Shown here in pieces: positions 1-64,000 of a DNA stretch of 64,000 nucleotides (the stretch's first letter is position 1; every line of letters starts with the position of its first letter). Under the pieces are notes generated by a model. The model did no database searches. It had not been told where the DNA came from and was given only the letters and a program-made list of their open reading frames with translations. The DNA comes from Brachycybe producta (Eukaryota; Arthropoda; Diplopoda; Playtdesmida; Andrognathidae): the NCBI GenBank assembly GCA_036925085.1, contig JAUPFP010000001.1:253001-317000 (forward strand), written 5' to 3'. Both the position numbers and the translations under genes were made by a program.

Positions 1-572
1 AGTTGTACCCTGGGCCCCTCGGGGTGTGTGCTTTTGATGTGCATGTTGGGCAAGCCTTACTGAGGACCCAAAAGCAAGAGGGCAGTGAGTGCATTTATGA
101 TGGAGGTTGCCTGAGGGTGGGGAATTTTCTCTGTTTAGAGCTGCCAGTATGGCTGCATGTGCATTACGGAAGTGGGCATTGCCTGCTTTGAGGCTGGAGA
201 AGGTAGTGATGCATGCGGTGCAGTCAAATTCAATAATAGGGCACGCTCATGTTGCAGTTTTATGTGTTTAATTAAGTCACAGTGGGTGCGATAGATAGAG
301 GAACAGTTGGGGCAGGTAAAGTCTTTTGGGAGGGGTAGTGGGAAGGAAAGTGTAACAGTATCATTTCTGTATCCTGTAGGGGCAGTGGGTGGTAGAATAT
401 TTGTAGTTCCTGGGAAAAAGCCACAAATGAAAGAAAGGAGAGGGAGAGAAGAAGCAATTAAGTTGCTCAGTCCCAATACTACACTTGATCTTGGCTGCAG
501 TGAGGGTTGTGATTGCTTCTCTTCTCGGTAGAAGTGTGTATTTAAAATTTTGTTTTTAGATTTTAGTTTCAA
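1..572 (-). pseudogene. Utopia-like ORF N-terminus with three C2H2 zinc fingers, frameshifted
   Basis: The frame starting at 572 holds finger 1 (about 249-314), pattern C-X2-C-X12-H-X4-H, beginning DFTCPNC. Finger 2 (158-222, beginning DCTAC) and finger 3 (28-93, beginning KCTHC) have the same spacing but lie in another frame. The two frames would join if one base were missing near the short C run at about 238-241. Three clustered N-terminal fingers are typical of R2-like target-specific retrotransposons, where they contact target DNA. The single frameshift may be a real mutation or a sequencing error; the rest of the ORF lies off the left edge. Copy 2 carries a decayed version of fingers 1 and 2. 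Confidence 0.7.
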
Positions 573-849
573 TTTGATTTTATAAATTCTATTTCAATTA
601 TGACTTTAAAAAAAATATTTTTTTTTAAAGTTATGTGGTTGCCAGGTGACGCACTATGTATAGCTGACGAGTAGACAGGTGTTTGGAGTGGATGAAGAAT
701 TGTGAGAGTGTAGAAGAATTACATAAAAATTGGAAAATGATAAAAAAAAAAATAAATAAATAAATAAGAAAGGATTGTGAAGGAATGAGATAGTCACAAG
801 GGTCACAGCTCAAATAAAGTATTTAGAAGTGGAAGATGGTTAAAGAACA

Positions 850-1420
850 GTCAGGTTATGATGATGGGTGAGGATAGTGAGTGGGTAGAGATGGAAGTAG
901 CTGTGTAGGGTGAAGGCCAGAGATTGGCGGAAGTGGCAAAGAGCAGTAGGAAGGCACTTGTAGGTGTGGCACAAAGATGGCTGGAAAGAGTAGAGAATAA
1001 GGGTAGATTGTGAATGGTTTGAGTAAAATATTAAGAAGTGGGAGCTGGATAAAGAAAATAAAGGTAGATTGTGAAAGAGGACAGCTGAAGTGAAATATTA
1101 TCAAATGGAATATGAAAAAAAGTCAGATTATGAGGATGGGTGAGGATAGTGAATAGGTAGAAATGGAAATAGCTGTGTTGGGTTGGAAGTAGCAAATAGC
1201 ATAAGGCACTTGTGGGTGTGGCACAGACAAAGATGGCTGGCCAGAGTAGAGAATAAGGATAGATTGTGTGAGAATGGTTTGAATAAAGTATTAAAAAAGT
1301 GGGAGCTGGATAAAGAAAATAAAGGTAGATTGTGAAAGAGGACAGCTGAAATGAAATATTATCATATGGAATAAGGAAAAAATATAGTCAGATTATGAGG
1401 ATGGGTGATGATAAAGGAGG
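850..1420 (-). repeat. Direct subrepeats (~265 bp) in the retroelement leader
   Basis: A block containing gaggatgggtgaggatagtg (as written on the + strand) and cacttgtaggtgtggcac recurs about every 265 bp, near 855, 1127 and (partly) 1387. The stretch 1059-1152 is nearly repeated at 1319-1415 and again in copy 2 at about 2605-2690. Tandem subrepeats in the 5' untranslated leader are common in non-LTR retrotransposons. Confidence 0.7.
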
Positions 1421-1671
1421 TAGTGAAATGTGAGAAGGCAGTGTGTGGGATGGGCACCTGAGATGGGCGGAAGTGACAAGGATAGAGGATGTTGTAGGTA
1501 TCAGAGGAACATGACTGGTTTAGAGAAAGGATGCTATACATAGATACAACAAAAAGGCAACTCACAGTTTTTCGAGATGGTTTCCTGGCATGTTTTGAAA
1601 AGATGACGATAAAGAAGAACACATGTTGCAGCAGGTTAGATTTAAATATGGCCAGAAAATATCGCCAGAAT

Positions 1672-1775
1672 ATATTAAGCTGATAACATTTGAGATTTAA
1701 ATATGAACGGCGTTCTTTTTGGTTATATTAAGCTGATAAGAACAGATACTACACTTTGATAGCCATGAGGCCGAG
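1672..1775 (-). pseudogene. U2 snRNA 5' fragment (target remnant of copy 1)
   Basis: Minus strand from 1775 reads CTCGGCCTCATGGCTA, then TCAAAGTGTAGTATCTG and TTCTTATCAGCTTAATAT, that is U2 nucleotides about 8-61 with a 3-nt deletion (AGA), ending at 1725. After 38 nt the motif TTATCAGCTTAATAT recurs (1672-1686) before the element begins, a short duplication of the target edge. The first seven U2 bases are missing where it abuts copy 2. Confidence 0.85.
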
Positions 1776-1787
1776 TTGCGGCAGTCT

Positions 1788-2192
1788 TTTTGTTAGTTAC
1801 CACTCCCAGTTGTCCCCAGGCTATCTTCCTGACCCAGGAGTCGTTGTTGGCCAACATTGCAAAGCCCTGGGTGATGAGTAGTAGGTCTTGTAGAACATTG
1901 AATGGGATCAGACTGGTCCCTCCTTTGAAAGTGTGGCAGGTGGGATAGTGGCTAGATGCCCTAGTTGGAAGGTTTAATCAGGATTTGATACATGACTTTG
2001 CCTTCTTGTCCAGTTTGTGTAGATCTTTTTGGGGTATGTGCAGATGTGGAGAAAGAAGTCCAGTCGGGGTTGAAGGAAGGTGAGGTAGGTGTCAATCTTC
2101 TGCCAAGGTGCCAGTAGGGACTTGTGTAGCGAATTGAGGTCCTCTAGTAGTGATTCTAGTTGCTTGGTGAGGGATCCGGTTCTGTAGGCCAT
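1788..2192 (-). pseudogene. Reverse-transcriptase thumb remnant (R2/NeSL/Utopia type)
   Basis: The frame from 2192 contains LLAPWQKIDTYLTFLQPRLD followed by a PKKIY segment, the hallmark 'PWQKI..F..PRL' thumb motif of R2/NeSL-type RTs. A neighbouring frame continues with LDKKAKSCIKS, a stop where Trp is expected, LNLPTRASS, FKGGTSLIP and LLLITQGFAMLANND, the usual post-RT order (LD..W.NLP.., GG.GL..). One frameshift and one in-frame stop make it non-functional. It ends in U2 sequence at 1775. Confidence 0.8.
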
Positions 2193-2219
2193 GGGAGAGG
2201 GTTTCCTGTTTTAAGGCTA

Positions 2220-2430
2220 GAGAAGGTTGAGCTGCAGGAAAATTCAACAGAAATGTTGTGATTATGATGCTGCCGAATGTGTGATCATGTCAGAGTGGGT
2301 GTGGAATATGGAGGAGCAGTTTGGGCAGGTGAAATCTTTGGGAAGGGGCAGAGGAAAAAAGATTTCAACTGTGGTCATTTTGATAGCAGGTGACCGGCCA
2401 CAAAACGAAAAAAAAAAAGAATTCTAAGGA
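2220..2430 (-). pseudogene. Decayed zinc-finger region of copy 2
   Basis: The minus strand encodes PLPLPKDFTCPNCSSIF, nearly identical to finger 1 of copy 1, but the His end is broken and stops follow. A remnant of finger 2 (STFSSLKTGN) is seen close to 2210-2240 with its Cys pair collapsed. It shows that copy 2 once carried the same N-terminal domain. Confidence 0.65.
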
Positions 2431-2957
2431 TCACTTCTCAGAGTAGTTGGGGAGTGGGATTATGGTTGTTAGCAGGGTTGGGGTGATGCTAGACTGGTGG
2501 GAGTAATTGGCCAGTGAGGAGTCAACTCTTAAGGAGTTGTAGAGCAGCCAGAGAGGACCACTCTAAAGGGGTTGTAGAGAGGACAACTCTAAAGGAGTTA
2601 GATTGAAAGAGAACAGCTGAAGTGAAATATTATCAAATGGACGTTGGATAAAGGACAGTAAGATTATGAGGATGGGTGACGATAATGGAGGTAGTGAGAT
2701 GTGAAAAGGCAATGTGTGGGATGGGCACCTGAGATGGGCGGAAGTGACAAGGATAGAGGATGTTATAGATAGCAGAGAAACACGAGTGGTTGAGAGAAAA
2801 GGCGCTATACATAAATGCAACAAAAAGACAACTCAGTTTTTTGAAACGGTTTCCTGGCTTGAGTTTTCGAAAAGATGACGATGGCAAGGAAGTACGCATG
2901 TTGCAGCAGGTTAGTTTTAAATATGGCCAGACTTTTTCTTTTTCTTTTGGTTGGAAT

Positions 2958-3022
2958 ATATTAAGCTGATAAGAACAGATACTACACTTTATTTAATCTT
3001 AGCCATGAGGCCGAGAATTGAT
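2958..3022 (-). pseudogene. U2 snRNA 5' fragment (target remnant of copy 2)
   Basis: Minus strand from 3022 reads ATCAATTCTCGGCCTCATGG, then CTAAGAT, a 4-5 nt insertion, and AAGTGTAGTATCTGTTCTTA up to CAGCTTAATAT: U2 nucleotides 1-61 with small changes. It stops at the same U2 position as the copy 1 target and is followed by the retroelement leader. Confidence 0.85.
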
Positions 3023-3053
3023 TTGTATATGTTAATTGCAATAAAAGAAATTT

Positions 3054-3222
3054 ATCTGTTCTTATCAGCTTAATATCTGATACATACCTCATTGAGGCAC
3101 CAGAATATTAAACTGATTTTTGGAATCAGGCAGAATGTTCGGGGCTTGTCTCACTTCCGCCGTGGGTTGGCCTGGTATTGCAGTTCTTCTAGGATCAGAC
3201 CACTCCCCCACACCAGGGGGAG
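3054..3222 (+). pseudogene. U2 snRNA, 5'-truncated copy on the + strand
   Basis: Starts at ATCTGTTCTTATCAGC (U2 nt ~39) and continues through the Sm site (GATTTTTGG), stem III and stem-loop IV to the 3' end near 3215, with several substitutions against the full copy at 3973-4163. It lacks stem-loop I and most of the branch-site pairing region, so it is probably non-functional. It faces away from the U2 5' fragment at 2958-3022, only about 31 bp off, and forms one arm of a large inverted repeat. Confidence 0.85.
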
Positions 3223-3972
3223 ACTTAAACAATTAATTTCAAGACACTTAAAAAAACCTTAATTTTAGTACAAAGCTTCTACAGTTTCAATTATGCACAT
3301 TAAGTGAGGTGATGACCTCATATGAAAACCAAACAGTGTCACAATATGTAAAACCGCTATATATATATATATAATCAAATTGTTTGTAAATCAAAACCAA
3401 AACGTATTAAATTGTTTCAAAATAAATTTGGCAATTAATGGTCCATTAATTACAAAATAAAAACACCTTTCATTGAGAAAACATAACTTGGAGTGTGAAA
3501 CAAATAATAAAATTGTAAGAAATATAAGTTAAGTTTGTTAGAAACTTAAAGAGCAGTTTCAGTCCATATTATCTTCTAAAATGTAGTTTTCAAAAGTTCT
3601 TCTATGTTTTCAAGTTTTTCATTTGGAAGTTATATCATTATGAAATTACTTTTATTCATTTCAATTACTCTTCTAGTATTCAAGTGTTTAGGCCTTCTAG
3701 TGTAGTTATTCAAGCTCAAAGCAAAAGGATTTTTTTGGTTTTCATTTAAAATCAAACATTTTGTAAATTGTTTATTTCGAAAAATATCATTTGAGTACTA
3801 AATTTACATAATGCTAATTTGCATATATTATAATTGTTCAAACAATAACAGCATTTACGACGTCATCAACCTCACTCCATGTGTATAATTGAAATTGTAG
3901 CAGCTTTGTACTAAAATTAAGAGGGTTTTTAAAAGTCTGAAATTAATTGTTTAAGCCTCCCCCTGGTGTGGG

Positions 3973-4163
3973 GGAGTGGGCCGATCCTGGAAGAACTGCA
4001 ATACCAGGCCAACCCGTGGCGGAAGTGAGGCAAGCCCCGAACATTCCGCCTGATTCCAAAAATCAGTTTAATATTCTGGTACCTCAATGAGGTACGTATC
4101 AGATATTAAGCTGATAAGAACAGATACTACACTTTGATCTTAGCCATGAGGCCGAGAAGCGAT
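3973..4163 (-). ncRNA. U2: U2 spliceosomal snRNA, full length
   Basis: Minus strand from 4163: ATCGCTTCTCGGCCTCATGG (stem-loop I), GTGTAGTATCTGTTCTTATC with the GTAGTA branch-point recognition sequence, stem IIa/IIb, the Sm site GATTTTTGG flanked by CTG..CAG, GGTTGGCC of stem III and CCTGGTATTGCAGTTCTTCCAGG-type stem-loop IV, ending in a C run about 190 nt later. U2 pairs with the intron branch point in the spliceosome. All conserved elements are intact, unlike the other U2 pieces nearby, so this is the likely functional copy. The exact 3' end is estimated from the usual length; I did not identify a promoter element with confidence. Confidence 0.93.
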
Positions 4164-4936
4164 ACAGATTTGACGAACGACATTTCAGATATCCGTACAA
4201 ATTTCTTCCTTTCAGAACGGTGAAATTTGAAAAACCTCGTATAGTAAAAAAAATCGCTCTAAGACCAGCAGAAAAAATCGCTTCAAAATAATCTCTAAAA
4301 CTAAACAAACAGAATTGCTGTTTTATTAAATTAATTATTAAAAGTTAATTTGCTAAATTATTTCTACTAATATGTATATATTTGTGAGTTACTCTCTTCA
4401 TTCTGGTCGTAAAGTGAAAATGAGTTATGAGCAACACACAGTTATCAAGGGGGTTGTTGACCTCTTGAGTCGCTTTCATGCACAAGATGCACAGCTGTGA
4501 CGTCATTTAAAAACGAAACAAACTGTAGCGACCTCTATTGGCATTTAATGGCACTACTATATTTTTAGTTAAAAAAATTTTAATACTTGGATAAAAAGTT
4601 TATTTTGAAAGATTTTTTATGAAAAAAGATATATATGACATTCGTCTTTACTATTCTAGTTTTTAACAAACTTTGATTTTTTTTTCTTAAAAAATCAAAC
4701 AAATCTAAAAACAAAAAATTGTTTGCTATTCTGTCCAAAAATTGGGTCATTTTCCTAAAAAAAATTATTTTAAAAAGATTTCAACATAAAAATACTTTTA
4801 AGTCACTCAGTTACTTTTCTAGTTTCTAAAACAGTTTCAAATTTTTCTTAAAATTGTTTTCGAAACACAGATTAACGAGTGTTACATATTTTAGCAACTT
4901 TGTTATAAAATCGCATTTATATTTTTTCCATTGCAG
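4164..4936. other. AT-rich spacer or intron, no gene seen
   Basis: Between the U2 gene and the + strand terminal exons. Contains one TGACGTCA (4498-4505) and, from about 4560 to 4865, a copy of the foldback repeat family (TCAACATAAAAATACTTTTA then TTTTCTAGTTTCTAAAACA). It may be the upstream intron of the + strand gene that ends at 5205. Confidence 0.6.
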
Positions 4937-5205
4937 GCAATTTTAATGGTGGTCGAAGCCTTCATAACTTGCGACGTTATTCACTTCGACCAATTGCATT
5001 CGAGTTTAGAAAACACTCTTAAACAATTACAGAACACGGATTCTAAAGACTTGACCATCAAAAGCACAAAGGTCCCCCCCCCCAATCGTGCTTTTTTGTA
5101 AGATCTTAAATTCTAAACTTGTTTCTTTTCCTTCGGTAGATTCTCCTAATTTTAGAGAAACTTCGTCAAAGTAACGACAATTCGAAACAGCCATCAATTG
5201 TCTGA
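4937..5205 (+). CDS. Unidentified gene, last two coding exons (5' part not found)
   Basis: Two phase-0 exons read as one frame: 4937-5071 (45 codons, after acceptor CCATTGCAG) and 5140-5205 (22 codons with TGA, after acceptor TTCGGTAG). The protein end includes EAFITCDVIHFDQLHSSLEN and ILLILEKLRQSND, hydrophobic/amphipathic helices that would suit a HEAT-repeat-like C-terminus, but I recognise no family. The donor is a weak GT followed by ten C; a stronger GTAAGA at 5098 would change frame and end early. An AATAAA lies at about 5250. It is convergent with RRN3, whose stop is 123 bp away. Upstream exons must lie beyond the U2 locus, possibly left of the window. Confidence 0.5.
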
Positions 5206-5327
5206 ACGTCACTTTCGGAAATTTTTAATGTATTCTAACGTAATTATAATAAATAAAAATTGAAACAAGTGAATTTTTCTTTCTCTTTCAAATGTTTTGT
5301 CAACACGACGAGGTGTTTAAAAAAAAC

Positions 5328-8300
5328 TTAACCGTAGTTTGTTGCATGCTTGAAACCGGGTGATGATCCGTAAAGTAGAAACTCCGGAATTGTCGAAGGA
5401 GAAGTTCCGATCGAATTCAAACTTATATCTTCGAGAAAATTGTCGTCATCATTCTAGAAAATAAATGTAAAGATTTTAACTCGTTAATCTCTTTCGAACC
5501 ACACAAAACTAGAGTTAGGAATTTACTTCTGCTTCGTTATCTTCTTCAGCTTCTATGAAATCCGTGTATTCTCTATAACTGTCTTTGATATATTTTTTGG
5601 ATCTGTTTTTTTTTTTTCAACGAAAAGAGAATATCAGAAATTTGAAAAATCCAATTTCTTATTAAAAACCTCTTTTCTAAAATATAAAATAAGTCAAAAT
5701 ACAAGCAGTAAACAGAAAGAAAAACAGAATTTCGTATCTCGGAAGTGTTTTCTAAGTACGCACCTTAAGAGAATGTACGGATCGAAAGGGAAAAAACATT
5801 CTAAGGAATTATTTTCGAAGTGTGCAGATTGAGGACGATTCGATATCGTCGGTAACATCTGACGGTTGTTCCTCTCGATTATCGTATAGCAGTAAGCCAA
5901 TTGGTAATTCCTGAAAATAGAAAAACCCCACATAAAAGAATGAATTCCGCCTCGCCGTTACAACAAACGTCTCGAGATTAGCATCCTAGTAAAACCATTT
6001 CTTTTGTACCTGGCAACGGCAGCAAAGTTCCTCATGATGGCCGGAGGACAGAATTTCAGTGGATTCAAACAACAAGAGACGATTCGGTTGAAGTTCAAAC
6101 TTTCAAGATAACGAAAACCTGCGAAAAACGATCGTTCATTATTGTAGATAAAATGTTCAGTTTTTCTTTTAGAAACAGAATTTTAAAAGTTTGTTAAAAA
6201 ACTAGAAGAGTCGTTTTTATAAAACTGTTAAATGAAAATCTAAAATTTAGGTTTCTACCTTTCGGCATTTCGGCAAGATCTTTATGTCGAAATGCAAAAA
6301 CATAGAAAACTGCCTGACACGTTGCTAAAAAGTGACCGTGCAACGCAACATCCGGATAAGAACGAATGTTTCCTTCTTGCGAATCGATGTAACGATGAAT
6401 CCAAGAACACATTATTTCGAAACACGAAGTCACCATCCTGAGTAGTCATAAGAAGAAAAACGAACGAAACCTCGTCAAAACATTTCCACGAGAAACCGAA
6501 AGCCCGGAAAAAACTTACGAAATGGGAACGAAAGTCCCTCTCGCGAGGAGACTACCGATGTAAGAGACTGCGCTCTGCCTTAACACCGAAGGCATATTTG
6601 GATCGAGAACCTTCTTCCACAAATAATCGACAAAACCCTCCGCTAGAGGTTGTCGCAGCCTACTGATGTAAAACAGCAGAAACTGAACGTGGCCAATCGC
6701 GTGCGTCGGCAGAACGAGTTTATCGAACACGAACAGAAGTTCTCGGTATAACTTCTTCGTAGCTTCCCAATCCAATTCGCCTAGAAAAAGACAAGAACGA
6801 AACTTGAAACTTTTGAAGTTTTTTCCCAGCGATTTTCTTGCTTTTTACCTTCGGCGTGACAAACTTCTTTAATATAATCGAACATTACGACCATCAAAAT
6901 GTCGAGTGTGTTCGCCAATTCGTGAGCCATTCCTCTTTCGTCGGATCGTTTCGCATCCGATTCCGAAACAGTTTTCGGAACTTCGTCCAATTCCTATTTA
7001 GACATTGAAATCAACTTTTTTAAAAGCAAATTTAAGACGAAGTTTACGAAAAACGATGATTTTTTTGAAACTCTTTTAATTATTCCTCATTTCAGAAAAT
7101 CAAGAGTTAGAAAATCAGCTGTTGAATCAGGTTTTTTTTTTGGGGGGGGGAATAAAACCAAACTTCCTACCATTTCCATTTCTAGATCATCTTGTTCTTC
7201 GCGTTCCATTTCGGCCTCCAAAATATCTTTCTTAGAAGAATGGACCTAAAAGAAAATAAATCAGTTTCGAAAACAAAAACACAAATCCGAATACGATCCG
7301 TACGTCTAGCTTCATCATTCGATCGATAATCACTTCCAAAATGGCCCTTCGAAACGTCGGCAAATACGAAGTGACGTGAAGAAGGTTGTGGATAAAACAA
7401 ACTTGGGTGTAACTTTCACGTTTCATGTACGGAAACTTATCGGAGAACAACGGCAACAACGATACGGGAGCTCTGAAAAATCAACAAACAAAAAATGAAA
7501 ATACTTTCGACACATTGATTTATTCACTATTCTAGTTTCATAAAAACGTTTAACAATGAAATTTTCCATTCGCATATACACGATAAAACTTACAGCGGAA
7601 CTATTTCCAAGATGGCCTTCAACATCTTGTGAACATTCTTGAAACATTCCTCATCTTCTGCGTTAACAGTAGTCGACACGACCACAGGAACGACCTGATA
7701 CGAAGGATCTCTGACCGGCTGTTTCACTTCTAAATTATTTTTTAAAAATTTATTTTGATTTTGTTAAACCGTTTCAAATAATAAAATTTGTTAAAAATGA
7801 ACCGAGATTCGTACCCGGAACAAATCGATCGACCAACAAGCCGAGAACGAGACGTAAAAAATACGTATGAGCCGATAGAAGGTTGACGACGAATGATTTG
7901 TAAACGGGCGACAATTCTTCTCCTTTCTTCGGCCAACCTCGTTTCTAACCAAGAAATAAAACGAAAAATTTAAGGTACGAGATACAAATCGAAAAAAAAA
8001 ACTTTAGAAACGTGAGTTACGAGAATGAGGAAGACGAGACTTTCGCATTGTTGACTGAGCTCGTTGATGTTTTCCTTCAACGTGTTCAACCAGTCGATAA
8101 AAACTTCCTCCTATAAGAAAGTATAAAACCAGATTTACGAAGAACTTAAAAGTAACTACTTTTAATTCCGAAAGAAATTTTCGATTTCGTGAAGATATCT
8201 TTCAGAATAAATTTTTTAAAGAAAACAAAATTTAAAAGAAATCCATTTTTTATTGACGAACTTTAATCAATAAAAGTTAATTTTGAAAGATCTTTAATTC

Positions 8301-9274
8301 ATTTGATTGAATTCTCATTTTGAAAGATGAGAGAGAAGCAATTGCAATTATGTTAGAAACTAGAATAGTAAATGAACCGGATACAAAATATCTTTCAAAA
8401 AATAATGCAAATTAAACGATAAAACGTTTAATTTAAAGATTATGTCACCGTAAATACGATTACAACAATTCGATTAGCAGCCGCTTAGCCTCTGTGCAGG
8501 AGATTGTTTTCAGCACACACTAAAAACCAACTCCAAAAGCTCAGATTGGAGGCTAGCAGCCGCTCCTAATCAAAAGGATCCCCACAACAACATACAAATT
8601 CATCCTTTTCTGAATTTCGACTCATTATTATATCGAGAGAGACGAGTAAAGCTAACAGAAAAAGAAAACAACGTACGTCCACATCATTGTCAGTCAACTC
8701 GTTCACAATCTGTGAATACAACACCGAATCCGAACCCTTTAATAAAAAGAACAAGAAGAAAAGGTTAAAAACACGAATTATGGCTCAAATTCAAGAAGAA
8801 AACTTCGTCATTTGAACTCGAGAGTATTTTTATCGATTAGGAGCCGCTAGTCTTCAAGCTAAACGTGCAGAGGTCGCGTTCTACGGCTCGAAATACAGCG
8901 AAAACAACTACAAAATCTGTAGCAAGAAGATTACAGTGTAGCTTTTTTGCCTTATTTCGCGTCTTCCAAGTGCAAACTTTATAACACTTCCATAACCTTC
9001 GTTTAGAGACTATAAGTAGAGGCTGCTAATCGAAAGAATACCCGCGACTGGAAGCCGGTTAGCCTCTATGTACAAGCTTCAAGGAACCTATATCATCATC
9101 GGAAAAAAATACTCAAGATGTTAAGTTTTCTTCTTAAAAGTGTATTTTCTGTGGTTGACTAACATTACGAAACAGTTGAATTCCTCTTATTATATCGTTT
9201 GCGGCGTCGAAACGGACCGTCAGATTGCGTTTCTGTAGAAAATCGGCCGATTTCAAGATTCCAGTCGATGACAT
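5328..9274 (-). CDS. RRN3: RNA polymerase I-specific transcription initiation factor RRN3 (TIF-IA)
   Basis: Complete, 14 coding exons: 9164-9274, 8677-8736, 8021-8110, 7815-7944, 7594-7729, 7304-7472, 7171-7245, 6849-6993, 6519-6780, 6259-6437, 6010-6118, 5764-5910, 5527-5602, 5328-5453. They sum to 1815 nt, 604 residues, against about 650 in human. RRN3 binds RNA polymerase I and recruits it to the rDNA promoter through SL1, acting in the nucleolus. Diagnostic segments: KLVLPTHAIGHVQFLLFY, PDVALHGHFLATCQAVFYVF, YCYTIIERNNRQMLP and FFPFDPYILL, all well conserved in this all-helical HEAT-repeat family. The start chosen is the first ATG of an exon beginning MSSTGILKSADFLQKRNLTV; human has a matching VRFGG-type segment in this place. 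The acidic stretch after HSSKKDILEAEMER matches the variable acidic loop of the human protein. Confidence 0.95.
8470..8571. repeat. Foldback element in RRN3 intron 2
   Basis: Arms GATTAGCAGCCGCTTAGCCT (left) and GGCTAGCAGCCGCTCCTAATC-type (right, inverted) enclose about 60 bp. A related pair of ends lies 260 bp further on, so this looks like a miniature inverted-repeat element family. Confidence 0.6.
8832..9033. repeat. Second foldback element in RRN3 intron 1, same ends
   Basis: Begins ATCGATTAGGAGCCGCTAG and ends GAGGCTGCTAATCGA, inverted ends shared with 8470-8571. The interior is unrelated, as in deletion-derived MITE copies. Confidence 0.55.
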
Positions 9275-9540
9275 TTGCCGGAGGACAACAGAAATTCGTA
9301 CAAACAAAACAAGCACATGGACCAGAGCACGGCACGTGCACTTAAGGAGACTGGCTGAGAGTTGGAGAAAACCCAATCAAAATAAAGAGAGAAACGTGGC
9401 GCGTGCGGCGAAGACGAACAAAAAAAAAAAAAAAAAAAGGAAGATAAAGAAAGAAGGGGGGGTGGGCGGAGGAGCACGTGGCCGACTACAATATTGGAGG
9501 ACGTCTCCTAGCGGAGATTAAACACAACCGGGTCGCTTTC
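9275..9540 (-). promoter_or_regulatory. Probable RRN3 promoter / 5' UTR with two E-boxes
   Basis: GC-richer than the surroundings. CACGTG occurs at 9333-9338 and 9475-9480, 59 and 201 bp upstream of the RRN3 ATG. CACGTG is the Myc/Max (and MITF/USF) site, and mammalian RRN3 is growth-regulated; the link here is inference. An A18 tract lies at 9421-9438. No TATA box was recognised. Confidence 0.45.
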
Positions 9541-10989
9541 AGACTACGGAAAACGCTTTATACCGGACAAAATAACAGTAATTTTAAATTAATTCTCGTA
9601 AAAACCGATTAAATCACGAGGAAAAACGTTCATTTTGCGCAAAATCCGCCGTAAAAACATGCCCAAACCAGTCAGCAGCAGTCACAGAAGAACGACGGAG
9701 ATTAAAAAGAAACCCAGCGAACACATAAGATGATTTGTTGTCACGTTTTTGAAGCTATTGCAGAAAATAGCAGGTGACCTAAAATGACTTCTTAATGCTA
9801 TACTATCATAATAAAAAACGCCATATTAAGGCACCTTTTGCAATATACAGTTGGAGTCATAAAAATGACATCATGAGATGTGACTTTATTCTTGACACGT
9901 TAACTCATTCCGTGTAGCCCGATATGCATTCGTTGCATATTTTACATTCTTCAAGTTACTAAAATTTATTAAATAACAAGGATTCATGTTTGAGACAAAT
10001 GAAAATGTCGGTAAAACCCGTTTAATTGTAAATGTGGACAAAATTGTAGTAAATAACAACTGGCAGCTGTGAAGAAACTACTAGACGTTGTTACTTGGCA
10101 ACAGTGTTTTGCAGTGTAATAATTAACTTAATATCCCTACCCTCATTATTATCCCTAAATGTATTATAAATTATTTTAAAAAAATATTTCTAAAAAAATT
10201 ACTGAGTACACCTATATAACTACGTAAAATTATGCATTATCTTCATATTTTTATGAATAGGTCGTCAAATTTGACAAAATTAAATATATAAAATAATCTC
10301 TTAATTGCTAGATCTGTTAACTGCACACAAGGTAAATTCAAAGCAACGCCGGACGTGGTGTTACTTCATATAAATGAAACTAGACAAGTGTACAAATATG
10401 GCGTGCATCCCATTTAACTTCATAGAAAAACGATACCATATTAGATAACCCTTCTCATTGATTCAAATAAAGCACAGAAAATGCTTCAGCTGTTATCTAT
10501 GTGCTCAGTTGTTCGTACCACGTAAGTGATTTACGACATCATTACGACGCCATGTTAATACACCCCACACGGCAATCTCAGCGACAACTTGAATGCATCA
10601 AAAATGTTTCTCTGTATCTGGTTGCCATGACTACAACTACTAATTTACATATATAACCTATTAATACGATAAGTAATTTCAGTACAAATATTTTTATTTT
10701 TTTACGGCGCAAACGAACAGCAATTTTGTCCTCTGTATTAATTTAAGAAATAAATACAAAAATTCTTTTTTCTCGAAAACGAAAACAATGAAATTAATGT
10801 TTTTTAAGGGGGAGGGAGGCGGACGGAGGTCCTATTTAGTTATGTGATTAAAACCAAATTTTTCATTTTAACAAATCGCAAGAGGAAAAAAAAATGATAA
10901 AAAAGTTTTTTATCGTCTAGAATATAAGACGAGAAAATAAATTCTGTAAATTTTATCCAAAAAAACCAAATCTTTATTATTTAATAATA
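9541..10989. other. Intergenic, RRN3 5' to NPLOC4 3'
   Basis: No open frame of note. Contains one copy (about 10399-10455) of a short dispersed repeat (ATGGCGT...CCATATTAGATA) also found at 14781 and 25888. AATAAA on the minus strand at about 10973-10978, just after the NPLOC4 stop, is a candidate poly(A) signal and would give a very short 3' UTR. Confidence 0.6.
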
Positions 10990-13900
10990 TTACCGTGGTA
11001 GTCCACATATTTCGCAAAGATTACCATCCGGCTGATTCAAATAAGTACAATGTTGACACGTCCATAAAGCTGTGGCCGTGCTCGAAGGAGACGATCGAGT
11101 CGGCTCCTCTACACTGGATGCCATTCCTTGAGCAGCCATCATCTGTTCGACCGTAGCCCATTGCTCACTTTTGGCCCACGTCTCGGCCAAAGAACGATCC
11201 TTCAGTTTAACAGCTTCAAGTAAAGGGCCGATGCAATCCTAATAAAATAAAAAAAAAAAATCAGCAAGTCGGCTACGGAAAAACTGTCTTCCACTTTTCT
11301 GTACCCTCATTGGTAACATGTCCATTGTTGCGATGTAGATGAGAAAATGGAGGTCCGAAGCAACGTCCAGAAATGAATCCGATGGAAATTGTTGCAAATA
11401 CGTAACAAGACTGGAAAAATCCTGAAATAACAATAAACAAATCAGAATTTGAAAATGCCGTTCTTATATTAGAAACTATATCTTTAAAACACACAATTTA
11501 TTATGGAAAACAAACGTTTTTTAATGAAGAAATTGCATTAAAACATTCATTTTAAAAGTTATTTTCAGAGAACTATTTCTAGTTTCTAACACAAACTTTC
11601 AATTTCTTTTAAAGTTATTTTCTAAAAAAAGCTTCATATTTTTTCATTTGTTTTGTGATCAGAATTTGACGTCACATAATTTTCAAACAAACGAGCTCGT
11701 TTCGAACAACACAGTCGTTCGAAACAAGTTAATTTCTCTGTACGACAAATCAAACACCTGTAAGTGTCCATCCACAATACGATTCTCGACTGGAAAAGGC
11801 TTCACGTTCGGACTGACGTAAAACGTAAAAAGTGGCTCCATCGGAGTCGAAACGGGAACGTCGATGAGCAAATACTCGATCGGAAGTGGACGAGCTAATT
11901 GAGTCACTTCGTTACCGTATTCGTCCTTTTCCTATAAAGTTATCACAAATAAGAATTGATTTCCTTTCAAAAGGTTAACACCAAAGAGATTACTTTGAAG
12001 AACACGTCCGGAACGTATTGGTCGTTAGTTGATTCTCGTATGTAACCGAGTTCCGGAGCGTCTTTGGTCGGCACGAGACAGTCGTCACGCACTAAAGCCA
12101 TGCATTGATTCGACACTTGATATCCTTCCATGTGAACCTGGTTTTGAGAATCACCCGTAACACAAACGGTAACAAATTTAGAGCCGAAGTAACCGGTTGC
12201 GCTGTGACGACAGGGGTTCGGATGCTGATTTTGAAAGTGTCCAGCCATGATGCATTCTTGAGCACTCAAGAAGTGAGAATTCTAAGCAAAATAACAAGTT
12301 TTGTGTTTAAAGTCTTACGTAAGCGATATAAAACAATAACTATTAAACAGAATGAAGGAGTTTTTGTAAAAAACAAATATCGTTCAAAATAAACTTTTTA
12401 GATAAGTTTAAAATAGTTTAATTTGCATTACCACTTCAAAGAATATTAATCATAAAATAATTCTTCAAACATCTCAAAGTCGTTCCTTTTGAACAATTCA
12501 AACTGATTTCAAAATACAGAATTTGTTCTTCAAACATCCAGAAATATTTCATTTTGAAAGATAAGTTTAAAACAACTTTCAAAATAACCTTTTTTTAATA
12601 TTACAATCTAAAAAAACTGTTGTTAAAAAGTTTTATTTTGAATATTTCAATCACATTTTCAGTTATAAACAAACTTTTGATTTCAACTTAAATTTTTCAA
12701 AATTAAATTTAAAAAAAAATGAATCTCTCAAAGACATAAAAAGCTCACTTTGAACTATATCCTCAGAATCTATATCATTCTAACTTCAGGAAAAACTTTC
12801 TATTTCTCAATTCTAAAAAAATCTCTAGAGAGAGATTCCAATAACCTTTGTTACGATTGAATTTTGTTTCGTAGAAACTTACGACATTTCTAAAATGTTT
12901 GACAGTTCCTTTGACAACGTCATCAACAACCAAATCGGTAAAGATCCAACCGACTTTTTGCAAACCGATCTGAGCTGCAATCGCATCAACGGCCTGCGCT
13001 CTATCGTCCGGCAAAAGCGTAACGTTGTCTCTCGTACTCTCTTGAGGCGGTTCGTAAATTGCAGCCACCGTAGCTTTGATTCCCAATGGTACGTCTTTAT
13101 GAGTCTCGTAACGTCCGTAAAGAAATCCGAGCCTCTGATGACCGGTCGAACGCCAGTAATTCAAAAAACGTTCGACCAGTTGCGGATTTTCAAACATTAC
13201 GTTGTCCAGATGTCGATAAACCTTTGAAATTTATTATGAAATCGCGACGATATCAAACAATGAGAGACAATTCGATACCTGACGATTCAGAGTTATCGCA
13301 TTCGGTTGACATTTCGAACAAATTCCTTTCGGCCACGGAGAATGACCGTTACAACCTGGCTTGATGTGACAACTGATATTTTCTAGGGCCACGAACTTCC
13401 CCCTATTTTATAAAGAAATTGTAAAAAAAGATATATATTTCAGGGCAGGAGGAAAACTTCGGCAAAAAGATCTTCCTTTTTCTTACTTATCGACACCACC
13501 ACGAAGTTTTCTCAGGTGAGAATGAAACGATAAGTGTTTTATGTTTTGTTCTTCGAGATGTTTCGAGTCGTACGGCTGAAAATAACGGACAATCTCTTAA
13601 TTAAAACTTTATCAGAGACTTTTTTTTAAAAGCTTTTGAATAAAATGAAATAAAACTCTGATCATTCAACATTTTAGAAGAAACTGCAAGTGTTTTAGAA
13701 ACTAGAATGGTAAACGAAACCAAAATGCAATAAAATCTGTCTGATAACAACGGAATACAATTTGTTCTTTTAAATCGACACAAAAAGTTCATTTTGAAAG
13801 ATATTAACATGAAAACTCCTGAAGTGATTTGCTTTTCATGTTTCTTAAAACAAATTTTTAAAATGAAAACGTCACCAGATCTTGTGTTTCAGTTTGTCAA

Positions 13901-15527
13901 GTTTTTCTTTTATAATATTTTCACGTTGGTATAATGTTTAAGTGATTCATTTACCCTTTTAGTTTCTAAAACACTTTCCATTGTTCTCCTTCATTTGCAT
14001 ATTTTGCAATTGGCAAATATGCAAAAAAAAAAAATTAAAAATAAAAAGCTACTAAGCTCAAAATTCCATTTTTTATTAAATTTTCTAACAGCTATTTGAA
14101 GCTTTTAAGCGTCTTTTCATTTATAAAAATCTCTTGCAAGTAATTTACCTCTAATGCGCTACAATGAACGCATTTTGTATTCGTTCCATGTTGACACCTA
14201 AAGAAACATCGAAATATAAGTTCAGTTTTATGCACATTTCGTAAAAGTCTCATGAAAATACTTCCAATTTGTCATCCATTGGCCTTTCTATTTTTCCATC
14301 CACTTTGTGAAGTTGAATGTCGACGTCATCTTCAACGATTTCGTTTAAAGAAGAAACTATCGGAGTTTCCATGTTTCGATCTTCGTCTTCGCACGAAGGA
14401 CCGGCTCCAAAAATTCCATCTAGGAGTTCCATATAAAGCATATCTCCATGGCTAAAAAAATACATAATCTTAATAAAACAAAAGAAAAAATTTCATAATT
14501 TTTACATGTACAAACTTAATGTTGTACGAAGCCAATGTTTTGCTTCTTGTGGAGTTGATTTCGCCGTTTTTCTTACTACGATCTTTGAACACACGGAAGT
14601 TGAAACTGTTCAGAGCGAATTCGTCGCGAATCTAAATAGTAAAAAAATATATAATAAAATGAAAAAATGACAGAAAAAAGCTTCATAATTGAAAAAAAAA
14701 GGCCACGATCAAACGTATGTTAGAAAAATATTGAAGCACACATTCAATGACATGGCACCAATTGAAAGTGTAAACCAATATGGCATCTCTTATATGCAAT
14801 TTAATAAAAAGACACCATATTAGTATACCCACTGAAATTAAATTCGGCATCAAATTCATTACGGCACAACAAAAAACAAGCAAACAAAATGTTTGCGTTG
14901 ATTACCATTGACCAATAGATGGCGCTACTAAAAATGATTATACTATTTTTTATTTCGACGTAAAATTAATGAAAAAAATAAGATTTTTAAATTAAAACGT
15001 GAAAAAAGCCTAAAACAATCTAATACATGAAAATAACTCAGTAAAAGTGATCAAAAACCACATAAAATATCTATTATGGTCAGTTTTTAAACGTTGTCAA
15101 TAGATGGCGCTGCAACAAAGATTAAAAAGGAACGAAATATAACATAAAAATGACAAAACTAAAAGAAAACTTGTCAAATTTCATTGAGAAAACAGTTAAT
15201 ATTTCACCTTTTCAAAGAGAGTTGTCGTTTTTTCATTTGATTGCGCTTCAATTCGTTTCGTTCCAACCGGAGATTGGATCCGAATCACCTGAAAACGACA
15301 TAATTTAATAAAAAATGACGTTAAAAGTGAATTTAATAAGACACAGGATGATCAACAATAGATGAAAATTCAAAGAAATCAGCTGAGCGAAAAGCAGAAA
15401 AAACTCTTCCAAGTCATGAGACCGAGTGACAAAGCAGAAATCAAAACCAATCTTCATTTTGTCGTAAAAAGCGTCAGAAATACAATAAAAACCAAGCAAA
15501 TCAAATCCTTACTATGTTCCTCTGCAT
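10990..15527 (-). CDS. NPLOC4: Nuclear protein localization protein 4 homolog (NPL4)
   Basis: Complete, 12 coding exons: 15513-15527, 15208-15288, 14516-14631, 14262-14451, 14149-14197, 13487-13575, 13279-13402, 12883-13221, 11994-12281, 11758-11931, 11305-11421, 10990-11238; about 609 residues (human about 608). NPL4 pairs with UFD1 as adaptor of the p97/VCP unfoldase and presents ubiquitinated substrates, including ER-associated degradation clients. Seen: ubiquitin-like N-terminus ([15 protein letters not shown]), NPL4 zinc-finger region with CVHC and [16 protein letters not shown], the MPN-like core ([54 protein letters not shown]) and a C-terminal NZF finger ([15 protein letters not shown]) that binds ubiquitin. 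The first exon is only MQRNI, matched to human MAESI. At the exon 4/5 junction canonical GT-AG splicing gives one base too many (see findings). Confidence 0.94.
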
Positions 15528-16608
15528 CACTGATCGTAAATAATATAAAAACGACTGTTATTTAAGTGAAAAAACGAACAAAACAACGAAGAAAATTGAA
15601 AAATGAACTTTGATGCACTGATTACAGACAAATAACACAGCCGCTTCCGGTTTTAAACAGGATGTGACGACCAAACAACGTTCTCTTATACCCGAGAGCG
15701 CTTTTCCGCTTTCCACAAAAAAAAACGCTCTACATTATGCTCCGGTTAACTGTAACGTATATAAGTTAGAATACAAAATTAAGAACCATATTCAAACGTC
15801 GAAATAATGCCAAAGTAATTTTAAATGAATGAAATTAGATAATCAATTATAATGATACACCTTCTATAATTACGTCATTCATATTTCTTAACTTTTCCAT
15901 TGCACATAATCAAGTTATAGTTACCCTGAACATTATAAAACCTAAACATGACGTCATAGAAATGTCAACCGCTCATTCCGTTATTCAGCGAGTTTTCATT
16001 CAAATGTGACGTCACTTCCACCTATTTTTAAGAAAATGACGTCACACTGCTTGATTAATCGATGAATAATGAACATATACATGGGGGTAGCTAAACTCCG
16101 TGTTAAAAAAAAACCCTCGTCATTGAGTTAGCTTTAAATTGTATAGCCTCTCTTCAAGGTTTTCTTTATTCCCTTGTCTTTATAGTTTTTTTTTATAAAC
16201 AGAACCTCGAATTTCTTTTAAAAGGCTATTCAATATATAAACTTTGAATCACTGCGTACCAAAAACGAATACAACTAAGTGGAAGTAGCCCCATCTACCG
16301 GCCTCATTCATCAGATAATGCTAAATAGTCATAGATTTTACTTGAACTACCTCTATGTATACGTCAGTAATAAACTTAGAAATTAATAAATGAAATTAAT
16401 AAATTAAAAACTTGTTGTAGGGATTTCTTTTTAAAATTAATTTATGCAGTTCCTTTACATTTTCGAGAATTACACGAGGAAAGCATGCGAAATGACATGT
16501 ACAACAAAAATGAATTGAAAATTGTTCATTATCTAAAATGTAAGCATTTCAATTTGCAGCAAGAAAAAAAAAAGCCCAATATATTAATTAAAAAAAGAAG
16601 CAAACTGA
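15528..16608. other. Intergenic, NPLOC4 5' to EMG1 3'
   Basis: No gene seen. Includes the NPLOC4 upstream region with the CRE cluster listed separately and, towards 16608, AT-rich sequence that should hold the EMG1 3' UTR. Confidence 0.6.
15949..16044. promoter_or_regulatory. Three TGACGTCA (CRE/ATF) elements upstream of NPLOC4
   Basis: Perfect palindromic CREs at 15949-15956, 16007-16014 and 16037-16044, about 420-520 bp upstream of the NPLOC4 ATG. TGACGTCA is bound by CREB/ATF-family bZIP factors. NPLOC4 acts in ER-associated degradation, so ATF-type stress control is a plausible inference. Confidence 0.5.
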
Positions 16609-18294
16609 TTAATGAACTCCCCAAACTTCCTCGAAAGCACTGCACAACTTCGAGCAAGTGAGTGCGGCCGAAAGAGGATACTGGCTTATGGAAATCTCAT
16701 CCTCTGTGTAATCAACATTCACCTGAAAACACAAAAGTTAAAAAACAGGACAAAACCTTAATATTTAATTAGAAATCGAAAGTGTTTTTTTTAGAAACTA
16801 GAAGAGTAAAACAAACACGGAAGATTCCCAAATTATCGAACTCTTTTAAGTAATAGCAATGCTTCAGCAGAACAACAACACTAAGAAAGTCTTTTACACT
16901 TGAAAGTCTTTTAGAAACTAGAACGGGTAAGTACTCGTATTTTAATGTTTGATATCTTTTAAAATAAACTTTTTATATACAAAAATAAAAAATATCATTT
17001 TCAAACTGACATAAAAAGTTTATTTTAAAAGATATATCAACATTAAAATACTTTTAAAGGATTCTAGTATATAAAACATTCTAAAGTTTCCCATCTGTAA
17101 AAGTTCGAAAGGCAATGATTTACATTTTAAAGCAACAAATACTGAAACAATTAAGAAAATGGTGCATACTTTTCCATGTGCCATTGCGCCGACAACGATA
17201 ACGAGAGTCGAATCTATGGGAACTATGTCTCGTGGATTTACGACCCTCTTCGACTGAAATGAAGTTGCGATTTTAGTGCATCCGACCGGTAAATGATTCG
17301 TGATTGGATTTTTGATGACTTTCAGCAATTTCTGCGATTTCTCAGCAGCACGGATGCTCAATTTATGTAATAATTGAACTACGACACAAAAACAAGTTAT
17401 TATACGTTATTGTTAAGTTACGACTTTCCTCTTAAAAGTTCTTTTCCGACTGACCCACGAGGCCCGAGAATCGTTTTATGGTCCTAGGAATCCTCGTCTG
17501 CGGATGAATCTCGATCAAAGCGTTGTTCGTCGTGTGGACGTACACCTGAAGTAATCCAGCTCTATTCAGAGGACTGTCCATCAACATCAAGAGACACTAA
17601 AACGAAAACCAAAGTTCAAAAGAAGAGCCTTTCGATAACAACCACCCCTGATCGTAGACTCGTAGACGGAGACCTGATGCGTAATGTCCGGTCGACATGT
17701 CGAAGGATTACGGTTGAATTTCTTCATCAGTCCTTTGTGGTCGTCACAGTTTAACAGTTCGAAGGTTTTACCGACCTAAAACGGAAAACGTCAAAATTAC
17801 CCTTACAATTGCGACTGTTTACAATTTTTATCTTCTTTTCATTTAGTTTTTTGGATTTTGTTTTTCAATTTTTTGAAAATTGCTGATTTTTCTAATAAAT
17901 TTTCAACTAAATTCTTGATTTTCGTGTTTTTATTATAAATTTTTAATAATTATAAATCAATTTTACAATTGTTTGTTGCATAAAAATCCTAACTTCCAAA
18001 ACTAAACATACTGTGTATAAGACGCGTGGCGCCACCTACCGCCGTGCACTATAACTTGTCAATATTAGCATCTTATTCGTAGCGCGATACTAAAGAGAAA
18101 CGAGATAAAAGTACCTTAACTGGCTCTAAATTAGCATTTTCCAGTATAACAATCAAACGTTTGGTGCTTGGAGTCATTCTGACGAGTTTTGCGGATCGAG
18201 ATGTTTTCAATTTCAATTCGCCTTCCTCATTTTCCTCTCCATGCTCGTCGTCTGATAAATCACGCTTCCTTGTTTCCGCCGCATCCCCGTCCAT
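16609..18294 (-). CDS. EMG1: 18S rRNA pseudouridine N1-methyltransferase NEP1 (EMG1)
   Basis: Complete, five exons: 18115-18294, 17674-17775, 17455-17596, 17170-17378, 16609-16722; 747 nt, 248 residues (human 244). EMG1 is a SPOUT-class SAM-dependent methyltransferase that methylates a pseudouridine of 18S rRNA (the m1acp3-psi site) and is needed for 40S assembly in the nucleolus. Seen: [87 protein letters not shown] and [20 protein letters not shown] ending in FEEVWGVH. The SAM-binding G-A-(M/F)-A-H-G-K and the C-terminal knot are present. The ATG at 18292-18294 opens an acidic, charged N-tail; an in-frame ATG at 18331-18333 would add 13 Cys-rich residues and is less likely. Confidence 0.95.
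16778..17092. repeat. Foldback repeat family copy in EMG1 intron 4
   Basis: Two left-arm starts (TAGAAACTAGAAGAGTA at about 16795, TAGAAACTAGAACGGGTA at 16914) and a right arm AAAGTTTATTTTAAAAGATA at 17014. The right outer end is degraded. Confidence 0.6.
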
Positions 18295-18770
18295 TTTGCA
18301 AATATCACAACGAAAACTGCAACAAACACACAAAAAAAAACCACGTGTTCTACCAGGGAGAGAGGACAGGTAGTTGGGCGCAGCCGGAAAAATTCTTTTA
18401 GCCCCGTCCTTTTATGAGCATCAGACCAATAATAAACCGAATCAAAAACGTAACAAACCTAAATAACCAATCAGAACGAACTTTTCTGGCTGCGCGCAAC
18501 TGCTGCCCCTAGTACCGGGTCTGAGCAAGATGGCGACTATTTTCTTCCCACCCAAATTTTTGACAGCCAAGTAAAAACAGTAAGATACAGTCGTCTAATT
18601 ACAACTTCTAATTGGTTTGTTATGTGGTCTGATGTCACATGCCCGGCCCTTTTCAATTTCCAATAGGTTGATATTTGGTGTGACGCTCATAAAAGGGCGG
18701 GTCAAACGACTGTATCTCCCTGTCTTTACATGCATGTAATTTTTGGCTTCACTAAAGTCACGTGATGTTG
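18295..18770 (-). promoter_or_regulatory. Probable EMG1 promoter region with E-boxes and an inverted repeat
   Basis: CACGTG at 18342-18347 (48 bp before the ATG) and 18759-18764. CCAAT-type pentamers at about 18427, 18468 and 18658. An imperfect inverted repeat pairs 18403-18432 (CCCGTCCTTTTATGAGCATC) with 18669-18702 (GACGCTCATAAAAGGGCGGG), and a second pairs ATACAGTCGT near 18586 with ACGACTGTAT near 18706. These could be regulatory or the ends of a small inverted-repeat element. Confidence 0.4.
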
Positions 18771-21447
18771 TCTCCCCTTATTCTAACCTCCTAGTGTACT
18801 AACAACGCCACCATTATACTTTTATGACTGCATAACGTCGTCACTCATCAGCATGCAAGTACAGTCCCTATCGGGCTTCCGTACTCTCTAGATAGAGCTA
18901 CAACAAGAGAGCACAGAGGTAACTCAACTAAAAACTTTTCATCTGGTGCATTTCGTGTTAAAACTGAGTGTGGCCAATAGATGGCGCAGACGGTACTTAA
19001 GTTACTAGAGGTTTCTAATGGCCATACAAAGAAGAAAATCGACATTTTAAGAAAGATGTCCACCTTTTAGCTTGAAAAAGCAGACGATTCTTTACTCTTG
19101 CCGCTTTTATTCTAACACAGAGTAGCGTTACCTTTATAAATAGCCCCTTACTATTATAAAGGTACGGAAGAACGGTTGGCTCTCTCCTTTTGACTATTTC
19201 ACTGAAATTACAAGGTTTTAAAATTTCACACTTCCAAATCCATTATTTGAACAAATATTTGATCTTTTTTTGCAGAGATGATTTTTCAAACTTCGGCGTA
19301 TCACATTCAACACCAAAGAGAAATTGAAAGTGTGTTTGAAACTAGAAAGGTAACCAAACCCCTAATAGTATTTTCATGTTGATACCTTTCAAAATAAGAA
19401 TGAAAATGCTTAAAAAGTTGGGTCATTTTCAAACTGACATAAAAACAATAAAATTAAACAAAAGTCTAAAAAGTAAAAAAACAAGATCTACTCCCTTGTG
19501 CCCATGGTAATGTTTGTCATGGGTGTTCAATTCCTTGCAGTGTGAAAATTAATTTCAAATATTTCAGAAGGTGGCGACGAACAAACAAACAAACAAATTA
19601 TGGAGGAGTTAAATAAAAGCGAGTAAAAAGCTTATTTTAAAAATATCAACACATGATCAAGTTACCCTTCTAGTTTCTAAGAATCATTTCATTTTCTTTC
19701 TCTTAAATTTTCTCCTGAACGACAGATTAAATAAGCGGTATGGGGTTCAATGGGCACCTTCAAATAAAAACCAAAAACTGATTTCGAATTTTTTTTTTAT
19801 CATATTTTAAAACTAAAAAAAATCAAAAAAAGCAATTTTTCTTAAATATTAATTCTTATAATAATTAATGACAATAACTATAACTACAGAAAAACTAAAA
19901 AATGAAACACTTCTTTTTTTTAAAAAAAATGATAGCAATACAATTTTCTTTTAAAATGATACTTCTAGCTATTTAACAACCTGTTTTGTTGAGATTGTTC
20001 GAAAAACACACACACACAGAAAAAGTTTATAATTTACAATTACGTACTTAAAATTTGAAAATGTTCCTATCCACACATTGCCATTTTTGTAACATTTCTT
20101 TCTCTCTCTATCTTTCCTGAAAATTCTATTGCTGATTGTGCATAGATCTTTGATAATTACATGCATTAAAACAAACGTTTTGGAAAACAACAACAAAAAG
20201 TATTGATCAAGTTATAAAAGCAACTTTAGACACAGCAACATTCGTGCAATGAAACTTGCAGTGAAAGTTTTTTTTTCTCTCTACTCTTAAATTTGCAACT
20301 AGAAAAACAAAGGATCAATTCAAGGCAACATGTTTTGCAAATCTACAACAAACAAACAAACAAAAACTTAAGTTCATAACGAGAAGTGACGAAAACAAAT
20401 TAAGGTCACAACAAGAACTTCATTTTGCAACTAGTAACAACTTGTTTTGCAACTAGAAGAAACACTTTGCGACTAGAAGCAACTAAGTTTGCAACTACTG
20501 TAGTTTTAGAATAAAATTAAAATTTGAACAAAAAGCAACTAAAGTTGCATGTTTATTTTTTGGGGGTTGCCATTCTATTTATTGGATCCGGCAAACGAGT
20601 CACTATTTTGTGACAAGTCACAGTAAAAGTTGCACGCCACCAATGCATCCATTGTTGATGGCACTTTTATATATCCAGATATCAATTTGTTTGAGTCGTA
20701 TTATTTTTCCTCTAAAAGGAAATAACAGACAGTGCAATCAACTTTAAGCGAAAGTCGGCTCAGAATGACGACATCAATCGTGCAACTTTGACGCTTCAAC
20801 TAATCTTAAATTCCGTGTGAATCAACTAACTTAGTTCGCAAATTACAAGGGCAAAGCAACTATAAAGCAACAACACCGAAACTCAACTTTATAAAAACAC
20901 AGCTAAATGTCTTTGTTGCGAACCGAATCGGCTAACGTTCCATTGTGAAAGAAAATAACCCACGAAACTAGCGAACTTCCGATACTTTAAAAGCCAATGG
21001 GAATGCAACAAACACCAAATATGAACTTCAAAAAATTACAATTTTTCTTTTCTTTAAAATTCTTAAGTTAATTTTGATGTAAAAAAAAAAATTATCGAGA
21101 AAAGAAAACCGAAACAAATGTGAATTAGAAGAAGAAGAAGAAACTCGATTTTAAAGAGGATGGAATTAACAAATAACATATACATTTTTCAGCAATAATA
21201 TTTTGCACAATTCACTATTTCTCATTTTCTCTTCTCCATTTAAAGTAAATTAGATTTCGATGGTCAAGAGAATATTAAAAACTAGAAGAAGAAAAAAAAA
21301 CCCTCCAGCCACAAATAACTTAGAAAAAACAAAACAAAATCTCAAATATATTTTCTAGAAATACAAACCTCGAGTTATCTCGCTTAAAATGAACTACAAA
21401 ATGATGTGAGGATTTCTGTTTTTCTTTAGTTTCCTAACTGCAGTAAA
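18771..21447. other. Intergenic, EMG1 5' to PDPK1 3'
   Basis: No gene recognised. It should include the PDPK1 3' UTR near 21447. A foldback-family copy spans about 19320-19700 (GAAACTAGAAAGGTAA ... CCCTTCTAGTTTCTAA). A cluster of TTTGCAACTAG motifs lies at 20285-20500. Confidence 0.6.
20285..20500. repeat. Cluster of TTTGCAACTAG motifs
   Basis: TTTGCAACTAGAA or close variants occur at about 20291, 20427, 20449, 20464 (TTTGCGACTAGAAG) and 20492, with scattered GCAACT copies up to 20900. On the PDPK1-sense strand the motif is CTAGTTGCAAA. If the PDPK1 3' UTR reaches here it would be a repeated 3' UTR motif; otherwise it is a degenerate short repeat. Confidence 0.4.
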
Positions 21448-25211
<3,764 letters not shown>

Positions 25212-26248
25212 TCTCAAGCGAAACGTATCGAAAACATAACAAGAAATATAAACTAAATGGCCATATTGCAGCAACGAATGCGGAAATTGCACAAAAACTC
25301 CTTTTTTTTTTGGCACTTCTATTTTATTGTGTGGCCAACTCTTAATAAACTAATTCGCATCTACGATTGGTTCCTTTGTGAACCACGTGATCCGAACAGT
25401 AGCCATCTTAAACCTTTTGTATGTCCATTTCAAATTTACATTGTAAAACAAAATGGCATCCTTAAAAAACCTAATGAAAACAATGCATTTCACCTGTAAA
25501 ACACATTAACCAATCATGAGAGTAAAAATTTTCCTTTTGGCCAAGAAGTAATATTCAAAAGGAAGCACGAAATGAAAATCAGTTAGCGGAATAGTTACGA
25601 ACTATAATAGTTAATTCAAATTTTCTTTAGCATCTCTGAAATGACATACATATTTTTCATCTAATCGTATAAGTTTAATTATCAAATAAAACATAATGCA
25701 TTGTAAAATAAATACATTCCGTTCGAATAAACCCGATCAACGTTTGCTACCATGTCAGGTTTTAATTTTACCGATTACGATTACATTGCTGAAATGCGTT
25801 GGAAACTTAAAAAAAGGCATAAGTTTTATTTTATACACAATAGTTTCGAAGCACAACGTGTGACCTAAAATGTAATAGGGGTGCACGCATATGGCGTCTG
25901 CCCTCTATTTCATAAAATAACATATTACCATATTAGTACACCACTATTATGCTTCAATATTTGATTATAATAGCAAATCAGCCGTAACATAATGCGAGCG
26001 AATGTAGTTGCTTGTGAAATTCTTGTCCACTTTACAGCCAATAAAAATAAAGAATTTTTCCTATTAAAACAATAATAATAAAAAGACCGGCTTATACTAG
26101 AATTTATTATGTTTATATCATTCAAATACATTTACATAATTGTGTTAATATACATTTGGATGAATATAATTTTTTTCAAAGCTTTTGTCTGATTAGGCTT
26201 TTAAAATTTATAAAACAAAATGATAAAATATTATAATGTATAAAGATT

Positions 26249-26325
26249 CAAAAAATGGCGGAAAATATAAAAATAATGAAAAAATGGCGGAAAATATAGA
26301 ATTAATAAAAAATGGCGGAAAAATT
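26249..26325. repeat. Three tandem copies of a ~32-bp unit
   Basis: The unit AAAAATGGCGGAAAATATA plus an AT-rich spacer is repeated at about 26251, 26279 and 26306. Confidence 0.7.
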
Positions 26326-27535
26326 GTTTAAATTATTATTTTTTTAAAATAAAACAAAATTACAATGAATTTAACGTTCTTATCCTTCGATATTTTGGAG
26401 CATTTTTTTCTTTGCGAATAACAATACAAATTGGTCTATATTTACATTTTTATTTGTTTTAAAAACTTTTCACATTTATTAGTCATTTGGCAAATATACT
26501 TGAGAAGACTAAAAATAAAAATAATTGCACAAATAAATGACCAATTATAATATAGCTGCCGAAATTCATAATAACCATTAATACATTTGAGCATCCATAA
26601 AAAAGAACAAACAAAAATGTAAATGCAGATGTGAAAAATACCTACAATTAATTTCACTCTTTTTGTTTATTAACAAAATATTAAAATATGTGCCAGGTCG
26701 AAACTAGCGCCTCTCGTGAGAAAACAAACAAACAAATTGTACTAAAATGAAGCCTAATTGTGACTCTTGAGTGTGTTTGTCTTAAAGTTTGATACGTTTC
26801 AAAATCTGTTAGAAACTAAATGAAGTTAAGAAATTAATTGACGTGAGCAATATTTAAAATAAATATTTTACGACAGAAATTGTTATAAAATATTTATTTT
26901 TGTGAAGTTTAATTTTGACTGTTGTTATTCCCTTTTGAATTTGTAGTCTTTTATGGTTTTACAATTAAGAACTAATAATATCTGTTTATTTTCGAAGATA
27001 TCGTGTCACGAAAAAATGATAACTTTAGTGTTTCTAACAATTAACAAACTTGAGTTTTTTTTCCACATCAATTTATAACACTTTAAGTGACAATTTTTTT
27101 TTTCACTAATGGTGCTAGTATTGTCCTATAGTTTTTCCCTATTAGTAAAGCCTACTAATAGAAACATAATGAGGTCCACCAGGTTTCTCCTGTTCAAGAG
27201 TATAAAGAAATCTAAAATAATACAATATCATAGAAATGGTCATAATTTGTTTGTACTTAACATAAGGACATTATTTAAATACATATTATTTAAGGTATAG
27301 CATGCTATGAAATCAACACCCTGTTTAAATTCGGGTGTTACAAATATACATGTAGTTGGTTAAAATAAAACCATACCCGATCAAGCCGTCTAATCAATTT
27401 CATGTTGCGCGCACAGTTATCACTCTTTACTTTTACTAAAAAATATAAATAACTAATTGACAATATGCAATTATGGGTTGCACCACAAATTGCCTTTTAA
27501 TTTCATTCACAGTTTATTTTTTCTATTACGTGTAT

Positions 27536-27636
27536 GTTATCAACTTATCACAATGTCATTCACCACTTGTCTTAAGTTGACAAAACAAGTAAAGCAACTT
27601 AATTAAAGTGGTGAATGAATTTGTGATATTCGTCAA
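27536..27636. repeat. Hairpin-forming inverted repeat
   Basis: Arms of about 45 bp: 27536-27581 (containing CATTCACCACTTGTCTTAAG) pairs with 27594-27636 (containing CTTAATTAAAGTGGTGAATG). The loop is about 12 bp, so this is a short foldback or MITE remnant. Confidence 0.65.
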
Positions 27637-28054
27637 CTAAAAAGAAACTAAAAATGTGAAATAAACTAAAGATAAAGGATTACAACCAAAAAATGCATAT
27701 TGTTAAAAAGCCGTGCAATCCTTTTTTGTCCAATGACACATTTTAGGTAACTTATCGTAAAACGGGTTATTTCTCTATCGTGATTCACAGCCATAAGAAA
27801 CGAGGAGAATAAACCATGGCTTTCATATGGAGTAATAGTGTGGACATCGCCATGGTTTAAAAATGGAAATAAAAAGTTATGGCCGCCATTTTGAAACATG
27901 TTTCATACATGCATTTTACACCGTATAATTACATCTAATTCATATACTATATCAACTGACAGTATGTTTTTTTTTGGCAATTAAGGCGTGAGATGGTGTC
28001 TTTTGTTCAGAAAAAAAAACAAACAATCAAAATCAAAGTTACTCTACTCACTAA

Positions 28055-31000
28055 TTATAAAACTGTTATAATTTCGGCAATGTGCGTACGTTCCTTTTTA
28101 CCGTACAGCCCAAAGTGAAATGAAGGTTTCTTCTGGTCGAGAAGTTCGTTGTTCGCCACGTTATTACGAGTCATGTCGAATCGACCGAGAACGTCGGTCT
28201 TCCAAAAAGCCTTTCTACGAATGTTACAAAATTAAAAAGGTTACATATCGGAAAAAAACATTTTAATTCGACGACGTTGCGACGAATACGAATCCGATCA
28301 CGAATTACCTATCTACTCCGAGAACATCTTTCGTATCCAAAATATTTTCCAACTGTTGTATCCTAAGACGAGCAATGGCCAATTCCTGGCACACTTTATA
28401 TAAGTGAGCCTCGCATAAAGGATCGTGACAACGGTGACTGGTGATATAATCTTGGGTTTCGTAAACAGCTCCTCTGAACGTCAACGACTTTCCCATGCTC
28501 TGAACAAAATATACACATCTTCTCCGAACCATGTTCGCCAACTGTTTCGTGATTTGCAACACGACAAATAAGGAGAATATATTATTAACTTACTTACCAG
28601 ACTGACTAAGGCACAGCAACCACCCGAGTCTTTTTTTGCCAAATGGTGCCTGATGTAATTAAAGTAGATGTGTTCGACGAAGAGAAGGAGAACGGCAAAA
28701 AGGATACCCAGGCTCAAAAGTATAAATGCACTCATAAACTGATCCAAGGAAAGTGGCTTACTGGGACTTCGCTCTTGTTTTTCCGGATGACAAACACCTG
28801 TCAACCAGTACCGTTGAAGTCTGTCTAAATCTCCTACAAAACGCACCAAAATTAGTGAAATGTCAAAATAAGAAAGAAAATATATATATATATATGTTCA
28901 CTGACCATTTTCTTTATAAGTTATCATGAATTTGTTGAAACCGGCCAAATATTTCGAATTTCTCGGAAATCCAATGCCGTAACCGGTCATGGCATACCAA
29001 GCTCCGACGGTCAAAAGGTTACACTTGTCGTTGTCGTCTTGTCCGACCAAATATTGTAGTACGGTGGCATCGTAGATGAACGCATCCAATTCTCTTTAAA
29101 AAAAATTATAACAAAAATATATAGAATTTTCGCAACATTTTCAATTAAATGAATTCAATTAATTAGGAAGTACAATGGTGCAACTTTACAAGTGTAGAAA
29201 AACGAATTTCTTTATTAACGGTTTTTCACTGGCTGCGCCGGCTGCACTTTTGTACTTTTGATAAAAAATAAAACTAATGCAAATGTCGGTTTAAAAAAAA
29301 TTTGATAAAAAAAAAAGGTTTTACCCTTTTTTGACGGCGTTGATTCCGTCGGCGACGGTACTACGATTGAATTGCTTCATGTAGTTGAATAAAAGGGGAT
29401 GGTTGATCTGCAGGACAGCCTCAGTGCTACTGAAGGGTACGGTCCCAAAGCGAAAAGGGGGTTTGTAGGCATAAGGATTGGACAGCTACAGGCATTGATG
29501 AATAGAGAGTAGTACGGAAGAACAAAAAGGAAACGAGAAGAAAGACCAAGAAATACCAAAGATAGGTGATAGCAATAGATTGTGAGAGAAAAAAAATAGA
29601 AGCTTGCAATAGTGTATATGTGTGTTTGTGCATTTGTGCTAGGATTAGTCGGGATCGAAACATTTACGGTAAATGTCAGTCGTTTCGTGTCCAAATCCGT
29701 CATTTTACAATACGAACTCGGCTTTTTGCCATTTAAATCGAGAGCCTTTTGTCGAAATTACGATGTGGCACTTGTTCTGACCAAAGAAACATTTTTACAA
29801 TATGGTCAACCTAGCACAAGTGGTCATTTTGCGATTTAGTCCGACTTAAGAGGCAGCCATGTTCGTAAAATGGCTACGATCTTTTTTTTTCCAAAATGGC
29901 CGCATTTCTACAAGTCAAATTTTGAAAAGATAAATTACATTTTACAATTTAATTTTGAAAAACAGCAAAACTAAAAAAATAATTCCGACAGAACGCTCGC
30001 ATTTTAAAGAATGTTAAAAAAAACGTTTTGTAAAATGACGAGAATTTTACGAAAAATATGGCTACGAGACAAAGATCGTATCTAACTACACGGAGTCTAT
30101 ACCCGATACTCACTCGTTTATCTTCGATCCCCGAAAGATCGTGATACTCCTCTCTCGTAATCATAAAGGCTGCTAAATTGGCCGTGTAAATAGCCAAAAA
30201 TACAACTGCGAACATGGCCCAAACACTCGACATAAATCTTGCCGAAAAACTACGAGGACAGTCGACATTTACGGATGCTCCGAAAAGATCGGCCCAAACC
30301 ATCCAATATGTTCGCAACAAAGAAAACTTGTAATCTTTACAAAAGAAAGCCATTATTGTTATTATTAATAAAAAAGACCTTTGTAAATTGAAATAGTTTA
30401 ACGAAAAGGAGTCGTACCTCTGGGTGCTTGGATTTTCATGTTGTATCCGGATGGACTGAGCCACTCGAAAAGGAAAATGGCAAAAGCCGCCATGTGAATA
30501 CTCACCAATAAGATCATTATCCACGATATCGTATCAAAGGGCTCTAATTATCAACAAACAATTAACATTAATTGTATTAATTTCAATTCAATATGAAATA
30601 TTCTTCTTTAAAACAACTTCTAAGGGTTTCATTTTCAATTTTCTATACAAACAGTGAAAATTGACATTTATAGAAATATTAATTTACGAAAATTATTTTA
30701 ATAAATGCAATAGCTATTCTAGTTTACAAAGTTATTAATTCTTATGTTAATTTTGGAATTAATTTTAATAAAATAAGAAAACTAACCTAAAAATGCTTTT
30801 GGTGAAATAATTCCTGTCCTCTTGGCCACAACAATGGCAATTCCAGTCTCCATGAAAGGTGACGAAAAATCAACGACAGCCTCCCGCATCGAATTGATTG
30901 TTAATGACGAAATGACAATATCGAACTTATGATGAACGAGAGCAGAGACGAGACCATTCCAACGTCCGTTCTTAAACAGAAATATTGGATTTAAACGGAA

Positions 31001-34000
31001 AAGGAATTATCCAAATGAAATTAACATAAAGAAAGAAACAAAGCCCAGTAGCTGTCTTACCGTTTCGGCTCCCCATAATCCATCGTCGATGCGAAACAGG
31101 TCGTACGTAAATCCCATATCTCCGGCAAACATCTCGAGAAGATCGATACTAAGTCCCGAGCAACACTGCATCAATGGCACGTTCGCACTCTCGTTAAGTC
31201 TGAAAATAAGTACAAATTTCATTGTTTGCAATTTTACACTTCCGTTTCTATTGCGCACAGTATATACAATTTATATTTTGCTAAAATTTTGTTATTGTCT
31301 GTTTAAAAAGTAGAAGATGCACGGAAACCCCCTTTCAGACGACCACAAAACTACATTCGCCTTGGGCAACAATAATTTTACTTCGAAACCAACTTTTTAA
31401 CTACTTGAAACATAAAAGTAATTTTTAAAATGAAGTTTAAACATTATTCATTGTATTAAGAGATTTTAATGATTTATTACTGAAAGATCAATAAACAAAA
31501 AAAAAGTAAACATTTGTTACGCTCTCTCTCTCTCTCTCTCTCATTCTCACTTATTTTGATCGGCGTTTTCGTTGCTAACTTGACATGAAACTCCCCTATT
31601 GATGCATTTGCCCGTTAACAAATCCGGCATATCCAGATTGATAAATGGTCTTTCTTCCAAAAATGAAACTCGAAGGTGAAATTTTTCCGGAACTCCTTGA
31701 GGTGGAACTAAAGAATTGCCGGGCCAAACGATATCTTTTACTTCCAATCCGTCGGGAGTCCAAGTGCCAAACTACGAAAAATAAATCCAATAAATTTTGA
31801 ATATTCACGAGAGATTAAAATAAAACAAAATAAATCATACTTTTTCCCATTTCAGATTGGCGTTCAAATTGAACACTTGCAACTCGGCAAATTTGACCGT
31901 TCCGTCGCTGTTGAATTCCAGATTGGGTTTTCCGTAACCACTAAATATGCTCACATTACGGAGATACCTAAATTTAGATGAAATTCCAACGTAAATATCA
32001 CACATAAAACAGCAATAAAGTAGATTTTGACAAGATATGGCTGACCAAATAAGAAGATCATCACATTCACATGTGCACTTGAATACACAAAAGCCCAATC
32101 TGTTTACCTGGCAAAACTAACACCTCTGTTCCATCTGGCGTCTCCGGTGCCATTACACGACAAATTCGGATGTAATGTAGCATTTCCATTATGTGGATCG
32201 TTTACGAATAATTCCAGACCGTGACCGAAAACCTTCACCGCCTTTTCAACTTCGGTCTCGAGGATTTCGATCCTCGTATTAAAGTAGATGCCTGTAAATG
32301 TCGTAAATTTTCACCAAACTCGATCGTCGCGGAAATTCCCCCAAAACAAATAAACTATTCTTCTTTTACCTAACATGCCAATGGGAAAAACATCGGGTGC
32401 GATAGGAAAGTCCCCGAGGTCTCCTTTTTCTCCGAGAATGCCACGAGTTACGATCCACATGAAAGACTTTCCTATCAATCCTAATTCGCGAGCTGCCTTA
32501 AAGATTTCCACCGCTTCTTCTTTCGTCGAATACAATAAAATAATTCTTGTATCCGTGTTCTGAAGTTCGGCTAGTTTTTCCGAGATTACTTCGGTAGCGA
32601 GAGTGTCCACTTTGACGACACTCAGAAGAGTTAATCTAGTTTCAAATGAAAGGAAAATGTAACAACAACTGTAACTGTAGGAGGAGGCGGTGGCGGCCTA
32701 CCTGAATTCACTGTGAAGTCGATCCATTTCATCTCGAACGGACAGAACAAAGTTACTATGGCCGGCTACATGAGTTGTTACAATAGAAAACTGATGCCAG
32801 GAATATCTACAAATAACCAAGAAAAACGTTAAAAGCTAGAAAGAACAAATTATTCACATAGACAGCTATAATGTAATAAATAAAGGTATTTTATTTGAGA
32901 AAAAATAAACTTAATAAACTACTTTGAACATCCACTTTTTAAGTTGAGAAAATTCCACCCAAAAAACTGCCATAAAAAGTTTATTTTTAAAGTAATCTTC
33001 AGTAATTTATTAATTTTGTCAAATTACTTTCCAACACTTGCCTTTTATTACTATTTTTTTTTTTTAATCTTTCTTTTAAAAGTTGCATTTGAAAAGCTAA
33101 AATATTTACTTTGCATTGCGGCAATTTGGCAAATCATAAAAATATAAAATTTCATAGCACGAATTACTAAGTTTTCAGTAAACAAAACCTTGCATTCATT
33201 TTTTTGTGTGTGTTCTAAATAGATTGTAGAATGACGACATTCGGTAAACATCAAGGTGTATATAATATGAATATATAAAAAACAATGTCTATACAAAACT
33301 CAAGTAGAAATTTGTATCTAAACCTAATGTAATATGTAGATTGTATGTGTATTAAGTACAGTATATACAGTATGTACCTTCGCAATATGCTGAGCATTGC
33401 CGCACTTTGATGTGTTACAGATGGCGCCAATTGAATCATTATACTTTTAGACATTTTCTACATAATAATAATAATAGAAACATGTTTCCATTACAAAACA
33501 ACAATAAAACAATTGAAATAAACAAAAAAAGTCATAACCATAATCGAATAAACATGGCATGAAAACATGACACACATGTTTAATGTTTTTGCAGAACAAT
33601 TACGTTGGAGGAGGATATCGAATTCCAATACAAAAAACGTTAATTTTAAAACATATTATCCACGTTCATATTTGCCACGATTCCTTTACCCTTCTAGTAT
33701 CTAACAAAATTTACAATTTCTTTTCAAAATGGATTCCATTTGAAAGCCAAAGGTACCAAATATTTCCCTAACTATATTAACATTGAGGATGATATTGACG
33801 AATTATTTCCAATACAAAAAACATTTATTTTAAAACATATTATCTAAAATATTATTTTTCCCTAATTCCTTTACCCTTCTAGCATCTAACAAAGTTTGCA
33901 ATTTCTTTTCAAAATGGACTCCATTTGAAATACAAAGCACAAGGGTACCAAATTTGCCCTTATGTAGCCTATTGCAATAGCACTGTGTGTCAATTCAAAA

Positions 34001-37000
34001 TTTAACAACTCCATCTTCAGAAGAAGAAGAAGAAGAAGAAGAATAAAAAAGAAAACAATTGAATCAAGACTAAGTACCGACATAAAAAAAGTCGTCATAA
34101 ACTAATTAATTACATTATAAAAATGTCTACCATTTTCACCGCATCAATGAAAAAGCCATTAACTCTGAAATCAAAGTAAACATCCTTCTTGTATAAACTT
34201 TCCCATTATAGATAAAATTGAATGCAACATGAAAACACTTAATCAATTTTGTTCACACTCTCTTGTTCTCCTTCTATTTAACACGTATACGTATACGTAT
34301 ATATATATACATGTATATATATATATGAAAAACACCTTGTGTGCTTCATTTCTAAGCCGACAAACTCAATTTAATCAATAGAAATGCAAGAGGAGGAGGA
34401 TAAAAATAGATTCCGAGCTAAAGAGAGAAAGAGAAGAGAAAAATCTTCTCCAGTCAGAATAGAGAGCAACATAATAGTAGAATTGTCATAGTGATGATAT
34501 ACAGAACTAAAAGGGTCTGTTCCAGTATTATGTGTTCCCAGTTACCATAGTAACACCATTGTCATGCTGATATAAAGGCCTATATATATATTCTTAAAGG
34601 CCCTTTGCTTGAAATCATCAACAACAACCTATACTAACATTTAAGTTAATAACAAGGATGACACGAAAAATATCATTCCACAAGCTGAAATATTTCATAT
34701 TTCATCATAAAAATAGCTCTAATAGAAAACCTTTTTTTTTGGTTGCAAAATGATAATAATTTGACTATTGAACAATTTGGTGCCATCATAGAATTTCAAT
34801 ATGGCTGCCATTCTTGTTAGCAAATAAAAAAAAATGATTCTCATTTCAAGCATAAAAAACCTATAAATTTAATAAGCGAATTATTTCTACCAGCATTGAG
34901 AGGCATTGTGGGGACAATTTATACCTAATGATATTTGTCTGAAATTGGAGTTTATCCAATTATGTATTTGATTAAGAGTATTTGCAAGTTTTTTTATGTC
35001 ATTTCAGAAATAAAATGGCTGAAATTAAGTTAATAAACTGTCTGTTTTATTTTAAAATACTAATTGACAACTAAGGTTACCATGTGTGCATTGGTACAAG
35101 CTCAATTCGAATTAGAAATAGTCACAAAGCGAGACGCACCCAAATATGATGCAAATGTTCCAACTTTGAATTCAGTTATCATTAAATTGCCTCCAAAAAA
35201 ATAAGAAGAAATGGAAATTCGTCTAAAAAAAGCCCCTTAATGTAATTTATTCTATGAAGATCCAATTCCCCAGGTTAGAGAGAACATTGTCTGCATTTTT
35301 GTCACGTACAAATGATGTTCTAGTTGTCACTGAAAATGAAGAAGAGAATTCAAATATGACACATTTACAACTAAAAAACAAGTCTATACGTTGCCTTGCA
35401 GTGAAACCAATATTTGAAATCCATATACGAGAATAACATTAAAATTTACATATTAATACACCTATTTTACATAGCTCTCTCTCTCTTTCTCTTTCATAGA
35501 AATAGAAAAACAACAACAACAACAAGAAAAATTCTCAGCATTTGTAATTTTTCTATATATAACATTTTAGCATTTAGTTTGGTAGAAATTCAGATTTTTT
35601 TTTTGGGGCTAAAAGGTGGATAGGGACTGTATTAAAGTTGAGCCCTGGTTTCAAATTTATTTATGCCATAAGCCAAAAAGATGAAGTTCAAAAAAGTAAT
35701 AACAGTAATGGCAGTAAATGTGTTACTGTCAATCTGCGGAATCAGCCAATCTGCATATTGACTAGACAATCTGCAAAACCACCAAACTGCTAGTGAATCT
35801 GCAAAATTCAACACCTAAAATGTATTGAATTTTGCAGATTCAGTAGCAGGTTGGCTGTTTTGCAGATTGTCTAGGCAATATACACATTGACTGATTTCGC
35901 AGATTGACAGTAACAAATACACTGAAAATGATGTGGTTAGGTCTTATTAGTTAGAAGAAAAAAAAATGATAATTTCAATGATGAATTTTCTTCGTATTTT
36001 TAAAGATAAATTTATTAAGAAATAATTGAAAATAACATCACGAAAATTCACAAAAAAAAATCTCACAACATAATATTAATATCATTTGGTATTATCAGAA
36101 ATTGCTCTTAATTTTTTTTTCTTTCAAATTCTTGTCTTATTTAAAGATTCATTGATAAAGAGAGCTGAAAAATGTCGATTATTATCACAATTTATCGACG
36201 CCATCTTTAATTGAACCATCATCAATTTGCATTCTCCATTGTTATCTTTTAAATTATCATAAATCATTTCAAAACCACGATTTCCATAATAATAGAATGA
36301 GACCTCATTTTGCACAATCAAAAACAAAAATTTTAATTAATAATTTTCTACCTAATTAGCCAAGAAGCCATCCTTTAAAATCATCTTTCAAAATAAAACA
36401 TTTTATGAAAATTATAAAATATCAACATGAAAAGGCAGAAAATAGTAGGCCACATTTAAACTGTCATAAAATGTTTATTTTGAAAGATATCATCACAAAA
36501 ATATTTTTAAATAATTCTCTTACTGTTCTAGTTTCTAACAAACTTAATTTTTTTCATCAAAAGTAGGATGGTCCTAATACTGTATATCTAAATAAGCCTA
36601 AATCGAAAGCACCCCCTTGTGATATTTTTTGATAAATATAATATTTAGTCCTTTCTTTAAAATCAAAACATAATGGCAGCTAAAAAAATGTTGTATACTA
36701 GTATTTTACATATGAATTCACATTTTTTAGGTCTAGTTGGCACCAGGGTTAAATTGCATTGGCCTACATTTGTAATCTCTTCCCCTCATCCTCCTCCTCC
36801 TCCTCCTCCAATACATCATCAGTCACTCTCTGAATTAAATCTATTTGTGTAGCCTTGCAATAGAGGCTAGCACCCCCCCAAAAATCGATTTTGGTCCATC
36901 TAAAACCAAGAAATGATGAAAACACAAGAGAGAGAGAGATATTGTAATCATGTAGAAAAATGTACAAACAAAATAAAAGACAAACAAAACGTTGAAATTA

Positions 37001-38078
37001 AAATAATATTTAAAAAAATGAAAAATTTGTTAAACCTGTTCCAAACCGGAATTATCAGCATTCCATGAAATGACCGGAATTCCTAAATATCCGGCTAATT
37101 GCAGGAAATATTGTGTAGATGCTGTACTACTTCCATACATTTCAATATTAGCCAAGTATAAAACCGCACTCACATTTTTAGATAGAAATGTTTTGCATAA
37201 AGCATGTAAAATATCTGTCAAAATATTAATAATTAATAATTAATAATTTAGCAAACCTACATATACTGTATAATAACACTAATTAATATTAGATAAATTA
37301 GAAATTACAAATCAAACATATTAAAAATAAAACATCAAATTAAAATATTTGAAATTTTATTTATGCAAATTTTGAAACAACATATTAATAAAATTACAAA
37401 TATACAACACAGTGCAAACCGTTTAACACAAAATGCAAGAAACCAGGTCTCGAATGAAGAGAACAGAAATTATAGAACCCTATTTCGTGTTATCCGTTTT
37501 TTCATGTTAAACGGTTTCCACTGTATATAATACCGTAATGTATATAAAAAATGTATTATTATTATTCAATAATATGGCAAATATTATTAATAAAAAAAAG
37601 CTTAAAATTAATATTAAAAAATTCAACTCTTAGTAATATATATTTAGAATAATTTTAATAATTTTTGCAAAATAAAATGTTAAAAAAAATGTGTTCAAAA
37701 TATTCATTAATGATGCAATATTAATTAAAATAAAACTAATATTAGTAAAAATGAATTAAAAAAGAGGGATGTATTTGAGACACAGAGATAGATGCGCTCA
37801 CCTGTGGGAGTTGGTTTAATTTTCAAAAAGACAACCTCCGGCTGGAGAACAAAATAATTAGTAAAATTAAAATTTGGATTCTTAATCTTGATGAGATTTT
37901 CGAGTGAAGTGTTTAAAGATTTCTGATAAGCTCTCATCCTTGAACCAAAAATACTATGTGGCAAAATCACCCCTAAGTTAACAGTTTGCTTCTCAATTGA
38001 AAAAGAGACCACATTGAAGAGATTGAAAAAACACCACACAAAACCAATGGACACAATCACAATCCAATGGGATTTCAT
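28055..38078 (-). CDS. Nmdar2: NMDA-type ionotropic glutamate receptor, GluN2 subunit (Nmdar2-like)
   Basis: Complete, 17 coding exons: 37802-38078, 37036-37214, 33378-33457, 32702-32806, 32370-32635, 32108-32291, 31841-31967, 31551-31771, 31061-31199, 30787-30970, 30418-30543, 30114-30334, 29325-29485, 28906-29093, 28598-28833, 28309-28499, 28055-28214; 3045 nt, 1014 residues. It is the glutamate-binding subunit of NMDA receptors in the synaptic plasma membrane. Seen: signal peptide (1-27), amino-terminal domain, S1 with [19 protein letters not shown] (binding Arg), M1 (~594-616), pore M2, M3 with [10 protein letters not shown]2 with PFSSTE and the glutamate-contacting Asp in [10 protein letters not shown]4 (~853-878), and a short tail [11 protein letters not shown] ending ITVL, a class I PDZ-type end. 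The tail [17 protein letters not shown] resembles insect Nmdar2. At the M2 N-site, vertebrate Asn-Asn is Gly648-Ala649 ([10 protein letters not shown]). Intron 2 is 3.6 kb. Confidence 0.94.
33600..33955. repeat. Tandem duplication (~185 bp) in GluN2 intron 2
   Basis: 33600-33760 and 33781-33955 share ATTTTAAAACATATTATC, CCTTTACCCTTCTAG and TTCTTTTCAAAATGG in the same order and direction. Both include the TCTAGTATCTAAC-type core of the foldback family. Confidence 0.7.
35711..35924. repeat. Long near-perfect hairpin with AATCTGC repeats, GluN2 intron 2
   Basis: Left arm 35711-35814 and right arm 35820-35924 are inverted copies of about 104 bp with roughly ten mismatches and a loop of about 5 bp. 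Each arm contains four AATCTGC heptamers (left) or GCAGATT (right). It is transcribed within the GluN2 pre-mRNA and would fold into a long hairpin RNA. Confidence 0.8.
37409..37525. mobile_element. MITE with CCGTTTAACA terminal repeats, copy 1
   Basis: About 115 bp, ends ACAGTGCAAACCGTTTAACA and (inverted) TACAGTGGAAACCGTTTAAC, in GluN2 intron 1. A second copy with the same ends is at 39510-39620. No coding capacity; the cut sites resemble TA-flanked mariner-type MITEs, but the superfamily is uncertain. Confidence 0.75.
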
Positions 38079-39509
38079 CTCTTCAACACAATTAATATAT
38101 TAGAATAAAACTAGAAATATTGTTGCTAATAAGAATAATCATATTATTATCCATGTGATGATGATAATATTAATAATATGGAAAAAAAAGACATCTTCTC
38201 CTTTTCATTCGCTTCTCCACAGCATCATGGATGCCAACAGAAAGCCCGCATACAAGGGGGAGCATTTCATACACACTATCTTCTACCATTGGTCTCTTTT
38301 TTCTTATTTTCTAGCCTCTAATGATACCTCCTCTTTTTTTATCTTCCTTCACTACATATATATACAAAAGACAGAAACAAAGAGGCTTTTTATCTTAAAA
38401 TTTCTCTTTTTTTTTCGTCTTTTGGTTGTTTCTTTTCAGAAAACATTAACCCCCCCCCCCCCCCCATAAAATGTACTTTCTAATTAATTACTTCTAGTTG
38501 TTAGAATTAAATTTGTCTCTGTCCTATTTGAATAAAACATTCCAGTTAGATTTCTTATTCAAACCACGTTTTAGTTTCATAATTGTGGTGGTTATTTCTC
38601 ATTCAAAAGTTAACAGAATAAATGATGATCCATCTACTTTAATTATGTGGTACTTTTCAATTTGAGCCACAATTACATTTGAAAAATGAACTACATCTTT
38701 AATAATAATAATAATTAATATGATAATAATGCATGACTGAATAAAACAATGCAAACCAGGCTTTATTAATATTTAAAATTATGCTTTATTTTAAAATGCT
38801 CAACTGCTATCTCTGGACAGGAAGATAATTTACTACTTATTTTATTAAAGGAATGATAATTAATCATTAATTGCAAACTATATTTTTTTAAAATTTGGAA
38901 TAAACCACCAACAGAATAAGACAAACTATTAATACTGATATATTAATTATGTTAGCCTTGTTTATGAAATTACTGATTTATTCCGATAACATTCCAAGGC
39001 GGATTTGGTGTTTGGACAAAAACCTGTCAGTTTTACTCATTAATTCCATAAATTAATATTTTTTTCCACAAGCAAAACACAACATTAATTGTAAATTCCT
39101 AGAAGAATATAAAATAATTCAAAGGAACAAAAATATCAATCTGTTGGTTAAAATTTATCACAGGTGGACTTTTATTAAGAGTCATTTAATCAGTCAATTA
39201 ACCAAATTTTTAAAAGCAAGAACAGGAGAAATTACCTGGCAATTTGAAATTGTGCATAAAAATTATTATGATTGTGATGCCAATTATGAAAATCCAGGGC
39301 TACAAGTGGTGCATTTTACACTGATTTTCTTACCCTTGTTTCCTAGTTGTTAACCACGGTATTCACTCCATGATGATTTCGATAACAATTTACTCAATTT
39401 TTTCACAAAAGAGCAAATCACAATTAATAATAATTAATGTAGAAAAAAGACGCACGCAGATGATGCCTGTTAACACGAAAAGACAAAAATACAACTACAC
39501 CAACATATA

Positions 39510-39620
39510 TACAATGGAAACCGTTTAACACGAAATGGTAGAGACGACAATATATATTTGTGTGAGACTAAAAATATATTTCATGTTATCAGTTTTCGTG
39601 TTAAACGGTTTTCACTGTAG
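39510..39620. mobile_element. MITE with CCGTTTAACA terminal repeats, copy 2
   Basis: Ends TACAATGGAAACCGTTTAAC and (inverted) CTACAGTGAAAACCGTTTAA. Same ends and similar length as 37409-37525; the interior differs. Confidence 0.75.
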
Positions 39621-39786
39621 GGCTAAAAAAAACTTGTCAAAAAATTTTGTTCCAGTTGTTGGTCGCGCTGCACTTCAACTGACGATGAACAACAACAACC
39701 CGGAATGTAGAATCCGTAACCAGTCACTCAACCTCCCAATGGAAATGACAAGGTCACCACCACATGTTAAATACCGTGTAATAAGA

Positions 39787-39951
39787 GGAGCGACTTTTAG
39801 TTGTTGAGATGAACTGCAAAAAGTGGTCGAAACCGACCACTCGAGTCCACTAGTCGGCAGTTGTGTAAAAAGTCAACTCCAGCGGTCAGTTTGGGCTTCA
39901 CGCCGACCTTTTTTTTTTTTCAGTCCATCTCGACCACTAAAAGTCGCTCGT
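39787..39951. mobile_element. MITE with ~45-bp terminal inverted repeats
   Basis: Left end GAGCGACTTTTAGTTGTTGA (39788 on) pairs with the complement of the right end, GAGCGACTTTTAGTGGTCGA, with similarity carrying on through GATGAACTG and an A-run to GGTCG. The interior is GGTCGAAACCGACC-like. Non-coding. Confidence 0.7.
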
Positions 39952-42850
39952 CTGCGAATGCTCTAAATCTGAAGTTGTGTCCAAGTTGATGGCTCCATTT
40001 TAAAATTACTTTAAATTTTCAACAAAATGAGCTGAATTTTGCACCAAAAAAGGATTTTTTTTTCCAGTTAATTATGACGACGCCTTATATAAGTTATAAA
40101 ATATTCATTTAGGTTGTTTAAATTTGTATCATAACTTAATACCATATTTGCAGTAAAGGTAGCTTCAGTTTTTTCAACAAAAAAAATTGATTACATTTTA
40201 AAAAGAAATCTCACTATCGGCACTTGAGATCTTTTCTTGTAGTTTCTGTTCTCCAAAAACGTAGACTAGAAAAAAGAAGAGATTATTTAGGCAATTAAAA
40301 GACCTTAATACATTATTTGAAAGAAGAAGAAGACGAGCTAGAGACTGTAAAATGATAAATAATAAAAGATATGCAAACAAAATACAAACACCGCACTCAA
40401 AAATATTACACTTATTATTCACATTTAATAATGCATACTTATCGTGAAAGCTTATATAAATAACTGATTAAAAGCAAAATCTTCTGACAATGATACTTCA
40501 TTTTACACCATTGCAATAAAATTTCAAATTAAAGCCAACAAACAAAATTCCCCCTGAAAAAAACAAAACATATCTCACAATGTTGATTATATTAGATTTT
40601 ATATTATTATTATATAATCAGAAACAAAAATAAGGAAAAACTCAAATTTTACTTTGGACCTTATTAGAAGAAATCATTAAAAACACCAAATTTGGGGAAA
40701 TTGTGGAAGGTTTTTTTTTTTCAAGAGAAAACATATTTTGCAAATGTTCTCTATCAACTTAACCCGGGGTTGAAAAACAAACACACAAAACAAATTAAAC
40801 CACATTCTGAAACAGGATGAAAATTTATTCTCCGCGGGAAGAACTCGACAAAGACACCACAAGAACTTAACTTGTTTCCAACATCCGTACAACAGCAGCA
40901 ACAAACATCCTCGGCATTGGCAGTGGATCAAAATGGGGTGGGGGGAAGGAAGAAAAATTGGGGGTAAAGTGGCACCAGGGTGGGGGAAGTTCTGACTCCA
41001 GAAAGACAAGTGAGAGAAAAAAAAAATTAGTAATGAATTTTAAACTGCACATGTGCACGTCCTACCCATAGAGAAATACATTGGCATCAACATGTTTTCA
41101 AAATGGCGGACTTGGTATTTTTTTAAACAAAAATAAAGAGGCTTGAGTCGTTGGTTGGCACCATTATCAAGTGGGGTCCGGTAAAGAAGGAATTAAAGGG
41201 GGATAACAGTCACCCTAGATGTGGTGGGTTTGACAATTTTTCAAAATGTCATCATGTGACCTACCAACACCCCCACAACACAAAAGAAAAATGAAACAAA
41301 AACAAATTTTACAATTTTACATAAGACACAAATATCCAATTGTAATAAAATTAATAATAATAATGTGGTAATAGCACAAGTAGTTAAGAAAAAAATTGTT
41401 GTAAATTTTATAACTTATTTATTTTTGTAGAGATTGTTTTGCAGGTAGGATTGGGGGGGGGGGGTGGGGCCTACCAAAAACAAATAATTATTGTAGGGGT
41501 ACAACACACTCCTACGAAAAACACCACAAAAAGACAATAGAATTCAATGGGGGAAAAAAGAGGTTAACAATTACGGAGAAAACTATTCTCGAGAACAACA
41601 ATACTGGAATGTGGTTGGTGTTTCTACTTTTTTTTTTACTTCAAAGACCAATAACTAATAAGCGTAATTAATAACGGTGAAGTTTTAATTAAGTGACAAA
41701 AAATTTAAACTTCTTGTTATTTTATTTAATTAATTTTTCATTGTAATTGGTATTTTTCGTCTTCCATCTTTTTTTTCTTCAAGAGATTAAAACAAACCGT
41801 TCAGAATACGAAATCTCCGTAAATGTCTCTCCTTTTTTTACGATATTTCACACTATTAAGTGTCGTATATATATATTATATTAACAAATAAGCGTATTGA
41901 ACAATTCACATTTTTCAATCTTTGCTATTTTTTTCTTAAAAAATAACACAAAAAAAAAAACATAATGGAGACATTTTCTGCAAGTTGTTGTTGTTTTTTT
42001 TGTATTTTTCTCTCAAGAGGCACTAAGTTATAAAACATGTAATAATTAATAATAATACCAACAAGTTTACAAATTTTTCACTCAGAAATCATAATTAAAA
42101 CAAGTAAAATTAATAAAAAAACACACACAAGACACACGAAAAGTGACAAAAAAAAACATATTTTACGAGAAACATATTACAAAAATTACATTTTAAGACA
42201 ACAACATCACAAATTTGATACTAATTTTTTTTTTGTAGCATTTATATATATATTTTTAAATACGAGCTTATCTTATGTTGTAACACAAGGTCTTGTGAAC
42301 ACATTTTTGGGGTTTTTGCTTGGATTGTTTATTTTGCACAATTTGAATCAACACACATTACACACACATATAATATATATAGAGAGAAGACACACACAAT
42401 CACCAAACAAACAAACACACGAAACAAAAACAGGAACCAACATTCTTCGAAGATTTTATTTTTTAAGATTTCACTGTGTGTGTCCCTCTGTAACATGCCC
42501 TAACCCCAAAGTGTTTTTTTTTGGCAACCACCACCACCACCCTGCTCTACTACACTAAAGTAGCGTCCTTATTTTGTGTTAAGAGCACTTTTAACTTTCT
42601 ACAAATATGTATTTTGTTTTTTTATGTTTTCGAGGTTTCACATTCCGAATATGAAATACGTGTGGAGAAAAAACACGGGAATGTGTGGGACTCGAAAAAG
42701 AGACAGGATGGTTTAACAACAGTAAAGGAAATCGAAACAAAGTGTCAAGACGACATTGACGGCACGGATTCCGTCGTAACGATTAATCGTCGACATTTCA
42801 TTCCGATTCGATTTGAATAATTACTCAGCCCGTTCGGTCCGTCTTATGGC

Positions 42851-42939
<89 letters not shown>
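42851..42939. repeat. (AAT)n microsatellite
   Basis: About 30 uninterrupted AAT/ATA units. Confidence 0.98.
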
Positions 42940-42942
<3 letters not shown>

Positions 42943-45041
42943 AGAGCGAACTCTTTAAAGCCTCTTTTTACGAGAGAATTTGGTTCTTGGGATATTATTA
43001 TTGTTATATATAAAATAAACGATAATCGAAGTGGAATACGGTTTCACGAAATTTCTTTTTAAAAGAATCGACAAAAATGGATCACAGAAAAACAAAACGA
43101 CTAATAATAATAGTAATAAGTTAAAACATTTCTTCTTTTTTTTTTGCATAAAGATCAATTTTGGAAGGGTGTATTTTTTTTGAGAAGGAAGTGTTTCAAT
43201 GAGAAGAAGACTCTTGAATTAAAGAGTAAAATTTCACATTTTTCTCCAAAATCAAGTCACTGAACGAACAAAGAAAAAAAAAAAAAAGGCCGAGAGAATC
43301 AGAGAATTTTCACCCAAAAAATAAACCCAAAAATCTGACAAATGACACACAAACCAACGAAATTGTTTTTTCGATCACAATACAGCAGAAGATTAACATA
43401 TAATTTATATATAATAACTATCTATCTATTTATATATATATATATATTTATTATTTATAATTTGTTTGTTTGTTTTTTCTCTTAATTGTTTTTATACCCT
43501 GAGCAATAATAATAAATTTTTACCCAAAAACAAAAACCTAACTCTCGGATTTCAACTTCTTTTCTTCTGACAGTCAAACAACATGAGCGAAATGTGGTTT
43601 TTTTCTTTTTAAAGGGAATAATTAATAACAACACAGAGAAATTATGGGGAGGAAAATTTCCGAGAGAAAATTAAAGCAAAATCATTTTTCTTTTTTTTTT
43701 TACAAGAAATCAATTAAGGACAACACATAGAAGAAAATATATGCTGAGCAACACACACACACAAGACATCCCGACATTCCCCCCCCCCTCCATAATCATC
43801 GGAAGTTTTAACGAGGAATTTGCTACCTAAGAGAGAGAGAGACAGAGAGACAAGTATCAGAGACACAAAATTTGTTTTATGTTTGTGTGTTGCATTTGTC
43901 CCTCGACACCCACATCCAATATTTCCATCGAAATCGAAAAAATCCATTTTTCCAACCCGTTACCACCAAAACTTTGGCACTTGAGGTACGTAATGACAAG
44001 GTTGACGACGACGACGACGACGTTTGCTGGTAACAACAATTTGACACTGTAATCCCCCCATATTTTTTTTTATATATTTATAATTTTTATATAATATATA
44101 AAATAATTGACCACAGTGACGACACACTCACATTCCTTGATTATTTTCACACAAAACACAAAAAAACAAACAAGAAATTCCACTTTTCGTCATTAAATAT
44201 TTTCGTTTTACAATTATTGCATCCAAAAAATGAAAAATATTTGTTTCTTTGGAGGGAAATAGGCAGATAGATAGAGAGAGAGAGAGAATGAGACATTTTT
44301 AAGGATTTTTTTTTGGAACATACAAAAATTGATCATTTGTGGACATTTTTTTTTAAATTATTAAGTCTACTAATTATACATTTTTTCTTTCTCTACAAAT
44401 TAACAAAAACACAACATAATTAAGGTGGGCTTATTTTGCTAATTTTTAATTATTTCTGTCTTCCACAAGAACAAAATTAAGAGAAACTTAGTATTTTTTT
44501 CATATTGGGTATCTTTCAAAATAAACTTTAAACTTAAAAGTTGTGTCATTTTTTAAACACAAAAAAGCTTATTTTAAAAGATCATCAACATGAAATTAAC
44601 AACCTCTTCTTAAAAGATTTGATTCCCTTTCTAGTTTTTATTCTTCTGAAATCCAGAACAATTAAAGAGTTGTTTATAAACTACCACCTTAAACTTTAAC
44701 TAACTAACTAACTAACACAACCAAGAAGAGATAAATAACTTAATTTTTAACCACAGAAAAGCCAAACTCTTTGGAAATTCCGAACAAACACGAAATAAAA
44801 ATGGTAATAAAATATTTATAAGTGATGAAAAATAACGATTCTTTTTTAAACGAACGAAAAAAAAAATAACGAAGACAAAGACGGACAACAAAATAAAATC
44901 GTGGAAAATATGTCTATATAAACCTTATCTAGTTCAACCCAAAAAAACTAATACATTAATTAATTAACAAATTAATCAAGACTACAAAAATGTAAAAAAA
45001 AAACCTATTCTTTGAAAATTAAAAAAAAAACAATACAAATT

Positions 45042-45222
45042 TATAGTCGCCGCACTTGAAGCTTGTGACGTCAGCGAACTGTTTAAAACAAAAGGTTTCT
45101 TCGAGAACTTCTGTTATTACCCCCCCCCCCCCCCTCCTCTCTTTCAATGCTGACTTTTTGATCAACCCCTCTCTCTCTCTCTGACGTCACTGAACTTCAA
45201 AAGTTAAAGTGCGGCGACTATA
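45042..45222. mobile_element. MITE with TATAGTCGCCGCACTT terminal repeats
   Basis: Perfect 16-bp inverted ends, TATAGTCGCCGCACTT at 45042-45057 and its complement at 45207-45222, with further imperfect pairing inside. Both subterminal regions contain TGACGTCA (about 45065 and 45182). The middle holds a C14 tract and a (CT)n tract. Confidence 0.75.
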
Positions 45223-46145
45223 CATTCAGTCAAAATCCGGTTGAACACTTAAGATCTTAAAAACAATTACTTTTCTAGTTTTTAAACAATTTTTCGGCAT
45301 CACCGGGTTGGAAGTTAAAAAACTACAAATGTAACACTTAAAAATTGTTTCCCTTTCTAATTATCACTTTTTTTAACTCACTTCATTAAACAATTACAAA
45401 ATTCATTATTAATCCATCTTAATTATAAAGTAGAATTAATTAATCACGATTTGAAAATTAATTAAAAGTCAATAAAGAAGGAAAGAATCTTTAAAATGAA
45501 TATACAAATTAAAATATAAACCTATTTGTGTGTGTTTTTGAAGGAAGAAGTTAAAATATGTCATTTTTTAAAATTTCAAAAATAAAACAAAGGTCTTTTT
45601 TACGAAAACAAACAAAACAAAACAAACACAAATTGTGTATTTTGAAAAATAAAAAAATAGTTAGTTGTAACAACAAAAATTACAAAATAAGCAATGGACA
45701 CACTGGTTGGGCGCATTTTTCACAACAAACAATTTCTTAAGGGGCTGAACTTCCTGTTTTTTGTGTGACAATTTCGTGCAAAATTGTCATTATTTAAGTT
45801 ATCATCATCATTATTATTATTATATCGGACAAAATGCAACTATACAAGAAAAAAGAAAATTGTACAAAATTAACTTTCACCAACTTAACATCATAAGTAG
45901 AATTATTACTGAAACTTAGGTCCTTTTTCCGCATTTGTCAAAAAAAAAAACTACCTCAAGTCTTGAAATTATTTGCTTTTTTTGTGTTTTAGAAGAAAAT
46001 CACAAAAAAAAAACCTGATAACAAAATCGTAAATTTTTTAGTGATTTGGATACTGACTAGTTCAACGTAAAACCAACTTCGCAAATTTTACTTTTTAAGC
46101 AAAACAATTTTAAAAATGGAATGCAAAAAATGAAATAATTTACTA

Positions 46146-46172
46146 TACAGGGTGTCTCATAAGCCTGGAACC
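46146..46172. mobile_element. Possible DNA-transposon end
   Basis: ACAGGGTGTCTCATAAGCCT resembles the ends ('cagggtgtc') of several mariner-related elements. No matching inverted end was found within reach, so it may be a solo terminus. Confidence 0.35.
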
Positions 46173-46689
46173 ATAAAAAAAAGCAAAACAAAAGCTTTTA
46201 TTTGAAGAATTTGGTAAACAGTGACGACCATTGTTCTTAAATACGCAAATTCAGGCATGTTGTCCACATTTTCTATAATGCCTGACTTCTAATATAAGAC
46301 ACGCTGTAGATTGTTTTCTCCTTGTAATTTTCTATTTCAGATATTAAAGAATTCTTTCCTAAAATCATTATGCAGTGGATTTTTGGCATAATGGTGAAAT
46401 CTTATTGTAAGGACCCACAAATAAAAACTTAATTCTAAATTACTGATTAGTTGCAATGTCGACAGTTCGTATTCGTCAGAATTAATTGTTGCAGTAAAAT
46501 GTCTTTTTCGAGAGTCTTCTAATTAATGTGTCTCTACTCTGACTAGTTTTCAAATTTAATAAATTAGAAAAATAAAGGAATTTTCATTGGCTAGAAAAAG
46601 GATCATACATGAATGGCCATTGGCCACGTTAGGCAAAGTAAGTAGTCAAGTCAGTAGTCAATTGTCCAAGCTTCTTCATGTTTTACTAT

Positions 46690-47040
46690 TGTTCAAACAT
46701 GACCTACAACTGCCCTAACATGTTTAACTATGGCCCAAAACATGTTTATTAGCTGTCCAAACATGTTTTACCATGTCTCAAACATGTTTTATCACGTCTA
46801 AACATGATTTACTTTGTCTAAAAATGGTTTACCTTGTCTAAACACATTTTACATTTTCAAAACACGTTTTACAACTGCCCTAACTTGTTTAACTATGACC
46901 CAAAACATGTTTTACATTTACAAAACATGTTTTATAGTTGTCAAAACATGTTAACCATGTCTCAAACATGTTTTACATTTTCAAAACACGTTTTACGATT
47001 CCCCAAACATGTTTTACATTGCTGAACAGTATTAAAATAT
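46690..47040. repeat. 24-bp-period minisatellite (AAACATGTTTTAC)
   Basis: About 14 degenerate units around AAACATGTTTTACATTGTC, each close to 24 bp. A higher-order copy is visible: CTGCCCTAACATGTTTAACT at about 46710 recurs 165 bp later as CTGCCCTAACTTGTTTAACT. Because 24 is a multiple of three, one + frame stays open (46834-47025) with a repeating KHVLHLQN-like octapeptide, but nothing else suggests coding. Confidence 0.8.
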
Positions 47041-48991
47041 AGCTAAAAACATGTTTTTTCTTTTCTTCTCAAATTATTGCTGATATGTTTCTCAAATTAC
47101 AGCAACATGTTTTTCTTCTTCATGGCCATGTATTTGCGTCACTTAGGTATGGTCCCTAAATATTGCCAACATGTCCCCTAAACCCCACACTGGCACAAAA
47201 CCAAACAAGAGGCAAATTCAAGATGTCTAATTGTGTCTAATTTAACCAATCAACCAACATTGCAAGCCTCAACTAATTTTAAACAGCGGTGAAATTGAAT
47301 GAAAATTTACCTAGGAACGAAAAGACCACATACATTTTTTTTGTTTGGAAGTTTATAACGAAAAAAGTTTCACCTGAGACGTTATAATGATAATAACTAT
47401 GTACGGACGGAAATTACATAGTAAATTGAATGTGATTTAATATAAGGATAGGCAAATTCAAGTTTCCTGCCATTAACACGTTTTAAAAGCTAATTGGTTA
47501 GAAATCTAGAAAAATATCGTCAAGCGGAATAAATTTTTACAAAATGGCGCTCACATTCTAAGAAATAATACTTAATTTAAGAATTGCATAATGGATTTTT
47601 ATTCTTCAGAGTATTTTTTTTTCCATTTGAAAATTCTATAAGTTGGGTCCCTCGATTTCTAGAAAAAATATATTAAGACAATTGTTGGACAAAAGAAATT
47701 TCAAAAACAGCCAATGTGAAGTAATTATTGATAAAAAAAAGGCCTCGACAAGAAGCAAAATGATCACAAATTAACTTGGGGCCTCTTTCGGCTACAAAAT
47801 TCAAAACTCGGTAATGTTATTAACATAACCCGAGTTTAAACATGGAAGTTAATTAAAACGTGTGATTTGATTTATTTTACGTAACCTTTGTAAGAAATTC
47901 GGCAAATTTAATCACATTGAACCATTTTTTTTTATAAAATTTCAGTTATGACTTTAGTTTGAAATTAACTTCTTGTATGATTAATGTTTTTCAACAAAAT
48001 CCTGGTTAACTAAATGTCAATTTTAACTATGCCCGATTATCTAAGTTGGGTGACAGAATATGATTTCAATCCAAATTGTGTAGTTACTTTTGAGTCCCAA
48101 AAACATATCGACAAAATCTGACTAACTGAAGATAAAAATTACCAAAACAAAATAAAATTTGTTAAGAAAATAGCGAAAAAAAAGAAGAAAAATTATTGGA
48201 GAACGTTTAAATTTTAATTTTCTAATAATATACTTTGAACAAAACAATGAAAAATAAAACAAAATTGTGTTAAGCAAAACAAAAATCAAATAAATTAATT
48301 TTGAGTATAAATTGGAAGAAAGAAGAAAATGACAAAATTTAACTTTTTTCAAACATCTTTTTTATACAATTTTGCTATGAAATTTGTAATAATTATTATT
48401 TAGGGTTGTTGTGGTTCTTCCCAAATTCTTATTCGGGCATATTATATTTTGATTCTGACTTGAAGACACATTACAGTATATGATAAACACAATGATGATA
48501 ACACCTCTCCTCGATTAACGGGATAGTCAGACTTACAAGTCCAGAAAATGAAATTTAACGTAAAACAAGGTCTGACTTTGCTTGTAAAAACCGAAGAAAA
48601 TGGTAAAATAAGACAAATATGAAATACCATTTTTAGCAAAACTTGATGGAGAATAGAACACTTTTAATAGTGGGGTAAATTGACAATCTTAGCTCAGTTA
48701 AGGGAACTTTTTTTCAACCCTGGTCCATCTTTCAAATTTTAAGTATTTCTATAATTGACCGTAAATAATATGCTCGTTTCCGGCTCTTAATAATATTTTC
48801 TTTTTTAAAAAAATGTAAAAACTTGGTAATATCGAAGTTTTTACATTTTATACAATATGCCACACGAAGAATAACATTATGAACAAAAATAATAATGGTT
48901 AATCACGGTTAGGAAAAAAAATAACTCAGAATTAAATGTTTAGATTTTCTTTAGAACATATTACAAACTCAAATTTAACAATTAAGAATGG

Positions 48992-49213
48992 CTAATGACA
49001 GTTAAGTCCTCGATTTAAGTTCGAGTTCGATTCGTAGGTTGCAATTTTTTTCTCTTCAATTTGAATAATTACTCTGCAAGCATCCCAGAAACCCTGTGCC
49101 AGAGGGAAACGTTACATCCTCCCCCTGTCACAACTGGTTCTCGAGCTGATTGCAGGTTGAATTTTGCAACGAAAATATTAACCGCATTAAGTCGAGGACT
49201 TAACTAACTGTAG
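48992..49213. mobile_element. MITE with AGTTAAGTCCTCGA terminal repeats
   Basis: Left CTAATGACAGTTAAGTCCTC and right (inverted) CTACAGTTAGTTAAGTCCTC define an element of about 220 bp with non-coding interior. Confidence 0.7.
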
Positions 49214-50199
49214 CCCCAAAATAACTGCAAAAAAATATAATAACTAGGTAATATTCCCTACATCATCATCATATTAATAAACATAATTAATTCAAATTAT
49301 CCCCATTGTTGTGCAAATGTTATATAGATAGATATGTGTAATTACTAATAACATATATTCTGGGTTCTGTTGAATTTCTTCCCTCGATTTACATATTTTC
49401 AATAAATTCCAACTTGGCATTCAATTAGTTCGAAGTTAAAGAAATCGAGTTAAAACTTATTGCAGCTGAATTCGTGTGGTTTGTACTGGCTTCCATGGAT
49501 ATAGATTTTACATTTTCTTAACAAATCATACAAATATATATATAAAACAATGCCTTATTGTGTGTGTGTGTCAGTCAGTCAGTCCTTTGTTATTTTAAAC
49601 GAAACGTATGTATTGCAGTTAGTATTATTACTCAAAAAGTAATTGACTAAGTAATTCAATGCACAAGAAAGTTAAGAGTAATCTGAAATTAGTTGTTTCA
49701 TTGATTTAACTTTGGTTTACACCTTTTTCATTAAATAATAACTTAGGCCTAATTATCAAAAAGTACTGGGGGAGTTATCTTAAAATGCATTTTTCATTTA
49801 CTAATACAGTTTAGGGGAGAGGGGGGGGGGGGGGTTATCACCAACTAAATCCCTATTTCTGACCCTGGTAAAGGTGGGTGCCTCAATTGGTGTAAGGCCT
49901 AAAGAATTATGCCAGTTAGTTTTTTTAATCAATGAGACGGATTTAGAGCTGGCCAATCGAAATCGTTTTACGGAACCCCCACTTATATATTTTCGATTAA
50001 TTATATTAATTATCCATCTCTGCATGAAATAATTCAATATTGGCAGTTGTACATTTTAATTGATTTTCCCCAGATTTTCATCTGTTATTGAAGCTCAAGA
50101 TTTTACTTTTATTAAATTTCACAAACGTCTGTGAATCCGAATGTAAATTAATCACAATTATTTGATGCAGAAAAAAAAATCTTAATTAGCAAGCCTCTA

Positions 50200-50462
50200 A
50201 GTTCTTGATAATCAGGAAGGCCAGGCCTGGTTATGAGGCTATAATTGAATTTTCCCAAGAACACTCCTACTTTTTGGAGTCATTTGTGTCTAGGATCATT
50301 CGACAATGGAATTTACTGCCAGAGGATGTTGTGAATATTAGGGAATTCTCCAGGTTGTAAGGTTCACATTTGCATTGGGAATTTTTATGCAGTTTTTGGA
50401 CTACAGTGTCCTTATGCCACAGGCCCTTTGGACTGCTTGCAGAATAATTATTCAAATTGTAA
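50200..50462 (+). mobile_element. CR1/jockey-like non-LTR retrotransposon 3' end remnant
   Basis: One + frame reads YFLESFVSRIIRQWNLLPED followed by VVNIREFSRL, the typical C-terminus of CR1/jockey-type reverse transcriptases ('SFFPRTIRDWNSLPEEV'). The following GGACTACAGTGTCCTTATGC and CAGGCCCTTTGGACTGCTTG look like the element's 3' tail. No RT core is present upstream, so this is a 5'-truncated relic. Confidence 0.7.
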
Positions 50463-53180
50463 GAACCTCTAAAAACAGTCTAGTTGTTTGAAAAAACGCA
50501 TAATTCTTTAGATTTTACTGGATAATTAAATAAGTACAACTCGTAATAAGTGTGATTATGACAAGACTTATAATATGTTGAAATAGTTTAACTTACAAAT
50601 CATGGGATGTAACCGAGAATTAAGCACCCTTAAGAGGGAAGGAAGAAGCATTTGGAGGCCCTAAAATATTTTGCATTTTACAACAAGTTTAAATTGATAT
50701 AAGTTTGTGCCATCCATGTTTTTAACCATTTTAATGTCTAAAACCATAATTATTAAATTTTGTACGAAAAGCTTTTTGTGGTAAAATAAAAACTCAATTT
50801 AAAAGTGAAAGTCTGAACCCCGAAACCTGCCCCCCCCCCTTTCCGCAAAAGAAAAACCTGCACAAAGGCTTCGTAAATTGTAACTTATTATTTATTTTTA
50901 CTCTTAACAATCACTTTGTAAGATTTGTACCAATCATCGATAATATAGAGAAAAAAAAAATGAATTTAATTGCAACTTGTTAACTAGTGTTTTGTGAGAA
51001 AGAAAAAAATAAACGTCTTAATGATATTTAAACGAAAACTGACTAAATTTTTACGTTCGTGGTTAAGAAATTTCGATATATCACAACGTTGTTTTTTTCA
51101 GCTCTGTGACTATTCTCCATTTAAATCGATTCATTTTCAATTTAATACCTTTTGTCGTTGACAGTTTTATGACCAAGTTTTTTTTAATTATTCGATAAAG
51201 CAAAAAAAAAAAAAAAAAAGAAACTTGAATTAATCTGCAAAAAAAAACTTCGTTAAGAAAATTTCAAAAAAACAACAACAAAAACAAACAAAAAAAAGCA
51301 AACGCAATTCTCTAAAATATAAATAATATTCATTCATTTGAGGTAAATTGTAATAAAAGCAAGAAGAGATCTATAAACACAATCACGATTAATTATTGTA
51401 AAAACAGATTCAAGCTCATAATAGTTAACCATTTTTTTTTGTTAAGCGAACCAGGTTAACTACCGAGCTCCTAACTAAACAAACTCACGAATTGCTTATC
51501 AATTTTTTTTTTTGGAAAGTTTCGGAAGTCCAGCCCCAAAAGCACAACTGATTTTTCGTATAATATATTAAAAAAATTATAAAAACAAATAACAAATATG
51601 TCTACTTAATCAAGTTTTACACAACAGAGAGAAAGAAAAAAAAAATAATTGATTTAAATTTGTTTTGGCTTCAAATTAAAAATATAACGATTTTTACGAG
51701 AATATTTTTTTACGTCAGTTGTGCCTTTTTTTTCTTCTGCCTGTGGTTATTAATAATACGCGCAACCAGCAAAAAAAAGGAGGAATCAATCACATGCTTC
51801 ATGAAAAACAAAGCAAAAGCTGAGAATAACTTTGTGCAAATGTCTCAAAAAACGTGTGTGGAAAAAGGCCAACAGTGGAGACAAACAGAAACAAAAATAC
51901 GATTTTTCCTTAAAAGCCACGAGAGAACAACAACAGCAGCAGCAGCGGCGGCGGCGTTACGCACGCCACAAATTTGTCACAACCGTTCAAAAACCTTCCA
52001 CACTTTTTTTATAAAGAGTATCATGAAAAATGACTATGAGAACTTGGTGACTTTTGTTGAAACTTTCTCTCCACCCTGTACAGTGCGGCACTTAAAAGAG
52101 CACACTTTAAAGTAAAATCCCAGCGAAAGAACAGTGCTGACCGCCAGATAGCAACACTTGCGAAATGATCACTTTCATATTCATTTGTGATTGCAAACAC
52201 AGTAAAAGCAGCAGCAAAACTCTCGTAATTTAGAACCAAATTGCAACAATTTCTACTTCTCTGCCCTACAACAAAAATGGCGCCCAAAAGCAGAATTGCA
52301 ATAAGCATTGTTTATTCTTAATTCTAATTTAATTTCAGCTTGTTCGAAGTAGATACTCCGCAAGCAGCCAAGAGGGGGGGGGTCCCCCCATTGGCAGCAA
52401 AAACAGGACTCCAAATGCTGCTACACAAGTTGCATTGCCATCGCGAGACACACGAAACCTTGGATCCGGACGGCATTCCCGATCTTTTGTTTCGAAAGCA
52501 ACGCTTATCTCTCGAAAACCGGTCAATACGATTCTTTTGCTGGAACTATAACAAAATACATTATGCTAATCACGAGAAGAGAAAAACAAAAAAACATCCA
52601 CCATGTTTGTTTCTTTTGGCTGCGCCCCAATGCCATTCGATTGCTCTTTTTTTGTTGTTGTTTTACCTAAACACAAATTTGATTGTCCACAACGCTTAAC
52701 AGAAGAAACCCCCCCCCCCCTTTTCCTTTAAGATTCACAACACAAAATTATTAAAACAATCTGAGAAACAAAATAAACAAGAAGAAGAATAAAATAAAAA
52801 GTTCGGACATTCTCTTTTTTTTTTGCCTCACAACCCAGTATATCACCAATTGTTGTCTTTGGTAATTGGCAGGTGGTTTGTTTTTCTATTTCTGCGCAAC
52901 AAATTAGTGAGTTTTAAAAAGGATTCTGTGTTTTAAAAAGAGACAAAGTTAAGAAGATATGTTTTTTCGGGTTTTGTGTTTTTCTTTTGGTGGTTTTTAG
53001 TGTGGCGAAGATTTGGGGTGATACAATTTTTTTTTTTTTACAATTATATAATTATAGATTATTTTAACTTTTCAAATTGTGGTTTTATGTTTTTTTTTTT
53101 CACAACCAGAATGCACAAAATTGACAAAAACACTCAAAACCCTCGAGAGCTACAACAACTCCGGGGTTTTTTATATTTTC

Positions 53181-53184
<4 letters not shown>

Positions 53185-53213
<29 letters not shown>
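53185..53213. repeat. (GA)n microsatellite
   Basis: Uninterrupted GA repeat; further short (GA)n or (CT)n tracts at about 53721-53743 and 54694-54712. Confidence 0.95.
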
Positions 53214-53217
<4 letters not shown>

Positions 53218-55750
53218 TGATGACGTATACCAGAGCAAAGGCGAGGTAAGAAGATTACGACACGACGGGGGGTCCTTCTCTTCCTCTCTCCATCTTCCTC
53301 TGAAAACTTCGAAAAGAAAAATTTGACTAGTCGAAAAGGGACCATATTATTAAATTATTATTCAGTCAATTCGTTCATTCGCTTAACTGGAATGTGACTA
53401 GGGCTGCTGCAGAAAAAAAAATGGTTTTCCTTTTTTTTTTTATATACCGACCGTGTGACTCGGAACTCTCTCTTTTCTCTCTTTTTAAGAGGATGGTTCT
53501 TTTATATTTTTACGAAGAACAGTCGTTTTTCTTCTTCTTTTCGTAAAAGGAGATGATGATGTTGATGATGATGATGATGGCGAGGAGAAATATTACCGCG
53601 AGTTCTTATATTTTTCTCTCTCGATACAACACACAAAAAAACCCCACCATCACACACGAACACATCAGAAAATCTTATGTATACTAATTAGAGGTTTTTC
53701 TTTTCTCCCAGGGTACGAAAGAGCGAGAGAGAGAGAGAGAGAGAATAAGGCATGTGTGTGGACTTCCTTTTTTGATAAAAGAAAGACGACGAGTTGAGGG
53801 AAATTCGAGGGGAAGAGATCGAAGGGAAAGCGCGATAAGTACGACCGGTCACTTTTGGCAGCAGCTGCCAGAAAACAAGGTTTAAAATCTTCACTCCAGG
53901 TACCATTGAGTAGGAAGCTCATCACAAGGGTATTTTACCCCGTCGAGAGAAGAGGAAGGCTTGAGTTCTTTTTTCTTTTCCGAACATCGCAACCACAACC
54001 CGATGGTCAATTTTCTTTCTTTTAGAAACACCAAAACACATTTTCTCGATCCGTCTCCGTCCGTCCGTTATTTCGACCGATTACGGAACCAAGAAATATA
54101 ACTTCATCTACACACTTTTTTTTGTTTGTTTTAATAGGATTGATGATTTGTTGTTGTTGTTGTAGCATGGACCTTCGAGGGTGGGAGAGAGAACCAAATT
54201 TTACCAAGTCTTTTTTTTTTCATCATATATATAAATTAATCAATCACAGCATTTATATTTTGGATGGCCACTTTTTCTTTTTTACTACAACACACACACA
54301 ATTGTCCAGAGATTTATGACGAAATTAAAAACAAAAAATTCCTCCAATTTCGGCGAGTATTTTTTTGGCTAGCCGATTTGTTTGCATCATCGGACCAAAT
54401 CGTAATTCACGAGGCTTCAATTACAGAGAAGGTCTTTTTTTTTTTTCTTTCGAAGAAATGCTTTTCTTTTTTTGTAAAAAAAAAGAGGCAGTTGAATGAT
54501 TTCGAACTTTTCACCATATATGCTTTTATATAACATATGAATGCCATTATTTTTGGAAAAATAAAACAAAAAACCTCACATCCGAACACATGTTTGAGAA
54601 AGAGAGTTAAGAATTATTTTGATCTCCTTTTTAAGCGCAGAAAATATATATTATATATTATTATATGAACAAATATGCATGATTTTTTTTTTCTTCTCTC
54701 TCTCTCTCTCTCCTTTCCTTTCTCTCCGTAAATCTTTGTTAACTAAAACACAAAAACACACTAACAAACACAAAAAATTGACTTATCACACGTTAATGAG
54801 GATCAAAAACGTTTCAAACACAAATCACATAATAAAGGAGATATACTTTATAAGTACATTTTTTGTTTTGTTGGAGGGTTAACTTTTAAGTTTTTTGTTG
54901 CTTTCTTCTTTTTACGATGACCGAAGATTCAAAAATCATGCCTATTTTGCAGCTCATCCGTTGATTTCCGACGAAAAAAAACCCACCACAGAAGAAATAT
55001 ATATATATATACGAACGCACGAACATTACCCCGATCCACTACGAGGCTGGCATCATTTTTTTTTGCTGGCCAAATATAAGAAGTTCTTCGAAGAAAAAGG
55101 CAGGTGAAAAAGGGATTTAAAAAGAGTGAGAAGAAGAAATGTGATTTACCCAACTTGGCTCCTAAGGTTATTTACAAAATAAGGAGTAGAAGGAGGAGGA
55201 GGAGGCGCAAGAGTACCCGTAAGTACAATGGCTGCCACGAGTACACATTTATAAGGACGTTGTATTTGTTTTTGGTCTTCCAGTTGCTCTTCGTAGAAAA
55301 GGCATGGAGGGAAGTGGAAGCGAGGTACTATTTGGGCAGCCAATGGCATGAGCTTTTTTTTTGTTTTAAATATATATATATATATATCTATGTTCCTTTT
55401 TATCTTTGCGTTGCGAGTTTTTCGTCAAAACTATGATATGGTCACTAAGAGCAAGTTAAAAATCCAAAAAAACATTCGTACGGACGAACGCACACGCAAT
55501 ACACCGAAGCAACAAAAATATGGATAGCATTTTAGTGGCACTTCTTGAAAAATACTGAAAAAACTGCAAATTTGTGTTGCAATGATGAAGAAGAAACAAA
55601 AAACAAACTTCCGGTCTTTGTTAACCGATAGTTTGAGGGGAGAGCACCAAAAAGAGACGATCCAGCAGAAACAGAAAAATAAAACCCTCGAAAGACATCA
55701 GCAGAACAACAAAAAAAAATATAAGACCAGGGAGTTAGGATTTGTCTTCG

Positions 55751-58700
55751 TTAGACAGATTCACCGCCTAACAAATCCCCCGGTAGGAAGGAGTTGAGAG
55801 ACGAAGGAGTGGCACGATGTTGGTCCGCATCGGACAACCCTCCGACGCCCCAGGTGCTGCCCGGATTGGCGCCAGTCTTAAGAGACCACAAGTGACTCGA
55901 ATGTAGATTGACGGCCGTGCCATTCCAGTGTGAAGTAGATACATCGCCTTTGCCGCAATACGGCAAGAAAGAGGCAGCAGAAGTGGTGGCGGCACCAGAA
56001 ACATTGGAACGACCGACACCACCACCACCGCTACCCTGCGGACCCCAACCCGAACCCGGGTTACCGCCGTGGCCACTCTGTTGCAAAAACTGTTGCATGT
56101 CATTCTCGTTAGCAAAATCGGCAAAGATCGTCGTGTTGCCGAGAACGCAGTTGTTTAGAGCACTCTGCGCTTTCGCCGCTTCTTCGCGAGACGAGTATCG
56201 GACTAGGGCTATACCCTGACTCAGGTACAGATGAAAGGCTTGCAAGGGGCCATGCTGCATACATAGTGTCCTCAAAGTGGAACCATCGATCTAATCGTAA
56301 ACATAACACACGGCGACATTTTAAAAATCATCCTCGTCACACACGTCCCTTTTACTGCAAACGTAAAAAAGAGCTCTCGAGCACGCAAGCACGTTTACAA
56401 ATACGGCAACCGAAATCCCGGTTCCACTTCTTTTTTTACTTGTCACCGTAAAACAGTCAAGCGTGACTTAGTTCTATTCCAGTCATCCTACCTATCATAG
56501 CTTGTAATATTCAAGTAGTAGATCTTCACCCTCACTTTGAGTTAATAAGTCAAAAGTATGAGCAATTGTTACCGTAGCATCAAGTAAAAGGAAAACTTAG
56601 CAACCCAAGTGGAACCAGGGGCCTTCTAATCAAGAAGTGTTTTGAAAGCGCATCATATGGCACAAAGGTGCCCCCCCCCCAGACTCCAAGGTTAGCAGCC
56701 TTTTATATTCACTTCAGCCAATCACGATACTCCCTTCCGACATTATTTACGTACAAAGTAACCCTTCAACTCGACGTTTTATGTGTCTTACTGTGTTTTT
56801 TTTTTTAAGTATTACCAATTGACTGATGATTTAAATGTGCGTACAATTTTCAAACACATTCGAAGAATCTTATTTGTAAAAATACGTCATCGCTGCTGCG
56901 CGCATTTAAAAATAACTTAGCCACTTAAACGTGCTTGCGAACTCTGGTTCAAACGTAAAGACAACTTTACCTGAGGGGTCAGGTTTCTAAGCATCAGCCA
57001 TGTAGAAGCATTTTGTCTATCCCAACCAGACACTTTAAAAAAAAATACAAGGAGTTTTTGCAGTAAAACTATAAACTTATGAATCACTTTCGCAAAAAAA
57101 AAAAAAAAAAAGATTTGAAATTTCTAATCGCGAGAATCAGGTTAGTTTTATCCTAACAACGGAACTACGGTTGGGGGGAAGTTTAGATAAGCAATAATCG
57201 CAAGATAAAAGTGATTTTAAATAGAAACGGAAGCTCACTTACCGGCAGAAACACCCCATCCGTGCCTACCAGATGGAGCCGGCCCGCTCCCAGAAGCCCA
57301 CGAACCAGCCGATACGCATTTCCCTTGAGCGCTAAGTCCTGGAGGTGGACCACGAGAAACTTTAGGTGCAGAAGGAACTCCCCACATTTCCGATGGGATT
57401 ACCGACGAATGAATATCTGCACCTAACGCTCCCCATTTCTTTCCATAACCACTGGCACTGAAATAACACGAAAACACGATACAGTTTCCGTAACAAACAC
57501 GCTTCTTTGGATTCCCAAAAATTCTCCCTAATTTCTTGAAAATACAGTGCACAAGTTGTGCAACATGTTGTTTGGCAACCGTCAAACTAGGATACACACC
57601 CCCGCTGCCGTGGACCCCGAAAGATATCGAATTTACTCAAAGGTTTATTATCGGATAGTGCCGCCATCTAGTCACAGTTGACTTTCGCACGTGCAACTTC
57701 GATTTGTTGCTTTTTTTTTAGGTTCATTGACGACTTTCATGTCCATGACTATATATTTGACAGCAGCACCTCCTTAAAACCTTTGATTCTCGGACCCGTT
57801 TATACTACAAGTTTCTTTTTGGTTCCCTTTTAGTCTATCAGTAAATATTTCGCAATTGGTATTCAACTTCAAGAAAACGTTGTAAGAAGTTAACCAATAC
57901 TGATGATGACAAAACCTCCCCTGGATATCATTGAAACTACGTTACAAAAACCGTTTCACTACCAAAGAAACATTTCTCGGTAACTGGAAAGCGCGGTAAT
58001 AGTACAAAAAATGGCATTTTTCAATGTTGTGCAACATGCTACTCAACAATGAACACGTTGCCCAACATTGCGAGACAATGAAGAACACGTTGCCCAACAT
58101 TATTGTTTTATCAGGCATTACATACATTTAGTTAAGGAGGTGATCGATCGTTTCGAAAAGAATAAGCGATAAAAGCGAACGAAAGTCCACAATTTCAAGC
58201 TCGTCTTCGCTCTTACGTCGACGCAAACCTTCCTCCACCCCCCTCCCTCCCCAAAATCAATTATAAAGAGTGTTCCGTACTGACCTTCCGCTGTAGATGG
58301 CTGCGGTCGCAGCTGCCGATGAGGTAGAAGATGCTGATGCAGTAGTAGACGAAGAATTAAAAGACCAAGTGGCACTTGATAGCCCAAGAGGAGCAAACGA
58401 ATTATCTGAAGTTGACACGGGATTGTTTTTGGCCAAAGAGCCGAACAGATCTGATTCTTTTATCGAATTGAGTGGAGAGTGCGCTACACTTCCAGGAGTG
58501 ATATGTGGATCGTCTTCGACGTTTTTCAACTGAGATCCCTGAAAACGGCAAAAATCGATCGAAACCAATAATTAACGAACACACATATCGAGAAAATGAA
58601 AATGTTCTCTAACCTTCCACGGCTTTCCAGGTTCAAATTCAGTGACTAAGTCACCGAGACTATAATTTGGCTGAGTAGACATGGCCCACTGAGCATCTTT

Positions 58701-60304
58701 ATCGACACCTCCGTTCATCGCCACCTCGGCAGCAGTGTCCGGCCATCCAGAATCACTCTGAGAAATAAACCACATCACGACATGAGTACACGGCACCCAT
58801 GCGATTATCTCAAGGCCTTATTCAAATTGTCAATTTTTTTATACAAACATAGGGGGGGAAAAAACATTGAAAAAGCATTTGAAAAAGCTTCCTTCTTAGC
58901 ATTTGTTCACCGTTCTTCGTATGTTCAGTCGCGTTGCGAGTATTCCCACCCCCGTTCTATTGGGGCGATGAATATTGGGCCTAATGCAATCCAGCTTTCT
59001 TCTACAAATTGTGATTCCCAATCGATATTCGTAGTGACGACATACCTACAGGTATCACTATCAGTACCAACAGTGATGTCAGTCGTGGGTTCTTGGGTAC
59101 ATTGTGTTACCCCATAGGGTAACTCCTTGGTTTTTTTTCTAACTTTCTTGTTTCCTTCTACTTTTCTTCAAGCTTTTCATTATTTTTCTTTATATATGTT
59201 TACGAGAAAACATTCAGAATTTCAAAAATTACTCTTCCAGCAGCCAATAAGCCCTGTGGCCGGGGGACAAAAGTCCGATTGCATTTTTGTCACACCCTCG
59301 TTAACCTCATATTTGCCAAAAACAAACCCAGCAGCAATGTGGAGACTCCACAAAGTAATGCAATTTGCCAGATGGAGGGGAAATACCGGTGATTGGTATG
59401 CAATACACCTTACTTCTTTTAGACACCCTTTTAGAATTTGCTGGCTAAACCTTAACATTTCCATTGAATTGGAAATAACCTGTTCAACAACATGTGGCTA
59501 CCATTCCAAGACAGCCCTTTTGTAGTTTTCACCCCTCGATTTTTCAACTATCGTTTGTTATAATTCTTTTCTCTGGACGGTTAAACTAGTACAAAAGACC
59601 TTTGGCGTCAATCAAATTTACCTGCGATCGCGACAGAGACCACGCACTATCACCTGGCCCAAATAAGTTCGTGTGGGACGGATGACCAGGTGGAACGGCA
59701 GCCTTGGCCATCGACCCGGGAGCACGACTGAACTCCGAAGCGGAGGAGACGGCAGCGCCACCGCCGACCGAAGAATCCATCTCCTTTTCGAGAGAAGGCT
59801 GTTTCCATTGAGAAAGTCGAGATTGTGGAGTTGGAGTTCCCGGAGTGGTAGCAGTCGTATCTTTAATGGTCAGATCTTGCAGACCGCCGTGCAATAGAGT
59901 GAGCGGATCGAGTGGCGGTTTCAACAGTTCGGCCGCCACCGTCTGTTGCTGTTGATGCTGTTGTTGTAAATGCTGCTGCAGAATCTGCTGCTGCTTCACG
60001 TACAAGGCTTGTTGTGCGACAATCTGATTCTGCAAATTGGCAATCTGTTGCTTCGTCTTAGTGATTTGAACGGAGGCGTGAAGAGCAGCCGTCGAATTGG
60101 CTTTTCCCAGATGCTGAGTTCCCAACTGAAGCTGCTGTAATTGTTTGATTTGCTGCAAAAGTTGGTTGACTAGCAACAATGTCTGCGGTGCAAGAGGTTG
60201 ATTTAAGATCTGAGGATTCAGGTGACCGGCCTGGACGGCCATTTGGATCTGCTGAACGATCAGCTTCAGTTGGGCCGTCGAAGGAACACTCTGTTGTTGT
60301 TGCT

Positions 60305-60335
<31 letters not shown>

Positions 60336-63300
60336 TTGTTGTTGGTGAACACGACTTTGGCCACCAAGATTCTGTCCCAAAGCCTAAAAAAATTAAAACG
60401 AAGAACACGTTTAAAAATTTTTTAAAATTTCTATTTCTTTTCTTCTCTTTAAGTTTCCAAAAAGAAATTTGAAAAAAAAAAGTAAATTTTCAACTTCCGA
60501 AAAGAAGAAACAAACCCGACTTACAGCTTGATATTGAGGAATTGACTGTTGCTGCTGAAGAATCTTATGCACGAGACCAGGATTGAGACTCGCAAGGCCA
60601 GGAACCAAATTGGGAAGTTGGGCAACAGAAGGACCATTACCACCATTAACACCACCAGGCTACAAAAAAAAAAAAACGAAGAAAAGATAATTGAAATATT
60701 TATTAGTAGGGGAGACACGAATAGAGAAGTTTCGAAAAAGAGGGGAAACCTGAGATTTAAATGCAGGTGCTCCCGAGTTTGGTCCTCCGGCTACTACGAT
60801 AGGGTTTGAGTATAGGTTTGCATTGAAGGACGCCATGTTGCCCATTGACTGGTTTGCGAATGAATTAGAGTCCATCGATGATTGATGATCGTCTTCTCTA
60901 ACTTTGTTAGGAAGCATATTGAAGACATCTTCGGACATTGGAAGATTTCCGGCGCCACACGACTGCAGTTCATCTACGGGAAAGAAACAAAACAAAATCC
61001 ATTCCAATTTTTTATGGCAGACAAACACTTCAAACGTAAAGCTAAGTATAATCAAAACCAAACTTTAAAAAACCTTTAAATTTTTAAAAACGCCTTTAAC
61101 TTTTGAAGTTTTTAAAAACCTCAAATCTTTTCCAATTGCTTAAAATGCTTGAAACTTTTCTAGTTTCTAAAAATCGTTCATAAACATTTAAAATTCTGCA
61201 AGTTTCTAGATACTTTCTAAAAATGTTTGAAATTCTTAAAGGAATTCGCCCAAATTTCAAAACAGAACTTACTTAAAGCTTCGTCCAAGTTCATATTTGT
61301 GTTTCTCAAGGCATTTTCCACATCATCTTCCTGTTATAGACAAAAATAAATGCACAAAACCATAAATTCAAATTGCAAAAAATCAAGAAAAATCGTAACA
61401 AAAAATATTAATCCGTACCTTAAATCCCATTTTAGCTAAAACTTTAAATTGACGACTAGCAAAAATTAGGTCCTTACTAAGAGGCTTCGAACCCTAAACA
61501 AAACGAACACACCCAACAAATCAAATCGAGAAAAGCCGTTAAACCATAACGCGAGAAAAGATGAGCAGCTGAAAAATGGCGATAAGAACACTTGGTTTGA
61601 AACTGACCCTTACCTGCTTAGGAGGTGGTGGTCCCCATCCCGATGTGTCCACGTGCATATCCGACCACCCCGCCCTTTGTTGTTGTTGTTGTTGCTGCTG
61701 CTGTTGCTGCTTACTGGCCCAGTTCTGCGGAAGTGGACTACCGGGATCACCCCAACCACCAGAACCGGGTCCACCGCCTCCTTTCATGCCACCAGACATC
61801 GAAGACGAACCATCGTCCCAACTTCCGGTTATACCGGAATCGTGAGATGAAGACTCGCCCCAACTGGAAAGCCTAATTTTAATAATAACTCATTAAACCA
61901 ATGTGGAAACTGAGCAACTGATTTCTTTATAGAAAAGAAACTCGTCACTTATCAAAATGTTTCCGATATACGAATATTAACACGCGATACAAGATGTTGG
62001 TAACGTAAACAAAATATCGAAATTATGCAAATTAAGGTGGAAAATGGAATAGAACTAAAAGTTACTCTGTATTTCACAAGCAATATTAAGAAGAAATTTA
62101 AAGTGTTTCAGAAACTAAAATGGCAGCTGAATCACTTAGTTATTTTCACGTTGTAATCTTCAAGAAATAACTTCAAATGTCAATTTCAACTTTTAAATTT
62201 TCGATTCACAAGTTTATCGAAAATAAAAAAAGAATCATATGATAACATCCAAAAAAAACCTAAGCTTAATTTGAAAAATATCAACATAAAAAATATTAAG
62301 TGAGTCTCTGTTAACCTTCTAGTTTCTAAAACAATCGCAAGTTTTTCTTTAAATTTTGTTTCCAATAAAATTCATAAATTTCAGAGAAACTACAAAAATA
62401 AAAAAAAGGTTATCTTTCAAAATAAACTATTCATAGTAGCTTGAAATGAGATTGCTTCTAACTTTATTCTGCAAAACGGTGAAAATTGATCGGATTGCAT
62501 TAGAAAATTCCTAAATTCCACCGTTTTCTCGTGAATTTTTTTTTTCAAGGGGAAAAAGGGGAACACAAATTAAAACCCAGTTGGACCATTTACGAACCGT
62601 TGGGTAAGTTCGTAATTCGTTTATTTCGAAAAAAATATTCTGGAAAACAAAGCGATATTTTTATTTATTCTTCTGGCGCTCTCGATGAAGTTGGTTCTAA
62701 AAATTGTTCGACCGTTTTGTGTTACGTTAGCAACAACTTTTGTCTAGGTTGAAGACACGCTTAAATTGCTCACAAATTAAGAAAAACTTGGCAGAACACC
62801 TACAAAGATCAACCTTGAATAAAATGTTAAATTTAACTCCTACCTACAAACAACCAACACCTTATTTTTTTCCCTTCTCCTAGAAAGAGCGTTCGACAGA
62901 AACATTTTAGCATTGAAGAGGGGAGGGGAGGGGGGAAAAAAGTATTAAAGCACGAAATCTGGTAAAAACTCAAAACTAAACAAAATCTCAAAAACTTTTG
63001 CAACATTTTGATTATTCCGCATTTTAGAAACAACTTTAGAAAAAAAAAAAAAACTAGAACATTTGAGAATGGAATACGAACTGTCCAAATTGAACTTTTA
63101 CAAGAGTTTGGAAGAAATCGCAATATCTCTAGTTTACTAAACTCGTCAACAAAATGTTTCATTTTGAATGATTTCATTCAGAAGTTCAAAACGATTCTAG
63201 AACTCTCAATGTTTCTTAAAAAGTTGAAAGTGTCTTTTAAAAAAAATAGAAGACTAAACGAATCCCTTAAGACATTCACGATGAAATCTTTCAAAATAAA

Positions 63301-64000
63301 CTTTTGAAGAAAATTGTAAAAAAAAATGGCCGCCGTCATTTTCAAACTAATATTTTTGTTTTTACACAACTTTTGAAAATGAGAAATTGGAAACTACCTT
63401 AAAAAGTTTACTTTTAATTCCTCTCATGTGACTCATTAGCACTTCTAGTTTTTAACAAAACTTTCAATTTGATTCTTTGAACCACACGAAAGATTTTGCC
63501 ATTATTTGCATATTACGCAATATTCTAGTTTTTAACAAGCTTCCAAATTCTTCCTAAAGTGGCATTTAAAGCAGCCGAAACATATTCCTGGCCTTTGTTA
63601 CTCTATAAAGCAACGAGGAGTCAAATGAGATCGTAAAAAAAAGGGACCAAAACAGCTGAAAGGATCCCTATAATCTTGTGAACAGACGCGATATAAACCA
63701 AAAAATCCGGTTACGAAATCGAAAAATAGATATAAAGTTAAAGACACGCACCTGTTATGCGGCATCGTTTTCCCCCAAATCGGAGTCCCCGGATCCGGCT
63801 TCATTCCGGTAGGAGTAGAAGACAGAATCCTCATGACACCGCTTCCGACTCCACCTTGCGGTTGCCCTTGAGTAGGAGTAGACGGCTGCGAAGAAGAACC
63901 CTGCATTGGACCACCACCAGGACCACCTTTTGCATTTGTACTCGGCATGTCCTTCCAACGACAAACTTTCCCTTGATTATTGGGGCTGCCCCAAACGGCC
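55751..64000 (-). CDS. TNRC6: GW182/TNRC6 (gawky), C-terminal part, runs off right edge
   Basis: Twelve exons visible: 63752-64000 (continues), 61614-61872, 61419-61493, 61273-61330, 60750-60973, 60525-60659, 59622-60383, 58614-58757, 58285-58538, 57243-57457, 56971-57032, 55751-56290; about 991 residues to the stop. GW182 binds Argonaute through its N-terminal GW repeats and recruits PABP, PAN2-PAN3 and CCR4-NOT to silence miRNA targets in P-bodies. Seen in order: GW/WG repeats (AVWGSPNNQG, GTPIWGK, SSWGES, GSWDDG), a UBA-like domain (LAKMGFKEDDVENALRNTN), a Gln-rich domain with a pure Q run, a PAM2 PABP-binding motif (VTEFEPGKPWKG), the mid region DDPHITPGSV, an RRM ([20 protein letters not shown] ... 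ALVRYSS) and a C-terminus ending FLPGDLLGGESV. All junction phases agree. The N-terminal Argonaute-binding part lies mostly outside the window. Confidence 0.95.
58925..59520 (-). other. Coding-like block inside a TNRC6 intron, unidentified
   Basis: Between exons 58614-58757 and 59622-60383, base composition rises and two minus-strand frames are open: one ending at 58925 (includes TVGTDSDTCRYVVTTNIDWE) and one from about 59464 to 59222 (includes SPVFPLHLANCITLWSLHIA). I recognise neither. Possibly a decayed mobile element or processed sequence; not annotated as a gene. Confidence 0.3.
60289..60345 (-). repeat. Poly-Gln (CAG/CAA) tract in TNRC6
   Basis: Mixed CAA/CAG codons encode about 18 consecutive Gln after SRVH. 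More CAG/CAA runs occur at 59940-60000 and 61678-61711 (11 Gln). The antisense strand shows open Leu/Ala/Val-rich frames here that are artefacts of the repeat. Confidence 0.9.
62095..62345. repeat. Foldback repeat family copy in a TNRC6 intron
   Basis: Left arm AAGTGTTTCAGAAACTAAAA, right arm ATATCAACATAAAAAATATT followed by AACCTTCTAGTTTCTAAAAC. Same order and spacing as the copy in PDPK1. Confidence 0.6.

Follow-up and report, generated by a model that had tools for sequence, protein, structure and literature searches.

Relics of probable Utopia-like retrotransposons and their junctions with U2 snRNA sequences in Brachycybe producta

Which kind of element left the broken copies that lie behind U2 snRNA fragments at one end of this Brachycybe producta sequence, and how did their 5' ends come to be joined to U2 at almost the same nucleotide? 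A preliminary description, made from the letters alone, recognised two Utopia-like copies there, and we reexamined the locus within the whole stretch of 64,000 nucleotides, which is called the window below. The window is animal DNA, because exons for NPL4, an NMDA-type glutamate receptor and the GW182 M domain were recognised in it; together with an RRM exon, these host exons lie within 12778-60380, all four on the minus strand, and a plus-strand open reading frame at 51660-52112 gave a sub-threshold match to Cadherin_C_2 (E 0.0022). The relics are probably what is left of three dead copies of a Utopia-like, target-specific non-LTR retrotransposon, with at least two families represented; Utopia is placed in the NeSL clade in the consulted part of Kojima and Jurka (2015, PMC4640811). 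Coordinates of all features are collected in Table 1.

Table 1. U2 sequences and element relics in the window, with fragments and relics called A, B and C
Feature	Position	Strand	Remarks
Relic C	1-455	minus	Three C-X2-C-X12-H-X4-H fingers, the first two separated by a frameshift; continues past the window edge
U2 fragment C, ~nt 13-60, older	~456-505	minus	Smith-Waterman score 35; 38/47 identical outside gaps
Relic B	805-1671	minus	Leader and 5'UTR; no coding remnant recognised
Leader-like remnant (31 nt) and second partial U2 stretch (nt 40-61, 18/22)	1672-1724	minus	
U2 fragment B, ~nt 3-61	1725-1784	minus	Fused to end of A's thumb; 54/56 identical, 3-nt deletion
Relic A	1785-2957	minus	Leader/5'UTR, finger 1, part of finger 2, internal deletion to RT thumb; truncated past the thumb
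RT thumb coding remnant of relic A	1785-2195	minus	One frameshift and one stop
U2 fragment A, nt 1-61	2958-3022	minus	58/61 identical to intact U2, 4-nt insertion
Segment between 3' junction and fragment A	3023-3054	plus	32 bp; contains AATAAA
Disrupted U2 gene, limited to nt 40-193 (from Rfam nt 39)	3055-3208	plus	145/154 identical to intact U2
Intact U2 snRNA gene, numbering reference	3971-4163	minus	Rfam RF00004, 183.8 bits, model 1-192

Compared with the Rfam consensus, the intact U2 gene carries an additional A near nt 30, so that nt 40 and nt 61 in our numbering correspond to Rfam nt 39 and nt 60, respectively. It stands tail to tail with the disrupted plus-strand gene, and the pair forms an inverted repeat whose arms (3053-3310 and 3869-4126) are 90% complementary with 558 bp between them. 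Compared over the slice of nt 39-193, the disrupted gene has 6% substitutions against the intact one, and 91 of 101 positions outside gaps match in the flanks past the two genes. The plus-strand U2 starts sharply at TCTGTTC, base 3055 (Rfam nt 39): counted in register per 10 nt, the identity to the intact gene is 3, 2, 5 and 5, and then 10, 10 and 9 from nt 40. Upstream of this edge the likeness to U2 is at shuffle level, the 32-bp score being reached by 1454 and the 39-bp score by 814 of 5000 shuffles. Because the two bases before TCTGTTC (TA) also match U2, the position of the edge is fixed to within about 2 nt. Its sharpness rules out a plus-strand U2 that has merely decayed at the 5' end. 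According to the accessible text of PMC4640811, U2 resumes from nt 39 downstream of Utopia in Phytophthora, and the Utopia families are said to have the same 3' flank as Keno, TCTGTTC; the accessible text of PMC6136364 likewise lets downstream U2 resume at TCTGTTC after Keno. On this agreement of sequence we identify the start at 3055 as the published Utopia/Keno 3' junction, which the preliminary description had overlooked while it saw the U2 5' junctions. The segment at 3023-3054 is a putative 3' tail of the element, or else U2 5' flank; it has no match to the flank of intact U2 above shuffles (924/2000 reach its score).

At the other end of the elements, fragments A and B both stop at U2 nt 61 and then depart from U2. 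With Rfam at a relaxed threshold they score 42.1 and 37.7 bits, which are below the gathering score of 46. The score of fragment C exceeds the maximum of 28 found in 1000 dinucleotide shuffles (0/1000 reach it), and C differs from U2 at 9 of 47 aligned positions with 4 further gap positions. It keeps the register to nt 59-60, since nt 41-60 match at 12/20 (P 0.0027 at a match rate of 0.28) and the positions beyond at 7/20. U2 sequence starts with nt 1 in fragment A and with about nt 3 in fragment B, which directly adjoins the end of A's thumb; in the stretches preceding A (33 nt), B and C (200 nt each), no flank of intact U2 was found above shuffles, 924, 1796 and 833 of 2000 reaching the respective scores. 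The leader of B contains a second partial U2 stretch, in which only nt 47-61 are clear and the first seven of nt 40-61 match at 3/7; this may have arisen by local duplication, or may be the duplicated target that separates two nested copies. Near matches to U2 nt 1-12 were also seen on the plus strand at 512-528, beside fragment C and in the opposite orientation to it (12-mers at 512, with 3 mismatches, and at 517, with 2, a possible fold-back), and another 12-mer similar to U2 nt 1-12, with 2 mismatches, lies at 2430-2441 in relic A.

All three relics in the window (3/3) come after U2 fragments, and the coding remnants seen in them are all broken. The leaders of A and B are identical in 291 of 340 columns (291/330, about 88%, outside gaps); the 5'UTR of B contains at 805-1413 an imperfect tandem repeat of about 265 bp with 80% identity, which is apparently single-copy in A. 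The common leader and the common halt at nt 61 had both been pointed out in the preliminary description, and both were borne out. Its count of two copies was right as far as A and B are concerned and has to be extended by the third, older fragment C at ~505-456. Its assignment of fingers to one copy and thumb to the other is correct in that both exist, but A has finger 1 as well as the thumb, and the three fingers, at 344-1, come after fragment C. For finger 1 we compared A with C over the 27 shared in-frame codons, chosen because frameshifts come after them, and found 20 differences, 15 of them at third codon positions (pS 0.82, pN 0.09, Fisher p 1e-8); in the wider finger region 125 of 165 positions match outside gaps. 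This pattern of substitutions points to A and C as descendants of protein-coding lineages that parted long before their death and stood under protein selection, and the three relics, read in this manner, come from at least two families, one for A and B and the other for C. Because the leader of B is close to that of A (291/330) while the A-C synonymous divergence is saturated, the fingers of C do not belong to the coding region of B, barring a recombinant origin of B. Relic C is older, since its U2 fragment is more decayed. The U2 parts of A and B have about 4-5% substitutions, against about 12% (39/330) between their leaders, which is consistent with an arrival at about the same time from similar sources, as inferred from substitution levels in small numbers. 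From base 4200 on, the window gave no further copies (blastn at E 1e-3; best tblastn E 0.35). A pattern for loci related to the thumb matched 45 stretches in genome_contigs and 1 in viral_contigs, of which none was confirmed in either set, and a DNA pattern of the leader had no match in viral_contigs.

Chimeric pseudogenes could in principle give a similar picture, if an unrelated LINE had switched templates and copied U2 RNA along with a second RNA, in the manner of L1 and U6. Chimeras between L1 and other RNAs, and the value of U6 pseudogenes for marking L1 activity, appear in the consulted parts of PMC13174262 and PMC4476161. A 5' break falling within 2 nt in three copies of two diverged families, together with a 3' junction at a known nick site, speaks against this origin, and we consider it very improbable.

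The type of the encoded protein was examined using the surviving part of the reverse transcriptase (RT). A phmmer search with the thumb read-through of A against 177,635 distinct PDB sequences, up to E 10, gave four entries with E 0.1-0.62: 9dou (R2Tg, E 0.1) and 9nl3 (E 0.11), both named R2 and with identical aligned stretches, and 8ibw and 8gh6, both named 'reverse transcriptase-like protein' (E 0.62), again with identical aligned stretches. We take 8ibw and 8gh6 to be silkworm R2 and the matched stretch in the R2 chains to be the thumb; the four entries are probably two R2 proteins. As a control, the reversed letters of the thumb matched one unrelated PDB chain at E 0.4, and a 57-aa part of the thumb matched solely an unrelated chain at E 0.83. 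The fingers, whose form was read by eye, number three in C and one plus a part in A. Pfam at its cut-offs had no match for thumb or fingers, zf-C2H2_4 reaching the latter at E 0.0059, below its curated cut-off. Searching PDB with the fingers gave 32 matches, to CTCF and other C2H2 proteins and none named a retrotransposon protein, which is uninformative as to family. Single-sequence structure prediction was unusable for both fingers 2-3 of C (pLDDT 53.0) and the thumb part (pLDDT 49.5). A descriptor for an HDV-like ribozyme, which is uninformative without a positive control, had 0 matches in the three stretches scanned, and 30 shuffles of each stretch likewise gave 0.

C2H2 fingers, a 3' junction where the published one lies and a thumb resembling only R2-type enzymes make a Utopia-like element the best reading of the relics, and for the family assignment junction site and fingers count as much as the thumb does. 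The 5' junctions at nt 61, 61 and 59-60 speak for it, although A/B and C are different families. Against it stand the weak E-values of the thumb, the absence from the relics in the window of the RT core, of the endonuclease and of a confirmed 3' end, and the statement in the accessible text of PMC4640811 that arthropod Utopia has no target duplication; both junctions occur in no single insertion, so that the 22-bp duplication considered below is a composite figure. Of the RT only a thumb of about 135 residues is left, and the placement in Utopia is a putative one. The thumb of R2/NeSL type claimed in the preliminary description is plausible but weak, the PDB matches being of R2 type only and the best E being 0.1; its Utopia family of this lineage stands as the best U2-targeted reading, in the form of three relics from at least two families instead of two copies. 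A Keno-like element, belonging to the Tx1 group with an AP endonuclease, would have the same U2 3' junction, and the identity of the 3' flank in Keno and Utopia (PMC4640811 and PMC6136364, in the parts consulted) is the point in its favour. The thumb, however, matches R2-type RTs and, up to E 10, not one L1 chain, assuming that L1 structures are among the PDB sequences searched, and C2H2 fingers open the visible frame with no AP endonuclease seen, in a frame most of which is lost. The evidence as read from these sequences fits Utopia better than Keno, and we regard a Keno-like origin as unlikely.

For the 5' ends of these probable Utopia-like copies, the following scheme may be considered. The endonuclease would nick U2 genes before Rfam nt 39, and cDNA would be primed there by target-primed reverse transcription. 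The element would ride on the U2 transcript, its RNA starting at U2 nt 1 and including U2 nt 1-61; the U2 part of the cDNA would then anneal to the target and fix the 5' junction, so that nt 40-61 (22 bp) would be present on either side. An RNA begun at the U2 start is suggested because A and B start at or near nt 1 without a recognisable U2 flank; the 32 bp upstream of A are too short to exclude a U2 promoter. The A-B tandem, in which A's thumb is joined to U2 from about nt 3, could represent a template jump at the RNA 5' end. Twin-primed inversion is a mechanism of L1, and where fragment A meets the plus-strand U2 head to head, via 32 bp, the join might be an inversion of this type, with the RNA 5' end beside a short sense 3' tail. 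Related properties of R2 are described in the available portions of two papers: 28S sequence kept at the RNA 5' end goes with mostly uniform junctions, all junctions of an earwig R2 have a 22-bp duplication of downstream 28S (both PMC3774820), and the R2 polymerase has an unusual ability of template jumping (PMC2718515). The titles and abstract openings listed by literature searches contained no description of a U2-initiated Utopia RNA or of Utopia inversions. We tentatively propose, as a possibility well short of an even chance, that a U2-element chimeric RNA was made from the U2 start site and that its first 61 nt formed a heritable 5' module, fixing the junction, enabling template-jump tandems and common to two long-diverged families.

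A serious rival to this scheme, to which we give about equal weight, keeps the Utopia-like elements and regards the U2 1-61 pieces as DNA, namely 5' halves of clustered U2 genes joined by recombination and deletion. It competes with the co-transcript part only, and its chances overlap with those of the Utopia-like reading; we judge it somewhat less than even. The two U2 genes here do form an inverted repeat, and Utopia copies in U2 arrays and in tandem have been published (PMC4640811, accessible text). R1 tandems are explained, in the available portion of PMC2718515, by insertion into a 5' target duplication, and the 31-nt piece of B with nt 40-61 (18/22) could be an insertion of this kind. 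Such an insertion, however, leaves only nt 40-61 between copies, and the A-B spacer is U2 from about nt 3; the deletion must end near U2 nt 1 by chance; and there is no recognisable U2 flank before A (33 nt tested), B or C (200 nt).

The locus presents a probable Utopia-like lineage with a 5' junction geometry unlike that given for arthropods in the accessible text of PMC4640811. The scheme of a U2-initiated RNA, which can be tested, would explain how an element residing in an snRNA gene could produce its RNA and set its 5' junction. Two families decaying together at one animal U2 locus also recall the oomycete puzzle of several Utopia lineages and few U2 genes.

In comparison with known systems, the relics resemble Utopia in the U2 3' junction at TCTGTTC (one junction here, 3055), in N-terminal zinc fingers, numbering one to three, and in tandem copies and multiple families at one locus, both of which are reported in the consulted part of PMC4640811. 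They differ in that the 5' junction lies at Rfam nt 60, implying 22 bp duplicated as a composite figure, whereas the same part of that paper gives 20 bp for reptiles and none for arthropods, and in that the U2 sequence at the 5' end of B extends back as far as about nt 3, where it is joined to a different relic. The region in which Utopia has a C-terminal zinc finger and a restriction-like endonuclease is absent from the copies in the window. Keno shares the U2 3' flank; its endonuclease is of the AP type (PMC4640811, same part), in contrast with a thumb here that resembles R2-type RTs. R2 has a weakly similar thumb sequence, and many R2s keep target RNA at the 5' end (PMC3774820, available portion), which is similar to the U2-initiated RNA proposed here; the target of R2 is 28S rRNA whereas the junctions here are in U2, and an HDV-like ribozyme had no Rfam match up to E 5 in bases 1-4500. 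The tandem arrays of R1 are alike in having head-to-tail copies in one target gene, but R1 copies are separated only by a 14-bp target duplication (PMC2718515, available portion), and the copies here by U2 from about nt 3.
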